From Stratiformator vulcanicus (GTDB lineage Bacteria > Planctomycetota > Planctomycetia > Planctomycetales > Planctomycetaceae): DNA of 64,000 nt. The stretch is taken from contig NZ_CP036268.1 in assembly GCF_007744515.1 (NCBI RefSeq), forward strand, positions 1,651,712 through 1,715,711, given 5' to 3'. Shown here one piece after another: positions 1 through 64,000 of this stretch. A program made the position numbers and the translations under genes. The first letter of the stretch is position 1; every line of letters starts with the position of its first letter. Under the pieces are notes generated by a model. That model searched no databases, was not told where the DNA came from, and worked only from the letters and a program-made list of their open reading frames with translations.

Positions 1-2
1 AG

Positions 3-1193
3 AAGCCGCTCGCGAAAGTCGTGCAGGTCAGCGGGACACGTGCGCTCTTGGCCGTCCCGCTTCATGAGCCGGAGCGACCGAAAGCGGGCGATGACAAGGC
101 GATTGAAAGTCCGCAACGGCGTCCGCCCCGTGTGATCGGTTGCCTGATCATCGAGTGGTTGCGTGACGTCGAACCACCCGCCGACCGTCGGACGAAGGCG
201 GATCAGATTATTCCCCTGACTGAGGTGACGGTCACCAACGTTCGCGCTGCCGACCGGATTCCGCTCCGCCCGGTACAGCGGATGTGCGGCAAGGCGATCG
301 AAGCAATCAAGACGCGATATCGTGTTCAGGCGATGGCCGTCGCGGTTCTGCTGGTCGTCGGGACGGCGGCCTGCTGTTTCGTCCCCGCGCCCTATCGGGT
401 CACCGTCGACGGCGAATTAATGCCCGAGGTCCGCCGGCGTGTCTTCGCCGCGATCGACGGCGACGTCACCGACGTACATATTTCGGGCGGCGATCATGTG
501 AAGCAGGGGCAGTTGCTGGCGACGCTCCGCAATGAGGAGTTAGAAGCCGAGTTGATCGGTATTCGAAGTGAAATCGGAGAGAAGGAGCAGCACCGCCGGG
601 CATTGACCTCACGCTACGAAATCGCTTTTCGTGGAGGACAACGCGAGGAAGCGATTGATTTGCAGGGACAGATTGCCGGGCTGCGGGCGGAGTTGACGGG
701 GCTGAAGCGAAAGGCGGATGTCCTTTCTCAGCGTTACGAACGATTGAAGATTTATTCCCCGCTGACCGGGACGGTGGCGACCTTTCGGGTGAAGGAAAAT
801 CTGATCGGCCGCCCCGTCACCCGCGGAGAAGTGCTGATGGAGGTGATGGACGAGACCGGGCCGTGGCGGATCGAACTGGAAGTTGATGAGCATCGCCTCG
901 GCCACGTGAAGCGTTCGATCCAAAATCGCGAAGAGGCGTTGCCGATCGAGTACCTGATTTTGACGACGCCCGAGCAGACTTACCCGGCGTCCCTCGAACG
1001 ACTTAGCAATCGCACCGTTCCGAGTGACGAGGGAATGTCGAAAGTCGACGCGCACGCATCGCTCGGAGAGCGGCAACCGCCGCTGCGAATCGGAGCCGAC
1101 GTCAGGGCACGCATCGACTGCGGCGACCGCTCCTTGGGGTATGTGATCTTCGGCGACGTGATCGAATTCGTTCGTCGCTACCTTTGGTTCTGA
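3..1193 (+). CDS. GAF-HlyD type periplasmic adaptor, 5' partial
   Basis: The reading frame is open to the left edge, so the start lies outside the window. The first ~85 visible residues look like the end of a GAF-type or regulatory domain (a stretch resembling 'IGCLIIEW'). A single membrane helix follows (around AMAVAVLLVVGTAACCFV), then a HlyD membrane-fusion region: a lipoyl half-motif (VHISGGDHVKQGQLLATL), a coiled-coil hairpin rich in E, R and L, the second lipoyl half (LKIYSPLTGTVATF) and a beta-barrel. Such proteins bridge inner-membrane exporters to the periplasm. The stop is 1 base before an ATG and 61 bases before the preferred start of the next adaptor, so the three genes from 3 to 4355 probably form one operon. 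The substrate cannot be told from sequence. Confidence 0.8.
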   Translation, partial: KPLAKVVQVSGTRALLAVPLHEPERPKAGDDKAIESPQRRPPRVIGCLIIEWLRDVEPPADRRTKADQIIPLTEVTVTNVRAADRIPLRPVQRMCGKAIEAIKTRYRVQAMAVAVLLVVGTAACCFVPAPYRVTVDGELMPEVRRRVFAAIDGDVTDVHISGGDHVKQGQLLATLRNEELEAELIGIRSEIGEKEQHRRALTSRYEIAFRGGQREEAIDLQGQIAGLRAELTGLKRKADVLSQRYERLKIYSPLTGTVATFRVKENLIGRPVTRGEVLMEVMDETGPWRIELEVDEHRLGHVKRSIQNREEALPIEYLILTTPEQTYPASLERLSNRTVPSDEGMSKVDAHASLGERQPPLRIGADVRARIDCGDRSLGYVIFGDVIEFVRRYLWF

Positions 1194-1254
1194 AATGTCC
1201 GTCATGATTTTCGCCGAAGACTTGTCGTCTGATATTCCTACTGAGGCAGCGACC

Positions 1255-2115
1255 GTGAAAACAATTTTGTGCGTCTTCGCTCTCGTTCAATTCGCGGTCG
1301 TCGCGAGCGCGAGCGAGCCGATCACGATTCCGGAGTGCAGCGTGCGGCCGGATGAACGCGCAGTCCTCGCATCCGGCCAACCGGGTGTGATTGCCGAGGT
1401 GAAGGTGAGCGAAGGCGATCGCGTCGACGTTCGCGAATTACTCGTCCGCTTATTTGACGACGAGGCAAAGGCGGCATTGGCGGCCGCGGCGAAACAAGCG
1501 GATAACGACGTCTCTTATCGCTATGCGGTCAAGGCGGCGGAGCTTTCTCAGGTCGAGTACGAAAAGGTGCTCGAGGGGAACCGCCGGACGCCCGGAACGT
1601 TCCCCGACATTGAAGTGCGTCGCTTGAAATTGGATGCCGAACGAGCCCGGCTCGAAATTGAGCAGGCCCAGCACGAGCAAGCGATGGCGAAGCTGAGCGA
1701 GGACGAAGCCGCAGCACGGCTCAAGTTGATGCATGTGAGGGCACCGTTTGGCGGGTTTGTCACCCACGTGATGAAATCCGAAGGCGAAGCCGTGCAGGAT
1801 GGTTCGCCGATTCTCGAACTGATCTCGACTCGCAAAGTGAAGGTTGAGGGAGCTGTCGACGTCCACCTGTTGCCCCGGATCAATCCGGGGCAGCGCGTCG
1901 AGGTTCGGGTTGAGGACCCGCTGCTCGCCGAGATTCTGAGGCATCCTGTGCTCGAGGGCGAAATCGTCTTCGTCGACACGCAGGTCCAGCCGGTCGACCC
2001 GAAAGTGCGGGTGTGGGCCCGGGTCGACAATCCCGACAACCGCATTCCGGCCGGAGTGTTGGCCGTTATGACGATTCTTAATGAGGAACCGGCCAGCACG
2101 GAGGACGGTTCGTGA
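1255..2115 (+). CDS. HlyD/RND-type periplasmic adaptor protein
   Basis: Secreted membrane-fusion protein of 286 residues. I chose the GTG at 1255 because it begins a clean signal peptide (VKTILCVFALVQFAVVASAS) and has GAGG about 8 bases upstream. The in-frame ATG at 1195 adds 20 residues and has no visible ribosome site. A first lipoyl half (VIAEVKVSEGDRVDVRELLVRL) is followed by a long alpha-helical hairpin and the second half (LMHVRAPFGGFVTHV), then a barrel domain (INPGQRVEVRVEDP). It probably partners the GAF-HlyD protein before it and the M50 protein after it, whose start overlaps its stop by 4 bases (GTGA), implying translational coupling. Confidence 0.8.
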   Translation: MKTILCVFALVQFAVVASASEPITIPECSVRPDERAVLASGQPGVIAEVKVSEGDRVDVRELLVRLFDDEAKAALAAAAKQADNDVSYRYAVKAAELSQVEYEKVLEGNRRTPGTFPDIEVRRLKLDAERARLEIEQAQHEQAMAKLSEDEAAARLKLMHVRAPFGGFVTHVMKSEGEAVQDGSPILELISTRKVKVEGAVDVHLLPRINPGQRVEVRVEDPLLAEILRHPVLEGEIVFVDTQVQPVDPKVRVWARVDNPDNRIPAGVLAVMTILNEEPASTEDGS

Positions 2116-4355
2116 GCCAATTGCGCGGCGGCCCGACCTTATTGCCTCCGAACTCCGGTGAGTCGAGTTCGGAGGCGTTTCCGCTGCGCTGTCGGACCGA
2201 TCTGCAATACCGCGAAGTGGTCGGATATGCCGATTCCTTTGTCGTAGTGAAAGACCCGGTGGGCCTGAAGTACTTTCGCCTGCGTCCCGATCAGGTCACG
2301 CTGCTCCGATCGCTCGACGGTCGCTCTACGCTCGAAGATGTTCGCCGCAACGTGATGCTTGCGCATCCGAATGTCTATTTGACGCCTAAGGAGGTCCAAC
2401 AGGCCGTTGCCGATTTGCACGAGAAGGGATTGCTTCGCAGCGACCGTTCCGGGCTGGCCCCCGCGCAACGCCGCAAATCAGATGAGCAAAAGCGACAGAA
2501 GCTGTTCGGATCGCTGTTGAGCGTTCTGTTTTTGCGTCTGCCGGGATGGTATCCGGACCGTATGCTTCGAAGCCTGCTTCCATTTTGCGGATGGTTGTTT
2601 CATCCGGTCGTGGTGACGTTGTGCGTGCTGTTTGTCGTGGGGTCGTGGGGCTTTGCTCTGGTGAACTTCGACGACGTCCGGCGCCAACTGCCGACGTTCG
2701 GTCAATTTTTCGGGCCCCGGAATCTGCTCTACCTTTGGGCGACGATCGCCATCACGAAATTTCTGCACGAGATGGGGCACGGGCTGACGTGCCGACGTTT
2801 CGGAGCCGAGTGTCATGAGATGGGCGTGATGCTCTTAATTTTCAGCCCGACGCTTTACTGCGATGTCAGCGATTCGTGGATGCTGCCCAGCCGGGCGAAG
2901 CGCATGATGATTGCCGCGGCGGGAATGTATGTGGAATTAATCCTCAGCGGCATTGGCCTTCTCGTATGGTGGTCGACCGACAGCGGGACGTTGCATTTCC
3001 TAGCGCTAAATCTGTTTCTGACGACCGCCGTTTCGACAGTGATCTTCAACGCCAATCCGCTCATGCGGCTCGACGGCTACTACATCCTCAGCGACTTTCT
3101 CGGAATTCCGAACTTAGGATCGCGGGCCAATGAGCGGTTGCGGAAATCGACCCTGTGGTTGTGCCTCGGGATCGAGAATCGCGAGCCGACCCATGAAGAC
3201 GAGAACGGTAAAGGCTGGTTGCTCACATATGCCGTGCTCGCGCTGGCGTATCGGTTTGTGCTGGCCTTCGGGATTTTGATCATGCTGCGGCAGTGGTTGT
3301 TACCGCAGCGTCTCGATGACTTGGTCACGCTACTGATGTGTTTTGTGGTGTTTTCGTTTCTCGCCAAGCCGATTATGCAGGGGTGGAAAATGTGGAAGAA
3401 TCGAGGCCTGACGGAAATGAAGTGGTCTCGGCTGATCGGTTCGGCGGTCGTGCTGACGGGGCTCGGACTGGCGGCCGTGTTCGTGCCGATTCCCTGGTAC
3501 GCCGAAGCCCCGATCGTGGCCGAACCTTACGACGTGCGGCACGTGAGAACCGTCGTCGGTGGTCGGCTGCTCGCCGTTCATGCCAGACCCGGAGATTCGG
3601 TCGAGCAGGGAGCGGTGATCGCCGAGTTGGAGAACACGGAGTTGCAGGATCGGCTCGACCAAGTTGAAGCCGACATTGCGGTGCAAAAAGCGCAGATACG
3701 AGTCGCCCAATACACCGGCGACGTCGTCGAAAAGGCACTCTCGCGAGACCATTTTGCCGCCCTGACTGAGCAGCAAACGCAACTGAAAGCGATGATCGCT
3801 CTGCTGACGATCAGGGCCCCGGTCTCGGGCACCGTTATCGCGGGGCCGGTTCGAAAGGAGCCGACTCCGGCGGCGCAGCAAGAAGGTCAGCCGGTGACCT
3901 GGAGTGGCCGTCCCACCGATCGCAATAACGCGGGTGCGTTTTTGGAGTCGGCGACGCATCTGGTCAGCATCGCCCCGTCCGACGGCACGCAGGTGCTGCT
4001 GCACTTCGATCAGGCCGAGCTGGAAGACGTGCATCTCGGCGAGGAGGTCACATTGCGATTCGAATCGATACCCGATCGGCTTTACAACGGCCGGGTTGAG
4101 TCGGTCGGAGCCGAAGGGCAGGTCTATATCGAGCCGGCTCTCGCGACGAAGTACGGCGGCGTTTTGGCGACCGAAGTCGATGAGCAGGGACGCGAACGCC
4201 TCGCCGAGCCGGTCTATGTGGGACGTGTTCGACTCGACGATGCGGACGCTTCGATCGTTCCCGGCACCCGCGGGCAGGCCCTCTTCACCCGATCGCAACG
4301 GCCGGTCGCTCGCTGGGCGTGGCGCGCATTCCGACGGGTCTTCTCGATGATTTGA
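2112..4355 (+). CDS. PqqD-M50 metallopeptidase-HlyD fusion
   Basis: A 747-residue membrane protein with three parts. Residues ~30-125 look like a PqqD-type winged-helix peptide-binding domain. Residues ~140-460 are a multi-pass site-2-protease (M50) core with the zinc motif H219-E220-M-G-H223 and the second motif NANPLMRLDGYY, whose D321 is the expected third ligand. Residues ~470-747 are a HlyD lipoyl/hairpin/barrel region (VGGRLLAVHARPGDSVEQG; LTIRAPVSGTVIAG). M50-HlyD proteins of this kind occur beside adaptor genes in planctomycetes and are thought to process or export peptides, but I know of no experimental function. No radical SAM enzyme or precursor peptide lies nearby inside the window. 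The GTG start overlaps the previous stop. Confidence 0.85.
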   Translation: MSQLRGGPTLLPPNSGESSSEAFPLRCRTDLQYREVVGYADSFVVVKDPVGLKYFRLRPDQVTLLRSLDGRSTLEDVRRNVMLAHPNVYLTPKEVQQAVADLHEKGLLRSDRSGLAPAQRRKSDEQKRQKLFGSLLSVLFLRLPGWYPDRMLRSLLPFCGWLFHPVVVTLCVLFVVGSWGFALVNFDDVRRQLPTFGQFFGPRNLLYLWATIAITKFLHEMGHGLTCRRFGAECHEMGVMLLIFSPTLYCDVSDSWMLPSRAKRMMIAAAGMYVELILSGIGLLVWWSTDSGTLHFLALNLFLTTAVSTVIFNANPLMRLDGYYILSDFLGIPNLGSRANERLRKSTLWLCLGIENREPTHEDENGKGWLLTYAVLALAYRFVLAFGILIMLRQWLLPQRLDDLVTLLMCFVVFSFLAKPIMQGWKMWKNRGLTEMKWSRLIGSAVVLTGLGLAAVFVPIPWYAEAPIVAEPYDVRHVRTVVGGRLLAVHARPGDSVEQGAVIAELENTELQDRLDQVEADIAVQKAQIRVAQYTGDVVEKALSRDHFAALTEQQTQLKAMIALLTIRAPVSGTVIAGPVRKEPTPAAQQEGQPVTWSGRPTDRNNAGAFLESATHLVSIAPSDGTQVLLHFDQAELEDVHLGEEVTLRFESIPDRLYNGRVESVGAEGQVYIEPALATKYGGVLATEVDEQGRERLAEPVYVGRVRLDDADASIVPGTRGQALFTRSQRPVARWAWRAFRRVFSMI

Positions 4356-4451
4356 TCCAATGCGCGCCCGATAAATCCCGAGGGCCCGTCACCAAGAGAT
4401 GAGGAGGTCGTTGACCATCGAATCTTGCGTCCGAACCGGACGAGATCAGGA

Positions 4452-5966
4452 TCAATTGATCTCGTAGATGTCACCGAATTTTCGTCGAAGATATCCAATG
4501 AGCGGTGCCGGCGACGGAGGGCTGCCGGTGACGCGTTCGATCAATTGCCGCGGCGTCAGTCGGCGACCATGGGTGTGAATGTTTGCCGTGAGCCATTCCC
4601 GCACTGGGACGAATTCGCCCCGCGCGATCAAGCCGTCGAGGTCGCCCAAATCATGTCGGGCTTGGGCGAACAATTGCGCGGCGTACATTTTGCCGAGTGC
4701 ATACGTCGGGAAGTAGCCGAGCAGCCCTCCGCTCCAGTGAATGTCCTGCAGGCATCCATTCGCGGCGTGGTCGACGGGGAATCCGAAGTAGGCTTCGAAC
4801 TTCTCATTCCACGCGGCTTCGACATCGGCGGGGGCCAGGTCTCCAGATATCAGCGATTGCTCCAACTCAAACCGCAGGAGGATATGCAGCGAGTAGGTCA
4901 CTTCGTCAGCTTCGACTCGGATGTAGCTCGGCCGGACGTCGTTGATCGCGCGGAAAAAGTCGTCGAGGGAAACATCCGACAGGACCGACGGGAAGGCTGT
5001 TTGAGCGGGCTTGAAATAATGATCCCAGAAGGGCCGACTCCGTCCGACAAAGGTCTCCCACGTGAGCGACTGCGATTCATGGATGCCGAGCGAAACCGAC
5101 TCTCCGGCCGGTGTTCCGAAGTGCTCGGCGGGAAGATTCTGCTCATAGATGCCGTGGCCCGCTTCGTGCATCGTGCCGAAGAAGGCCATCGAAAAGAAGT
5201 TTTCATCGTACCGGGTGGTCAATCGGGTATCGCCCGGACCGAACGAAGAGCAGAACGGATGCGCCGCGACATCGACCCGACCGCTGTCAAAGTCGAACCC
5301 GATGTCCGCGGCCGCCTGTTCGGAGAATTCTTTTTGAACGGCAGCGGGAAAATCGCGTTTGAGGATCGACGTATCGGCCTGCTTCGGAGATTCGGTGATC
5401 GCCTGCACGAGCGGGATGATCGCGTCCCGCAATTCGGCAAATGAAGCGGCGACGAGGTCGGTCGTGATGCCCGTCTCGTAGTCGTCGAGGAGCGCATCGT
5501 ATTTAAGGCCCTTTCCATCGCTGACGGCGTCAGCCTCCTCCCGCTTGAGCGTCACCGTCTTCTCAAGCCACGGCAAGAAAGCGTGAAAGTCGTGTTCCTT
5601 GCGGGCGCGGACCCACGCGTTCTGCGCCAGTGTCGCCGTCTCGGTGATTTCTTCGACCAGTCGTTGCGGAAGTTTGGTCGACCGATCGTAATCCCGACGC
5701 CATTCCCGAAGGTTGTCCGCTTCCAGCGACCCTTCGGCAAATTCGTCGCCCGCTTCGCACTCCGCTAGTAGCTCGCCGATCTTTGGATCGGTCGTGCGCT
5801 CGTGGACCAGGCCCGCCAATAAGCTGAGCTGCTTCGAACGCAGCTCGGCTCCGTTCGGCGGCATATAGGTCTGCTCTTCCCATCCCAGGACGGAAGCCGT
5901 GGAGCGCAGCAGAGCCGCCTTCTTTGAGCGAGCGGTCAATTCCTGATAGGCGGATCGGACATCCAT
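4452..5966 (-). CDS. Carboxypeptidase M32 (Taq family)
   Basis: Cytoplasmic zinc carboxypeptidase of 504 residues, the usual M32 length, which trims C-terminal residues from peptides. All family signatures are visible: HPF (H236), a DTRLT motif near 246, the zinc motif H267-E268-A-G-H271, HES near residue 300, IRVEADEV and GCLQDIHW. The ATG at 5966 has AAGGA about 10 bases upstream. It follows the RNase D gene on the same strand after 28 bases, so the two are likely co-transcribed, though the functions are not obviously linked. Its 3' end faces the M50 gene across about 100 bases. Confidence 0.93.
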   Translation of the reverse strand: MDVRSAYQELTARSKKAALLRSTASVLGWEEQTYMPPNGAELRSKQLSLLAGLVHERTTDPKIGELLAECEAGDEFAEGSLEADNLREWRRDYDRSTKLPQRLVEEITETATLAQNAWVRARKEHDFHAFLPWLEKTVTLKREEADAVSDGKGLKYDALLDDYETGITTDLVAASFAELRDAIIPLVQAITESPKQADTSILKRDFPAAVQKEFSEQAAADIGFDFDSGRVDVAAHPFCSSFGPGDTRLTTRYDENFFSMAFFGTMHEAGHGIYEQNLPAEHFGTPAGESVSLGIHESQSLTWETFVGRSRPFWDHYFKPAQTAFPSVLSDVSLDDFFRAINDVRPSYIRVEADEVTYSLHILLRFELEQSLISGDLAPADVEAAWNEKFEAYFGFPVDHAANGCLQDIHWSGGLLGYFPTYALGKMYAAQLFAQARHDLGDLDGLIARGEFVPVREWLTANIHTHGRRLTPRQLIERVTGSPPSPAPLIGYLRRKFGDIYEIN

Positions 5967-5994
5967 GAATCAAAATCCTTAGCAGTACGTCGGC

Positions 5995-7188
5995 CTAATC
6001 GTCGTCGATACGATCGAATACCAGGGGGTGATCGCTATCGGGGTCGGCCACGCGAAGTGAGATTTTACCGTCGAGTAAATCGGTCAACAGGTCGCCGCAG
6101 ACTTCGGCCCGCCACCCCACCGAGAGATCAGGCTTGGGTGGGTCGCGTTCCTCGTAGAGGTGCCAGCGGACGAGGTGCCTTAAGTCGGCCGCGGTGCCGA
6201 CGAGTTGCCGGGCGATTCCGACTTCGGCACACAAACTCGTCAGCGCGATTCCCAATAATTGTCCCAGCATGTGCTCGTCGGGAGATTTGTCGGGCGTCTG
6301 CGCGGCCGGGGGGGGAACGAGTTCTTTCTGCGGCGTGTCGAGGCCGCGTGAAATCGCGCTGATTAAGTCTTCTGGTGTTCGATTGGCCTCGGTGCGATGG
6401 AAGTCTCGCGTGGCTTCCAGTTGTTTGGTCGTCGTGGGATGACGACGGGCGAGATCGATCACCAGATCGTCCCGCAAAATGCGACGCAGGGGGCGATCGC
6501 GATTGCGGGCTTCATCCTCACGCCACTGCGCGACCGATCGCGCAACGGCGAATTCTCGCGGGCTGAGCCGGTGGAGTCCGGAGAGCCGATCCCAGGGATT
6601 CCGGCAGGCTTCCTTTTCGACCGTCCTGATGAGTTGTTCGCACTCGGTCAGCACCCAGTCGAGCCGGCCCCGTTTCTTTAAGTCGGCCTGTTGTTTCTTC
6701 CACACGTCAAGAAGATACGAGGCATCGGCCAATGCGTAGTCGACCTGCTCCTTCGTCAGAGGTCGACGGCGCCAGTCAGTGCGGGTTTGTTTGCCTCCCG
6801 GCTTTGTTCCCAAGACGCGAGAGACCAACGCGTCATAGCCGAGCGGATAGCTCCGTCCGCGGAATCCCTCGGCAATTTGCACGTCGATCACATTCTGCGG
6901 CGTGATCCCGGCGAGGTCGATGCAAAAGCGGATCTCCGCCTGACCTCCATGCACGATGATCCCGATCGATTCGTCCGCCATGATCGCCCACCATTCGCTG
7001 AGGTCGGCAACTTCGAACGGATCGACACCGTACACGCCGTTCTCGGTCGCGAACTGCATCAGGCACAGTTCGGGGCGGTACGTGTATTCGGAGACGAACT
7101 CGGTATCGAACGCGACGATACCGGCCGCCCGAAATTCTTCACAAAGTGCGTCGAAGGCGGACTGTTCGACAATCAGTCGTGACGGCAT
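5995..7188 (-). CDS. rnd: Ribonuclease D-like 3'-5' exonuclease with HRDC
   Basis: A 397-residue DEDDy-family exonuclease that trims RNA 3' ends, notably tRNA precursors. ExoI is IVAFDTEF, ExoII lies around IIVHGGQAEIRF, and ExoIII is ALADASYLLDVW with the tyrosine of the DEDDy class. An HRDC-like helical domain follows (REFAVARSVAQWREDEARNRDRP). The ATG at 7188 (MPSRLIVEQ) is preferred: the 25 residues available upstream of it are low-complexity and not conserved-looking. Its N-terminus is divergent from the MotB-like gene starting at 7438. The C-terminal ~90 residues are longer than in E. coli RNase D. Confidence 0.88.
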   Translation of the reverse strand: MPSRLIVEQSAFDALCEEFRAAGIVAFDTEFVSEYTYRPELCLMQFATENGVYGVDPFEVADLSEWWAIMADESIGIIVHGGQAEIRFCIDLAGITPQNVIDVQIAEGFRGRSYPLGYDALVSRVLGTKPGGKQTRTDWRRRPLTKEQVDYALADASYLLDVWKKQQADLKKRGRLDWVLTECEQLIRTVEKEACRNPWDRLSGLHRLSPREFAVARSVAQWREDEARNRDRPLRRILRDDLVIDLARRHPTTTKQLEATRDFHRTEANRTPEDLISAISRGLDTPQKELVPPPAAQTPDKSPDEHMLGQLLGIALTSLCAEVGIARQLVGTAADLRHLVRWHLYEERDPPKPDLSVGWRAEVCGDLLTDLLDGKISLRVADPDSDHPLVFDRIDDD

Positions 7189-7437
7189 GAAGGGCGAAGG
7201 GGCAGTTGGTTGATTCGGGTGAAACCGGAAGACGGTACAGACGGACGGTGCGGATCGTCGCACGTGAAGGACCGGCCCGCAAGCTTGACGCAGTCGACGC
7301 AGCCGTCGTGTTGCGTGCTAAATTCGACCGACCGTATCGAATCAGCAGGGCACAAGACGCCCGGTCGTCCGAATCGATATTCACGGAACGTTCTGCAGAA
7401 TCGACTCCGTCGACAGTCCTTCACTCCCCAAGTATTC

Positions 7438-8148
7438 ATGGCCGAACCTGACGACGATGCCCCGCCGGGTGTGCCCGAATGGGTGGTGACCTACGGCGAC
7501 ATGATGAGCCTGTTGCTCACGTTCTTTATCATGTTGGTCTCGCTCAGCGAGGTCGCGGCCGACAAGAAGTATCGCGCCATCATCGAGTCGCTGCACAAGC
7601 AATTCGGCTACCCGTCAGCCCAACCCAGCGCGCCGGGAAATTACTTCCCGGGAAACAGCTTTGAAGAGCGGTTGCCGACGCTCGGTTCGCATCTGAACGA
7701 CACCAACGGCAACGCCGGCATTCGACGCCCCGCCGTTGATGGTCTCGACATCCGCGTCTATCGGTCTCGCGAGGGGAATCCCGTCCCGATCGGCAAGCCG
7801 GTCGTCTTTCCGGTCGGAGATGAAAGCATTCCGTTGGATCAACGGGCCACGATCGACGAAATCGCCGAGGTCCTGGCCGGGAAGCCGAACAAGGTCGAGA
7901 TTCGCGGATACGCGCCGCAGCGTGAGGATGACCCGTTGCCGACGACGCACCTTCGTGTTGCGTATGCGCGGGCTCGCAACGTCGCCGCGCGGCTTGAAGA
8001 GCAGGGAATTCGACGCAATCGACTGCGGATCGTCTCGCTAACAGAGCTGCGGACCGATGAGGTCGAAGCGGCGCACGAAGACGATCGTGTCGATGTCGTC
8101 AGCCTCGACGCGTTCAGCGGCGACTTTGTCGGCCCACGCGATCGGTGA
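7438..8148 (+). CDS. MotB/OmpA-type membrane protein
   Basis: A 236-residue protein with the MotB N-terminal anchor: a short cytoplasmic tail, then one membrane helix with the ion-binding aspartate (YGDMMSLLLTFFIMLVSLSE, D21). The C-terminal half (residues ~125-225) is an OmpA/MotB peptidoglycan-binding fold (KVEIRGYAPQ, AYARARNVAARLEEQGI). The canonical OmpA NX2LSX2RA motif is only partly kept. No MotA gene is adjacent. It may be a flagellar stator subunit or a stator-like protein of another motor. The ATG at 7438 is chosen because the upstream extension to 7210 is basic, unstructured and covers the promoter shared with RNase D. It converges on the next gene, with 14 bases between stops. Confidence 0.85.
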   Translation: MAEPDDDAPPGVPEWVVTYGDMMSLLLTFFIMLVSLSEVAADKKYRAIIESLHKQFGYPSAQPSAPGNYFPGNSFEERLPTLGSHLNDTNGNAGIRRPAVDGLDIRVYRSREGNPVPIGKPVVFPVGDESIPLDQRATIDEIAEVLAGKPNKVEIRGYAPQREDDPLPTTHLRVAYARARNVAARLEEQGIRRNRLRIVSLTELRTDEVEAAHEDDRVDVVSLDAFSGDFVGPRDR

Positions 8149-8162
8149 CTCCACTACGTTCG

Positions 8163-9566
8163 CTACGGGCCGAGAAAAACCTCGCCGCTGAAGGTTTGGC
8201 CGGGTTTGATTTTCGTCGTCAGTTGTTCGGAATCAACTGCGAACAGCGGGCTGATTTCAATGACAGCATCATCAGCGACCTCAGCGCCCGCCGCTTCGAG
8301 CCAATTGCGATAGAGTTCGACAAGGGCGGCGCGGGCGGTCGCCGGGCTGTCCGAACCCTCGGCATTCTTGACTGGATTGAACTCCTTGGTGCGGTCGGTT
8401 TCGACGACCAATGCCGTCTCTGCCTTGGGAAGTGAGTCGAAAATAAACTTCTCGAATTTGTACGCGTTGGGCGAATCGGGGCTGACCGGCTCTCCGGCGT
8501 CGTTGAGGTGCGGAACCTTTTTGTGGGCGACGTGAAACGCGAGCGAAGAATCGTCGCTGCAAAGTCGTTCGAAGAACGCGCGGCTGAAGACATGAATCGC
8601 CGTATTGCCCCAGCGCAACAATAGCTCGCCGGCGTCGTCGGTCTTGGACGCGATGTCGTCCGGCATGTCACTGTATTCAATAATCTGCGTGGAGCCGTCG
8701 ACATCACAGACGACCCCCATCTTCTCAGCAGGTTCGACCTTCGCGACGACTTTGGTCGACACATCTGACTTCCGAAGTGCGTGCAAACCGACGAAGACCG
8801 GATCGCAGACGATCGCGGTCGGATTGTCGACCTGGTGATAGTGCAGGAATTCGATGCCCCGCTCCCGCATGTCGGCTAATGCTCCGCTCGTCTGAAGCCC
8901 GTTGAGCAATCCGCCGTGACCATCCGGACTGGTGGCGATCCGGCCCTTTTCGGCCAGTAAAATCTTGCCCGTGGAATCGTCGACGGCGGGCATGTTGCCT
9001 TGGCGAAAGAAGAATACGTCCTCGCGCGGCAAGCCGAAGAAGTCTTCCGCTTCAAAGCAGGCGATCGTTTCGTCAGCGGTGGCGTCACTGGTCATAACGT
9101 AATACGGAATCGGCTTGCCCGCTTCGCGAGCGCGGGCGAGAAGCTGCTGAGCCAAAATACGAAACAGCATCGTGCCTTTGACGGGTCCGATCGGGAACAT
9201 CCCTTTGGGATGATCAAACCCGAGCCGCGTGCCTTGGCCCCCCGCGACGACGATCGCTCCGACGTTCCCCGCGGCCAGTAGTTCAATGCCGCGCTGCTTC
9301 GCGCGACGCAGTTCGTCCGTCGAATGACTCAGCGCGTCTTCGACCAGCTCGGCGGGAGGCACCGCCCGCGAGGCGCGATCGGAAGCATCGGCATCGGTGT
9401 GCGATCCGGCGGACTCATAGAGCTGTTTGATTCGAGCAAAGTCGATGGATCGAACCTGCTCGGCGAGGCTTGAACGCACGGGCTCGTCCAACTCGTCCCA
9501 ATAATTCAGGACGTGCTCCTGTCCGTAAGGACGGAGAATCTGTAATAGCTGTTCGCGATCGGACAT
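8163..9566 (-). CDS. UDPGP-family UDP-sugar pyrophosphorylase
   Basis: A 467-residue nucleotidyltransferase resembling eukaryotic UDP-N-acetylglucosamine pyrophosphorylase (UAP1/AGX). It should make a UDP-sugar from UTP and a sugar 1-phosphate. The nucleotide-binding loop is VVAGGQGTRLGFDHPKGM, followed by the UAP-type stretches MTSDATADET, FFFRQGNMPAVD, SPDGHGGLLNGL and HYHQVDNPT. This family differs from bacterial GlmU and GalU and is common in planctomycetes. The ATG at 9566 (MSDREQLLQIL) is preferred over an ATG 24 bases upstream. Sugar specificity (GlcNAc, GalNAc or glucose) cannot be fixed by eye. Confidence 0.9.
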   Translation of the reverse strand: MSDREQLLQILRPYGQEHVLNYWDELDEPVRSSLAEQVRSIDFARIKQLYESAGSHTDADASDRASRAVPPAELVEDALSHSTDELRRAKQRGIELLAAGNVGAIVVAGGQGTRLGFDHPKGMFPIGPVKGTMLFRILAQQLLARAREAGKPIPYYVMTSDATADETIACFEAEDFFGLPREDVFFFRQGNMPAVDDSTGKILLAEKGRIATSPDGHGGLLNGLQTSGALADMRERGIEFLHYHQVDNPTAIVCDPVFVGLHALRKSDVSTKVVAKVEPAEKMGVVCDVDGSTQIIEYSDMPDDIASKTDDAGELLLRWGNTAIHVFSRAFFERLCSDDSSLAFHVAHKKVPHLNDAGEPVSPDSPNAYKFEKFIFDSLPKAETALVVETDRTKEFNPVKNAEGSDSPATARAALVELYRNWLEAAGAEVADDAVIEISPLFAVDSEQLTTKIKPGQTFSGEVFLGP

Positions 9567-9852
9567 GGCGCTCGACCAGTTGGACGACAAGAGAACTCAA
9601 GCGTCGGCGTCGGAGCGATGCTGGAAGCGGTCGGCGATTTCGCCAACGCGCGCCGATGGAAGCTCAATCGCTCCGAGTGCCGAACGCGAGAGGATTCTGA
9701 GCGATCAACCGGACGTTGCCAACCGCGTGCGCAGCCCGGGGACCCATTTCAGGATTCACCCGAGAACACGGCGAACACCGATGCGATTCAAGACGAGCCG
9801 AAACGCATTGCGCGATCGCCGGATTAGTACGCCGTCGCTTTCTCGGAAGGCG

Positions 9853-10200
9853 CTAAGCGATCAGCAGCAGGACGCCGCTGTAGAGCACGACCGCGCCGGT
9901 GATGTAGGTAGCGAAGTTGAGGATACGCCGGGCGACGTGAAGCCGCGCGGCGGCGATCATCTGCACCACCAGGCAAATGAAGGCGATCATCCCGAACTTG
10001 AAGCCGACCATTCCATTGAGGCCCCAGCCTTCAATAAACCAATTGGCGATCGGATTGGCTTCGAAGGCCGTTCCGCCGGCGAGCAGAAAAGCGGTGAAGA
10101 TCACGTCACAGACGCTGACAAGTATGAAGAAAGCCGTCTCGCTTTCCAGCGGAATCGAACGAGTCAGCAAAAGTCCGCCGTGTCGTCGAATCGTCCTCAT
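9853..10200 (-). CDS. Small four-helix membrane protein, DUF5658-like
   Basis: A 115-residue integral membrane protein with four predicted helices (FFILVSVCDVIFTAFLLAGG, GMVGFKFGMIAFICLVVQMI, AARRILNFATYITGAVVLY and the C-terminal end). The pattern SVCDVIFTAFLLAGGTAFEANPI matches the DUF5658 type, where a helix with a D and a later E-A-N-P are typical. Function is unknown. The start at 10200 is supported by a strong ribosome site, GGGAGGA, 5-6 bases upstream. The next gene on the strand, the pyrophosphorylase, begins 286 bases downstream, so the two may be separately transcribed. Confidence 0.75.
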   Translation of the reverse strand: MRTIRRHGGLLLTRSIPLESETAFFILVSVCDVIFTAFLLAGGTAFEANPIANWFIEGWGLNGMVGFKFGMIAFICLVVQMIAAARLHVARRILNFATYITGAVVLYSGVLLLIA

Positions 10201-10534
10201 GGGGGTCCTCCCGAATGAGGCAACGTGACCGCGGAGCGCAGGCCCGATGCGCGCCCTCAACTACAGTACGCAAAAGCATCCCTCGGGCCAAAACGAATTT
10301 TGGAGGGAAGAAGTTCAGCGACAAAGTCTGAAATTCGGTCCGGAACAATTCTAACCGCATTTCCGCAAATGCTTTACGACTTTCACGGGTGCAGCCCGCA
10401 TCGCATCAGGCATCGACAAATGTAGACTCGTCATGCTCATTCCGAAGACAGCATTGCCTGTTGAGCCGTCAGTTGGCGCGCGCAGCGTGTTCCTTGAGGC
10501 GCACGCCGTGCCTGCGTGGTAGGCAATGGGGATG
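10201..10534. other. Non-coding gap upstream of the DUF5658-like gene
   Basis: This 334-base stretch lies between two minus-strand genes. Apart from the ribosome site next to 10200 I see no RNA gene, repeat family or convincing open frame in it. It presumably holds the promoter of the small membrane protein and the end of the isomerase transcript. Confidence 0.4.
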
Positions 10535-11614
10535 TCAGCCGATCGCTTTGCGGAGTTTCTCAACCCACTGGGGAACTTCGGTTCGCGGGTCGCCATGTCC
10601 TTCGTATTCCATCACGACATAGCCGCGGTAGTTCGCATCTTTCAAGATGCCGACGACCCGATCGAGGTCGGGCTCGCCCTTCTTACCGTTCGGGGCGATG
10701 TAGTCCTTAATCTGAGCGTTGATCGCATAGGGAGCGATTTTGGCGAGCTCGCCGTAGGGGTCGTCGTTTTTGAAGTTTCCGCTGTCGAAGTTCACGCCGA
10801 AGTAGTCGGGGTGATCGGTCTTTTCGAGGACTCCGTCGACGATCCGCAGCAGCGTGTCCGCTTCGGCCGTGATCCCGCCGTGATTCTCGAGAGCCAGGCA
10901 GACACCAACGGAAGCGGCGGCGGGCAGGCATTCGACGATTCCGTCGATGCAACGCTCAAGTGCGGCTTCCTCCGAGTCACCTTTGGGCACTTTCCCTGCG
11001 AAAATGCGAATCACCGGCGCCCCCATGAACGACGCGAACTTGCACCACTGGATGCAGTTGGCGATTTGCTCCGCCCGCTGCCCACCCTCGGGCAGGCAGA
11101 AGTCGTTACCGATCGCCGTGCCGGAGACATCGAGTCCGAGGCGGAAAGCTCGGGCTGATAGGCTTCGCAAATACCGCTCTACGGCAGTTCGATGATAATA
11201 ATTTGCTCGCTCCGGCGGAGCTTCAAAAAATGACCCTTGGGTTTCGCCCATAAAGTGAGTCTGGATTTCCTGCGCGGCACCGGGCACGTAATACCCCGTC
11301 AATTCGACGCCGTCGAGATTCAATTCTGCGGCAACGTCAATCACTTCGACGAGATTCGACTGCATCTGTGGCAGTTCTTCGAACGTCGGGTATCGTTTCA
11401 TCAGCTTGCTGAAACTGTAGGCCGCCAGCGACAATTTCATTTTCGGGCCGAGTTCGGACTTCGATGCCCTTTCGCCGAACTCCATCAGTCCTTCGCCGGG
11501 AGCTACCGATCCGCTGGCGTCACCGGAACTGTCCCCAAACGCAGTCGGCATTGTTGAGAGCAGTGCCCCGGCGGCTGTGGTTTGAAGAAAAGTGCGGCGG
11601 TTGAAATCGTTCAT
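10535..11614 (-). CDS. Exported sugar phosphate isomerase/epimerase-like protein
   Basis: A 359-residue TIM-barrel protein of the xylose-isomerase-like (AP endonuclease 2) superfamily. It begins with a twin-arginine signal (NDFNRRTFLQTTAAGALLS), so it is probably exported folded. Metal-binding acidic and His residues are visible in the usual places: LALENHGGI, FGVNFDSGNF, INAQIKDYI and VVMEYEGHGD. Planctomycetes carry many such Tat-exported family members of unknown substrate. Its ATG overlaps the stop of the upstream PIN-domain gene by 4 bases (ATGA), an odd pairing that suggests they share a transcript. Confidence 0.87.
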   Translation of the reverse strand: MNDFNRRTFLQTTAAGALLSTMPTAFGDSSGDASGSVAPGEGLMEFGERASKSELGPKMKLSLAAYSFSKLMKRYPTFEELPQMQSNLVEVIDVAAELNLDGVELTGYYVPGAAQEIQTHFMGETQGSFFEAPPERANYYHRTAVERYLRSLSARAFRLGLDVSGTAIGNDFCLPEGGQRAEQIANCIQWCKFASFMGAPVIRIFAGKVPKGDSEEAALERCIDGIVECLPAAASVGVCLALENHGGITAEADTLLRIVDGVLEKTDHPDYFGVNFDSGNFKNDDPYGELAKIAPYAINAQIKDYIAPNGKKGEPDLDRVVGILKDANYRGYVVMEYEGHGDPRTEVPQWVEKLRKAIG

Positions 11615-12045
11615 GATGTTTCCTCGGTTTCAGATGGCGGCAGGGTTTGCCAGTCTTCGATTATTAGGTCGGTGATTCGGCCCAGATGGCTGATGTTGTG
11701 GGTGATCAGTACTTGGCGGCGAGCGATCGCGATCGACGCGATCATAATATCAACCGCTCCAATCGGTTTACCCTCGCGAGCCAAGTCGGCGATGATCTTG
11801 CCAAAAATCAACGCGGCTTGGTCATCGAACGGAAATGATTCGTAGCTGCTGCACAGACGGTCGATCTCCAAGAGATTCTGATCACGGTTCGCACTCCGCT
11901 CAGCCCCGCTGTACAACTCCGCCTTCACGACCGAACATAGCTTGATCTTATCGGGTCGGAGTCGGCGAAATTGTCGGAGCAAGCTTGGAGCAGCTCGCCC
12001 CCGCAGGATCTCAATCCAAACATTGGTGTCGAGTAAGTAAGCCAA
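11611..12045 (-). CDS. VapC-type PIN-domain ribonuclease toxin
   Basis: A 144-residue PIN domain with the acidic active-site set: LLDTNVWIE (D6), VVKAELYSG (conserved E) and GAVDIMIAS (conserved D), followed by THNISHLGRI. VapC toxins cleave tRNA or rRNA and are neutralised by a partner encoded just upstream. Here the upstream gene ends 11 bases before the TTG start, as expected for a VapBC pair. The stop overlaps the isomerase start, so the toxin cistron may be co-expressed with a housekeeping-type gene. The target RNA is unknown. Confidence 0.88.
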   Translation of the reverse strand: MAYLLDTNVWIEILRGRAAPSLLRQFRRLRPDKIKLCSVVKAELYSGAERSANRDQNLLEIDRLCSSYESFPFDDQAALIFGKIIADLAREGKPIGAVDIMIASIAIARRQVLITHNISHLGRITDLIIEDWQTLPPSETEETS

Positions 12046-12056
12046 GTGAATGCCGG

Positions 12057-12308
12057 TCAGTCGAGCGGTGCAACAGGTTGATAGTCTGGAAATTCGGGAC
12101 GCCGAAAACTGTCGTCATCAATACATCCGACGATCCGATCGACAAAGTTTTGGTACTCCTCCTCATCCCAATTCCGCGGTCCCGACTCAGTCGCGACCGT
12201 CAGCCTCAGGCGTTCTTTCGCGCGTTCTTTACCCACGTCCAATTCCACTCTCAAAATACCGTCGTCACCGACGACGGCGGTCGTTGTGATCGCCTCGTCC
12301 GAACTCAT
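12057..12308 (-). CDS. Putative antitoxin of the VapC pair
   Basis: An 83-residue acidic protein (MSSDEAITTTAVVGDDGI...) directly upstream of the PIN toxin. The N-terminal half is beta-rich (VGDDGILRVELDVG..RLRLTVATES), and the C-terminal half (WDEEEYQNFVDRIVGC) is the likely toxin-wrapping part. I do not recognise a specific DNA-binding fold, so the antitoxin role rests on position, size and charge. The ATG at 12308 is used; an upstream ATG at 12362 would add 18 residues that look non-conserved. Confidence 0.6.
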   Translation of the reverse strand: MSSDEAITTTAVVGDDGILRVELDVGKERAKERLRLTVATESGPRNWDEEEYQNFVDRIVGCIDDDSFRRPEFPDYQPVAPLD

Positions 12309-12442
12309 GGCCGCCTCCTCGGGTTTAACCTGACAGGACAATAAGCCACTGCGTGAAATCACTAAATCCAGATCTGAAACACGCGTTTATACGTTTGTGT
12401 ATCGAGATCACTGTGCGGGATAACGATGGACAGAATTCAATT

Positions 12443-13132
12443 TTAGGTTGATTGTTGCGGGGCCACCACGAGCTTGAACCGCGGTGTCTGCCGACGAGTT
12501 CGCTTCACGTCCAGGTGAATCCAGGCTTGCAGAAGCGGAGACCATTGCCGACCGCCATCATCTGTGGAAGTCTCGACGTACTCGCCTTCGCCCGGCACCA
12601 TGATGGCAAAGACGATCGCGTCTCCCCGACCGTCGGCGATCCAATACTCGGGCACACCGGCCCGAAAATAGGCTTCGGCGAGACGATGAAAATCCTTCGT
12701 GACAGAGCTGTCGCTGACCACTTCGACAACGAGGTCGGGCGGTCCGACGACCTCTATGAAATCGCCCGCACGGCCCTGCTTCTGACGAAACCGCACGACG
12801 CCCATCTCGACGGTCTGATGCAAGATCGCGCCGACGTCGGGCTCCGACGATAGCCCGACGTCGGGCACCGTGACGAGCGTGCTATCCGAAAACACTTCGC
12901 CCCGGTCAGGGTCCTCTACGGCCTCCGACAGGCCCCGAGTGAGAGCGACCTTCAGCTTGCCATGCGAGAGGAACGCTTCGGGGGACATATCGATCTCCAG
13001 CGCGCCATCAAAGTAGTCGATGCGACCACGCTGCGGAAAGTCTTCGGAGAGCGCCCAGGCGCGAAAATCGTCGTGCGAGTGGATCGGTGGAATCCGCAGA
13101 ACTTCATCCGGCAATTGATCGGTCATTGACAT
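12443..13132 (-). CDS. Uma2-family (DUF820) nuclease-like protein
   Basis: A 229-residue member of the Uma2/DUF820 family, which has a restriction-endonuclease-like fold. Typical features are FDGALEIDMSPEAFLSHGKLK near the N-terminus, then SEPDVGAI, PPDLVVEVVSDSS and AYFRAGVPEYWIAD. The D...E-V-V arrangement matches the PD-(D/E)XK core. Such genes are strongly expanded in planctomycetes and cyanobacteria, and their biological role is not established. It stands alone, divergent from leuS. Confidence 0.87.
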   Translation of the reverse strand: MSMTDQLPDEVLRIPPIHSHDDFRAWALSEDFPQRGRIDYFDGALEIDMSPEAFLSHGKLKVALTRGLSEAVEDPDRGEVFSDSTLVTVPDVGLSSEPDVGAILHQTVEMGVVRFRQKQGRAGDFIEVVGPPDLVVEVVSDSSVTKDFHRLAEAYFRAGVPEYWIADGRGDAIVFAIMVPGEGEYVETSTDDGGRQWSPLLQAWIHLDVKRTRRQTPRFKLVVAPQQST

Positions 13133-13419
13133 CAGATCGACCTCGCGATTTCGCCGCGGATGCTGCGTTTCAAGTGATCACTCAGGGTCAAGCCACCGGT
13201 GTCGCCCATTGGGGTCATCAGGCGCTCCGAATTCATTGGCGAGTCCGAACTCATCGCTGTCTCGCGCTGTCCGAAGTTTTCGGTATCTTACTCTCAACCG
13301 CCCCCCGTTTGGCAAACAGTTCCGCCATATCTAGACTGACGCCGCTTCACAATTGGTACTTTTGATGACGCAGGCTGCCCCCTGCCGCTCGCCCGTTTTC
13401 TCTCTTTCGTCGCCCAAAC

Positions 13420-16377
13420 ATGCCTCGCTACGACGCTCACCGGATCGAACCCAAGTGGCAGTCCTATTGGGACGAACACGGTACGTTCATCACGCCGAAT
13501 CAGCCGGAGCATCAAACATCGGCCGGAACGTACTACGCACTCGACATGTTCCCTTACCCGTCCGGCGAGGGACTGCATGTGGGGCATCCCGAGGGCTATA
13601 CCGCGACCGACATCGTCAGCCGCTATAAGCGGATGCGAGGGTTTCACGTCCTGCATCCGATGGGCTGGGACGCCTTTGGCCTCCCCGCCGAGCAGTATGC
13701 GATCAAGACCGGCGTCCATCCGCGCGAGACGACGCAGAAGAACATTGCCACCTTCACCGGCCAACTCAAGCGGCTCGGCTTCAGCTACGACTGGAGCCGC
13801 GAGATCGCAACGACCGATCCCGACTACTTCCGCTGGACTCAGTGGATTTTCCTCCAACTTTACGACACTTGGTACGACCAGACATTCGTCTGGACTGACG
13901 CCTCCGGCAGGGAGATCGTCGGTAAGGGAAGGCCGATTGCGGAGCTTCCGATCCCGGACTCGGTGAGCGGAGAAGGCGAGGAGGCCGTCCGAAGATACCA
14001 GGACGAGCACCGGCTCGCCTATCAGTCGCACGCACCTGTGAACTGGTGCCCGGAATTGGGAACTGTACTGGCGAACGAGGAAGTGAACGACGGAAAAAGC
14101 AAGGAGGGAGGCTTCCCGGTCGAGCGGCTCCCGCTCCGCCAGTGGAACCTCCGCATCACCGCCTACGCCGAGCGGCTGCACACCGAACTCGAGGACCTCG
14201 ACTGGCCGGAGTCGATCAAATTGCTGCAACGCAATTGGATCGGTCGCAGCACCGGCGCGGAGGTCGATTTCTTGATCGCTGATCGCACAGCGGGTGTTGA
14301 GGGCCAATTCGAAGAGTGGAAATCGCGGCGGGCAGACGTCGGCTATCCGGAGCGGCCGGAAGCAAACGTCATCCGCGTTTACACCACTCGTCCCGACACG
14401 TTATTCGGGGCGACCTACATGGTACTCGCGCCGGAGCACCCGCTCGTCGATGAGATCGTAACCGACGAGCAGCGTGCCGCCGTGGAGGAGTACCGTCGCC
14501 GAACTGCCTCCAAGAGTGATCTCGATCGGACCGACCTCGCCAAAGAGAAAACGGGCGTCTTCACCGGCGCTTACGCCACGAATCCCGTCAACGGTGCGGC
14601 GATCCCGATCTGGATCGCCGACTACGTTCTGATCTCCTACGGCACCGGGGCGATCATGGCGGTACCGGCCCACGATGAGCGCGACTTTGAATTCGCGAAG
14701 ACGTTCGACCTTCCGATCATCCAGGTCGTAGCGGCCGATGGCGAAGCCGCAAAGTCGCAGCCTGCGGAGATGCCGAAAGCCTTCACTGAGACGGGTGTTG
14801 CCATCAACTCCGGCGACTACACCGGGATGCCAACCGGTGAGTTCAAGCAGAGGGTATCCGACGATCTCGAGCAGCGCGGGCTCGGCAAGAAGGCAATCAA
14901 CTACAAGCTCCGTGACTGGCTCTTCAGCCGACAGCGATATTGGGGCGAGCCATTCCCGTTGTGGCACGAACTCGACGAGGAAGGCAACGAGACAGGACTT
15001 GTCCGTCCGGTTGAGGACACGGATCTGCCGGTCGAACCGCCCGAGATGGAAGACTTCAAACCGACGGGGACCGCCGATCCGCCGCTGTCCCGGGCTCCGG
15101 AGTCGTGGCTCTATACGACAGCAGACGACGGCACTCGCTTAAAGCGCGAAACCAACAGCATGCCGCAGTGGGCCGGCTCGTGCTGGTATTACCTTCGCTA
15201 TTGCGACAACAAAAACGGAGAGCGATTTCTCGACCCGGAACTCGAAAACTATTGGCTGCCGGTCGACCTTTACATCGGCGGGGCGGAGCACGCGGTCTTG
15301 CACCTGCTCTACTCGCGGTTTTGGCACAAGGTGCTGTTCGACCGGGGGCATCTCTCGACCCCGGAACCGTTCGCGAAACTCGTCAATCAGGGCATGATTC
15401 TCGGCGAACCCGAGATGACGGGCTATCGGCTCGCGAGCTTGCCCGGTCAGGAGCAGGCCGCCGATTTCAAAGCCGCCGATCCCGCCGGTTGGGTCTCGGC
15501 CAAAGACATCGAAAAGTTAAAAGATCCCAAGAGCGGACAAGAGGTGTTCACCGATCGCAATACGGGGCGAACGGTCATCGCCGTGCAAGTGCCCGATGAC
15601 ATGGTCGAAAAACAGGGGGACCACTTCGTCCTGCAGAACAGTCCAAAAATCGCCGTCGACTCGCGATCCTTTAAAATGTCTAAGTCGCGCGGCAACGTGA
15701 TCAATCCCGACGACGTCATCGAGCAGTATGGGGCCGATTCCCTTCGGCTCTACGAGATGTTTATGGGACCGCTCGAAGCGACGAAGCCTTGGCAAATGAC
15801 GGGCGTTGAAGGCGTTTATCGCTTCCTCGCGCGGGTCTGGCGAACGATCACCGATGAAGAGGCCGATGAGATCCGGATTCACCCGGCGATTAAAGATGTT
15901 GAATTAAACGAAGAACAGGATCGACTGCTTCATAAGACAATCAAAGCGGTGACCGAAGACGTCGAAAAATTGAGTTTCAACACCGCCATCAGCCGGATGA
16001 TGGAATTCGTCAACGCGTTCAGCGCGATGAAGACCCGTCCCAGATTGATGGCTGAGAAATTCACACTCCTGCTCAGCCCGTTCGCACCGCATCTCGCGGA
16101 GGAAGTGTGGCAGCTGTTGGGACACGAAACGTCCCTCGCCTATGAGCCTTGGCCCGAGTTCGATGAGTCGAAGCTCGTCGAGTCGACGATCGAGATACCC
16201 GTGCAGGTCAACGGCAAACTGCGTGCGAAAATCAAAGTCGCCGCCGACGCCGACCCGGCTGCGATGGAAGCGGCGGCCAAAGCCGACCCGAACGTCGCGT
16301 CCCATTTAGAAGGCAAGCAGGTCATCAAAACGATTGCGATTCCGGGACGAATGGTGAACTTTGTGGTAAAGGGGTAG
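13420..16377 (+). CDS. leuS: Leucyl-tRNA synthetase
   Basis: Charges tRNA-Leu with leucine. At 985 residues it is about 120 longer than the E. coli enzyme. The class I HIGH motif appears as HVGHPEGY after [14 protein letters not shown]. The editing domain (CP1) holds [20 protein letters not shown] and the AVPAHDERD stretch. The KMSKS loop is [14 protein letters not shown]. An extra region before KMSKS (from about [15 protein letters not shown] to KIAVDSRS) accounts for part of the extra length. The C-terminal anticodon-binding and small beta domains are complete ([13 protein letters not shown]). The 5' region of about 290 bases upstream separates it from the divergent Uma2 gene. Confidence 0.97.
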
Positions 16378-16395
16378 GCGGGCATGTAAGCCCGC
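16378..16395 (+). terminator. Hairpin after leuS
   Basis: A 6-bp stem GCGGGC/GCCCGC with loop ATGTAA lies immediately after the leuS stop. There is no T-run behind it, so it could be either a weak terminator or one of the short intergenic palindromes of this genome. Confidence 0.35.
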
Positions 16396-16533
16396 TCGAC
16401 GAAGAGCCAGCGGGTGTTAGGTTTTCGGCCAGTCTGCGTCGCACTAGAGGATCGATTCACGCGCCACCGGTCAGTTTTATTGCGTTGGGCCAAACTTCCT
16501 GCAAACTGATGATTGCCTGATTGGAGAAATCTC

Positions 16534-17631
16534 ATGTTGCTGCGTGCTGTCACAGTATTTGTCGTTGTTGCAGCCTCGCGATTCCTTCCGGCGGCCGAAC
16601 TCGGGCCGGATTTGGATGAATTGCAGCAGTCCCGTCAGCAGGGGATCGAATTTCTTCGGTTGTCTCAGAACGAAGACGGGGGCTGGACCGCCCCGCGGAT
16701 GGTCGGCATCACCGGCGTCTGCACGGTCGCGTTACTCGATAGCGGACTTTCCGCGGATGACGAGACGGTCGCGAGAGCACTCAGCTATTTAAAATCTTAC
16801 CGTCAGAAAGATGGCGGCATCTATCACCCCGATTCTTCGCACCGCAATTACGAAACCTGCCTGAGCGTCCTCGCTTTCGAAAAGGCCAACGCCGACGGCC
16901 TCTACTCCAAGATGATCGAAGGGGCGGAGAATTTTCTGCGCGGTTTGCAGTGGGACGAAGGGGAGGGGATCGAATCGACCGACTCCGACTACGGCGGCGC
17001 CGGATACGGTGGGCACAAGCGCCCCGATCTGTCGAATACCCAGTTCTTCCTGGAAGCGTTGAAAGCAGCGGGGGTCAAGGAAGATGACCCGGCGATGCAG
17101 AAGGCCCTGATCTTTGTGTCACGCACACAGAACCTGGAGTCGCAACACAACACGACGGCGAACGCGTCGAAAATTGACGACGGCGGCTTCTTCTATACCG
17201 CCGCCGGCGAAGGTGAAACCAAGGCAGGCACCACTGATAACGGCGGCTTGCGCTCTTACGGAAGTATGACCTACGCGGGCTTAAAAAGCATGATTTACGC
17301 GGGCCTCTCCAAAGATGATCCCCGAGTTTCCGCTGCGTTGGAGTGGATTAAGAACCACTACACGCTTAATGAGAACCCGAACATGGGGAAGCAGGGCCTG
17401 TTCTATTACTACCAGACGTTCGCGAAAACACTTGAGGTCCTCGAAGTCGATCGTCTGGAAGACGCCTCGGGCGTGAAACACGATTGGCGCAAAGACCTGG
17501 CCGAAAAACTGTTCGACCTTCAAAAACCGAACGGCAGTTGGGTCAATGAGGCCGATCGCTGGTATGAAGGCGACCCGAACATCGTAACGGGCTATGCACT
17601 GCTTGCCCTCAACCGTTGTCGCGCCAAGTGA
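16534..17631 (+). CDS. Exported prenyltransferase/squalene-oxidase repeat protein
   Basis: A 365-residue protein with a signal peptide (MLLRAVTVFVVVAASRFLPAAE) and an alpha/alpha-toroid made of squalene-cyclase type repeats: QNEDGGWTAP, QKDGGIYHP, DDGGFFYT, YGSMTYAGLKSMIYAGL and QKPNGSWV. It lacks the DCTAE or DXDD catalytic motifs of real cyclases, so enzymatic cyclisation is unlikely. Family members in planctomycetes are of unknown function. The ATG at 16534 follows GGAG at a good distance; a TTG at 16513 is less likely. Confidence 0.85.
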   Translation: MLLRAVTVFVVVAASRFLPAAELGPDLDELQQSRQQGIEFLRLSQNEDGGWTAPRMVGITGVCTVALLDSGLSADDETVARALSYLKSYRQKDGGIYHPDSSHRNYETCLSVLAFEKANADGLYSKMIEGAENFLRGLQWDEGEGIESTDSDYGGAGYGGHKRPDLSNTQFFLEALKAAGVKEDDPAMQKALIFVSRTQNLESQHNTTANASKIDDGGFFYTAAGEGETKAGTTDNGGLRSYGSMTYAGLKSMIYAGLSKDDPRVSAALEWIKNHYTLNENPNMGKQGLFYYYQTFAKTLEVLEVDRLEDASGVKHDWRKDLAEKLFDLQKPNGSWVNEADRWYEGDPNIVTGYALLALNRCRAK

Positions 17632-17661
17632 ATTCGAGTCGCTGACTTCGATAATCGGATA

Positions 17662-18684
17662 TCACTTAATTTCGGCCGATTGCTGAGCAAGTATAGCGTT
17701 CGGGTCTTCAGCGTTTTGTGGCTCGAATCGGCGGCGCGAGGACCATAAGTTGCGCAGGGTGCCGCCTTCGGGGCCGAACAAAAATGCGGCCGTGAAGGCG
17801 GCCCCCGCGACAACGGCCGTCATGCCAGCGGTATTCGCCTCCCGTACGCCGTCAAGACCGATGAGTCTTGCGAGCCAAGGTACGCAGTAGATCGAGCAGG
17901 CATGGCCGATGACCGCACTGGCTGCGGCGATCGCCACCGCGATCATAATCAGTCGGCTCAATCTTGACGTCAAAAAGCGTGCCGTCACGGCCGGTACGAT
18001 GAGCATCGCGATCGCCAAAATGCTGCCGACGGCTTCGAACACGGCAACCAGCGTGACCGACGTCATCAGCATCAAGCCGTAGTAAATCAGGCGGACGTTG
18101 AGTCCCGCAGCGGCAGCGGCTTGAGCATCGAACGCTGCAAATCGCAGCTCTTTATAGGCCAGACAGACCAACAGACTGTTGATTAATAATAACGTCCCTC
18201 CCCAGATGACCGCTCTGGGAGTCCCTGTGCCCGGCAGCACGTGCAGGGCAGCCGTCTCGACCTGGCCGAACAGCACGTGATCGGGGTCGATATGCACCCG
18301 CTGATCGTCCATCAACACAAGAAGCAGTAGGCCTAAAGCGAACGCCGTTGTGAAAATCACACCGAGACCGGCGCTCTCTTCAACGCCCCCCGCTCGGCTG
18401 ACCCATTCGGTTAAAACGGCCGTTGCGACTCCCACGACCGCGGCGCCGATCGTCAGTGCGATCGGCAGCACGGTTTCCCATTGAGCCGAATCAATCCAAC
18501 CGGCGGCGAAGATTCTCGCCGTGAGCCAATAGGCTCCAACAACTCCCAGTAACGCGGTGTGACTGAGCGCGTCTCCCATCAAACTTTGGCGACGCAACAC
18601 GAGGAATACGCCCGGCACTGCGCAGGCCATCCCCGCGAGGGCGGTGATCAGCGTCATTGAGGTGTCGAGCGCTAGCCAGGTCAT
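17662..18684 (-). CDS. Metal ABC transporter permease (YtgD/MntD type)
   Basis: A 340-residue ABC-3 family permease with about eight or nine membrane helices and the family stretch LRRQSLMGDALSHTALLGVV. The later segment FEAVGSILAIAMLIVPAVTARFL is also typical. The last ~35 residues form a short polar tail without a recognisable domain. It is the last gene of a four-gene operon (21998 down to 17662) and starts 106 bases after the fused permease-repressor gene. The two different permeases probably form a heterodimeric channel, as in chlamydial YtgCD. Confidence 0.9.
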   Translation of the reverse strand: MTWLALDTSMTLITALAGMACAVPGVFLVLRRQSLMGDALSHTALLGVVGAYWLTARIFAAGWIDSAQWETVLPIALTIGAAVVGVATAVLTEWVSRAGGVEESAGLGVIFTTAFALGLLLLVLMDDQRVHIDPDHVLFGQVETAALHVLPGTGTPRAVIWGGTLLLINSLLVCLAYKELRFAAFDAQAAAAAGLNVRLIYYGLMLMTSVTLVAVFEAVGSILAIAMLIVPAVTARFLTSRLSRLIMIAVAIAAASAVIGHACSIYCVPWLARLIGLDGVREANTAGMTAVVAGAAFTAAFLFGPEGGTLRNLWSSRRRFEPQNAEDPNAILAQQSAEIK

Positions 18685-18790
18685 CGCTGAAATTGAAACC
18701 GTCGTTAAGAAGTTACTCGATCATTAAAGAGCCGAAAGCCGATCAGTGGGCGGTTCACACCGCAAATGTATGTGTGATGGCCCTATTCCA

Positions 18791-20179
18791 TCACGCAACG
18801 GGGTGCGGGCTGGGAGGGACAGATCGTTCCGGGAGGGACTTGGCGAACCGACGCTCCAAATCGGCAACGAGTGCGGGATCGAGTACGTGTTCGATCCGAT
18901 CTGCTGCCCGATCGACTTTCGCAGGGTCGGCATCGGCAATTTCGAGCAGGTAGATTTCCCAGAGTCGATGATTCCGCGTGAGTCGTTGCGCTTCCTGTAA
19001 TCCCGATGACGTCAGCAAAATGTGTTGGCCGTCGGGTGAGCGGAGGTATCCCTTCGCCGAGCAGTCTTTCACAACCGACCTTAATCGTCCGTCGTTCCAA
19101 TCACGCTGATATTTCAATCGGGAGACTTCGACTTGCGAGAGTGCGTCCCCCCCAACACCAAAATTTGCACGGCCATCCGCTTCCATGATCTCGAAGCACC
19201 CCCGCAGCAGATGGTCCCGCGCGACCGACCGGGCGAGGCGGTGTTGCTGCCACAGTCGCGGCAAGAAACCACGCCGACTGCCGAAAATTAAACTGATGAA
19301 AAATACGGCGGACGCCGCCAGCACGATGAGTGCTCCCGCCGCGAGTCGCGGAAACAAGGCACTTAGCACCACACCGACTCCGGCACCGAGTCCGCCGAAG
19401 ACTCCGGCGAGGATCGTCATTCGCCCCACCTGATCAGTCCAGAACCGGGCTGCCGATGCGGGGATGACCAGTGCCGCCACGACCAAAATAAGGCCGACGC
19501 TTTGAATGCCGATGACCGTCACCCCGACGACCAGAGTCATTAAAATGACATCAATAATTACGATCGAATGCCCGAGCGAACCGAGAAAGCTGGGATCGAA
19601 GCAAAGCAGCACAAGTTCTTTGTGCATGAGGAGGCAAATTAATAGTACAATGCCCGCGGCCGCACCGAACGTCCATACTTCGGAAGAGAGCATCGAGGCG
19701 GTCTTGCCGAACAGGAGACTATTTAACCCGGCGGCCTGACCTCCCGGTACTTGCTGGACGATGCTGAACAGCACTGCGCCGAGCCCGAAAAAGACCCCCA
19801 GCACCACCGCCATGGCCGCGTCATCTTTGACGCGAGAGTAGCGGGTGATTGCCGTCACGCAGAGTCCTCCCACAGTTCCTGAGACGGCTGCCCCAGTCAA
19901 TAAGATTGGTGAACTGCGGCCGGTCCCGGGGGCGATTAGTTCGGCAATCAAATAGGCTGCCGCGATGCCCGGCAGGGCGGCATGTCCGATCACGTCCCCG
20001 ACGAGAGCCCGTTTTCTTAATACTAAGAAGACACCGACGACGCCGGCGGCGATACCAAGAAGCATCGTCCCTGTTAGCACGACTCGGGTGTTATAGTCCT
20101 GCAGCAGAACGAGCCGCTGGAGCCGTTCGGAGAAATCGGCCACCGCGAACAGGCCGGTCATATAACATGAGCCGGTCAC
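18791..20179 (-). CDS. Metal ABC permease fused to DtxR/MntR-type repressor domain
   Basis: Residues 1-~310 are an ABC-3 metal permease (LRKRALVGDVIGHAALPGIAAA). Residues ~322-462 resemble the MntR/DtxR repressor: a degenerate winged helix (SRLKYQRDW..LRSVVKDCSAKGYL..ILLTSSGLQEA), then the dimerisation and metal helices with H404 (NHRLWEIYL) and D427-R-I-E430-H431, matching the MntR E-G-I-E-H-H ligand region. This fusion is known from chlamydial YtgCR, whose repressor half is released by cleavage. Here the GTG start at 20179 overlaps the ATPase stop by 4 bases; an ATG at 20161 is an alternative. The domain fusion is seen directly; cleavage and autoregulation are inferred. Confidence 0.88.
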   Translation of the reverse strand: MTGSCYMTGLFAVADFSERLQRLVLLQDYNTRVVLTGTMLLGIAAGVVGVFLVLRKRALVGDVIGHAALPGIAAAYLIAELIAPGTGRSSPILLTGAAVSGTVGGLCVTAITRYSRVKDDAAMAVVLGVFFGLGAVLFSIVQQVPGGQAAGLNSLLFGKTASMLSSEVWTFGAAAGIVLLICLLMHKELVLLCFDPSFLGSLGHSIVIIDVILMTLVVGVTVIGIQSVGLILVVAALVIPASAARFWTDQVGRMTILAGVFGGLGAGVGVVLSALFPRLAAGALIVLAASAVFFISLIFGSRRGFLPRLWQQHRLARSVARDHLLRGCFEIMEADGRANFGVGGDALSQVEVSRLKYQRDWNDGRLRSVVKDCSAKGYLRSPDGQHILLTSSGLQEAQRLTRNHRLWEIYLLEIADADPAKVDRAADRIEHVLDPALVADLERRFAKSLPERSVPPSPHPVA

Positions 20180-20991
20180 GGTTGTCCTCCGGCATTGAAC
20201 ATTTTGTTGCCGGCTTCGTCCAATAACGCCAACCGGCCGCCATAGGTGCGGCGGAGGTTTTCGACATTAAAGACTTCCGCGATACTACCGGCCGCGACCA
20301 ATCGCATATTGAGCAGCAATGCGGCGTCGAAGTAATTCGTCACCGTATCAAGATCATGATGCACGACGAGTGCCGACTTGCCGCGGGATCGCAGGTCGCG
20401 AAGCAACTCGACGATCGCCGATTCGGTCGCCGCGTCGACGCCGGCGAATGGCTCGTCCATTAAATAGAAATCAGCGTCCTGAACTAAGGCGCGGGCCAGA
20501 AAAACTCGCTGCTGCTGGCCGCCGGAAAGCTGCGAGATTTGCCGATCAGCCAGATCGCTTAATCCCACCTGTTCCAATGCTTCAGCAGCACGGTTGCGAT
20601 GTCGTTTTAAGATCGGGCGGAGCCAGCCGATTTCGCCGTAGAGGCCCATCGTCACGACTTGCAGCGCTGTCACCGGGAAATCCCAATCGACCGCCGTGCG
20701 TTGCGGCACGTAAGCGACCCGACGCCGGACGGAATTTAATTGTTGTCCCCAGAATTGTGCCGCTCCGCTACTTGGTGTGACGAGATCGAGCGCGGCTTTA
20801 ATCAGTGTGCTTTTGCCGGCACCGTTCGGGCCGATCACCGCCGTTAGCGTTGAGGGGCGTAATTCGAATGAAACGTCCCACACGACCGGCTTGCTGCGAT
20901 AGGCCACCGTCATTTCTCGCACCGTCAGCGGTGCCGCAGTGGCGTGCGATTTGACGGCGCGGGACGATTCGGACAATACGGCAGCGGTCAT
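20176..20991 (-). CDS. Metal ABC transporter ATPase (YtgB/MntB type)
   Basis: A 271-residue ATP-binding subunit. Walker A is GPNGAGKST, the signature is LSGGQQQRV, Walker B is FYLMDEPFAG and the H-loop is LVVHHDLDT. The subclass matches Mn/Zn/Fe importers (PQRTAVDWDFPVTALQVVTMG). Both ends overlap neighbours by 4 bases, which suggests translational coupling with the binding protein and the permease-repressor. Confidence 0.94.
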   Translation of the reverse strand: MTAAVLSESSRAVKSHATAAPLTVREMTVAYRSKPVVWDVSFELRPSTLTAVIGPNGAGKSTLIKAALDLVTPSSGAAQFWGQQLNSVRRRVAYVPQRTAVDWDFPVTALQVVTMGLYGEIGWLRPILKRHRNRAAEALEQVGLSDLADRQISQLSGGQQQRVFLARALVQDADFYLMDEPFAGVDAATESAIVELLRDLRSRGKSALVVHHDLDTVTNYFDAALLLNMRLVAAGSIAEVFNVENLRRTYGGRLALLDEAGNKMFNAGGQP

Positions 20992-21998
20992 TTAGACTCC
21001 GGCAAAATGGTCAGCTTGCCGACGCGCCCGTCAACGGGAGCGGTGCCGCCGAGCGCCCGCGTGATGACCGTCGCGTTATGGTCCAACATCCCAAGATAGG
21101 TACCTTCATAGGTACCGGTCGGCCCCATGGCATCGGAAAAGAGATCGGTTCCGATCGCCACCTGTTTGCCGCGATCAGCCGCACCTTCGACCATCGCGCG
21201 GACGGTTTGCGGAGAAATTGTCGTCTCGACGAAAACCGCCGGAATCTCGTTTTCAACGATGAAGTCGACCAGGCGATTAATATCGGCTACTCCCGCTTCG
21301 GCTTCGGTCGTGATGCCCTGAACGGCTTTCACTTCAATCCCGTACCGCCGCCCGAAATAGGCGAACGCATCGTGGGCCGTGACCAGTTGCCGCTGCGGTT
21401 CCGGAATCGAATTGATCGATTGTTCAATGTATTCGTCCAACACCGACATTTGGGAGAGATATTTCTCAGCGGCTTGTTCGTACTCCCCGCTGTGGTCGGG
21501 ATCGTGGTTTGAAAGCGTCTCGACCACGACGGCGATCGCCTGACGCCACAATTTCGGCGACATCCACACGTGCGGGTCGGTCGCCGAATGTGAACCGGCT
21601 TCTTCCGAGCGAATCAGTTCGGAATCGTCAATTCCGTTCGTCACGGCTCGGACCGGCTTCCCGTCGCTCGCGATCGACTCGAGAACCGTCTCCATCTGCC
21701 CTTCCAGCCCGAGGCCGTTGTAGAACACGACGTCGGCGTCGTTGAGCGCGACCACGTCGCTTCGCAGCGGCTTGAAGAGGTGCGGATCGACATCCTCTTT
21801 CATCAATCCGATCACGCGGACGTCAGGCCCGGCGATTTGCCGGACGACGTCGGTGATCATGCCGGTCGTAGTCACGATGGTGAATCGCGGCTCGTTCACC
21901 TCGGTGAACGTCCCTGATCGGGGCCGATCGTCGGTGTCGCAACCGCTACCGAGGGTGATCGTGACTGCAGCGAAAACCGCGAAGGCTATTTGTTTCAT
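20988..21998 (-). CDS. Mn/Fe-type metal-binding lipoprotein (YtgA/TroA family)
   Basis: A 336-residue cluster A-I solute-binding protein with a lipoprotein signal (ITLGSGC lipobox), so it is membrane-anchored in the periplasm. Likely metal ligands in order are His (EDVDPHLFKP), His (TDPHVWMSP), Glu (PAVFVETTIS) and Asp (IGTDLFSDAMG). A His-His-Glu-Asp set is the Mn/Fe pattern of PsaA-type proteins, and the His-rich loop of ZnuA zinc binders is absent. It is the first gene of the operon and is transcribed away from the zinc-ribbon gene at 22187. Confidence 0.92.
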   Translation of the reverse strand: MKQIAFAVFAAVTITLGSGCDTDDRPRSGTFTEVNEPRFTIVTTTGMITDVVRQIAGPDVRVIGLMKEDVDPHLFKPLRSDVVALNDADVVFYNGLGLEGQMETVLESIASDGKPVRAVTNGIDDSELIRSEEAGSHSATDPHVWMSPKLWRQAIAVVVETLSNHDPDHSGEYEQAAEKYLSQMSVLDEYIEQSINSIPEPQRQLVTAHDAFAYFGRRYGIEVKAVQGITTEAEAGVADINRLVDFIVENEIPAVFVETTISPQTVRAMVEGAADRGKQVAIGTDLFSDAMGPTGTYEGTYLGMLDHNATVITRALGGTAPVDGRVGKLTILPESK

Positions 21999-22001
21999 TA
22001 T

Positions 22002-22048
22002 CCTTGCCTAATGTTTTGACTCTTCAAAAAATTATTCGCTAGGCAGGG
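22002..22048. promoter_or_regulatory. Candidate metal-repressor operator upstream of ytgA-like gene
   Basis: An inverted repeat CCTTGCCTA (22002-22010) / TAGGCAGGG (22040-22048) matches at 8 of 9 positions. The half-site TTAGGCAAG-like sequence resembles DtxR/MntR family half-sites. A second inverted repeat, TTTTGA/TCAAAA with a 4-base loop, lies between (22014-22029). It sits 4 bases from the start codon, in the intergenic region with the divergent gene at 22187. The assignment is tentative. Confidence 0.35.
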
Positions 22049-22186
22049 AAATGTCAATTTCACGGGCAACGGATTCAGCGGACCGGGCTTTCGAACTGAT
22101 GACAGTCCACCCCCGCCGTGATAATGTGTGAGGCACGGCCGCTTTGTCGGGTTCTCACGTCGATCTCTCTCATTTTTGACAGCCGA

Positions 22187-24013
22187 ATGTCTTCCAACGG
22201 TTCCGCAGCTTCCAGCGAAATTCAGTGTCAATCGTGCGGCGAGATGGTTCGCCGCGGTTCGGTCCGCTGCTTCAGTTGCGGCAGCATCATGGATCCGAAA
22301 CTTGCCCAGCGACACGGGGAGCGACTGGAACCGCCTCCGCCGGCAGAGTTCACGCCGCTTCCGGAATACGACGGGTCGAGCGAAGCGGCGACCGAAATCG
22401 AGGGAGGCAACGCCGACTTTGAACTCGGCGCGACCTTCGGCATGGCCAATCAAGCCGACGGCTCGATGTCCGAATCGACCGACGAGAACGACGATTTCGA
22501 GCTGGGGGCCGACTTTGCGACCGTCGTGCCCGAATTCGCTGAGGCCGACGTGCCTCCGGTACCGTCGCCGCCCCCGCCCCCGCCCCCACCGGTCGAAGAG
22601 TCGTCCGATGTTGAGCCGATTCCGACTGTCGAAGAGTCCGACGAGGTCGAACACGCTCCGATTCCGGAACCGTCCGAGACGATGCCGCCTGTCGCCGAGG
22701 CCGCGACCGAGATCGCAGATTCGTCTGCTGAAGAGTCAAAGCCCACCGAAGAATCGGAAGCTTCCGCCCCGATTGCGACGAAATCGAAAAAGCGGTCTCG
22801 CGATTCCAAAGCCACCTCAACGGCCGAGCCGCATTCGGAGACGACCGGTGGAGATGCGCTGCTCGACATCGCCCTGAAGGAAGAACAGGAAGGTCCGAAT
22901 CGAAAAGCGGGTCAGGAACCCCCGGTCCGAGTCGACGGTGGTTTCATCATGACCTGCCCCTGCCCGGTGCATTGCCGGATCAAGATTCGCGATCAGCATT
23001 GCGGGAAAGTCGGGCGGTGTCCCAATCCGAGCTGTGACGCACTGGTGAAGGTGGCGGCGAATCTCGGCGATCAAGCGATCGACACCGCCGGCTCGGATGA
23101 GTCAGCTTCGAAGAAGAAGGTTACCGCGGGTGCATTTCCGGAGGGCATCGGCGAAGAGGTCAAGTACGGGAACTTCCAGCGGATCATCCGCGATATCCGA
23201 TGGCTCGACATTGTTCCGGACAAGGTCAAGCGGAAGCCCGGAAGTCTCGCCAAAGATGGCCAGGCTGCCGACGTCATCTTCGCGCCCGGTGAGGTTTTGA
23301 TTGTCGGCTTGAAAGGGGCGGGCGGCGGCTTGTTCGGCGGCGGGAAGAAGCCGGAGGAGATTCGTACGGCCGTGCGGGCTCATCTCGAAGTAAAACGACC
23401 GATCGCAGATACCCCCGCCGATTCAAAGATCGTGCTGACGCCGGCGAACCTCGCCGATGTGGTCGTCGAGCAGCCCACTGCGTTCGACGAAGATTCGCGA
23501 TTCGGCGGCGTCCCGGTCTTCGGCGAGGGGCGGATTGCCGTTCGGGTGCCGGGTGACGAGGAAGTCGACACTTTGCCGTATCTCTCGATGACCCTCACCG
23601 ATTTTCGCGCATTCGCCAAATTGATCGGGGTGTCGCTAGACGCGTCGGAATTCGGTCGCAAATGCCCGGTGCCGTTTGAGGACCAGTACGAGAACTCGGT
23701 TTGCCATTACAACGATACGGCGATCGCTGCGATTCAGCACGAGCAGTATTATAGGGAAGACCCGCGATTCGAGTTAAAGGAAGCGGGATGGAAGTGCGGC
23801 TCTTGCGGGTTGACGGTCTCTGAAGACGCCCGCAAGAAAGAGAAGATCGGCGGCGCCAACGGCAAAGGTCTCCCCAAGGCCAAGTGCCCCAAGTGCAATA
23901 AAGTCTTCGGCCGAAATCCGCTTTATGCTGTGGAAGTTAAATCGCCGGAGTCAACCGAATCAGGCGAGGATACGACATCCGATTCTGAAAAGGCCGAAGC
24001 AGCGGCGACTTAA
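22187..24013 (+). CDS. Large zinc-ribbon protein of unknown function
   Basis: A 608-residue protein. The N-terminus has a CxxC-x10-CxxC zinc ribbon (CQSCGEMVRRGSVRCFSCG). Residues ~35-230 are acidic, Pro/Glu/Ser-rich and disordered, with a proline run. A second Cys-rich segment follows (CPCPVHCRIKIR...HCGKVGRCPNPSC), then a folded-looking core and a C-terminal ribbon (WKCGSCGL...CPKCNKVFGRNP). No catalytic motif is recognised. The ATG at 22187 is chosen because the 23 residues upstream do not resemble the zinc-ribbon start. It is divergent from the metal importer, but a link to metal handling is only a guess. Confidence 0.75.
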   Translation: MSSNGSAASSEIQCQSCGEMVRRGSVRCFSCGSIMDPKLAQRHGERLEPPPPAEFTPLPEYDGSSEAATEIEGGNADFELGATFGMANQADGSMSESTDENDDFELGADFATVVPEFAEADVPPVPSPPPPPPPPVEESSDVEPIPTVEESDEVEHAPIPEPSETMPPVAEAATEIADSSAEESKPTEESEASAPIATKSKKRSRDSKATSTAEPHSETTGGDALLDIALKEEQEGPNRKAGQEPPVRVDGGFIMTCPCPVHCRIKIRDQHCGKVGRCPNPSCDALVKVAANLGDQAIDTAGSDESASKKKVTAGAFPEGIGEEVKYGNFQRIIRDIRWLDIVPDKVKRKPGSLAKDGQAADVIFAPGEVLIVGLKGAGGGLFGGGKKPEEIRTAVRAHLEVKRPIADTPADSKIVLTPANLADVVVEQPTAFDEDSRFGGVPVFGEGRIAVRVPGDEEVDTLPYLSMTLTDFRAFAKLIGVSLDASEFGRKCPVPFEDQYENSVCHYNDTAIAAIQHEQYYREDPRFELKEAGWKCGSCGLTVSEDARKKEKIGGANGKGLPKAKCPKCNKVFGRNPLYAVEVKSPESTESGEDTTSDSEKAEAAAT

Positions 24014-24128
24014 TGTGGATTAATCATTTAGGATTCGTGGCGCCTCCTAATTGGTTCGCTCGATGACGAGAGTTAAACCGTCGCAGTTTTAATCGTTATT
24101 GTGTCGGCCGAATTTGACGGAGAACTTG

Positions 24129-24800
24129 ATGTGTGGCCGAATCAATTTGCGGACGAGCAATCAAGACCTTTCAAAGCTCTTCACCGAATTCGAGCAACTT
24201 CAATTTCCTGATATCGAACCGCGATATAACATCGCGCCATCGCAGCCGGTGCTGGCCGTGCGGGAGATCGGGCAAACCCTATCGGCCGACTTTCTGAAAT
24301 GGGGGTTCCGGCCTCCGTGGTGGAAGCCGAAGCAACCGCAACCGATTAACGCCAAAGCGGAGTCGATTGAATCGGGGCGGTACTGGACCGGCAGCTTTCG
24401 ACATCATCGCTGCCTGATTCCCGTCAGCGGTTTCTATGAATGGAAGGCGAGCGAAGACGGGAAGCAGCCGTTCCAAATCGGACTTGAGTCGGGTGAGCCG
24501 TTTTGTCTCGGGGGGCTGTGGAATCGCTGGGAAGCCGAAGACGGTTCATCCTCGGAAACTTTTGCCGTCATCACCGTCCCGCCGAACGATTTGATGAAGT
24601 CGATTCACAACCGGATGCCGCTGATTATCGGGAAGGGTGACTTCGGCATGTGGCTTGCCGAGGAATCGGACGGGAACGAGCTGTCGGGATTGCTCAAGCC
24701 ATACGAGAGTGATGCATTAACAGCTTACGCGGTTTCGACGGTCGTAAATAATCCTCGGAACGATAGCCGCGAATGTATTGAGCCGGTCGCGTCAAATTAG
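24129..24800 (+). CDS. SRAP-domain protein (YedK/HMCES family)
   Basis: A 223-residue SOS-response-associated peptidase-like protein that covalently traps abasic sites in single-stranded DNA through Cys2. The protein begins M-C-G-R, and removal of Met exposes the catalytic cysteine, which fixes the start at 24129. Other active-site elements are RYNIAPSQP, INAKAES, FYEW (Glu) and HNRMPLI (His). It stands alone, about 115 bases after the zinc-ribbon gene. Confidence 0.95.
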   Translation: MCGRINLRTSNQDLSKLFTEFEQLQFPDIEPRYNIAPSQPVLAVREIGQTLSADFLKWGFRPPWWKPKQPQPINAKAESIESGRYWTGSFRHHRCLIPVSGFYEWKASEDGKQPFQIGLESGEPFCLGGLWNRWEAEDGSSSETFAVITVPPNDLMKSIHNRMPLIIGKGDFGMWLAEESDGNELSGLLKPYESDALTAYAVSTVVNNPRNDSRECIEPVASN

Positions 24801-24961
24801 ATTAGATTTGGCGTACGAACGGTAGTTTCAATACGAGCCCGCGGCACAGAACGATGGTCGATCAATCTGTGATTCTCCCGGCGGCTTGCGCCTCGGGCTT
24901 GTATGTCAGACGGTTTGAAATCACTCTTAGAGCGGTGTGTTCGACCCAACCCGTTTTTAAA

Positions 24962-26638
24962 CTACGTGGTCGATTCACCGACGGGTTCCACCAGCGAGCG
25001 AATGGACATTCCGCCGGTCAAATTGCGAACGTCCTGAAAGCCGAGGCCGCAGAGCAGCATTGCTCCGACGTGAGCCCGCTTCGCCGAGTGACAGACGACG
25101 ACGGTCGGACGCTTCGGGTCAATTTCGTTGGCCCGTTCTCGCAACTCATCGATCGGGATATGAACGGCTCCCTTAAGTGGAAGTGTTTCGATTTCTGAAG
25201 CGGTGCGGACATCGACAACCTGATAGCCGTCCAACACGGTGCCGGGTGGCAACAGCGGCGGGCGTGCATCCAGGTCGTTGGCGGCGACAAACGCGGCCAT
25301 GTGAACGGGGTCTTTTGCGCTACCAAACGGTGGGGCGTAGGCGAGGTCGAGCCCGGCGAGATCTTCGACCGTCGCCCCGAAGTGCATTGCCGTGGCGATC
25401 ACGTCGATCCTCTTGTCGACGCCCTCACCGCCGACGCATTGTGCGCCGAGGATTCGGCCGAAGCCTTCTTCATAAATCAACTTCAGCACCAGCGGCTCCG
25501 CCCCGGGGAAGTAGCCCGCGTGATTGGTCGCTCGGATGATGGCCGAGCGGACGCGTTTGTGTTCGCGTTTCGCCATCGTTTCTGAGATTCCGGTCAGGGC
25601 GACCGTCTTTTCGAAGACGCGAACAACGGCTGTGCCCATTACCGATGCCATGGCCGACGATCTTCCGGTCGCGGCATGTTCGCCCGCGATGCGACCGGCT
25701 CGATTCGCCGGGCCGGCCAGTGGAACGCGGGCCGGCCGATGGAGTACGCCGTGCTCGTACTCCACGGCGTCGCCGACGGCGTAAATATTCGGGTCGGACG
25801 TTTGCATCGACTCATTGACTCTGATTCCCCTGGCCTCTCCAATTTCAAGCCCGGCATCAGCGGCAAGTTTGGTCCTCGGGCGAACGCCGATCGAGAGGAT
25901 GAACAGGTCGGCCTCCAGATTTGTTTCATCATCCAGCACCGCCGCGGAGGCGATGCCGTCATTGCTCCTCAGGCCCGCAATCCCGTTGCCCGTATGGAGG
26001 TCGACCTCGTGATCCCGCAGTTCTCGCTCGACGATTCGGGCCATCTCAACGTCAAGCGGCGGCAGCACGTGCGGAGACTTTTCAACGAGCGACACGTCGA
26101 GTCCGCGCCGTTGCAATTGCTCGACGACTTCCAAACCAACGAAGCCAGCACCGACGACCACGGCCCGTTTTGGTGCGGCCTTCCCGAGCCGCGACAGGAT
26201 CGCGTCCATGTCAGGCATCGTCCAAAGATTGAAGACGTTCTTGAATGTCCCTTTGGCAAAGGGGGGGACGATCGGCTCCGCGCCGGGCGAAAGGATTAAG
26301 CGATCGTATGGCTCGTTCGATTCACCGTGTGGGCCTCGGACCTTAATCGATCGATTTTCGCGATCGATCGAAAGCACTTCGTGTTCGACCCGGACATCGA
26401 TGTTGAAGCGTTGCTGAAATAACTCCGGCGTTGCAACGAGCAATTTGTCGCGGTCTTCGATTTCGCCCCCCACGTGATAGGGCAGCCCACAATTGGCGAA
26501 CGAGACGTAAGGGCCTTTCTCAAAGATCACGATTTCGGCCGACTCGTTACATCGACGGGCGCGAGTTGCGGCGCTCGCCCCTCCGGCCACTCCGCCGACG
26601 ATTAGAATTCGTGGTGCATTCGCGTTTCGTCCCGCCAT
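24962..26638 (-). CDS. CoA-disulfide reductase-like flavoprotein with C-terminal rhodanese
   Basis: A 558-residue FAD/NAD(P)H oxidoreductase. It has a dinucleotide-binding N-terminus (ILIVGGVAGGASAATRARR), the redox cysteine in YVSFANCGLPYH, a second Rossmann fold (RAVVVGAGFVGLEVVEQL), the dimerisation domain and a C-terminal rhodanese domain with active-site Cys in VVCHSAKRAH. CoADR-rhodanese fusions reduce CoA disulfide or CoA persulfide and polysulfide. The ATG at 26638 has GGAG upstream; a TTG at 26704 would overlap the upstream gene. It is the distal gene of an ArsR-rhodanese-CoADR operon, which argues for persulfide or sulfide handling. Confidence 0.92.
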   Translation of the reverse strand: MAGRNANAPRILIVGGVAGGASAATRARRCNESAEIVIFEKGPYVSFANCGLPYHVGGEIEDRDKLLVATPELFQQRFNIDVRVEHEVLSIDRENRSIKVRGPHGESNEPYDRLILSPGAEPIVPPFAKGTFKNVFNLWTMPDMDAILSRLGKAAPKRAVVVGAGFVGLEVVEQLQRRGLDVSLVEKSPHVLPPLDVEMARIVERELRDHEVDLHTGNGIAGLRSNDGIASAAVLDDETNLEADLFILSIGVRPRTKLAADAGLEIGEARGIRVNESMQTSDPNIYAVGDAVEYEHGVLHRPARVPLAGPANRAGRIAGEHAATGRSSAMASVMGTAVVRVFEKTVALTGISETMAKREHKRVRSAIIRATNHAGYFPGAEPLVLKLIYEEGFGRILGAQCVGGEGVDKRIDVIATAMHFGATVEDLAGLDLAYAPPFGSAKDPVHMAAFVAANDLDARPPLLPPGTVLDGYQVVDVRTASEIETLPLKGAVHIPIDELRERANEIDPKRPTVVVCHSAKRAHVGAMLLCGLGFQDVRNLTGGMSIRSLVEPVGESTT

Positions 26639-26681
26639 CGGTCTTCGTCTCCGGCTTTCCGATTTCTTAATGACTTCGGTA

Positions 26682-27266
26682 TTAAGTTTCCGCGGGCTGA
26701 TCAACCGGTGAATTGTCGATCGAATCTTCCGACGCGTTGGCCGAGACCTGATTCCACGGCATCTTCGAGATCAGCATCCCCATACCGCAGGTGTCAGTGA
26801 TACCAGCGAATACGAGCCCAGCTCCTACGAACGCACTCAATCCCACAAAGTAGGGGTGAACGGCTAAGGCGAGGACGGCTCCCAAAACGACGAGGCTGCC
26901 TGCGGCGATCCGGACCTGCCGTTCGAGTGACATTGTCTTTTGGCCGCGAACAACCGGCAGGTCGGCCGATTCCCACGCGAGAGTCCCGCCCTCGACGTTG
27001 ACGGCATTGTCAAAGCCAGATGAAGCCATTGCTTCGCACGCCTTGCTGCCGCGGCTACCGGAGCGGCAAATGAAATAAAGCGGCTGATCTTCGGAGTGCT
27101 CGCCGGTGAGATCCTCCGGTTTAAGGCCGTCGAGCGGGACGTTACGGGCCATGGTCGCATGGACCTCGCGGTATTCGGCCGGCGTACGAACGTCGATCAA
27201 TTCGATCGACGGATCGTTTTTCGCGCGGTCGTGGAGTTCCTGCGGGCTAATGGATGAAACGGACAT
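26682..27266 (-). CDS. Rhodanese domain fused to DUF2892 membrane domain
   Basis: A 194-residue protein. Residues ~5-105 are a rhodanese sulfurtransferase domain with active-site loop CRSGSRG (Cys near residue 67). Residues ~115-170 have two membrane helices of the DUF2892 type (IAAGSLVVLGAVLALAV, GLSAFVGAGLVFAGITDTCGMGML). It should bring a persulfide-carrying rhodanese to the membrane. It lies between the ArsR regulator and the CoADR-rhodanese gene on the same strand. Confidence 0.92.
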   Translation of the reverse strand: MSVSSISPQELHDRAKNDPSIELIDVRTPAEYREVHATMARNVPLDGLKPEDLTGEHSEDQPLYFICRSGSRGSKACEAMASSGFDNAVNVEGGTLAWESADLPVVRGQKTMSLERQVRIAAGSLVVLGAVLALAVHPYFVGLSAFVGAGLVFAGITDTCGMGMLISKMPWNQVSANASEDSIDNSPVDQPAET

Positions 27267-27380
27267 TCGCTCTCCCTTTCAAAAAGAATTTTTCTCTCGC
27301 TTCGAATGTGGACAGATCGCAACAATTCGACATATTTTCGCGTCACTTCCTCGGCTTCAGTCCGCGCGGTTGAAGCTTGA

Positions 27381-27701
27381 TCAACCGAATCGGCCCTCGA
27401 TGCAGGCCATTAAATCAGCCAAGTGTGGTTCGGCCACTTCGTAATAGGTCTTCCGACCGTCCCGCTCGCTTTTGAGCAGCCCACTCCGCTGCATCAATCG
27501 CAGGTGTTCCGATGCCATGTGACTCGGGATTTCGCAGGCGGCGGCGAGTTCGCCGACCGTGTACCGACCTCGCAGCAGCATTTGAATGACTCGTAGCCGA
27601 TGCGGATGCGCGACGGTCTTGAGACACTCAGCGGCTTGCTTGAGCGTGTCGAGATCGAGCAGGGACTCACTGGTGCGGGTTCGATTGGTCTGTGAATGCA
27701 T
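27381..27701 (-). CDS. ArsR/SmtB-family regulator, likely sulfur- or redox-sensing
   Basis: A 106-residue winged-helix repressor (TVAHPHRLRVIQMLL, then VGELAAACEIPSHMASEHLRLMQRSGLL). Three cysteines are present: one in the first helix (AECLKTV), one in the recognition region (AAACEIP) and one in the last helix (LMACIEG). Persulfide sensors of the SqrR/BigR type use a pair of cysteines, but the first does not align exactly here, so sensing is inferred mainly from the downstream rhodanese genes. The ATG at 27701 is used; a TTG at 27710 is possible. A 20-bp palindrome lies just upstream. Confidence 0.88.
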   Translation of the reverse strand: MHSQTNRTRTSESLLDLDTLKQAAECLKTVAHPHRLRVIQMLLRGRYTVGELAAACEIPSHMASEHLRLMQRSGLLKSERDGRKTYYEVAEPHLADLMACIEGRFG

Positions 27702-27712
27702 AATACTCAATT

Positions 27713-27732
27713 ATATCGTGATGTCACGATAT
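27713..27732. promoter_or_regulatory. Palindromic operator of the ArsR-type regulator
   Basis: ATATCGTGATGTCACGATAT is a perfect 9-2-9 inverted repeat 11 bases upstream of the regulator's ATG. Size, symmetry and position fit an ArsR-family binding site and suggest that the regulator controls its own operon. Confidence 0.7.
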
Positions 27733-27992
27733 GTCAACATCAGGGGGCGGCTGTCGTTGTTTGCTGGACTCGGGCAATAACGGCGCTACATTTATGGCTA
27801 TTGTTTGACAGTCCGTCGGTGACCCGATTAGACAGGAAGCGATAATTCGCCACAGTTCAGCCCGTATGTTGCGAAACCGGGCGGAATGCGTCCCAATAAC
27901 GAGCGGTCTGGAATCGGGCCGCCGAGTTCGACTGTTCGGTAGGCGTTTCGATCGACGTCGCTCACAGGTTCCCCGCTAAGAAAGCTTCGCCC

Positions 27993-28955
27993 ATGCCCCG
28001 CCCCACAGCTCCCCGCGGATTTACGCTCATCGAACTATTGGTTGTGATTGCGATCATCGCCATCCTGATCGCGCTGCTGCTGCCCGCCGTGCAGCAAGCC
28101 CGCGAGGCGGCTCGGCGGACGCAATGCAAAAATAACGTCAAACAACTCGGGCTCGCGCTGCACAATTACGAAAGTGCTCACGGCGTCTTTCCACCGAGCA
28201 GCACCAGCGATATCGGCGACGGCGTGTGGCGCTATCCGACGGCAACCGGACCGACCGATCCTTCGATTCACCTGCATAGCTGGGCGAGCCTGCTGCTGCC
28301 GTATCTTGAGGCAGCCAATCTTTACAACAGCGTGAACTACGAGATTTCCGCGCTTGATCCGGCCAATCAGGACGTCGCCTCGCAGGTGCTTCCGTTCTAT
28401 CGGTGCCCGAGTTTTTCGGGTGGTGACTTCACCAATGAAACGCTCTACACCTCGGTCGTCGGATTCGATCAATTTGCGATTCGGAACTACGCGGGCATGG
28501 GGGCAGTGACTGTCGCCAGTCTCGGGTCTGCCGGTACCGCTGAGGGGGTCTTGTTTCCGGCCAGTAACACGAAATTTCGCGACATCACCGACGGTACTTC
28601 GAACACGGTCGTGATTGCGGAGACCCGCGACCAGAACGGTTCTGTCTGGATCGACGGCTCGACCGCCACGCTCACAGCGAGGTTCGCGGACGTGTCCGGA
28701 ACGAATCCCTTCCTCGGTGGATTGACGACCGCGATCAACCACAATCCGTTCTTCCCGCAGAGCGGAGCGCAAAATCCCGGCAACGCACTCATGATTCCCA
28801 TCGAGCAAGAATGGGGCCCGTCCAGCTTTCACGTCGGCGGAGCACACCACCTGCTGTGCGACGGTTCGGTCCACTTCCTGAGCGAAAACCTCGACATCGT
28901 CGTGTACGACAATTTGGTCAACAAATCAGACGGCCAGGTCGTCGGAGAGTTTTAG
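27993..28955 (+). CDS. DUF1559 prepilin-type N-terminal domain protein
   Basis: A 320-residue pseudopilin-like protein typical of planctomycetes. After a short basic leader comes the type IV prepilin cleavage/methylation motif (RGFTLIELLVVIAI) and one long hydrophobic helix, followed by PAVQQAREAARRTQC. The body is the DUF1559 domain with the C-terminal signature of small residues, His and DGSV (CDGSVHFLSENLD). Such proteins occur in tens to hundreds of copies per planctomycete genome; their role is unsettled. No pilus assembly genes are nearby. Confidence 0.96.
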   Translation: MPRPTAPRGFTLIELLVVIAIIAILIALLLPAVQQAREAARRTQCKNNVKQLGLALHNYESAHGVFPPSSTSDIGDGVWRYPTATGPTDPSIHLHSWASLLLPYLEAANLYNSVNYEISALDPANQDVASQVLPFYRCPSFSGGDFTNETLYTSVVGFDQFAIRNYAGMGAVTVASLGSAGTAEGVLFPASNTKFRDITDGTSNTVVIAETRDQNGSVWIDGSTATLTARFADVSGTNPFLGGLTTAINHNPFFPQSGAQNPGNALMIPIEQEWGPSSFHVGGAHHLLCDGSVHFLSENLDIVVYDNLVNKSDGQVVGEF

Positions 28956-29124
28956 CCGACCGCACATGGCCGGACTGTTGACGCCGCGTGTCGCCCTTCG
29001 ACCAAAGGGCTATAATTCACACAAGGCGTGCCAAACACGATGCGCGTAGCACGCAGTCGCCACGGTTGACCATGAATCGTCGAACTGTCGCTCTGTCCGA
29101 ACCTTTATTGCGCTGGAAATAATA

Positions 29125-29367
29125 ATGAGGAGCCAGATTTTTCCTGACGACGCATCAGCCGCGGAGTTGGCGGATGCGATGGAACCGATCGAGTTCGTCG
29201 ACGCGGAAGGCAACGTCCTCGGGCTGTTTCGCTCGGAGAAACTGTTGAAGGCGTTGGAGTACGCGGAAGAGCGGCACCGCACTCGTCCGCTTGCCACCGG
29301 AGACTACGATGGTCGCGGTAAGACAACTGCGGAAGTGCTCGATGACCTGCGGAAAAAGTTCCCGTGA
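29125..29367 (+). CDS. Putative antitoxin of a ParE/RelE-like pair
   Basis: An 80-residue acidic protein ending in TTAEVLDDLRKKFP, a helix typical of toxin-wrapping antitoxin tails. The middle (FVDAEGNVLGLF) resembles small antitoxins seen before RelE/ParE toxins in planctomycetes and cyanobacteria. Its stop overlaps the next GTG start by 4 bases. The assignment rests on that coupling and on size and charge. Confidence 0.65.
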   Translation: MRSQIFPDDASAAELADAMEPIEFVDAEGNVLGLFRSEKLLKALEYAEERHRTRPLATGDYDGRGKTTAEVLDDLRKKFP

Positions 29368-29621
29368 AGTGGCAGGTCACGTGGACCGCACCGGCCCAAC
29401 GCGAGTTGGCCGAGATTTGGTCAGCCGCGAGAGATCGCCAGAGGCTGACCGAAGCGGTCGACCGCTTCGATCGATCTGCAGAGCAAGATCCGCGAGTCGA
29501 TACGGATCGCTACGGAAACCAAGAACGGATCGCGTTCGCCGGGCCACTCGCAATCGTATTCCGGATTATTGATGAAGAATCCGCCGTTCACGTAATCGAT
29601 GTCTTTCGCTACCCCGGTTGA
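29364..29621 (+). CDS. ParE/RelE-superfamily toxin-like protein
   Basis: An 85-residue basic protein starting KWQVTWTAPAQRELAEIW, the usual ParE/RelE beginning, and ending VFRIIDEESAVHVIDVFRYPG, a typical beta hairpin with terminal R and G. It could inhibit translation or gyrase; the sequence does not separate the two. The GTG start at 29364 overlaps the antitoxin stop (GTGA). Confidence 0.75.
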   Translation: MKWQVTWTAPAQRELAEIWSAARDRQRLTEAVDRFDRSAEQDPRVDTDRYGNQERIAFAGPLAIVFRIIDEESAVHVIDVFRYPG

Positions 29622-29690
29622 TCGCTCGTTTCGCCCTCGCTTCTTGTCCGTTTCAATTCAACTGGCTTCGGTCCAAGTTCGCCCCCCTGA

Positions 29691-32600
29691 ATGCCCGCCT
29701 CCGACATCATTATTCGCGGTGCTCGCGAACATAATCTGCAGAACGTTGACCTCCGGCTGCCGAAGGATCAGCTCATCGTGATGACGGGCGTGAGCGGCTC
29801 GGGGAAGAGTTCGCTCGCGTTCGACACGCTCTACGCCGAGGGGCAGCGGCGGTACGTCGAGTCCCTCTCCAGCTACGCCCGGCAGTTCCTCGGCCAGATG
29901 CCCAAGCCCGATGTCGACTCGATCAGCGGGCTGGCGCCGTCGATCTCGATCGAGCAGAAAACGGCCGGTCGCAATCCTCGCAGCACCGTCGGCACGATCA
30001 CCGAGATTTACGACTATCTCCGCGTGCTGTTTGCCCGGGTGGGGCAGGGCTACTGCTACGTGTCGGGACTGCCGATCCGTGCTCAGACGACCGAACAGAT
30101 CGTCGATGCGATCGCCGCGCTCGAAGACGGCACGAAGTATCAAATTCTCTCCCCTCTGATTCAAAACCAAAAGGGCGAATTCCGCGATCTGTTCGAGGAC
30201 CTGCTCAAGCAGGGCTATCTCCGCGCCCGCATCGACGGAGAGTTTTATGAACTCACCAACCCGCCGAAGCTCCGCAAGCACTACAAGCACAACATCGAAT
30301 TGGTCATCGACCGGCTCGTCGCGGGCAAAGCAAACCGCTCCCGCCTAACCGAAGCCGTCGAGTCGGCCCTCCGCATGGGCGAACGGCGCCTCATTCTCGT
30401 CACTGAGGGCGGGCAGAGCCGGGGGAAGGGGCGAGACGAGAAAAAGAAGGGCGAAGCCCACGGGTCGCACCCCGTGGGTCCCGAAAAACTTTACAGCGCC
30501 GACTACAGTTGCCCCGAGAGCGGGATGAGCTACGAGCCGCCGTCGCCGCAACTTTTCAGCTTCAACAGTCCATTGGGGATGTGCCACGACTGCAACGGCC
30601 TCGGCCGGCGGTCCGACTTCGTGCTCGACCTGCTGATTCCCGACCCGAAGAAGTCGGTCAGCCGCGGCGCGATCGAATTGCTCGGTTCATTCGGCAAGAT
30701 CGGCAAATGGCGGAAGCACCTCTACAAGGGCGCGGCTGAAGCGATCGAAGAAGACCTCGGGATGAAGGGCGGCACGCTCCTCAAGACGCCGTGGAACAAG
30801 CTCTCGGAGGAAGCCCGAGATCGCTTCCTCAATGGCACCGGCGACCGGCACGTCACCTACACGTGGCGGGGCTGGAAGCACGGCGGCACATGGGACGGCG
30901 TGATTTCGGAACTCGCCGAGAGCTATCGGTCGTCGAGCAACCCGATGCGCCGCCGACAGCTCGAAAAGTTCATGGAGTGGACGACGTGCTCCTCGTGCGA
31001 GGGCGGGCGCCTCAGTCGCCAGGCCCGCAACGTTCGCATCAAATCAAATAGCGAATCATTCCAAGCCCACGGGTTGCAACCCGTGGGCTTGGAACTCTCG
31101 CTCCCCCAAGTCTGCGCCCTTTCGATCGAAGATATCTATGACTTCTTCGAGTCACTCGAACTCGACGAGACCCGTCAACACATCGCGGAGGAAGTGCTGA
31201 AGGAAATCCGCGGTCGACTCAGCTTCCTGCTGCGGTGCGGATTGCATTACCTCACGCTCGACCGTCCCGCCCCGACGCTCTCCGGTGGGGAGTCGCAGCG
31301 GATTCGCCTCGCGGGACAGATCGGCTGCGGACTCGTGGGGGTCGTCTACATCCTCGACGAACCGTCGATCGGCCTGCACCCGCGCGACAACGCAATGCTG
31401 CTGGAGAGTCTCGAAGACCTCCGCGATCAGGGCAATACGGTCATCGTGGTCGAGCACGACGAGGAGACGATGCGGGCAGCCGACCGTGTGATCGACTTCG
31501 GCCCCGGCCCCGGCATCCGCGGCGGCGAGATCGTGGTCGACGGCACCGTCGAAGACGTGTTGAAGAACAAGAAAAGCCTGACCGGGGCGTATCTGAGCGG
31601 CCGGAAGGTGATCGAGGTCCCGAGTGAACGGCGAAAAGTCGGAGGCGCGAGCGGGAAAGCGAAGAGCGGAAAGCGGAAAGCCGGCAAGCGCAAGGACGAC
31701 GCACCGACGCCCGCTCGCCCCGACGCCCGCTCCCTCCGCATCACCGGCGCGACTCACAACAACCTCAAGGCCATCGAAGCAGAGTTCCCGCTCGGAACGT
31801 TCATGTGTGTCACGGGCGTCAGCGGCTCGGGGAAGAGTTCGCTCGTCAACGACATTCTATGGCAGGTGCTCAATCGGGACGTGAACGGCGGCAACGGCGA
31901 TCCCGGACCGCACGATGTGTTCGAAGGCATCGATCTGCTCGACAAGGCGATCGACATCGATCAGTCGCCGATCGGCCGGACACCTCGCTCCAACCCCGCG
32001 ACCTACACGAAACTCTTCGACGAGATTCGTGCGCTCTACACGAAGGTGCCGGAGGCGAAGGTCCGGGGTTACGGGCCGGGGCGGTTCAGCTTCAATGTCC
32101 CCGGGGGGCGCTGCGAGGCGTGTGAGGGATACGGCGCGACGAAGCTCGAGATGGATTTCCTCGCTGATATCTGGGTGCAGTGTCCGGTCTGCGAGGGGCG
32201 ACGCTTCAACCGCGAAACGTTGGAGATCGAGTTCAAAGGCAAGAGCATCGCCGACGTTCTCGCCATGGACGTGCAGGAGGCGCTGACTCACTTCGAGCAC
32301 GTGCCGAAGGTCAATCGCTTCCTCAAGACGCTGCACGACGTCGGGCTCGATTACATCAAGCTGGGGCAGCCGTCGCCGACGCTGTCTGGGGGCGAAGCCC
32401 AGCGGATCAAGCTCTCGCGTGAACTCGGCAAGCGAACGACCGGTAAGACGTTTTACGTGCTCGATGAACCGACGACCGGGCTGCACTTCGCCGACGTTCA
32501 CAAACTGCTCGACGTGCTGCACAGCCTCGTCGATCAGGGCAACACGGTGCTCGTGGTCGAGCACAACCTCGATGTCATCAAGACCGCCGACTGGGTGATC

Positions 32601-35600
32601 GACCTTGGCCCCGAAGGGGGCGCCGGCGGCGGACGGATCGTCGCGACCGGTACGCCGGAAGAGATCGCGGTGTGTGAGGAGTCGTTCACCGGACGGGCGT
32701 TGCGGTCGGTGTTGGACATCGGTGCGTTGGGGCGAGAAGGCGAGAAGGCGAAGGAGAACGGCGCGTCCGCTCTCGCGTCTCCCCGGAATCGTTGGCAGAT
32801 TGCGCCTTCAACGAACGGCGATTCGACGAAGGAGATCACCATCCGCGGGGCCCGGCAGCACAATCTGCAGGACCTCGACGTGACGATCCCGCGGAATCGG
32901 ATGAGCGTCTTCAGCGGGCCGAGCGGCAGCGGCAAGAGCTCGCTCGCGATGGACACGCTCTATGCCGAGGGGCAGCGGCGGTACGTCGAATCGCTGTCAG
33001 CGTACGCCCGGCAGTTCCTCGGCCAGATGCCGAAGCCGAAGGTCGAACACGTCCACGGCCTCTCCCCGGCGATCGCGATCGAGCAGAAGACCGTCGGCAG
33101 CACACCCCGCAGCACCGTCGGCACAGTCACGGAAATCTACGACTATCTCCGCATTCTCTTCGCTCGCCTCGGCACGCCGTTTTGTCCCGATTGTGAGATC
33201 CCCGTTGGGCAGAGCACGACGGATGAGATCGTCGAGCGGGTGATCGGGTTAGAAAAAGCGGAAAACGGAAAGCGGAAAGCGGATGAGACGAGCGGAATGC
33301 GTGCATTGCTCATGGCGCCGCTTGTCATCCACAAGGGCGAGTCGTTCGAGCGATTGTGGGAGAAACTCAAAGCGGACGGGTATCAGCGGGTCCGAATCGA
33401 CGGGGAGACGTATTCGATTGACGAAGTCCCGGACATCTCGCACCGGGGCGATCACAGGGTGGAAGTGGTCGTTGACCGGGTGACGATCGACGCGAAGAAC
33501 CGCAGCCGGATCGCGGACAGTATTGAGTCGGCGTTGTCGGTCGGCCGGGGCGTGCTGCGGGTCGCGATTGCCGACACTGAGATCGCCGAGCCTGACTGGC
33601 AGGTGCGGCGGTTCAGCCAGCACTTCGCCTGTCCACAGTGCGATCGCAGCTTCGAGCATCTGACGCCGCAGAACTTCTCGTTCAACAGCCCTCTCGGTTG
33701 GTGCGATGCCTGCGAAGGCCTTGGCGTCGAGACGGGAACCGATCGCTCGGTGCTCGTGGCGAATGAGAATCTGTCGCTACGCGAGGGGGCAATCACCGCA
33801 TGGCCGAAGCCGGCGGAGAACCCGCTGTTCGCGCGGATGCTGGAGGCGATGGCGAAGACCTTCGGCCTCGATCTCGACGCACCGTTCTATCGTCTCGACC
33901 CGCGGAAGCAGCGCGTGGTCTTCTACGGGTCCGATCGCGAGGTCACCGTCCCCGCGACGAAGTCGGAGCCGGCCTTCGGGTTCACCTACAAGGGTCTATA
34001 CCCGGCGATGAACGAAGCCTCGCGGCTGTCGTATCACTACCGGCAGAAGATGCGCGACATGGTCGGCGAGATGCCCTGCTCGGCATGCGACGGCGACCGG
34101 GTCCGCGACGATGCCGCCGCATTTCGCTTCCGCGACGTCACGCTGCCGCAACTTTGCAAGCTTCCGATGGGGGAGGCGTTCGAGTGGCTCCAGAACGTCA
34201 AGCTGAAGAAGGCGGAGAAGGGGGTCGCGGGAGACCTGTTGGACGAAGCGACGAGTCGGCTGCGGTTCCTGGTCGACGTCGGGCTCGAATACCTTGCAAT
34301 GGACCGCACGATGCCGTCGCTCTCAGGCGGGGAAAGCCAGCGCATCCGCCTCGCAGGGCAGATCGGGCGGTCGCTGACGGGTGTGCTGTACGTCCTCGAC
34401 GAACCGACGATCGGTCTGCACCCGCGCGACAACGGTCGATTGATCGGAGCGCTCGCGAAGCTGCGCGACCTCGGCAATACGGTGGTGCTCGTCGAGCATG
34501 ACCGCGAAGTCATCGAAGCGTCGGACCGCATTTACGACTTCGGCCCCGGTGCCGGACGCCTTGGCGGGCAGGTCACGGCGGAGGGGACTCCCAAGCAGGT
34601 CGCGCGGAAGAAGTCATCGCTAACCGGGCGATATCTGGCCGATCGAGCCTCGATCCCGGTGCCTACGGTGAGGCGAGTGGGCGTCGGTGGGAGTGGGCGT
34701 GAGCACGCGAAAGAAGTTCGCACAGACGCACCGACGCACCGACACCCCCTCCCCGAGCACGATGCCGGTTGGCTCGAATTGACGGGTTGCAACCACCACA
34801 ACCTGCGCGGCGTCGATCTGCGAGTTCCGCTCGCGACGCTCACGTGCATCACGGGCGTCTCCGGGTCGGGGAAGAGTTCGCTGATCGAGGGCACGCTCGC
34901 GCCGGCGGTCGCGCGGCGACTCAACATGGCGGGGGACACGCCGGGGCCGTTCGGTCAGCTGCGTGGCGTCGAAAAGATCGGCAAGATCATCGCCGTCGAT
35001 CAGCAACCGCTCGGCAACACGCCCGCATCGAACCCCGCGACCTACACCGGCGTGTTCGATCAGGTCCGCGAGCTATTCGCGCGACTGCCCGATGCCAAAG
35101 TCCGCGGCTACAAACCGGGGCGGTTCAGCTTCAATCGACCCGGGGGACGCTGCGAGGACTGCGAAGGCCTCGGCCAGAAGAAGATCGAAATGCACTTCCT
35201 GCCCGACGTGTGGGTCGAGTGCGAAACCTGCCGCGGCAAGCGCTACAACGCCGAAACTCTCGCGGTGCAATTCCGCGGACGAAGCATCTCCGACGTGCTG
35301 GAGATGCCGATCGGCGAGGCGTATGAACTGTTCGAGAACGTGCCGAAGATCCGCTCGGTGCTCGGAGTGCTGTGCGCGATCGGGCTCGATTACCTGACGC
35401 TCGGGCAGTCGGCTCCGACCCTTTCCGGCGGCGAAGCCCAACGGGTGAAACTCGCGGCGGAACTCGCGCGGCCGAACAGCGGGCGGACGCTCTATCTGCT
35501 CGATGAACCGACGACGGGGCTGCACTTTGACGACATCGCCAAGCTGCTGACAGTGCTCAACAGCCTCGTCGATCTCGGCAACACCGTGGTCGTGATCGAG

Positions 35601-36797
35601 CACAACCTCGACGTAATCAAGACCGCCGACTGGCTCGTCGACCTCGGCCCCGAAGCAGGCGTCGGCGGCGGTCGCATCGTCGCGGAGGGAACGCCGGAGG
35701 AGTTAGTCGAGAGTAAGGGAGAAGCGAGAAGGGAGAAGCGAGAAGCGGGAAGATTCGTTTCTCATACGGCGCGACTTCTTGCGCCTGTGTTGGAGTCGAG
35801 TCAGCGGGCGGAGCGGGCTTCGTTCGACATCAAGCGGGAAGCGAAGAAACGCTCAGGGGACGTCGACGTCAAACAGGTCGGCCGCGATGCCAAAATGCCC
35901 TGGCAGGTCGATGGTTTGCTCTGGCACACCGAGAAACGGCTCGCTCACAACGGGAAGCCCGCCAAATGGGAAGGCGGGGCGTTGCTGAGCGTGCTCGCGG
36001 AATTGGAGATGATGGGCGGGTTCGCCGAGCCGAACTTCAATCACAAAAGCGTCGTCGAGGTGCTTGGCCAATCGAAGCAGGGGGGCTGGTTCCTGCACGC
36101 GAAGACGGGGCAGGAATGGTTCCTGATGCTCACCTTCCGGGTGAAGAAAAATTACTTCACGGAGGCGTCGCTCGCCCGGAAAATTGATCTCCCACCCGCC
36201 GACGAATTGGAAGACCTCCCGGTCTACGGACCCGACCCGCGGTTGTGGGTGAAGAACATCCGCGGCCCGTGGCAGGAGGTCACATTCAAAGTTCACTGGC
36301 AGGAAGAGGTCGAGACGAAGGCGTTCAAGAACTTCCTGAAAGAGGCGAAGAGAGCATTTCTTGCACAGGCCGAGCAAACGAAGCTCGATCTCACGGAACT
36401 TGCACCGTGGAAAGTGCTTGGGCGGAAGTGGCATACCTCGCAGAAGGGACTCGCAAACGGCGCCAACGCCAACCAACCGGAACTGACCGACGAGTTGTGT
36501 ACGTTGATCGAAGCCTCGGGCTCCGGCCTCGACGTTGACTGGAGCGGCAAAACCAAAGTGATCTATCGCAAGGGGGGCAAGGTCGCGGCGGAACTGTTCC
36601 CGAAGCGAAAGGGAGGAGTACGGCTGCACCTGCCGGTCGAATCGGGCAGCGTGCCGCTCGGAACGGTGGCGGAACTGGGCCGCAAGCCGGAAGTTACCGC
36701 GGGCGCGAAAGGTGACGTTGTGAAGCTTCGGTTTACTTCGCGCGCTCAGGTTTCGTCGGCGAAGCTTCGCTCGTTTCTTGCGGAGCGGCTTTCTTGA
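29691..36797 (+). CDS. uvrA: Tandem-duplicated UvrA excinuclease subunit with novel C-terminal extension
   Basis: A 2,368-residue protein holding two complete UvrA copies (residues 1-~1020 and ~1045-2010). Walker A motifs lie near 33, 709, 1076 and 1722, and each ABC half keeps its LSGGE signature and Walker B. Zinc-finger 1 of copy 1 reads CPESG...CHDC and lacks one cysteine, whereas copy 2 is intact (CPQC...CDAC). UvrA normally dimerises to find bulky DNA lesions, so this looks like a covalent dimer. Linkers carry Lys/Arg/Gly-rich inserts and two palindromic inserts (at 30457-30478 and 31061-31092). Residues ~2010-2368 form an extension I do not recognise, with an internal duplication ([11 protein letters not shown] at 2070, [11 protein letters not shown] at 2239). 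It starts 69 bases after the toxin gene. Confidence 0.93.
30457..30478. repeat. Palindromic insert inside uvrA (copy 1)
   Basis: CCCACGGG/CCCGTGGG with a 6-base loop, kept in frame and translated within [12 protein letters not shown]. It belongs to the same palindrome type as the 32-bp repeat at 31061 and falls in a stretch absent from copy 2 of the same gene. Confidence 0.75.
31061..31092. repeat. Perfect 32-bp palindrome inside uvrA
   Basis: Two 16-bp arms, the left one CCAAGCCCACGGGTTG, form a perfect palindrome that is translated as roughly [11 protein letters not shown]. The core CCACGGGTT/AACCCGTGG is the same as in the shorter palindrome at 30457. It looks like an intergenic repeat that has inserted in frame. 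Confidence 0.85.
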
Positions 36798-36802
36798 GCC
36801 GC
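36785..36802 (+). terminator. Hairpin over the uvrA stop
   Basis: A 6-bp stem GCGGCT/AGCCGC with a 6-base loop spans the stop codon of uvrA, with a short T-run (TCTTTT) 9 bases later. It is a weak candidate for a terminator. Confidence 0.3.
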
Positions 36803-36957
36803 AATGCCGATCTTTTCGCGTCGTCCGGGATGTGAATTCCGAATGTTCGGGTCAAGACGACTCTAGCGATTCTGACTCATCTGCCGATAAGACCGGTAAT
36901 CAGGGCCGCGCCGTGCGCGGACCGCTCGATTTTCGGATTTGACCGCCGAGAGCTGAT

Positions 36958-38304
36958 ATGCAGTGGACGTACCCGACCGTCCGAAAAGCGTCGCTCGCAA
37001 CCGTTTTGACGGTTGCGACGATCGTTCCTTCGGTCGCCCACGGACAGACCGATCTGAGAACCGTTTCCCGGACGGTCAACCAACGTTCGGTTGCGAATGC
37101 TTTGGAGACGATTCGTCCGACCGTCAGTCCGGGCGATGACATGTTCGAAGTGATCGATTCGTTTGAGAATCCGGGGATCACTCCCGCCGAACAGCGCGAG
37201 GGGTTGCAGATGCTCAGCGGCGAGGCCGTCGCCGGCGTCTTTGCCCCGCGGCTGGCATTGACCCGGCAATTCGATCGCATGCTGCTCGAACAAATTCGCC
37301 CGATCGGTCCGGAGCGACCGGGGCAAATCATCGGCGCGCCCGCCGTCGGCGGCTATTCCGGCGGAGCGATCGTTCGCGGCCAAAGTGCCTGCAAAGATTG
37401 CGGGGACGTGGGCTGCGGCAATTGGGGGGCCTGCGGGTCGCGGGCGTACTATCGCAACCCGCGACCCAGTACGTGGGCTCGTCTGTTCGCGTACGATTCG
37501 CAAGTCGACAGCGATCCGAACGACCCAATCGGGTTTGACTCGGACGCCTACGGTGTGCTGACGGGAATCAGCATTCCGTTCGGCGATTCGCTCTTGCTCG
37601 GTGGTGCGTTCGGCTACGCCAACGGGGAATTTGATCCGGATAACCGGCTCGGCGGCGTTGATTCCGACACCTATCGCGGCAGTTTATTCGGTCGTTTTCT
37701 CGGTGACGACTTCTACATTCTCGGCAGCGTCAATTACGGGTACGACACCTTCGCGTCGAGTCGACGGCTCGAGTACTGCGACATCTTTCGATTCGCCAGC
37801 GCGACGGAATTCGATGCCCATAATTTCGATACGTCGTTCGAATTGGGGACGACGCTCCAACCGACCTGCAACGTCGCCGTGCAACCGCTGATCGGTTTCC
37901 GCTACATCCGACTTTGGCGAGACAGTTTCGTAGAGAATGGCGCGTCCGATGCCTCGCTGGCCTTCGGGTCGGCGGCGGTCGACGCGTTCGATTTTCGGCT
38001 CGGGGGTCGGGTCACCGGGCGTAGAGAACTTCGCCGGGGCCTGCTCTTTCTGCCCGAACTACGGGCTTGGTGGATGCACGATTTTCTGGCGGACCAGTCG
38101 ACCACGACCGCCGCGTTCACCGGAGCACCGGGTGTGCCGTTCATTGTTCGCGGGGCGGCGGGGGACGATAACTTCGCGGTGCTCGGAGCCGGGGCGACCT
38201 TCGCCTTGTACAACACGACGGCCATCACCCTGCAATACGACACGGCGATGAGCGACGACGCGATGGTCCACGCGGGCAACGCCGGTCTGCTGTTCACCTG
38301 GTGA
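36958..38304 (+). CDS. Autotransporter-type outer-membrane beta-barrel protein
   Basis: A 448-residue protein with a signal peptide (ASLATVLTVATIVPSVAHG), a passenger or linker region of ~150 residues and a C-terminal barrel of ~280 residues with alternating strands (SLLLGGAFGYANGEFD, FYILGSVNYGYD, FAVLGAGATFALY) ending in a terminal Trp (LLFTW), as expected for outer-membrane insertion. A Cys-rich knot lies before the barrel (CKDCGDVGCGNWGACG). It probably sits in the outer membrane; ligand and role are unknown. It stands alone between uvrA and a methyltransferase gene. Confidence 0.82.
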   Translation: MQWTYPTVRKASLATVLTVATIVPSVAHGQTDLRTVSRTVNQRSVANALETIRPTVSPGDDMFEVIDSFENPGITPAEQREGLQMLSGEAVAGVFAPRLALTRQFDRMLLEQIRPIGPERPGQIIGAPAVGGYSGGAIVRGQSACKDCGDVGCGNWGACGSRAYYRNPRPSTWARLFAYDSQVDSDPNDPIGFDSDAYGVLTGISIPFGDSLLLGGAFGYANGEFDPDNRLGGVDSDTYRGSLFGRFLGDDFYILGSVNYGYDTFASSRRLEYCDIFRFASATEFDAHNFDTSFELGTTLQPTCNVAVQPLIGFRYIRLWRDSFVENGASDASLAFGSAAVDAFDFRLGGRVTGRRELRRGLLFLPELRAWWMHDFLADQSTTTAAFTGAPGVPFIVRGAAGDDNFAVLGAGATFALYNTTAITLQYDTAMSDDAMVHAGNAGLLFTW

Positions 38305-38396
38305 GTGGCTCAGAAGCGAACCCGACTTCTCTGATCGTCGAATTTTTCCTACCAATCCCGACTTCGTGTCTGTCTGTGATCGCATCGTTGGGTCAA

Positions 38397-38540
38397 GAGT
38401 GGCCCGGACAACGTCCGGGTCGCACAGCGGCAAGAGCACTCAGTCAAAGGTTTCCCATCCAATCCGGCATCGAATGTCGATTGTGGTCGGCAACTTAATG
38501 CTCTGGCAGCTGCGCTGCACGGACGTTGTCCGTGCCACTC
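38397..38540 (-). repeat. 144-bp MITE-like repeat, copy 1
   Basis: This copy is the reverse complement of repeats at 63463, 63719 and 63926. Its ends are imperfect inverted repeats containing GGACAACGTCC-type hairpins (GTGGCCCGGACAACGTCCGG at one end, the complement of GTGGCACGGACAACGTCCGT at the other). It fills most of the 299-base gap before the methyltransferase gene. Confidence 0.85.
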
Positions 38541-38603
38541 AGATTTGACTCGTAGGTCATCGATGGGCGGGATGTTTGGGAATCAACACGTGGGAAGAAT
38601 TCA

Positions 38604-39446
38604 GTGGCTTCGATCGTAGAGACCGCGAGAACTCAGAGACCGCCGGGCCGCTTGTCGATCGACCTCGGCAGAGTCTTGACATCGATACGCAATCGCGTGC
38701 GACCCTCGCCCGAAAAGCGTGACCGACGTCGACGGGCTCGGCTGACCGAGCGGGCCCTGCGAACGATCACCCCCGACGGTGTCGTTCGCCACGGCGTCTT
38801 CAAAGGTCTGAAATATCCGCGGTTGAAGTCGTCCGGAAGTGCGCTGTTTCCGAAGCTGCTCGGCAGCTATGAGCGGGAGTTGCATCCCCTGCTCGAACGC
38901 ATCTGCAAAACGCCGTACACAGACGTCGTCGATATCGGCTGTGCCGAGGGCTATTACGCGGTCGGTCTCGCGATGCGGTTGCCGCGGGCCACGATTCACG
39001 CCTTCGATACGAATCCGAAGGCGGCGCGGCTGTGCCGGAAAATGGCCGAACTCAACGGTGTGGCCGATCGTCTGCGACTCGGTTCGACCTGCGATCGCGG
39101 CGTGCTCGTTCAAATTCCCTTCCGCGGCAAGTCGCTGATCGTCAGTGACTGCGAGGGCTATGAGAAAACACTGTTCAATGCTCGATCGGTCGCGGCGATT
39201 GCCGGGCACGACGTGCTGATTGAAGTTCACGACAACTTCGACCCGTCGATCTCGCCGCACCTGCGAAGCGTGTTCGAAGCGACGCACGACATCGAAGTCA
39301 TTTGCTCGATCGACGACCCCGAAAAGCCGCGGGTCTACCACTACGATGAGTTGGAAGCGTTTGACGTCGCGACCCGCCAAACGCTGCTCGCCGAAAAACG
39401 CGGAGCACCCATGGAGTGGTTTTTTTGCCGTTCGCGAGCGGCCTAG
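38604..39446 (+). CDS. Class I SAM-dependent methyltransferase-like protein
   Basis: A 280-residue protein with motif I VVDIGCAEGYYAVGLAM near residue 112, motif II IHAFDTNPKAARLC and a later VSDCEGYE resembling FkbM-type enzymes. The first ~50 residues are basic and probably disordered. Substrate unknown. The GTG at 38604 follows GGGAAGAA at reasonable spacing. It does not overlap other genes, so it is probably monocistronic. Confidence 0.82.
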   Translation: MASIVETARTQRPPGRLSIDLGRVLTSIRNRVRPSPEKRDRRRRARLTERALRTITPDGVVRHGVFKGLKYPRLKSSGSALFPKLLGSYERELHPLLERICKTPYTDVVDIGCAEGYYAVGLAMRLPRATIHAFDTNPKAARLCRKMAELNGVADRLRLGSTCDRGVLVQIPFRGKSLIVSDCEGYEKTLFNARSVAAIAGHDVLIEVHDNFDPSISPHLRSVFEATHDIEVICSIDDPEKPRVYHYDELEAFDVATRQTLLAEKRGAPMEWFFCRSRAA

Positions 39447-39656
39447 AGCAGATTCCTGCTATCTGTAGCGGCTATCGGACGCACAACGCCTACAAAATTT
39501 GAAGAATCGCCGCCGGAAACCGCTACACTTACGGGAAATTCGCTCTAGAGGCTGATTCGGTTGAAGGCCTGCGGCGTGTCGCGGTATGACGCTGCATCAA
39601 AATTCCTTCGACCCCGACCGACCGGTTCGATCTCAGCCGGCCGATCAGCGCCCCCG

Positions 39657-40625
39657 ATGCCCATGCAGAACGCGACGCCGCAGCCTGACGCGACGGAACA
39701 ATCCGCAGGAAGTGCGACCGCGCCCGAGGGTCCTTCGACCGAGGAGATCGCGGCCGATCCGTTCGGCATCGTCCGGGACAGTCTGTCAGAACTCGTCGAA
39801 AGCACGATCGCTCACACGCCGTTGCTGATCGCGGGTCTGGTCGTTTTGATTCTGACGTGGCTCACGTCCAAGGTCGCTACAGCCATTTACAACCGGACGA
39901 TCAGTCGCTCCAGAATGCGGGTCGGACTGGTATCGTTGCTGCGGCAATTGCTGCAGATCGGAATCTGGATTGCCGGCTTTCTGATCGCGGCCGTCGTGAT
40001 GTTTCCCGGGATGACGCCGGCTCGGGCACTCGCATTGTTGGGCGTGGGTTCTGTCGCGATCGGCTTCGCGTTCAAAGATATCTTCGAGAACTTCTTCGCG
40101 GGGATGCTGATCCTGTGGCGGTTCCCGTTCGACCCCGGTGACTTCATCGAATGCGAAGGCATCACCGGGAAGGTCGAAGCGATCACGATTCGGCTCACGC
40201 TTGTGCGTCAGCCGGACGGCCAGATCGTGACGGTGCCGAACGGCATGTTGTTCAAGAACCCGGTGCGGGTCTTAACCGAGCGGAATACACGACGCATCAG
40301 TTTAAGTGTCGGCTTGCCGTACGACTGCGATTTGTCACAGGCGAAAGGGATCATTTTGGAAGCGGTCAAGAAGTGTTCGACGGTCAAAGGGCCGACCGCT
40401 GTCCGGGTACTCGGAGCAGAATTCGGTGGGTCATCGATCAATTTCGATGTGCTGTGGTGGACTTCGACCTCTCCGATGGACGAGCGGGAATCGCGCGATG
40501 AAGTGCTGATCGCGATCAAAACCGCGCTCGACGAAGCCGGCATCGAAATCCCGTTTCCGCAGCGCACGCTCACCTTCGGGGAGCCGGTGTCGGTCCTGCG
40601 AAACGACGAGGGCCAGGACGGCTGA
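39657..40625 (+). CDS. Small-conductance mechanosensitive channel (MscS family)
   Basis: A 322-residue membrane protein with three predicted helices (LLIAGLVVLILTWLTSKVA, LLQIGIWIAGFLIAAVVMF, and the pore helix ALALLGVGSVAIGFAFKDIFENFFAG), then the MscS beta domain (WRFPFDPGDFIECEGITGKVEAI) and the C-terminal alpha/beta cage. It should open under membrane tension to release solutes during osmotic downshock. The ATG at 39657 is chosen over a TTG at 39561 because the added residues are low-complexity; an ATG at 39663 is equally possible. Confidence 0.92.
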   Translation: MPMQNATPQPDATEQSAGSATAPEGPSTEEIAADPFGIVRDSLSELVESTIAHTPLLIAGLVVLILTWLTSKVATAIYNRTISRSRMRVGLVSLLRQLLQIGIWIAGFLIAAVVMFPGMTPARALALLGVGSVAIGFAFKDIFENFFAGMLILWRFPFDPGDFIECEGITGKVEAITIRLTLVRQPDGQIVTVPNGMLFKNPVRVLTERNTRRISLSVGLPYDCDLSQAKGIILEAVKKCSTVKGPTAVRVLGAEFGGSSINFDVLWWTSTSPMDERESRDEVLIAIKTALDEAGIEIPFPQRTLTFGEPVSVLRNDEGQDG

Positions 40626-40709
40626 GCGAACGTTCCGCCGCGACTTGCAATCCACTCGCAAGACCGACACGATTCCGCGCCTGTCACTTATTCAATCGCG
40701 GAGTCATTC

Positions 40710-41168
40710 ATGGCCGATCAACGCGGGCGACCGCGAGTTTTGTTTTTGTGTACCGGCAATTCCTGCCGCAGCCAAATGGCCGAAGGCTGGGCCCGGTCGT
40801 TGCTTGATTCCGACATCGATGCGTGCAGCGCCGGGGTCGATCCGAACAAGCTCAATACCCTTGCCGTCAAAGTGATGGACGAGGCGGGGATCGATATCAG
40901 TGCCCACGAGAGCAAGGCGATCGACGCCTGCGAGCCGGACACAATCGATCTGGTGGTCACCGTGTGCGGACACGCAGACGAGACCTGCCCCACATTTCCC
41001 GGCAAAACGACGATCGTGCATCGGCCATTCGATGACCCGCCGAAGCTGGCCGCGGATGCGAAGTCAGAAGACGAGGCCCTGCCGATTTATCGACGCGTCC
41101 GCGACGAGATCAAATCGTTCGTCGAGGGGTTGCCGGCACTGCTGCGTGAGCACGGATTGCAGCAATAA
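40710..41168 (+). CDS. arsC: Arsenate reductase (LMW phosphatase type)
   Basis: A 152-residue cytoplasmic enzyme that reduces arsenate to arsenite, probably with thioredoxin. The catalytic loop CTGNSCRSQ lies near residue 15, and the resolving pair lies in VVTVCGHADETCP, the arrangement of the thioredoxin-coupled class. Its stop (TAATG) overlaps the start of the aquaporin gene, so both are translated together. Confidence 0.93.
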   Translation: MADQRGRPRVLFLCTGNSCRSQMAEGWARSLLDSDIDACSAGVDPNKLNTLAVKVMDEAGIDISAHESKAIDACEPDTIDLVVTVCGHADETCPTFPGKTTIVHRPFDDPPKLAADAKSEDEALPIYRRVRDEIKSFVEGLPALLREHGLQQ

Positions 41169-41881
41169 TGAGTACCCCCTCGGATAGCCCGACCGCATTG
41201 GCCCGCATGGCGCTGGCCGAATTCATCGGGACATATTGCCTGGTATTCGCCGGTTGCGGGGCGATCGTATTCGACAGCCTGACCGCTGGCGCGGTTGGGA
41301 ATGCGGGGATCGGACTGACGTTCGGCCTGATCGTGATGGCGATGATTTATGCCGTCGGCGACGTCTCAGGCGCGCATTTGAATCCGGCCGTGTCGCTCGG
41401 ATTTCTCGCGGCCCAGCGTCTGCAATTTGCTCGATTCGTCTGCTTCGTCATCGCACAATTCGCCGGTGCGATCGCGGCGGCGGCCACTTTGAAAGGCCTG
41501 TTCCCTTTTGCAGAAACACTCGGGCAAACGAATCCGGCTGACATCGGCGGTCGGATACTGGCCTTCGAATCATTCGTGCTTGAGGCGATTTTGACAGCGA
41601 TCCTGATGTTCGTCATTCTGCGTGTGGCGACCGGATCGAAAGAGCAGGGACTGATGGCGGGGGTCGCGGTCGGGGGCGTTGTCGCGTTGGAAGCGATGTT
41701 CGCCGGCCCGATCTGCGGGGCCTCAATGAATCCGGCCCGTTCGCTCGGCCCGGCTTTATTGGCGGGTGATCTGCAGCACCTCGGAATTTATTTCGGCGGA
41801 CCTCTGCTCGGCAGCCTGCTCGCGGTCCCGCTCTACTTCTTATTGAGACGGCCGATGGAACACCCTTCGGAGGTTCAATGA
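41168..41881 (+). CDS. Aquaporin/aquaglyceroporin (AqpS-like arsenite channel)
   Basis: A 237-residue MIP-family channel with six helices and both half-helix motifs: GAHLNPAVSLGF and GASMNPARSLGP, with the arginine of the selectivity filter after the second NPA. AqpS-type channels beside arsC let arsenite leave the cell by diffusion. The overlap with arsC supports that role here. No arsenite pump gene is present in the window; the ArsR at 27.5 kb is 13 kb away and tied to sulfur genes. Confidence 0.9.
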   Translation: MSTPSDSPTALARMALAEFIGTYCLVFAGCGAIVFDSLTAGAVGNAGIGLTFGLIVMAMIYAVGDVSGAHLNPAVSLGFLAAQRLQFARFVCFVIAQFAGAIAAAATLKGLFPFAETLGQTNPADIGGRILAFESFVLEAILTAILMFVILRVATGSKEQGLMAGVAVGGVVALEAMFAGPICGASMNPARSLGPALLAGDLQHLGIYFGGPLLGSLLAVPLYFLLRRPMEHPSEVQ

Positions 41882-41900
41882 GGAAGCCTCGCAATCTCGC

Positions 41901-42458
41901 TAGCCCGACGCGCCAGCGAGGCCGTCAGGTTTCGATTGCGATGCACCGGCGCGAGCTTCGCCCCGTCTTCGGAAATTTGCGGGCTAGACTTTGTTGGGAG
42001 TTCCGAAGTGTCTCGGCCGGAATGAAACTTCGGCCTCGCTTGCGCGTCGGGCTATCGGTAATTCGCCGGATCACTCGGTGACGGCTTTTGGCTGATAATA
42101 CGATCGCTTCGATCGATCGACCCGCTTACTTCGTGCGCGGCTTGTCTTGAGGGCGCTTCCATGCTCGCTAGCCCGACGCGCCAGCGAGGCTGTCAGGCTT
42201 TGATTGGAATCGTCCTTGGCGAGCCCGGTAACAACTAAGTCAACTGGTGAGCCAAGAAAGGCGACAGGATTTTGAAATAAGTTGGCCGGAATGATTTTCG
42301 GCCTCGCTCGCGCGTCGGGCTAGAGGGGATTCGACAGATCAATCGGCGACGCTCTTGGAATGAAATTACGATCGCTTCGATCGATCGACCCGCTTACTTC
42401 GTGCGCGGCTTGTATTGAGGGCGCTTCCACGCTCGCTAGCCCGACGCGCCAGCGAGGC
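41901..42458. repeat. REP array 1: 268-bp tandem units with paired palindromes
   Basis: Forward element TAGCCCGACGCGCCAGCGAG begins at 41901, 42169 and 42437, exactly 268 bases apart. The first two have an inverted partner (GGCCTCGCTTGCGCGTCGGG-type) ending at 42054 and 42322, making 154-bp modules; the third is an orphan half. The linker carries a conserved 24-base motif starting CCGCTTACTTCGTGCGCGG. The array fills most of the gap between the aquaporin and pta genes. Confidence 0.9.
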
Positions 42459-42659
42459 TGTTGTTGTAACCTCTTCGCCCTGCATCATACGTCGGGCGGT
42501 CTGCATCAGCCTCAAATTATTTCGACCCGCGATTTGTGATCACATTTGGATGCGGGCATGTGTTCGGAGCGCCGCTTGCTTTCCGGCCGGGCATTCCCAT
42601 AAATCATCGATCGACCGGATGTCCGGTGAAGTCGGAATGCCTGTGGCGGGTAAGAAATC

Positions 42660-44744
42660 ATGGCTGAGAGTGTGTACGTCGCGACGTCTGAATCGCGGAC
42701 GGGCAAGAGCATGGTCGCGTTGGGCGTCATGGAGGTGGCCAGTCGCCACACGAATCGGCTGGCCTTCTTCCGACCGATCGTAAGTTCGACGCCGGAGGCC
42801 GATCAGAGCCTGACGCTGATGCGGACCCGCTATCAATTGCCCCATGACCCGCAGCGACTCTACGGGATGAACCGCGAGCAGGCCCGCGAACTCTTGGCGG
42901 CCGATCGCGTCGACGAACTCATCAAGATCGTCTTGCAGAAATATCAGTCGCTCAAGGCGGAGTCCGATTTCGTCGTGCTGGAGGGGACGAGCTTTCACGG
43001 TCTCGCCCCGGCTTACGAGTTCGACTTAAATGCGAGCCTGGCGGCGAATCTCGGGTGCAACGTGCTGCCGGTCCTGTCGGCGCGTGACAAGCGAGATTCC
43101 GACGTGAGCGATGCGCTGCTAATCGTGCTCGATCAGTTGGCGGACCGGAATTGTGAAGTCGTCGCCGCGATCGTCAATCATGCTTCACCGGAGAGATTGG
43201 ACCGGCTGCAGGCGCGGCTGTCGAACATCTCTCCCGACGGCATTCCGGTCTACCTTGTGCCTGGGGACCCGGTTCTCGATAAGCCGACGCTTGGCGAAAT
43301 TGCCGTAGCGATCGAAGCCGAGTTGCTCTTCGGCGACCCGTCGGGACTCGATCGCGAAGTTCGCAAGTATGTCGTTGCGGCGATGCAGGTGCCGCACTTT
43401 TTGGAGCGACTCAAGGAAGGCAACCTGGTTATCACTCCGGGAGACCGGTCCGACATTCTGCTTGCGGCGATCACCAGCGTGCTTTCGAGCAACAGTCAGA
43501 CGATCGCGGGTGTCGTGTTGACGGGCGGTCTCGTTCCGGAACCGGCGGTCAAAGCGGTTATTGCCGGCTTGGCACCGGTGCCGATCCTCGCGGTCAAGAC
43601 CGACACATTCACGACGGCGATGGACGTCAACTCGGTCCCCGCGGTGCTGCGACCTGAGAACGAGCGAAAGATCGCCAGTGCGCTCGGCCTGTTCGAGCAA
43701 TACGTCGATGCGACGGTTTTGGAACAGCGTTTGACCTCGGTCAAAACGTCTCGCGTGACGCCGTTGATGTTCGAGTACGAGCTGATTCGGCGAGCGCAAG
43801 CCGACGTCAAACGCATCGTTCTGCCGGAAGGGACGGAGCCGCGGATCTTGAAAGCCGCCGAAATCCTCCACCGCCGCCGGGTCGTCGACGTGACGCTGCT
43901 CGGAAACATCGACGTCATTCGCCGCGAAGCAACCGCGATCGGAATTGACTCCGACCAGTTTGAGCTCATCGACCCGGAACATTCCGACCTGCTCGAAGAA
44001 TTCGGTGCGACCTATTTCGAATTGCGCAAGCACAAGGGTATGACCGAGGATGCCGCCCGGGATCGGATGCGCGACCTGAGCTACTTCGGCACGATGATGG
44101 TTCATCTCGGCAAGGCGGACGGGATGGTGTCCGGAGCGGTGCATACGACGCAGCACACGATTCGGCCGTCTTTCGAATTCATTAAGACGTCTCCGGGCGT
44201 ATCGCTTGTTAGTAGCGTATTCTTTATGTGCCTGTCCGATCGTGTCCTCGTCTACGGCGACTGCGCGGTTAATCCGGATCCGACGGCCGAAGAATTAGCG
44301 GAGATTGCGATCAGCAGCGCCGTCACCGCTGAGTCATTCGGCATCGAGCCGCGCGTCGCGCTGCTGTCGTATTCGACGGGCGAAAGCGGCAAGGGGGCGG
44401 ACGTTGATAAGGTCCGTAAAGCAACGGAACTCGCCCGGGGGCAGCGGCCCGACCTAAAACTCGAGGGACCGATTCAATACGACGCTGCCGTTGAGCCATC
44501 GGTCGCGCGGACGAAGCTTCCTGGTAGTGAAGTCGCCGGCCAAGCCAGTGTGCTGATCTTTCCGGATCTCAATACCGGTAACAATACTTATAAAGCTGTG
44601 CAGCGCAGCTCGGGCGCGGTCGCCGTGGGGCCGGTGCTACAGGGGCTGCGAAAACCGGTGAACGATCTGAGCCGCGGCTGCACCGTGCCCGACATCGTCA
44701 ACACGGTCGCGATCACTGCGATTCAGGCACAAATGGGCGAGTAA
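42660..44744 (+). CDS. pta: Phosphate acetyltransferase (long form)
   Basis: A 694-residue enzyme that interconverts acetyl-CoA and acetyl phosphate. The N-terminal third is a BioD-like P-loop-type domain (YVATSESRTGKS), the middle is a DRTGG-type domain and residues ~370-694 are the catalytic PTA_PTB domain (LPEGTEPRILKAAE, GADVDKVRKATE, LIFPDLNTGNNTYK). It is followed, after ~310 bases, by ackA in the same direction, the usual acetate pathway pair. It starts after REP array 1 and 200 bases of unremarkable sequence. Confidence 0.95.
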   Translation: MAESVYVATSESRTGKSMVALGVMEVASRHTNRLAFFRPIVSSTPEADQSLTLMRTRYQLPHDPQRLYGMNREQARELLAADRVDELIKIVLQKYQSLKAESDFVVLEGTSFHGLAPAYEFDLNASLAANLGCNVLPVLSARDKRDSDVSDALLIVLDQLADRNCEVVAAIVNHASPERLDRLQARLSNISPDGIPVYLVPGDPVLDKPTLGEIAVAIEAELLFGDPSGLDREVRKYVVAAMQVPHFLERLKEGNLVITPGDRSDILLAAITSVLSSNSQTIAGVVLTGGLVPEPAVKAVIAGLAPVPILAVKTDTFTTAMDVNSVPAVLRPENERKIASALGLFEQYVDATVLEQRLTSVKTSRVTPLMFEYELIRRAQADVKRIVLPEGTEPRILKAAEILHRRRVVDVTLLGNIDVIRREATAIGIDSDQFELIDPEHSDLLEEFGATYFELRKHKGMTEDAARDRMRDLSYFGTMMVHLGKADGMVSGAVHTTQHTIRPSFEFIKTSPGVSLVSSVFFMCLSDRVLVYGDCAVNPDPTAEELAEIAISSAVTAESFGIEPRVALLSYSTGESGKGADVDKVRKATELARGQRPDLKLEGPIQYDAAVEPSVARTKLPGSEVAGQASVLIFPDLNTGNNTYKAVQRSSGAVAVGPVLQGLRKPVNDLSRGCTVPDIVNTVAITAIQAQMGE

Positions 44745-45051
44745 TTCGGAACCGTTGCGCTGCGCTCTCAACTCGTACTCCTGCGTTGAATGCCCTACGT
44801 GTGCGTACCGTTCCTGACGCACGGATGTCCGACGCACACCTGTCAGTTAACGGGCAAGAGCGTCTGCGGCTAATATACGTCGATCCGACTGCATGGGGTG
44901 CTGTCGATTGGTGCGTCGTGCAGACGGTGGCCGCTGATCGTGATGACTGAATCCGACATCTTGATTTCAAGCTGCCATTTGCAATAGCAATTTTATCGTC
45001 GGGACGTTCACAAAATCTATCTGATCTACAGTCTGTTCTAAGATATTCATC
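44745..45051 (+). other. Intergenic region between pta and ackA
   Basis: A stretch of 307 bases with no open frame of note. I see no REP element or RNA gene. It becomes AT-richer toward ackA and may hold a separate ackA promoter. Confidence 0.4.
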
Positions 45052-46236
45052 ATGCTCCTTGTTCTGAATTCCGGCAGTTCCACGATCAAGTTCGAAATCT
45101 TCGCGACACCTGAAATCGGCTCCGTCGCCTCGGGTATTGTGGAGCGCATTGGTGAGGCGAAAGGACGTCTCGAACTGCGATGCGGCGGTGCGAAGATGAC
45201 CGAGAAGAGTGCGGCCGCGAATCACCGCGAAGCACTCGAGCTGGTCTTCGAAGCACTGCGGGAGGCCGGGGTCCTTGGAGGAGGCATTGAGTGCCTGGGC
45301 GTCGGTCACCGCATCGTCCACGGCGGCGAGAGCTTCAGCGAACCGGTCGTCGTGTCGAAGGCGGTGATCGATAAGATTAAGAAGGCCGCGCCACTCGCAC
45401 CGCTGCACAACCCCGCGGCGGTCGAGGGCATCAAAGCGGCCGGGCAGGTGCTGCCGGACGTTCCCCAGGTCGCCGTGTTCGATACGGCCTTTCATCAGAC
45501 GATGCCGCCGCGGGCCTATCGATACGCGTTGCCCGCGTGGTGCTACCGCAAGCACGCGATTCGCCGCTACGGGATGCACGGCACCTCGCACGCCTACGTC
45601 GCCCGCCGCGCCGCCCGGCAGCTCCGAAAGCCGTTGGAAGAACTCAAGCTGATCACGCTGCACTTGGGCAATGGGGCCAGCGTCGCGGCGATCGATGGCG
45701 GCGAATGCGTCGACACCTCCATGGGGCTGACGCCTTTGGAAGGCCTCGTGATGGGAACCCGCAGCGGCGATCTCGACCCGGCGATCCCGATGTTTTTGAT
45801 CCGCGAGACGGGTCGAACCGCCGAAGACATCGATCGACTTCTCAACAAGGAAAGCGGCCTGAAGGGCCTGTGCGGCGAGAATGACGTCCGCGGAATCGTG
45901 CAAAAAGCCGAGGCGGGCAACGAAGCGGCTGAACTGGCATTGGACATTTTCTGCTACCGCATTCGCAAATACATCGGTGCCTACCTGGCCGCATTGGGCG
46001 GTGCGGATGCGGTCGTCTTCACGGCCGGGATCGGAGAGAACTCCGCCGTCGTTCGCTCGCGCACGGTCCGAGGTTTGGAACAACTGGGGATCGTCTTCGA
46101 TGAAGATCGAAATCTCGAAGCGGGTCGACGCGAGTTCTCCTTCCACGCCGACGAAAGCAACGTCCGACTGCTGGTCGTTGCCACAAGCGAAGAACGCGCG
46201 ATCGCCGAAGCAACCTGGGAACTCGTCGGCGATTGA
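45052..46236 (+). CDS. ackA: Acetate kinase
   Basis: A 394-residue cytoplasmic kinase that turns acetyl phosphate and ADP into acetate and ATP. Diagnostic motifs are LNSGSSTIKFEIF at the start, FDTAFHQTMP, RYGMHGTSHAYVA, LHLGNGASVAAI, TPLEGLVMGTRSGDLDP and FTAGIGENSAVVR. It pairs with pta upstream. REP array 2 begins 23 bases after its stop. Confidence 0.96.
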   Translation: MLLVLNSGSSTIKFEIFATPEIGSVASGIVERIGEAKGRLELRCGGAKMTEKSAAANHREALELVFEALREAGVLGGGIECLGVGHRIVHGGESFSEPVVVSKAVIDKIKKAAPLAPLHNPAAVEGIKAAGQVLPDVPQVAVFDTAFHQTMPPRAYRYALPAWCYRKHAIRRYGMHGTSHAYVARRAARQLRKPLEELKLITLHLGNGASVAAIDGGECVDTSMGLTPLEGLVMGTRSGDLDPAIPMFLIRETGRTAEDIDRLLNKESGLKGLCGENDVRGIVQKAEAGNEAAELALDIFCYRIRKYIGAYLAALGGADAVVFTAGIGENSAVVRSRTVRGLEQLGIVFDEDRNLEAGRREFSFHADESNVRLLVVATSEERAIAEATWELVGD

Positions 46237-46258
46237 GAGTTCCGCCAAATTAGCCGAA

Positions 46259-46790
46259 TAGCCCGACGCGCCAGCGAGGCCGTTCGGTTTCGATTGGGAT
46301 CGCTGCGACTGAGCTCTAAAACGCCTTCGAAAATAGGCCTGTTGGAATTGATCGAAGGGGTTCGAACTCGCTCGACCAAAATGGTTTTACGGCCTCGCTC
46401 GCGCGTCGGGCTATCGGCGATTCGCCAAATCAATCGGTGATGATTTCCGGCTGTTGCTCAATCGCCTCGGATGATCCGCTTACTCCGTGCGCGGCTTGTT
46501 GAGGGGGCTCATGCATTACCAATAGCCCGACGCGCCAGCGAGGCCGTCAGGGTTCAATCGAATCTCTCCAAGTGAGCTTTGAAGCGTCTCAGGAAATCGG
46601 CCTGCGAGAATTGATTAAAGGAATTCGGATGCGCTCTACAAAGACGGTTTTCCGGCCTCGCTTGCGCGTCGGGGTATCGGCGAATTGGCAGATCAATCGG
46701 GAATGGTCTGAGCAGTCGCTGATTAGTCAGTTTCAACGTTGATGCGGTTTCGACTGCGAAAAAGCTCGCCCTCGCTCGCGAGTCGGGCTA
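46259..46790. repeat. REP array 2 upstream of the RAYT gene
   Basis: Two inverted-pair modules, 46259-46413 and 46523-46676, are ~154 bases long and 264 bases apart. A degenerate single element lies at 46767-46790. The 24-base linker motif recurs near 46476. The array lies directly between ackA and the transposase gene at 46845. Confidence 0.9.
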
Positions 46791-46844
46791 TCGTGACATT
46801 GGCTTGAACTCGAACGGGATCGGTGTTTCGGTACGGCATCAGTA

Positions 46845-47324
46845 ATGAGCGACGTGATTGCCTACTTCCTGACTTGGACCACTTACGGCTCATGGATGCC
46901 CGGTGATGAGCGCGGATGGGTCGCGCGAGGTTGCGGTGAACAAGCACCGGACAGTCGCGTCAAAGAGATCGCGAATCGGATGATGGTGGAGTCGGAGGTC
47001 AAACTATCGCGAGACTGCCGAGAACTCGTCGAGCGCACAATCAACCGCCATTGTGAGATTAGGAATTGGCACCTGCATGCCTGCGCGGTCCGTTCGAATC
47101 ACGTTCACGTGGTCGTGACGGCGGTCGATGTCGATCCGGCAAACGTCCGTGAGCAATTGAAAGCATGGGCGACGCGAAGGCTTCGGGACGAGATCGACGG
47201 CGCTCGTCGCAAATGGTGGACCGAAGGCGGGAGCGTTCGATTTGTCAGATCTGATTCGCAACTGGAACGGTGCATCATGTATGTGACGGAAGCACAGGAT
47301 CGCAAAGGGCGTGACCGGATGTAG
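46845..47324 (+). CDS. REP-associated tyrosine transposase (RAYT), Y1_Tnp domain
   Basis: A 159-residue HUH single-strand transposase-like protein related to IS200/IS605 TnpA. It has the HUH pair H86-V-H88 (RSNHVHVVV), the nucleophile candidate Y146 (CIMYVTEAQ) and the N-terminal AYFLTWTTYGSWMPGD that marks this subfamily. RAYTs are domesticated relatives that act on REP hairpins. REP arrays flank the gene on both sides (arrays 2 and 3), the known layout for such genes. No insertion-sequence end structures are visible. Confidence 0.92.
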   Translation: MSDVIAYFLTWTTYGSWMPGDERGWVARGCGEQAPDSRVKEIANRMMVESEVKLSRDCRELVERTINRHCEIRNWHLHACAVRSNHVHVVVTAVDVDPANVREQLKAWATRRLRDEIDGARRKWWTEGGSVRFVRSDSQLERCIMYVTEAQDRKGRDRM

Positions 47325-47365
47325 GCAGTGCGGTCCCCATAGTCTCTGCGGTGATCGCCGATCGC

Positions 47366-47906
47366 TAGCCCGACGCGCCAGCGAGGCCGTCAGGTGTCGA
47401 TTTGGAATCTTCGGGGCGGGCGGAAGAGGTCTTCGACCCGAAAGTTGTTCGGCCTCGCTCGCGCGTCGGGCTATCGGTGAATTGGCAGATCAATTGGTGA
47501 CGATTTCCGGCTGTTGCTCAATCGCCTCGGATGATCCGCTTACTCCGTGCGCGGCTTGTTGAGGTTTCGTCGATGCTCGATAGCCCGACGCGCCAGCGAG
47601 GCCGACAGATAGCAATTTGGAATTTCCGGGGCGGGCGGAAGAGGTCTTCGACCGGATAAATTGCTCGGCCTCGCTTGCGCGTCGGGCTATCGGTGCTTCG
47701 TTCGGTCGCTCGTTGACGCCCACTTGCTGGTGTTGCGATCGCTTCGGTCGATCCGCTTACTCCGTGCGCGGCTTATGTCGAGGTTTCGTCGATGCTCGCT
47801 AGCCCGACGCGCTAGCGAGGCCGTTAGGTGTCGAATTGAAATCTTCGGGGTGAGGTTTGCATGTCTTTCACCGAAAAGTTCTCGGCCTCGCTTGCGCTTC
47901 GGGCTA
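47366..47906. repeat. REP array 3 downstream of the RAYT gene
   Basis: Three inverted-pair modules at 47366-47473, 47581-47689 and 47800-47906 are 107-109 bases long and spaced ~215-219 bases. They are shorter than the ~154-bp modules of arrays 1 and 2. The 24-base linker motif recurs near 47536 and 47753. The end elements show slight divergence (for example GCGCTAGCGAGG, TTGCGCTTCGGG). Confidence 0.9.
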
Positions 47907-48025
47907 TCGTGTGACGCGTCGGTGTGACGGTGAATGCGGTGCGGTGCGATTCACTTCGCGGCGGTTTCGGGTAAGATCGTCGGAGCGATGGTGAGGTCGA
48001 TTCCTGGAGCACGGACGGAGAACGG

Positions 48026-48964
48026 ATGCGGGAGTTGCTTTCTCAGCGGTCGCTCGGCGACATCGAATTCGTCGCTTTCGATCTCGAAACCACCGGCTGC
48101 TCGGCGGCCTTCGGGGAGATCGTCGAGGTCGGCGCCGTTCGTTTTCGAGCTGACGGAACAGAACTCGGGCGGTTTGAGCAACTGGTCAATCCGGGACGTG
48201 AGATTCCGCCCGAAGTCATTCGCGTGCACGGAATCACCGACGCGATGGTGGTCGATGCCCCGGCGATCGATGACGTGCTGCCTCAGTTGATCGACTTCTT
48301 TGGCTCGGCTGAATCGACGATCCTGATGGCGCACAATGCCGCTTTTGACGTCGGCTTTGTGAGTGCGGCGTTGGCGAAAACGTCAACGGTCCCGCCGGTG
48401 CATCAGGTGATCGATTCGGTTCGCCTCGCACGACGGCGGTTTCGCGGTCTGCCCTCTTACTCCCTCAAAGCGCTGACGCGGGCGTTCGCCGTAACCCGGT
48501 CTTCGGAACACCGCGGGCTCGACGACTCTCTCGCTTTGAAAGAGGTCTTTCTGAATCTGACCGCGCTGCCGCCACAGCCGCGGTTGGCGGCCGACCTGTT
48601 AGCGCTCTCTCCGTCTCATCACTTCTCGGCTCAAATCCCTCAGCGGCGGCCCTATCGTCCGGCCCGGTCTTCCCGAAGCCGAGTCGTCGATGATAGTGAT
48701 TTGCCCGCCGAAGCCCGCGGGATTGCTGACGCCATTTCCAGCGGCGCACGGCTCTCGATCGTTTATGATGGGGGGAGCCGATCGGGCTGTGCCCGTTCGG
48801 TCACTCCACTGGAAATTATCCGCGGGCGGGGTGCCTCGTACCTGCTCGCCTTCTGCCATCGCGACGGCAAGCGGAAGCAGTATCGCCTCGACCGGATTCT
48901 CGAATACAAGGTCGAAGCCGATGCCGATTCTTCCGCCGAGCCCTCGCGATCATTGATGCCATGA
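48026..48964 (+). CDS. DnaQ-type 3'-5' exonuclease fused to WYL-like domain
   Basis: A 312-residue protein. Residues ~12-180 form a DEDDh exonuclease: AFDLETTG (ExoI), AHNAAFDVGF (ExoII) and EHRGLDDSLA (ExoIII with the His). The C-terminal ~80 residues (LSIVYDGGSRSG...RGASYLLAFCHRDGKRKQYRLDRI) have the look of a WYL domain, a ligand-sensing module. The next gene overlaps it by 4 bases (ATGA). The fusion suggests a nuclease gated by a ligand or by bound single-stranded nucleic acid, but that is inference. Confidence 0.85.
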   Translation: MRELLSQRSLGDIEFVAFDLETTGCSAAFGEIVEVGAVRFRADGTELGRFEQLVNPGREIPPEVIRVHGITDAMVVDAPAIDDVLPQLIDFFGSAESTILMAHNAAFDVGFVSAALAKTSTVPPVHQVIDSVRLARRRFRGLPSYSLKALTRAFAVTRSSEHRGLDDSLALKEVFLNLTALPPQPRLAADLLALSPSHHFSAQIPQRRPYRPARSSRSRVVDDSDLPAEARGIADAISSGARLSIVYDGGSRSGCARSVTPLEIIRGRGASYLLAFCHRDGKRKQYRLDRILEYKVEADADSSAEPSRSLMP

Positions 48965-50082
48965 TTCGACGGGACTGCGAAGACGGTTGGTTACTGATCA
49001 CTCAGGTCGACCACGCCCATCTGGCGGCGCGATTGGCTGCGCTGTGGGGGAACCGAACGATTCCGAAATTGCCGGTGCCGCAGATGCTGCTCCCGGCGAT
49101 TCGTGACCACGATGAAGGCTGGCGGTTCTGGGAGCAGAACCCCTCAGTTGATCCGGAGACCGGATTCCCGCAATCGTTCCTCGATGTCCCGATCGAGGAC
49201 GCCGTCCGGATTTGGGCCCGCAGTGTGGAACAGGCAGGCAAGGGGACCGCGTCCGAAGCCGAGGCGCTCGGACTGCTCGACCGCGCCGGCATCGACGTGA
49301 CGCCCGAAGTGGCGATCGTCCTGCGGCAGGTCCTGTCGCACCGACCGACCTTCACCCTGCACGACGTGATCGCGGACCTCGAAGTGTCGGCCGGACCGGA
49401 CATCCCTCGGGAGACGATCGTTGAGATTCTCGACGAACTTCGAGAAGCGAAGGTGATTCGGCGGGACGACTACCCGTTAGCCGGTTCTGTTTACTCGGTC
49501 GATCTGCAACTCGACGGGGCGACGCCGTTCGGTGAAATCTGGGTCAGCGTGCACTTCACGGCCTTGGCCGAGGCGATGCTGGCGCGGCGCGAGAATGCGC
49601 GAGAGCAGGACGGACTTGTCGACCGGGCCGACGATCCGGACGTTGAACGGTTTGCAGAAACGTTTCTCGATCAGCAGTCGACCGTGCGTGAGGCCCGATC
49701 GTTTGTGGCGCTGCGCGGTTTCGCCGGCGACTCGTACGATCAATTGATCGATACCGGGTTTCGCTATGTCCGGTTTTTTGACTGGCTCAGTCTGTGGATG
49801 TGTCTGGCGGAGCGCGATCGACCGGAGACGTTCTCGATCTCAGAACGCAAAGGCCTGCGCGTGAGTCTGACTCCCCAACCAAGCGATGAGGATCGTCTTC
49901 AGATATTCTCAGCCGATCCTTGGCCGTTTCAGGGAACCGGTCCGGTTGAAGTCGCGCTGCCCGCGGTTCAGGTCGCCGGGCGGACTTTCCGCGACGATGC
50001 GGAACTGAGTCTGGCGATTCATGAAGGGAAGCGAACCGAACTCCGATGGCGCTTAGTGCCGGGTGAAAATCAAAAGGAGTGA
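48961..50082 (+). CDS. DUF3891-like protein
   Basis: A 373-residue protein with the DUF3891 pattern near the N-terminus: a D-H at QVDHAHLAARLA, R-D-H at LPAIRDHDEGWRFWE, a hallmark DPETGFPQSFLD, and a late FRYVRFFDWLSLWMCLAER. The His/Asp spacing suggests an HD-like metal site. Residues ~100-190 resemble a winged-helix insert (FTLHDVIADLEVSAGPDIPRETIVEILDELREAKVI). Function unknown. It is translationally coupled to the DnaQ-WYL exonuclease. Confidence 0.72.
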   Translation: MIRRDCEDGWLLITQVDHAHLAARLAALWGNRTIPKLPVPQMLLPAIRDHDEGWRFWEQNPSVDPETGFPQSFLDVPIEDAVRIWARSVEQAGKGTASEAEALGLLDRAGIDVTPEVAIVLRQVLSHRPTFTLHDVIADLEVSAGPDIPRETIVEILDELREAKVIRRDDYPLAGSVYSVDLQLDGATPFGEIWVSVHFTALAEAMLARRENAREQDGLVDRADDPDVERFAETFLDQQSTVREARSFVALRGFAGDSYDQLIDTGFRYVRFFDWLSLWMCLAERDRPETFSISERKGLRVSLTPQPSDEDRLQIFSADPWPFQGTGPVEVALPAVQVAGRTFRDDAELSLAIHEGKRTELRWRLVPGENQKE

Positions 50083-50112
50083 TGGCCTTCCGGCGGTTTG
50101 CTCTGGTATGGA

Positions 50113-51333
50113 TCAATCGCCGGTGCGAATCGACGAGAGGCTGAAGCGGGCGAGGGTGAGCGAGTCGTGTGCGAATTGATTTCGCCCGTCCCGGCCGTTT
50201 TCGTAGAGGCAGAAGACTTGCCCATCGCCGGTCGATGCCAAGTCGGAATAGCCGCTGATGCCTGGGTCGATCGTCCGCCAGCTCGGCCAGGACTGACCGT
50301 CGTCAGCGCTGAGCCGAACCGTCAGGTTCTGCCGCGACCGTCGAGTCGAGTCGGGGCGACCGGGAACCGGCGCGAGGCTTCGCGGATTGGAAAAGAGAAT
50401 GAGGTGCGTCCCGTTCCGATCCTTCATTGAAAGCAGGCTGCCTTGGCAGACCGGTTCGACGAGTTGGTCGTCGAAGCGAGGTGGAGACCAGTTGGTCGCG
50501 CCATCCTCGCTGATCGCAATCAGTCGGCGGTTTCGGCGATCCGTATTTCGGCTGTTGAACAGCACCCGTCCGTCACTCAATTCGACCGCGCAGGTCTCGT
50601 TGGGGTCGGCAAACTCAGGCGGCTTGGCGACGATCTCGCCCGACTGCCAAGTCGCCCCGGCATCGTCGCTGACGAGTGAGGTCACGCAAATCGTGCCGTG
50701 GGCGTTATCGCCGCGGCCCATCGACAACCAAACGGGCACGATCAGCCGACCCGACGAATGTCGCAATCCGTGGCCCGGTCCGGTGGCGACGACGCGAAAA
50801 TCGAACTCGCTTTTCAGTCGCTCCAGCGCCGGCGTGACCTCCGTCGGCTCCGACCAGTTGATGCCGTCATCCAGACTGCGTTTGTACCAGCACGTTTGGT
50901 ATTCGACGCAGTAGAGCAAATGGACCAGTCCGGGCTGATCGCCGGCAATCATCACGGCATTGTTGCAGGTCGGGCCGGCGGCGAGCTTCGGCGATCGCTG
51001 CCGAACGGCGATGGCGGCGGGATTGCGAGGGGTTTGCTCAGGTACGTTGGCGATGACCTGTGGCCCTGCCCAAGTCTGCCCGCCGTCCGTACTTCGCCGG
51101 CAGACGATATCGATGTCGGCCCAATCGTGCTTGGTGCGCCGGGCTTCGCAATAGGCGAGCAGAGTTCCGTCGGCGGTCGCGATCATTCCCGGGATACGGT
51201 AGACGGCATAACCTCCGCGTCCGGCTGCGTACAGGTCCTGCCGTTCGATTCCGCCAGCTTGGTCAGCTTGATCAGCGGCGGCCGAACACGCGAGGGTGAA
51301 GATGAGCGGCAGTAGCAATGATGCTGGTTTCAA
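50113..51333 (-). CDS. Exported sialidase-like (BNR/Asp-box) protein
   Basis: A 406-residue secreted protein with a signal peptide (MKPASLLLPLIFTLACSAAA). It has a YRIPGMI motif (the FRIP arginine) and at least five Asp boxes: STDGGQTW, SLDDGINW, SDDAGATW, SEDGATNW and SADDGQSW. This is the six-bladed propeller of exo-alpha-sialidases, though planctomycete relatives may cleave other glycans. The start is a TTG at 51333 with GAGGA upstream. Only 13 bases separate it from the divergent gene start at 51347. Confidence 0.85.
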   Translation of the reverse strand: MKPASLLLPLIFTLACSAAADQADQAGGIERQDLYAAGRGGYAVYRIPGMIATADGTLLAYCEARRTKHDWADIDIVCRRSTDGGQTWAGPQVIANVPEQTPRNPAAIAVRQRSPKLAAGPTCNNAVMIAGDQPGLVHLLYCVEYQTCWYKRSLDDGINWSEPTEVTPALERLKSEFDFRVVATGPGHGLRHSSGRLIVPVWLSMGRGDNAHGTICVTSLVSDDAGATWQSGEIVAKPPEFADPNETCAVELSDGRVLFNSRNTDRRNRRLIAISEDGATNWSPPRFDDQLVEPVCQGSLLSMKDRNGTHLILFSNPRSLAPVPGRPDSTRRSRQNLTVRLSADDGQSWPSWRTIDPGISGYSDLASTGDGQVFCLYENGRDGRNQFAHDSLTLARFSLSSIRTGD

Positions 51334-51346
51334 GGAAGCGTCCTCG

Positions 51347-52456
51347 ATGGAGTCTGGTTCTCAAATCGAAACGGCTGAGGCAACCGGAGCTGAGCCGAGC
51401 GAAGTACGGATCATTCTGACGAATTCGCCGTGGCTACGGATCGGTGGATTTATCTGTGGCGGATTGTCGCTGCTGTGGGCGTTGATCATTCTCGTCCCGA
51501 CACTCAGCCTGCTCGGTCGACCCACGGCGCCAGCGTTGGAGTCTCTGTTTTGCCCGATCATACCGGGCGCGATCCTGGCGTGCGTGTCGATCAATCTGCT
51601 GTGGAGGTTCTACCTGATCGAAACCTCGCTGGAAGCCGGTGAGATCGTGGTGCGGGGGTTGATCCGGACCGACCGGATTCGCGTCGCTAACCTCTCGGCG
51701 GTTGAGTGGCGGCGGCTCTCCACGTTGGTCTGCTTTCACGAACGTGTCGCCGATGAGCACTTCGAAAACTACAGCTACAATGTGGAAGCCAAGCCGAAAC
51801 TCAAACTCGACAATTTCGATCGATCGAGCCAGGCGACATTGATCCTGTGGCTTCGCGATCGGACCGGTCATGTCCATCACAACCAGTGGGCGTCCTTCTG
51901 CTGGCGATACGTTCGGCCGAAGTTTCTATCCGATCGACAACATCTTCTGACGCGCCCCGGCACTGAGCAGGTCGACGAGCAGACGCGTCGCTGGCGACGG
52001 GCGCTGGTGACGGTGAGCCTGGCTGCGCTGCTGCCGTCGATTATCGGCTGGTGGCGCGGGATCGAGGGACCGGCGTTGTTCGTCCCCGTTGCCGCGAGCC
52101 TGACGCTCGCGCTGCTCGCGGGAGGATTGGCGGCGTGGAAGTCGCTGCTGACCGAGATCTGCTCGCGTTGGCTATCAACCCCGACCGCGTTGCCGGGCCT
52201 GTTTGCCCTCGGGAACTTCGTCTTTGTCGCTTACGCGATCATCTTGGGGCACGTCTTACTCGTGCGAACGAACGGCTTCTTCGATACCTATCACCGCGGG
52301 GCCGCCGTCTTTGCGATTTCGGCAATCACATTGGAGATTATAGTTGCTGCCAGCCTTGTCGGGGAAAGTCGCAATGTCGAGCGAACGCTCGGACGGCCTC
52401 GGGCCGAATTGATCGAGCGGTGCCTTCGCGAACGATACGGCGATGACGCGGCGTGA
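51347..52456 (+). CDS. Multi-pass membrane protein of unknown function
   Basis: A 369-residue protein with predicted helices near residues 35-60 and 75-95, a cytoplasmic-like central domain (~95-210, RVANLSAVEWRRL, WASFCWRYVRPKF) and three or four helices after 220. The central part resembles PH-like bPH2 domains in pattern (EAGEIVVRGLIRTDRI) but I am not sure. The ATG at 51347 has AAGGA upstream. Its start lies 13 bases from the divergent sialidase start. Confidence 0.75.
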   Translation: MESGSQIETAEATGAEPSEVRIILTNSPWLRIGGFICGGLSLLWALIILVPTLSLLGRPTAPALESLFCPIIPGAILACVSINLLWRFYLIETSLEAGEIVVRGLIRTDRIRVANLSAVEWRRLSTLVCFHERVADEHFENYSYNVEAKPKLKLDNFDRSSQATLILWLRDRTGHVHHNQWASFCWRYVRPKFLSDRQHLLTRPGTEQVDEQTRRWRRALVTVSLAALLPSIIGWWRGIEGPALFVPVAASLTLALLAGGLAAWKSLLTEICSRWLSTPTALPGLFALGNFVFVAYAIILGHVLLVRTNGFFDTYHRGAAVFAISAITLEIIVAASLVGESRNVERTLGRPRAELIERCLRERYGDDAA

Positions 52457-52719
52457 GTCGAAGCCTCGCGGAACGGGCATCTTACGCGAGGCGACCGGAC
52501 GCTCTCTCCGCAGAAACCGCGACACCGACAGGGGTTTTTACGGTCCGAGTTGCGGCTGATTTCGGGGAAACTCCGCGGTGCCGATCGGAGTTTGAGGCAG
52601 ATACTTCAAACCCACGATCCGCATCGGTACACTCTGCGCGTTGCCGGTCGCGATCCCGTTCCCCCGTCGGTTGCCGGTCTCCGCCTCACATGAAGCGGCA
52701 GGCTGCGCATTTTATACCC

Positions 52720-54192
52720 ATGGCCCTCTCCGAACTTCGCAAACTGGCGGAGCAACTCGTCGGAGAGCGGCTCGTCACTAAGACGCAGGTTCGGGAAATC
52801 GCGGCCGAGCTGAACGTCAAAGAAGCGGACGTTGACGCCTTCTTCAAGGTCGCGGTCCGCAAGGGGATTCTGACGTCGTTCCACGTGGAACGAATCAAGA
52901 AGGGGGAACTCGACGGGCTCGTGCTCGGGGACTACCGCCTGTTGTTCAAAGCGGCCGCGGGCAGCTTCGCACGGGTCTTCAAGGCGGAGTCGCTGCGTGA
53001 CGGCCGAATCTTCGCGATCAAGCTGCTAAGGAATCGGCACGCGATGGTGGCCTCAGAAGTGGCCCGCTTTCACCGCGAAGCCAAGCTCTTGATGACGCTA
53101 CGGCATCGCAATATCGTCCCGATCTTCGACGTCGGCAACGAAGGCGAGCATCACTTCTTTGTGATGGAGTTTGTCGGCGGGGGGAATCTTCGCGAACTCG
53201 TCACGATCCGGAAACGGTTCGAACCGGTCGAAGCCTGCCAGATCATTTATCAAATCGCCAAGGGGCTTGAGTACGCTTTGGAACGTGGCGTCAGCCATCG
53301 TGATTTGAAGTCATCTAACGTGCTGATGACGGAGACCGGCGTCATTAAATTGGTCGACTTCGGCCTCGCCGGACACGACGACCAATACGGCCTCGACGAC
53401 CAGCGCGTCGTCGAATATACGGTGCTGGAGAAAGTCTCGCGTGCCCCGGACGACGACCCTCGTAGCGATCTGTACTTCCTCGGTGTGATCTTCTTCGAAC
53501 TGCTTGTGGGGCGTTCGCCTTTGCGGAAGGCGGTGACCTACGAAGAGCGCAAGGAGCCGAGCCGCTACACGATGCTCGACCCGATCCGTCGGGTGCAGCC
53601 AACGCTCGCACTCGATGTGGCTGAGGTCGTCGATCATCTGCTGCGGGTCGACCCGGCGCACCGGTTTCAAACGCCCAAAGAAGTCGCCGACGAGCTCGCG
53701 CGGGTGCTCAGAAATATGAACGAGTCGGTCCCCGGAGAGGCACCGAACCGCCCGCCGCCGCGGCCTCTGGAGAAGCCTCGCCCCTCGGTGATGTGCGTCG
53801 ACCATCGCCCGGCTTTTCAAGACAAGCTGCGGGACTACTTGTCGAAGCGCGGCTTCCGCGTGATGATCGTGAGCGACTCGTCGCGGGCGGTCGCGCGATT
53901 AAGAAACAACCCGCCCGATGCCATTTTGCTGATGGGCGATTCGGTCGGCGATGAGTTGTTCGAAGCTTTCGACAAAATTCAGGAGTGGAGCAACGATCCC
54001 AAAGTGGCCTGCGTGGCGGTGCTGGGCGAATCACTGATCGACCGCAGTGACGAACTGTGCGAGACCGGAAGTTGCAGGATCGTCAAACCCCCGATTGTGC
54101 TCCGTGACATCCGCCGCGAACTTTACCTGGCTCTGTCCAAAGTGCTGAGCGATTCCCGCATGATCATGCTGCCGAAGGTGGGCGAAGATTGA
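52720..54192 (+). CDS. Ser/Thr protein kinase with C-terminal receiver-like domain
   Basis: A 490-residue protein. Residues 1-65 are an N-terminal helical segment. Residues ~72-340 are a Hanks kinase: degenerate P-loop (KAAAGSFARVF), K101 in FAIKLL, HRD at 193-195 with DLKSSN, and DFG at 213-215. The activation segment has no clear APE motif (RAPDDDPRSDLYFLG). Residues ~360-490 look like a receiver domain (VMCVDHRPAF, DAILLMGDS, RIVKPP) lacking an Asp at the usual acceptor position. The ATG at 52720 is preferred; 52690 adds ten residues. A parS-like palindrome lies inside it at 52878. Confidence 0.87.
   Translation: MALSELRKLAEQLVGERLVTKTQVREIAAELNVKEADVDAFFKVAVRKGILTSFHVERIKKGELDGLVLGDYRLLFKAAAGSFARVFKAESLRDGRIFAIKLLRNRHAMVASEVARFHREAKLLMTLRHRNIVPIFDVGNEGEHHFFVMEFVGGGNLRELVTIRKRFEPVEACQIIYQIAKGLEYALERGVSHRDLKSSNVLMTETGVIKLVDFGLAGHDDQYGLDDQRVVEYTVLEKVSRAPDDDPRSDLYFLGVIFFELLVGRSPLRKAVTYEERKEPSRYTMLDPIRRVQPTLALDVAEVVDHLLRVDPAHRFQTPKEVADELARVLRNMNESVPGEAPNRPPPRPLEKPRPSVMCVDHRPAFQDKLRDYLSKRGFRVMIVSDSSRAVARLRNNPPDAILLMGDSVGDELFEAFDKIQEWSNDPKVACVAVLGESLIDRSDELCETGSCRIVKPPIVLRDIRRELYLALSKVLSDSRMIMLPKVGED
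52878..52891. promoter_or_regulatory. parS-like site 1
   Basis: GTTCCACGTGGAAC, inside an 18-bp palindrome TCGTTCCACGTGGAACGA. The core matches the conserved ParB-binding parS consensus. It lies in the kinase gene. Confidence 0.75.
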
Positions 54193-55211
54193 ACGGATCG
54201 ACTGACCAACCCGAAGCGAAGCCGGTGTCGTTTGGCGTCTTGGGGACCGGGCGGATCGCGACGAAAGTCGGCGCGGCAATTCGCGGTTGCTCCGCGTCGA
54301 AGCTCGAAGCGGTCGCGAGCCGATCGGAGGAGCGCGCCCGCTCGTGGGCGGATGAAAACAAAGCGGGGCGGTCGTTCGATTCGTACGACGCGCTGCTCGA
54401 CGACCCGGCGGTCGAGGCGGTTTATATCGCGCTGCCGCCGTCACTGCACCGCGAGTGGACGATCGCGGCCGCCGAGCGCGGCAAGCACGTTTTGTGCGAG
54501 AAACCGCTCGCGATGAATGCGGCCGAGGGCGAAGAGATGATCGCCGCCTGCGCCGAAGCCGGCGTGCAACTGATGGACGGCGTGATGTGGCTGCACACGC
54601 CTCGCGCCCGCGACATGCGAAATGTGCTGGATGACGAGTTGCTCGGTCCGATCCGCCGGGTGACTTCGGCCTTCACATTTCACGGTCTGCCCGGCTGGGA
54701 ACCGGCGACCGAGTTGCGATTGCGGCCCGAATCGGGCGGCGGTTCGCTGTTCGACCTCGGCTGGTACAACGTCGGCGTTTCGCTGTGGGCGTTCGGAAAA
54801 TTGCCCGAGCGCGTCTGGGCGACCGCCCGGTTCGAGCACGGCGTTGATGTCGAAGCGAGCGGCGTGATGTGGTTTGAAGGCGGCGGCGTCGCCTCGTTCG
54901 ATTGCGGATTCGACACCGCCATGCGGAAGTGGTTTGAAGCCGGCGGCACTCATGCCTCGCTCATTTGCGACGACTTCGTCAGGGCCTGGAAGCCGGAGAA
55001 GCCCCGCTTCTGGATTCACGACAGCGGTGGCAAGAGCTCGGAACATATCTCCGAATCGAGCGATCAGATCGAAGACATGGTCGCCGACTTCTGCCAATGC
55101 GTGCGGGACGACCTCGATCCGCGGTGGGGTCAGATCTCTCTGCAAACGCAACGGGTGGTCGATGCGCTACTCGAGTCAGCGCGGCGAGGCGAGACGATTG
55201 ATTTGGGGTGA
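54189..55211 (+). CDS. Gfo/Idh/MocA-family NAD(P)-dependent oxidoreductase
   Basis: A 340-residue oxidoreductase. The Rossmann motif is FGVLGTGRIATKVG, followed by VYIALPPSLHREW and the EKPLA loop (HVLCEKPLAMN). The C-terminal alpha/beta domain ends at ~330. It has no Tat signal, so it should act in the cytoplasm on a sugar or similar polyol. The TTG start at 54189 overlaps the kinase stop by 4 bases (TTGA), and I see no ATG before the Rossmann motif. Confidence 0.9.
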   Translation: MNGSTDQPEAKPVSFGVLGTGRIATKVGAAIRGCSASKLEAVASRSEERARSWADENKAGRSFDSYDALLDDPAVEAVYIALPPSLHREWTIAAAERGKHVLCEKPLAMNAAEGEEMIAACAEAGVQLMDGVMWLHTPRARDMRNVLDDELLGPIRRVTSAFTFHGLPGWEPATELRLRPESGGGSLFDLGWYNVGVSLWAFGKLPERVWATARFEHGVDVEASGVMWFEGGGVASFDCGFDTAMRKWFEAGGTHASLICDDFVRAWKPEKPRFWIHDSGGKSSEHISESSDQIEDMVADFCQCVRDDLDPRWGQISLQTQRVVDALLESARRGETIDLG

Positions 55212-55222
55212 ATACCCCCAAA

Positions 55223-55360
55223 ACAAGCCCGCAGCGCAAGCAAGGGATTTGCTCGTCGATTCCCAACTTTTCGTGAACGTCTCCCGCTATTCGAGAGCAC
55301 GCTTTCGATTCCGAGTTCAGGGCGTGAGATTGAGGTCCCTTGCTTGCGCTGCGGGCTTGT
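55223..55360. repeat. 138-bp element with perfect 25-bp terminal inverted repeats
   Basis: The left end runs 55223-55247 (begins ACAAGCCCGCAGCGCAAGCA) and the right end 55336-55360 is its exact complement. Ninety bases or so lie between the arms. No gene is inside. It fills the gap between the oxidoreductase and the DUF3050 gene. Confidence 0.85.
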
Positions 55361-55505
55361 GTGGGTCGCTCAAAAGTCGATCAAGCGCCGAAGAATTGTC
55401 GCATCGCTCGGTCCCGTCCCTGCATTTTGGTCTCGTTCAGCGCTATAAATGAGTGCTGAGATCAGCAGGCTGACACCGCTCGCCCGAAGGTTTGATTGCA
55501 CTCCG

Positions 55506-56300
55506 ATGACCGCTTCCGAATTCATTGCCGACCAGATCGCCGACATCCGCGGCGAATTGCTTGAGCATTCGATTTACCGCCGTGTCGATTCTCCCTCAGC
55601 CCTGCGTATTTTCATGCGGAGCCACATCTTCGCGGTGTGGGATTTCATGTCGCTGTTGGGGCGGTTGCGACGGGAAGTCACCTGCCCGGCGGCCCCGTGG
55701 CTTCCGCCGACTGATGCGGCCTTGGCCCGATTCGTCAACGAGATCACGCTCGGCGAGGAATGCGATGAGGACGGCCGGGGCGGCTACGCCAGCCACTTCG
55801 ACCTGTACCGCGAGGCGATGGCGGAGCAGGGGGCCGACACCGATCCGATCGACGAAATGCTTGATCATCTGCGATCAGGCCGGTCATGGGAAGACGCTCT
55901 GGGCGGCCTCGATGTTCCACGTGGAACGTCCGAATTCACCCGGCACAATCTCGACCTGGCCACAAACGGCTCCGCAGCCGAGGTCGCGGCCGCGTTCTGC
56001 TTCGGTCGCGAGGATCTCATTCCAGAGATGTTCACTCGGCTCGTCGCGACGCTGCAAGATCAGGGCAGCCGGACGGAGCGGTTCGTGTACTACCTGCAGC
56101 GGCATATTGAGATCGACGGGGATGAGCACGGCCCGCTCTCGCGGCGGCTCGTCGACCGGCTGTGCGGCGATGATCGTTCCACGTGGAACGCCGCGGCGGG
56201 TGCGGCCCGCGAGGCGATTGCAAAACGAATTGGGCTCTGGGACGGCATCGCCGACGAAATCCGATTACGATCGGATTGCGTCGAACACGTCTCCGTTTAG
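55506..56300 (+). CDS. DUF3050 protein, heme-oxygenase-like fold
   Basis: A 264-residue protein matching the DUF3050 pattern: an N-terminal helix-rich section with H-F-x-x-W-D-F-M-S-L-L (HIFAVWDFMSLLGRLRR), FVNEITLGEECDED, and a C-terminal RFVYYLQRHIEIDGDEHGP. The His/Glu placement suggests a metal site as in heme-oxygenase-like diiron proteins. The ATG at 55506 is used; an ATG at 55449 is possible. Two parS-like palindromes (55914 and 56176) lie within the gene. Confidence 0.85.
   Translation: MTASEFIADQIADIRGELLEHSIYRRVDSPSALRIFMRSHIFAVWDFMSLLGRLRREVTCPAAPWLPPTDAALARFVNEITLGEECDEDGRGGYASHFDLYREAMAEQGADTDPIDEMLDHLRSGRSWEDALGGLDVPRGTSEFTRHNLDLATNGSAAEVAAAFCFGREDLIPEMFTRLVATLQDQGSRTERFVYYLQRHIEIDGDEHGPLSRRLVDRLCGDDRSTWNAAAGAAREAIAKRIGLWDGIADEIRLRSDCVEHVSV
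55914..55927. promoter_or_regulatory. parS-like site 2
   Basis: GTTCCACGTGGAAC flanked by T on the left and G on the right, within the DUF3050 gene. Confidence 0.75.
56176..56189. promoter_or_regulatory. parS-like site 3
   Basis: GTTCCACGTGGAAC within the palindrome CGTTCCACGTGGAACG, in the 3' part of the DUF3050 gene, 262 bases after site 2. Confidence 0.75.
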
Positions 56301-56327
56301 CCGCGACTGCCAGGGAGCGCTCCGACC

Positions 56328-56552
56328 GTGAAACTCCGCTGGATCAAACTCGGCCTGGCGATCCTCGCCGCTACGCACACGCTGTTGGCGATTGCGTTGG
56401 CGATCAGCCTGCGACTGGAACCCCCCGCTGCGGGACTGCTCGATATCGATACGATTTGGCGCGGAGCGCAACTTTCGCTACTCGTCGGGCTCTGCCTGCT
56501 GGCGCTTCTCGCGGCAATACCATCCGTCTCGCAAACTTCCGCAAACCAGTGA
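56328..56552 (+). CDS. Small two-helix membrane protein, paralogue 1
   Basis: A 74-residue protein with two membrane helices (LGLAILAATHTLLAIALAISL, AQLSLLVGLCLLALLAAI) joined by a loop PPAAGLLDIDTIWRGAQ. The same loop pattern recurs in the next gene, so the two are paralogues. GTG start; begins 27 bases after the DUF3050 stop. Function unknown. Confidence 0.65.
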   Translation: MKLRWIKLGLAILAATHTLLAIALAISLRLEPPAAGLLDIDTIWRGAQLSLLVGLCLLALLAAIPSVSQTSANQ

Positions 56553-56564
56553 ATTGGATCGAAC

Positions 56565-57113
56565 GTGAAGCGCTGGATATCGCGGATTACAGCCGGAGCC
56601 GCGTTCGTCTTGATTTTTGCCGCAGTTGGCCTCGTGGTCTCTTTGCTGAATAACCCGCCGGCATTCGGTCTGCTTGATATCGAGAGCGTTTGGCGGATCG
56701 CGATGTTATCGCTCTTGGCGGGGTTAACATTGTTCGTCGGATTCATCTGGACTCGATTCCGCCGGGAAAGAACTCTCTGCGGCAGTAGTCCCGCTGGAAA
56801 TGATTATCCACCGACCGTCGACCTCCTGTCGCGGATCAAATTCGTTCTTGCGATTCTTTCCGCGACACAATTGGTCTCAGCGGTGCTTTTTGTTTGCGGA
56901 TTGGCAATCATCTCACCATACCTCAGGCGGCCTCCGGTCTGGTTCATGAAGGTGTCGATGAGCATGGTCGCTATTTTCGTGCTGTGCGGTTTAGCAACCT
57001 TTGTGATATTGATTTCGATAATGGTCGTCGATCGATTTTTCGGTATCAGGAGGAGCGGGGGCGTGGGTCCAGAGTCAGCGAATGATGATTTTGGCGAACC
57101 TGATCATGCCTGA
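56565..57113 (+). CDS. Four-helix membrane protein, paralogue 2
   Basis: A 182-residue protein. Residues 1-70 match the preceding small protein (PPAFGLLDIESVWRIAMLSLLAGL); the second half adds two more helices and a polar tail. A tandem duplication followed by divergence is likely. GTG start, 12 bases after paralogue 1. Function unknown. Confidence 0.65.
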   Translation: MKRWISRITAGAAFVLIFAAVGLVVSLLNNPPAFGLLDIESVWRIAMLSLLAGLTLFVGFIWTRFRRERTLCGSSPAGNDYPPTVDLLSRIKFVLAILSATQLVSAVLFVCGLAIISPYLRRPPVWFMKVSMSMVAIFVLCGLATFVILISIMVVDRFFGIRRSGGVGPESANDDFGEPDHA

Positions 57114-57220
57114 TACACTCTCTGATGAGAGCGGGGATTGGTTACAATTCCATCCACTTTCGGTTGACTCACCCGCTGGGGAAGTGATAATTGCGGGCCA
57201 CTCCTTTGGGAGTGAACAAT

Positions 57221-57294
57221 GCGGCTGTAGCTCAGCTGGCTAGAGCGTCTGCTTGCCATGCAGAAGGTCGAGGGTTCGAATCCCTTCAGCCGCT
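57221..57294 (+). tRNA. tRNA-Gly (GCC anticodon)
   Basis: A full cloverleaf can be drawn: acceptor GCGGCTG paired with CAGCCGC, D-arm GCTCAGCTGGCTAGAGC, anticodon stem CTGC/GCAG with loop TTGCCAT giving anticodon GCC, T-arm GAGGGTTCGAATCCCTT. The discriminator is T, as in Gly tRNAs; CCA is not encoded. A T-run follows. No integrase gene is near. Confidence 0.93.
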
Positions 57295-57433
57295 TTTTCC
57301 AAATAGCTGTCAGCTTTTCGCTGCCAGCGATCAGCATCAAACGGCCCTCGCCGGTGGCGGGGGCTTTTTCTTTCTCGGTCCGTGAAACGCTTTCCTCGCG
57401 CCGGACCCTTGAGCGTTACACCCAGAATTGCGA

Positions 57434-57470
57434 AGCTGACAGCTGACAGCTGACAACTGATAGCTGATAG
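57434..57470. repeat. 7-bp tandem repeat before trigger factor
   Basis: AGCTGAC repeated about five times with drift to AGCTGAT. A similar stretch in the opposite orientation lies at about 63319-63349. Confidence 0.6.
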
Positions 57471-57494
57471 CCGCTCGCAGAGCCGGAGATTTTG

Positions 57495-58961
57495 ATGAGT
57501 ACTGACGTCGCCGCACCCGAAGCCGAAGAAAAACGCCTGAATCTCAACGTCGACGTCAAAGATTCCGGGCCGTGCCTGAAACACGTCCGCGTCACCGTCG
57601 CCCGAGAAGACATCGACGGCTGCTATGACGAGATGACGGATGAGTTCTCCGAGTCCGCCCAGGTGCCCGGCTTCCGCCCAGGCAAGGCACCCAAAGAACT
57701 CGTCATGAAGCGGTTCAAGGACGACCTCGACGTCCGCGTGAAGCAGAAGATTCTGTTCGAAAGCCTCGAACAGCTCGCCGAAGAGCAGAATCTGGAGCCG
57801 ATCAACGAGCCCGATCTCGATATCGAGACGCTCGACATTCCGGACGAAGGTGACTTCGAGTACGAGTTCGACGTCGAGGTTCGCCCCGATTTCGACATGC
57901 CCGATTACACCGGTCTCGAGATCGAACAGTACGACGCCGACGTTTCCGATGAGCAGGTGCAGGCGGCGATGAATCGCTACCTCGCCCAATACGGTCAGCT
58001 CGTCCCGGAAGAGGGGAACGCCGAGATGGGGGACCACCTCACCCTCGCGGCGAAGTTCACCCACGGCAACGACGTGATCCACGAGATCGAAGAGTTCACC
58101 GCCGAACTCAAGCCGGTCCTCTACCTGCGTGATGCCGAGATCGACAACTTCGGCGAACTGCTCGAAGGGGCCGAGATCGATGCGAAGATCACGACGGAGA
58201 TCAGCGTTTCGCCCGAGGCCGAAAAGGTCGAGCTGCGGGGTGAGAAGGTCACTGCCGAGTTCGAATTGCTCGACCTGAAGCGGCTCGAATTGCCGGAGAT
58301 GAACGCGTCGCTGCTCGATCGCGTGGGCGTCGAGAGCGAAGAAGAACTGCGTGACAACATCCGCAATTCGCTTGAGCGGCAGGGCAAGCACCAGCAACGG
58401 CAGCACGCCCGCAATCAGGTGCTGACCAAGATCACCGCCAGCGCTGACTGGGAATTGCCGGAGAAACTGGTCCGCCGGCAAACCGACAACGCGCTGCGTC
58501 GAGAGATTCTCGAAATGCAGCAGGCCGGTTACACCTCCGCGGAGATCCGGGCTCGTGAGAATCAGATTCGCCAGAACGCGATCAGCGAAACGCGAGAAGC
58601 CCTCAAGCAGCACTTCGTGCTCGATAAGATCGCCGAGCAGGAGAACATCGAAGTCACGTCGCAGGACATCGAGATGGAAATCACGATGATGGCAATGCAG
58701 GCCGGCGAAAGCCCGCGTCGCGTCGCCGCCCGCCTCCGCAAGAGCGGCATGATCGAAAACCTGCAGGCCCAACTTCGCGAGCGGAAGGCGATCGACTTCG
58801 TGCTCGACAAGTCGGAGATGAAAACCGTCCCCGCCCCCGGCCGCGATTCAGATCGCATCGAAGCCGTCGACGAATCAGTCTGCGGCTTCGTCGATCACCA
58901 ACAGCACGACCACGACCATGACGGGGATCACGACCACGACCACGACCATGACGGGGAGTGA
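57495..58961 (+). CDS. tig: Trigger factor chaperone with His/Asp-rich tail
   Basis: A 488-residue ribosome-bound chaperone. The ribosome-binding signature is GFRPGKAP near residue 60, followed by a middle domain in the PPIase position (residues ~150-240) and a helical C-terminal arm. At ~488 residues it is somewhat longer than the 432 of E. coli. The last ~25 residues are nearly all His, Asp and Gly (DHDHDGDHDHDHDHDGE), a potential metal-binding tail. The usual clpP/clpX genes do not follow. It starts ~200 bases after tRNA-Gly. Confidence 0.93.
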   Translation: MSTDVAAPEAEEKRLNLNVDVKDSGPCLKHVRVTVAREDIDGCYDEMTDEFSESAQVPGFRPGKAPKELVMKRFKDDLDVRVKQKILFESLEQLAEEQNLEPINEPDLDIETLDIPDEGDFEYEFDVEVRPDFDMPDYTGLEIEQYDADVSDEQVQAAMNRYLAQYGQLVPEEGNAEMGDHLTLAAKFTHGNDVIHEIEEFTAELKPVLYLRDAEIDNFGELLEGAEIDAKITTEISVSPEAEKVELRGEKVTAEFELLDLKRLELPEMNASLLDRVGVESEEELRDNIRNSLERQGKHQQRQHARNQVLTKITASADWELPEKLVRRQTDNALRREILEMQQAGYTSAEIRARENQIRQNAISETREALKQHFVLDKIAEQENIEVTSQDIEMEITMMAMQAGESPRRVAARLRKSGMIENLQAQLRERKAIDFVLDKSEMKTVPAPGRDSDRIEAVDESVCGFVDHQQHDHDHDGDHDHDHDHDGE

Positions 58962-59073
58962 TTGAGAGAGTTGGAAGCAGGGAGTGACGAGAGGTCCGGA
59001 CGCGTGAGCGTATCAGTTGGCAATACCCTGCGTTCGAATTGCGGAACTGAGCGCACACGTCTGTGGGGTCGTT

Positions 59074-59328
59074 GTGTCTGAGCGGTTCATAGATGCCGGA
59101 GCGACGCTCGATTCCTTCGATGACCGCATTTTACACTGCTGTCCTGTATGCTTGCGGCAGGCGGAGTTTTCGAAGCTGAAAGACTGCATCACTTGTGGTC
59201 ATTGCGAGCACTTTCGCCAAAACCTGAATTCTTACCGCATTGATTCCAGCGAGGGGCTGCTGGTCTTGTTCGATGGCTCCGCGCACGAGCTTTGGCTCCG
59301 AACATATCTTCGCGGCCATACTCTGTGA
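59074..59328 (+). CDS. Possible small zinc-ribbon protein
   Basis: An 84-residue frame from a GTG at 59074 (a TTG at 59017 is also possible). The centre has CCPVC and CITCGHC 13 residues later, a plausible zinc ribbon. Neighbouring sequence up to 59709 has no other convincing gene. Codon use looks less regular than in flanking genes, so this may be a decayed gene. Confidence 0.35.
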   Translation: MSERFIDAGATLDSFDDRILHCCPVCLRQAEFSKLKDCITCGHCEHFRQNLNSYRIDSSEGLLVLFDGSAHELWLRTYLRGHTL

Positions 59329-59709
59329 ACGCTCAATTACGAACACCTTACGTTTTTGGAGCGGTATATAGCCGCTCATCACCGCCAGCGCGGCCAATCC
59401 TCTTACGGAATCAGGAATCAGACACTGGTGAGTCGAATGCCGCGTTGGATGAGTTCGGCAAAGGCGAGGCCCGATATTCTGAAGGCAATCGAGCGGATGC
59501 GCAAGCGTTAATCAACTCGACCGCAATCTGGATTGTGCCGTTGTTGAAGTAAGAACCAGGCGAGCGGAAAGCGTGAGCATTCTAATTCGTGGTCACTCGT
59601 GACCGATTCCGCCACAAAGTCCGCGAATATTGAACTCGACTTACCGTAAGTGATCGCGGAACTGAAGGTGCTCACGTTACGCTCCAATACATCGTCTGGT
59701 TAGCCGAAG

Positions 59710-60309
59710 GTGATTTACTTTGTGGGGCTGCTCGTGTCGGACGCTTACCGGTATTTTGTTCAACGCCTGCAGCACACGATCGCTCCGACCGACTCCGCGA
59801 TCGCTGCTGCTCTTGGGCTGTCGGCCTTAAGAGCAAAGCACCGGGTGGATTGGGGTGACCGACGTTGGGGCTTTCGGGGTGCGATTGTTGGCAAGCTTTG
59901 GGTTCTGAGGTTCCAACCGTCCTTCAGAACACACGGTGTCATCGCGCTCGCGGTCGTTGACGACGCAGTCGGTCGTAGGCAAATTCGTGCGGCGGTCCTC
60001 GCCGAGAATATTGTTAGTTCGGTTGTCACACCGCGCGATCCGCTGGCTTGTGATCTGATTCTAGACCTCAGCGATTCAAGTAGGCGTGTGAATCTGGATG
60101 GCTACTCTTTCAGTCTTGATTGGGAGAACTATCAGGCCAGTTTCACCTTCGAATCGAGCACTCTCTCTGAGGGCAGCATGCTGAAGGTACTCAGGATCTC
60201 AGTTGGTTTCGCAGACGAAATCGCCCGCTCCAGCGGCCCCAAAACCCTACGGGAAATTACTGGCGGGTGGGTTCGCTACCTTGACCCCGACGACAAGTGG
60301 GGGAATTGA
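59710..60309 (+). CDS. Hypothetical protein
   Basis: A 199-residue frame with a GTG start. It lacks recognised motifs. The end (LKVLRISVGFADEIARSSGPKTLREITGGWVRYLDP) and the central mix of strands and helices look protein-like. The 59-60.5 kb stretch is weakly coding and may be laterally acquired or degenerating; I cannot assign a role. Confidence 0.45.
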   Translation: MIYFVGLLVSDAYRYFVQRLQHTIAPTDSAIAAALGLSALRAKHRVDWGDRRWGFRGAIVGKLWVLRFQPSFRTHGVIALAVVDDAVGRRQIRAAVLAENIVSSVVTPRDPLACDLILDLSDSSRRVNLDGYSFSLDWENYQASFTFESSTLSEGSMLKVLRISVGFADEIARSSGPKTLREITGGWVRYLDPDDKWGN

Positions 60310-60501
60310 CAGGACTCTGCGAGCGGATTGGGAGAGCGTGTCGTTGAAGAGTCTGGTCGGTGTGGAGTTACATCGAACCAGCTGACGCCTGCCTTTCAAC
60401 TCAATTGATCCCAACGAGCGGGACAAGACCCATTTCATTGAGCGACGTTGAATTTGGGACGTGGTTACACACCGCGATGATCGTGGCCACGAACATCGCC
60501 A

Positions 60502-62235
60502 CTATTCAGCCAGGTCTGCTTCGACTTCCAACAGAGCCTGAGCCAATTCGGCAAGGGTTTGCTCGCGGGGTGGTGTGTAAGGGGTCATTCGCTCAAGGGG
60601 CTTTCTGAAGCCCCAATTGACGATCTCGACAGCCTCACGCACACGACCAAGTCGAATCAGCAGGCGGGCCGCCCGCATTGGATCGTGAGGGACCGGCTCG
60701 GCCTGAACGCGAGTGATGCCGTTGAATGAACGGCCGTTTCCGGTGTATCGGAGGCCGACGCGAATGCGGCTCATGGTTCGACTCAATGCAGCCTCGCCTG
60801 CTTTGTTCAGCCCGGCTTCGAAGAATATGTCGGCCAGACGTAGGTCGACGTCATTTTGTGCTGCGGTCGGCTTGATCATCCTGACGTGCTCAACCACGTC
60901 GTTTGCAAGATCGGCGGCCGCATCGAGTCGGCCTGCTTTGATATGATGTTCGGCGATCTCTACCAGCGCGAGGGTCGTCGCTTGCCCGGTCGTCCATCGG
61001 GCGGCGATATCGGACGAATAACTTGTCTCGTCGACTGCCAGAAGCGCTTCGATTGCCGTGGGGGCGATTTCGGCCATTTTCTGCAAGCCGAGAAATTGAG
61101 CCGCGGCGTCGGCCCAGGCGGCAAGGCGTTCGGCTCGGTCGTGTTCGCCCAACCGCTTCCAAGCGGCGACTATCTGGACGACAGAGGCCAAGTTCGGAAT
61201 CGAAGAGTGCTTTTCGACGTCCCCGTCGCGACGGTCGGCGACGTAGTCGACCGGTGCCGTCGCGACCGTTTCAAGAAGCGAGATGAGTTTGATTGCATAC
61301 TCGCGTTCGTCTTGCGAATCAGCCAGTCGAGCGACCTCCGGCCACCAAGCCAGGGTTCGCTGCAGGTCGTAGTCCAGGAGCTTCAAGATTTGGTCGGACG
61401 ATTGATCAGGGAAGCGTTCTGGTAAAGTCGCCAGTGCCTCGTACGAGTATTCGGTCCACGGTTTGATCGTCTTCCAGGCATACTTTGCCTCGCCGACTTC
61501 GACACAAAGTCTGAGCAAAGGCAATGCACTTTTGAGCGGATATGGCCGACGATCAGGTTTCGGTGTGCGCGGCTTCCCCTTCGATATGAACAACTCGTGG
61601 CTGAGTGCTTTGCGAGCCGCCTTCCGAGCCGCTTGCATATTGCCGCGGGCGAGTTCCCGCCGAACGACGTAGGTGTAAGTCTGGGAAGCACCGAAAAAGC
61701 CTTTCTTCCAACTGAGGTCACGACCAAACAGATCGAAGAATTCCTCCCATCGTCCTTCGTCGATGAGGCGGTTCTTGATGACGCCGTAGCCGCCGCTCCG
61801 ATTCAGACGCTTCCGATCCTCTTTCGCGTACGCGATCATCTCTTCAGCTGACATTCGTGCCACTCTCTCCCGCTCTGGTCGCTGCCTCGCGCCAACGATA
61901 ATTGCCGATTCAACGGTGTGATAACGGTTACTAAATTGCTCGACCTCGTCGAGCCGATTGAGCATCACCATCGCCTTTGCCCATTCGCGGACAATTGTTC
62001 GGCGCGTATTAACTGAGCCGACATTCGGATAGTTGTTGATCGCCAAATCGGCGAGACGCGAGGCCAAGGTCATCCGCCGATTGATTCGATATTCGGCTGC
62101 CGAATCGCCGGGCCGGACTGCTTCGACAGATATCGGTGCTGCGTCTTGGCCGCACGCCGATTCGCCCATCAAGGGTAGACCGACGACCGAAACCGCGAGC
62201 GAGAGAAATCTGAGTGAGTCGAAGAGCCGTCGCAT
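60502..62235 (-). CDS. Exported helical-repeat protein of unknown function
   Basis: A 577-residue protein with a signal peptide (LRFLSLAVSVVGLPLMGESA). The rest is helix-rich with repeats resembling TPR pairs (LRLCVEVGEAKYAWKTIKPW, LVEIAEHHIKAGRLDAAADLAND, AARLLIRLGRVREAVEIVNWG). It is probably a periplasmic scaffold. The ATG at 62235 is chosen because the ORF extension to 62388 lies over the divergent gene's promoter and has no signal peptide. Confidence 0.75.
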   Translation of the reverse strand: MRRLFDSLRFLSLAVSVVGLPLMGESACGQDAAPISVEAVRPGDSAAEYRINRRMTLASRLADLAINNYPNVGSVNTRRTIVREWAKAMVMLNRLDEVEQFSNRYHTVESAIIVGARQRPERERVARMSAEEMIAYAKEDRKRLNRSGGYGVIKNRLIDEGRWEEFFDLFGRDLSWKKGFFGASQTYTYVVRRELARGNMQAARKAARKALSHELFISKGKPRTPKPDRRPYPLKSALPLLRLCVEVGEAKYAWKTIKPWTEYSYEALATLPERFPDQSSDQILKLLDYDLQRTLAWWPEVARLADSQDEREYAIKLISLLETVATAPVDYVADRRDGDVEKHSSIPNLASVVQIVAAWKRLGEHDRAERLAAWADAAAQFLGLQKMAEIAPTAIEALLAVDETSYSSDIAARWTTGQATTLALVEIAEHHIKAGRLDAAADLANDVVEHVRMIKPTAAQNDVDLRLADIFFEAGLNKAGEAALSRTMSRIRVGLRYTGNGRSFNGITRVQAEPVPHDPMRAARLLIRLGRVREAVEIVNWGFRKPLERMTPYTPPREQTLAELAQALLEVEADLAE

Positions 62236-62380
62236 GTGAGGTTTCCGGTACCGGGGAGTGCGGTTGATGGACCGCTGCCTAGCATGATTGGCGGAACCAG
62301 CAGCGGAAAGTCTCCACTCGACAAAAATCACCTGCAAGAGTGTTGAGGCGAACCGGGATCGTTGGTGAGAATGAGTCGCC

Positions 62381-62809
62381 ATGAACATCCGCCTTTACGA
62401 TCTGCTCGGGTTTGTTCAGCCGGGGCTGTTCTGCTTCTCGGTGGGATCGGCCCTGCTTGCCTGGCTGTATCTGTTCCTCTCGATCACAGCGTTGCTGGGG
62501 AAGGAAGACCAAAGCCAGATTCGCGAATTTCAGTTTGGTGCGGTCAGACTGTCGGCCTTGGGAGCGGCCCTCGCTGCGTCGCTGGCAGGAGTTCAGGCGG
62601 CCGAGAACTATCGCTCATTTCTCAATGCCTTCTTCGGCCTCGATCCCCGCATCTGGCTGATTGGCGGAGCGCTGATCGTGGGGCCGGGCATCCTCGCCGG
62701 TTGCTGTTCGAACGGCTGGTTGAATCATAGCCGTCGAGAGCGTCAGCGAATCACAATCATCAGATTAAGATTCGAGGTAGAGATCCCGCGCCCCGACGAG
62801 TTTCATTAG
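62381..62809 (+). CDS. Three-helix membrane protein
   Basis: A 142-residue protein with predicted helices at PGLFCFSVGSALLAWLYLFL, RLSALGAALAASLAGVQA and IWLIGGALIVGPGILAGCC, with a short charged C-terminal tail. No known family recognised. Divergent from the helical-repeat gene, with 145 bases between starts. Confidence 0.65.
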   Translation: MNIRLYDLLGFVQPGLFCFSVGSALLAWLYLFLSITALLGKEDQSQIREFQFGAVRLSALGAALAASLAGVQAAENYRSFLNAFFGLDPRIWLIGGALIVGPGILAGCCSNGWLNHSRRERQRITIIRLRFEVEIPRPDEFH

Positions 62810-62860
62810 ACTCAGTGATCGACTCCACTTTGTTCGGCTGTCTCATTGTGAGGTCTCTGG

Positions 62861-63133
62861 ATGTGGCCGCTGATCTACATTATTGGATTTCTTTGCGTCG
62901 TACTGGTCGTGGTAAAAGTGATCGAATGGGTGTGGCTCCATTTCGCTGGAATGGGCTCCGATGCGATCGGTCGAGGCGGAGCAATCTTGCCCCGGCGTCG
63001 CGGACTTTGCGAACGATGTCGCGGGCGGGGGTTTGAGCACCTGACGGGCGATCCCGAGAAAGTCTGCGAATGGTGTGATGGCACCGGCTGCGACCCGAGA
63101 GGGCCGGGGGACGATGCCGACATCGATCATTAG
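62861..63133 (+). CDS. Membrane-anchored DnaJ-type zinc-finger protein
   Basis: A 90-residue protein: one N-terminal helix (PLIYIIGFLCVVLVVVKVI) then two CxxCxGxG-like motifs (CERCRGRG and CEWCDGTGC) as in DnaJ zinc fingers. No J domain or other partner nearby. It may be a small protein-folding or redox factor at the membrane. Confidence 0.7.
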   Translation: MWPLIYIIGFLCVVLVVVKVIEWVWLHFAGMGSDAIGRGGAILPRRRGLCERCRGRGFEHLTGDPEKVCEWCDGTGCDPRGPGDDADIDH

Positions 63134-63357
63134 TCTGCCGATCGGAGTTCGGTGGCTTTCATCCAATTCGCGCAACCAAGCCCCCTCGGTTGGAGGAACA
63201 CACGGTGCGCACCGCCTCTGTTCGCCCCGCCGGTGGGTGCAGTTACCTAATTGCAGCTTCCCATGCGGCGGATGTTGCCGCGGCAAAACTGCCGGGCGCG
63301 CGTCCGTTTTTTTTTAAGAGCTGTCAGCTATCGGCTGTCAGCTACCAGCAAGACTTG
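63134..63357. other. Non-coding stretch after the zinc-finger gene
   Basis: No gene is apparent. It holds a short hairpin CGGCA/TGCCG at 63281-63294, a T-run at 63307-63315 and a CTGACAG-type repeat at about 63319-63349. The hairpin and T-run are 12 bases apart, so a terminator is not certain. Confidence 0.4.
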
Positions 63358-63358
63358 G

Positions 63359-64000
63359 GTAGCCCGGCCTTTCATGGCCGGGTGCCGACAGGCACAAGAT
63401 GCCGTTCGAGAACATTAAGAAAGAGTTGGAGGCCGACTGCGAGAGTGAAATTAATGAATTTCGAGTGGCACGGACAACGTCCGTGCGGCGCAGCCGCCAG
63501 AGTATTCAGCTACCGGCCATAATTAACATTGGACGCCGGACTGGTAGGGACATCTCTGCCCAGATGCTCTTGTCGCTGCGCGACCCGGACGATGTCCGGG
63601 CCACTCTTAAACGGGTAGCCCGGCCAATTTTGGCCGGGTGCCGACAGGCACAAGATGCCGTTCGAGAACACTAAAAGAGAGTGAGAGGCTGCCAACTGGA
63701 AAGAACTTAATAATCCCCGAGTGGCACGGACACCGTCCGTGCGGCGCAGCCGCCAGAGCATTCAGCTGCCGGCCACAATTAACATTGGACGCCGGACTGG
63801 TAAGGACATCTCTGCCTGAGTGCTCTACGCGACCCGGACGATGTCCGGGCCACACTTTGATTTACTGTTTGAGAACAATATGAGATCGTTGAAGGCCGAC
63901 TACGAAAGTGAAATTAATAAATTCCGAGTGGCACGGACACCGTCCGTGCGGCGTAGCCGCAAGAGTATTCAGCTACCGACCACATACAACATTCGATGCC
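63359..64000. repeat. Block of MITE-like repeats at the right edge
   Basis: Two 256-base-spaced units begin with a hairpin TAGCCCGGCC/GGCCGGGT (near 63359 and 63615), followed by a conserved segment (GCCGACAGGCACAAGATGCC). Copies of the 144-bp element lie at 63463-63606, 63719-63853 and from 63926 to the window edge, where the copy is cut. They are oriented opposite to the one at 38397. No gene is apparent. The segments between repeat copies are also partly similar. Confidence 0.85.

Follow-up and report, generated by a model that had tools for sequence, protein, structure and literature searches.

How might a planctomycete control its sulfane-sulfur genes with an ArsR-family repressor that lacks the cysteines by which such sensors are recognised? 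Every ArsR persulfide sensor known in 2023 has a pair of cysteines in helices alpha2 and alpha5 (PMC10509353, PMC12423496), and many sHdr-linked ArsR proteins are without this pair and may work otherwise (PMC12423496). The window analysed here, a stretch of 64,000 nucleotides from Stratiformator vulcanicus (contig NZ_CP036268.1, positions 1,651,712 to 1,715,711), holds an ArsR gene followed by two sulfur genes. Judged from its sequence, this system appears to work like SqrR or YgaV but fails the cysteine test that defines them.

Probable operon and promoter in the window

The locus consists of the following features, in window coordinates.

27732..27737, minus strand: -35 element TTGACA (6/6), a promoter match that overlaps the operator edge and is conserved in relatives
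27713..27732: predicted operator, 9-bp inverted repeat ATATCGTGA-TG-TCACGATAT, read from the window sequence, with the motif kept in relatives
27710..27715, minus strand: -10 element TATAAT (6/6, spacer 16), a promoter match that overlaps the operator edge
27381..27701, minus strand: ArsR-family repressor, 106 aa, with Cys26, Cys56, Cys100 and Ser73, and with HTH_20/HTH_5 domain matches
26682..27266, minus strand: 194-aa protein with a rhodanese domain (CRSGSRG loop) and a YgaP-like_TM membrane domain, from domain matches
24962..26638, minus strand: CoADR-rhodanese (Npsr-type) flavoprotein, 558 aa from the ATG at 26638, with Pyr_redox_2, dimerisation and Rhodanese domains

Read along the minus strand, the promoter-operator is followed by the ArsR gene, the membrane rhodanese and the CoADR-rhodanese, and the domain matches agree with the preliminary description, which had named the same three genes. 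Their spacing (114 bp between ArsR and rhodanese, 43 bp between rhodanese and CoADR-rhodanese) by itself makes co-transcription likely; the three terminator-like sites in the operon region all lie on the plus strand, in a number not above chance. The regulator most likely starts at the ATG at 27701. The TTG at 27710, given as its start in the list of open reading frames, overlaps the -10 element.

The third protein has the FAD/NAD domain, the dimerisation domain and the C-terminal rhodanese of the CoADR-rhodanese/Npsr architecture, in the domain order of the Npsr/CoADR-RHD persulfide reductases, and it scores 451.4 bits against TIGR03385, under the cut-off of 578.8. It carries the cysteine motifs SFANCGLPY and CHSAKRA, which we take to be both motifs of these reductases. 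It differs from them in its surroundings, with an ArsR of this lineage as its presumed regulator and a membrane rhodanese as its partner.

The 20-bp element ATATCGTGATGTCACGATAT at 27713-27732 had been described as a perfect palindrome. Its two arms, ATATCGTGA and TCACGATAT, are indeed perfect over 9 bp each, but the 2-bp centre (TG/CA) is not palindromic. The element fills the minus-strand space between TTGACA and TATAAT, a spacer of 16 nt, and touches both hexamers, so a bound repressor dimer should exclude RNA polymerase. This pair of hexamers is the only 12/12 promoter match within 24700-28000, and no operator match with up to three mismatches appeared in 100 dinucleotide shuffles of the window.

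Searching the genome for the palindrome had been proposed as a way of defining the regulon, and the search led back to the operon itself. In the whole 5.23-Mb genome this is the sole place matching the exact operator at 0-2 mismatches, and the wider family motif likewise gives a single site at up to 3 mismatches (reversed-pattern control 0). One further place matches the exact operator at 3 mismatches, near a phoU-like gene recognised by eye (G000 1877636), and is probably due to chance. The single site speaks against a wider regulon in the genome, and the predicted regulon, as far as the operator makes it visible, is this operon alone.

Operator and sulfur genes among relatives

Matches to the regulator at E<=1e-10 were found in 111 of 170 genomes of its taxonomic family, four of them weak (1e-11 to 1e-12); across the phylum, 79 of 294 genomes match the family profile at E<=1e-15. 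To these we added relatives on named contigs, the best 80 of 411, whose titles are mostly planctomycete. In total 221 loci including the window were read, equal to 198 unique proteins, of which the 174 scoring >125 bits are termed here the family and the remaining 24 distant homologues; family members are related by descent, and the counts below are therefore not independent. Regulator, operator and sulfur genes also occur together on two Nitrospinota MAG contigs (L149, L169) and one Verrucomicrobiota MAG contig (L166), where binning errors are possible.

The motif TTGACATRTCGNNANNTNNCGATATA scores at least 15/20 upstream of 160 of the 174 members of the family and, among the 24 distant homologues, upstream of 13; 990 mononucleotide shuffles never gave such a score. 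Both the frame RTCG-N8-CGAY and its placement in the promoter are conserved, with TCG and CGA cores almost invariant; the inner bases are variable, and the exact palindrome of the window is thus one version of a fixed frame. Absence of the palindrome from relatives, named beforehand as grounds for giving up the idea, was looked for and did not occur. The predicted architecture of an operator inside the promoter is common, and not confined to the S. vulcanicus genome. Two other approaches to the operator were abandoned: a free palindrome search picked up many unrelated repeats, and the inner bases and residues 60-62 covary no more than as trends (SNV with TAA..TCA, TAM with GAA..TTC) that kinship confounds.

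Gene context was read in the 149 family loci whose downstream sequence spans 2.5 kb or more, the sulfur genes sought being rhodanese, CoADR, MBL-rhodanese, TauE, SQR-like and Trx. A membrane rhodanese lies within 900 nt downstream in 123 of these loci, and at least one sought gene within 6 kb in 132; the other 17 loci have none, six of them with an operator. When the loci are divided by operator, a sulfur gene lies downstream in 130 of 136 with it versus 2 of 13 without it. Throughout the family the operator is thus accompanied by sulfur genes, and this context gives good support to the control of sulfane sulfur that had been proposed from the gene order.

The third genes are nearly exclusive: CoADR only in 37 loci, MBL-rhodanese only in 64, and both in 1 (Fisher P 1.7e-10, a value that ignores kinship). 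TauE accompanies MBL-rhodanese in 47 of 65 loci and CoADR in 1 of 38. This near exclusion implies that a single switch serves two alternative outlets, one reductive and one oxidative. In the window operon it is the reductive (CoADR) outlet, and a search of the S. vulcanicus genome for MBL-rhodanese, run without a positive control, gave no match.

At up to two mismatches, the operator pattern is present in 94 of the 170 genomes of the taxonomic family (reversed pattern 0), and by hand count 34 sites in the 170 are not upstream of a regulator gene. Among the 20 examined, 14 adjoin a clear sulfur gene, assigned by family match for representatives and by eye for the rest, and 6 do not.

SQR-like gene: L286
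Rhodanese gene: L288, L295, L298, L299, L304
TauE and MBL-rhodanese: L290, L292, L293, L294
Trx and MBL-rhodanese: L296
MBL-rhodanese: L300, L302 (the gene at L302 points away from the matched strand)
CoADR after a regulator remnant: L301
Methyltransferase: L287, L289
Peroxidase-like gene, then DsrE-like gene: L291
Uncharacterised proteins: L303, L305
Contig end: L297

The operon had also been called self-contained. This holds in its own genome with the one operator site, but not among relatives, in which further sulfur genes carry the operator as well.

Cysteines of the regulator

An AF2 model (pLDDT 95.5), structural alignment and domain matches all give the regulator an ordinary ArsR winged-helix fold. 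The top structural row, E. coli YgaV (3cuo), has a Z of 16.0 with an rmsd of 2.1 across 95 residues and shares first place with other ArsR chains. In a gap-free structural alignment SqrR Cys41 corresponds to Q40 and Cys107 to G106, and a profile alignment with BigR agrees. None of the 174 family members has a cysteine at position 40, which is Gln, Glu or His, or at position 106, and the early remark that the cysteines differ from the SqrR/BigR pair is correct for the family as a whole.

Four other cysteines are near-invariant in the family: Cys26 in alpha1 (172/174), Cys56 at the end of alpha3 (172/174), Cys73 just after alpha4 (166/174) and Cys100 in alpha5 (173/174). The window regulator is one of seven members with Ser73, some of which keep sulfur genes. 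Members with Arg26 (L134, L135) have neither operator nor sulfur gene, and those with Ser56 (L074, L133) keep CoADR or rhodanese. The sole family member without Cys100 (L048, Asn100) keeps a good operator and a downstream rhodanese, hence Cys100 is not indispensable in every case, unless this is a sequencing error.

Several conserved cysteines would also suit a peroxide or general thiol-redox sensor with RexT-like logic, in which oxidants form a disulfide and the sulfur genes are induced as thiol repair. The RexT proteins (ArsR cluster 6) sense H2O2, lie near NADH oxidoreductase genes and use two proximal alpha3 cysteines (PMC10509353); a CoADR is likewise an NADH oxidoreductase. The regulator resembles RexT as a thiol-based ArsR without a known metal site, but it has only Cys56 in the corresponding place, and its gene context differs: MBL-rhodanese, sulfite exporter, SQR-like and rhodanese genes are linked to the operator and not peroxidases, except for the peroxidase-like gene at L291, recognised by eye. 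We regard such a sensor as quite unlikely.

Cys100 was also traced in a wider set of 47 mostly distant loci (27 earlier and 20 new). A gene for rhodanese, CoADR, MBL-rhodanese or TauE comes after the regulator in 18 of them. Cys100 is present in every one of the 18, of which five carry all four cysteines, like the family. None of the four gene types occurs at the loci without Cys100 (L240, which is the same place as L369; L248; L254; L370), nor at many of those with it, and at L249 position 100 is Ile or Cys depending on the alignment. At L236 and L245, beside CoADR genes, Cys100 is the single cysteine in the stretch read, while other such loci have more.

These two CoADR-linked homologues with Cys100 alone also bear on the reading as an As(III)/Sb(III) sensor, in which Cys26, Cys56 and Cys100 would form a three-cysteine site. 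Three conserved cysteines in an ArsR fit such a site, and in some ArsR proteins the As(III) ligands come from different helices. Against it, besides the two homologues, no arsenic gene was recognised by eye among the recurrent neighbours of 101 loci, and we hold it to be highly improbable.

E91, H93, Cys100 and R104 align with SmtB 104, 106, 113 and 117. We take SmtB 104 (D104), 106 (H106) and 117 to be alpha5 metal-ligand positions, and 113, the equivalent of Cys100, presumably shares a helix face with 106 and 117' and is near the dimer axis. With E91 kept in 169 of 174 members and H93 in 165, both on what we assume to be ligand positions, the protein may be read as a repressor that is loaded with metal or senses it. 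A mixed S/N/O alpha5 site would then consist of E91, H93, Cys100 and either Cys26 or Cys56, a thiophilic metal instead of sulfur would be the signal, and the sulfur genes would belong to a metal or thiol stress response. H93/H104 occurs together with Cys100 in some distant members (e.g. L236, L239, L241), and the best NCBIfam model of the regulator is a generic metalloregulator subfamily. However, a complete SmtB-type alpha5 site is D-x-H plus a His and an acidic ligand from the partner, and this second half is lost, position 104 being Arg in 167 of 174 members. Helix alpha3 (residues 49-56, VGELAAAC) is also without the CXC motif of ArsR/SmtB metal sensors, and 132 of 149 neighbourhoods contain sulfur genes, sulfur-type genes being those sought. 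Metal sensing is in our view unlikely.

A candidate persulfide switch and its known counterparts

Our preferred reading, to which we give a probability of roughly 60%, is that the operon is an autoregulated persulfide/sulfane-sulfur response with a repressor centred on Cys100. The alignments, together with the SmtB geometry, suggest that Cys100 meets Cys100' or Cys26' across the dimer interface. In this scheme, the reduced ArsR dimer would sit on RTCG-N8-CGAY and block RNA polymerase. A rise in low-molecular-weight persulfides or polysulfide would lead to persulfidation of Cys100 in alpha5, which would then form a bridge with Cys26 or with Cys100' of the partner protomer, and the bridged dimer would leave the DNA to let the operon be expressed. 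The membrane rhodanese would accept sulfane sulfur, and the CoADR-rhodanese would reduce it with NADH, via CoA, to H2S; Npsr reduces persulfide and polysulfide (PMC7969121). In many relatives the switch would govern an oxidative outlet instead, made up of MBL-rhodanese (persulfide dioxygenase-like) and a sulfite exporter of the TauE type. Cys56 and Cys73 have no role in the scheme, and a pure thiol sensor would not need the conserved E91 and H93.

It is also conceivable, though doubtful, that the lineage represents a second, separately built ArsR sulfane-sulfur switch, where sulfur is caught by both Cys100 at the dimer two-fold axis (an inter-protomer di-/polysulfide or a Cys100-Cys26' bridge) and not by an intraprotomer alpha2/alpha5 pair. 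The presumed position of SmtB 113 near the dyad and the adjoining CoADR genes of the single-cysteine regulators L236 and L245 are in keeping with this. On this reading the lineage might even serve many Planctomycetota as their chief sulfur regulator, since the alpha2 cysteine is missing from all ten of the best BigR-model hits in 195 genomes of the phylum.

The E. coli ygaVP operon has a similar layout, in which the ArsR repressor gene precedes that of a rhodanese bearing a YgaP-type membrane domain. It is autoregulated, and YgaV uses Cys31/Cys98 (PMC9774250); for the window operon autoregulation is predicted, and both cysteines are absent. The window operon further differs in its half-site and in the added CoADR-rhodanese. 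SqrR, BigR, SoxR, sHdrR and HlyU (ArsR SSN cluster 4) share the ArsR fold, the 4-N8-4 operator spacing and linkage to rhodaneses, sulfurtransferases and sulfur transporters (PMC10509353), comparable to the 132/149 found here. Their operator is given as ATTC-N8-GAAT (PMC9774250) versus RTCG-N8-CGAY in this lineage, and their alpha2/alpha5 pair (SqrR Cys41/Cys107) is replaced here by Q40 and G106. These sensors let go of DNA once persulfidated, with a polysulfide bridge inside one protomer. In a FastTree of 49 sequences SqrR, BigR and HlyU group together (0.88) apart from the regulator lineage, a separation that is weak because of short sequences and midpoint rooting.

Against the BigR equivalog NF040642 the regulator scores 49.2 bits, under a cut-off of 155 so strict that 0 of 14 control genomes, E. 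coli included, pass it. No genome among 195 of the phylum exceeds it either, and as the controls also fail, the best 10 phylum hits were inspected directly; none has the alpha2 cysteine, which suggests that canonical alpha2/alpha5 sensors are absent from the phylum. TsoR was rejected as a relative (NCBIfam 40.9 bits versus a cut-off of 115), and no TsoR paper was found. A literature search by title and start of abstract, with most subscription papers outside its range, found no account of a planctomycete ArsR-rhodanese or of this ArsR lineage.

If the persulfide reading is true, a widespread lineage would rely on different cysteines to control these genes through a similar operator, and persulfide chemistry would be buildable elsewhere in the small ArsR fold. 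It would also warn against finding ArsR persulfide sensors by the alpha2/alpha5 cysteine pair alone. For Planctomycetota it would provide a testable sulfur regulon, and the near-exclusive choice behind the same switch between a reducing outlet (CoADR) and an oxidising one (MBL-rhodanese with sulfite export) can likewise be put to the test.

Start of the regulator gene and a second palindrome match

The ATG of the ArsR regulator gene follows the -10 hexamer at a distance of 8 nt (27701-27715, minus strand), and no Shine-Dalgarno sequence is evident before it, so the regulator mRNA looks leaderless. Many relatives carry a longer leader and a GGAG-like site. The sole other weak match to the operator palindrome in the same genome (G000:C1:1877636-1877655, locus L002) has 3 mismatches and adjoins a phoU-like gene; it is probably due to chance.

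Genes sharing the operator

Across the family loci, CoADR-rhodanese and MBL-rhodanese/TauE almost exclude each other as the third gene, with the same operator and regulator upstream. At L301, a truncated regulator remnant that has lost most of its HTH lies between a full operator and the CoADR gene. Another protein that recurs under the operator, at L303 and L305, is uncharacterised, looks secreted and begins with a glycine-rich stretch; it is present in regulator operons as well (neighbour cluster 14). A Pfam scan of the first 230 aa of the L303 copy returned no match.

L301, near position 3227, directly past the operator, matched orientation: regulator remnant
L303, 121 bp past the operator: protein with glycine-rich start
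L305, 138 bp past the operator: protein with glycine-rich start

Other genes in the window

Three further features were assigned by eye, as was an additional C-terminal regulator-like tail on the permease of the metal-transport set.

18791-21998, minus: ABC set for metal transport, made up of a binding protein, an ATPase and a permease
29125-29621, plus: two small overlapping ORFs, antitoxin/RelE-type pair in appearance
29691-36797, plus: single 2368-aa open frame, tandem pair of UvrA-like halves in appearance

Distant homologues bearing Cys100

Cys100, the alpha5 cysteine of the regulator, is also found in ten more distant homologues (L236, L238, L239, L241, L245, L247, L361, L364, L367 and L368), where His73/His104 are often present too. 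Their neighbours are CoADR, YeeE-type sulfur transporters (PF04143 in two scanned copies) or polysulfide-reductase-like genes, the last judged by eye. Metal sensing or single-thiol sensing is possible for these distant homologues.
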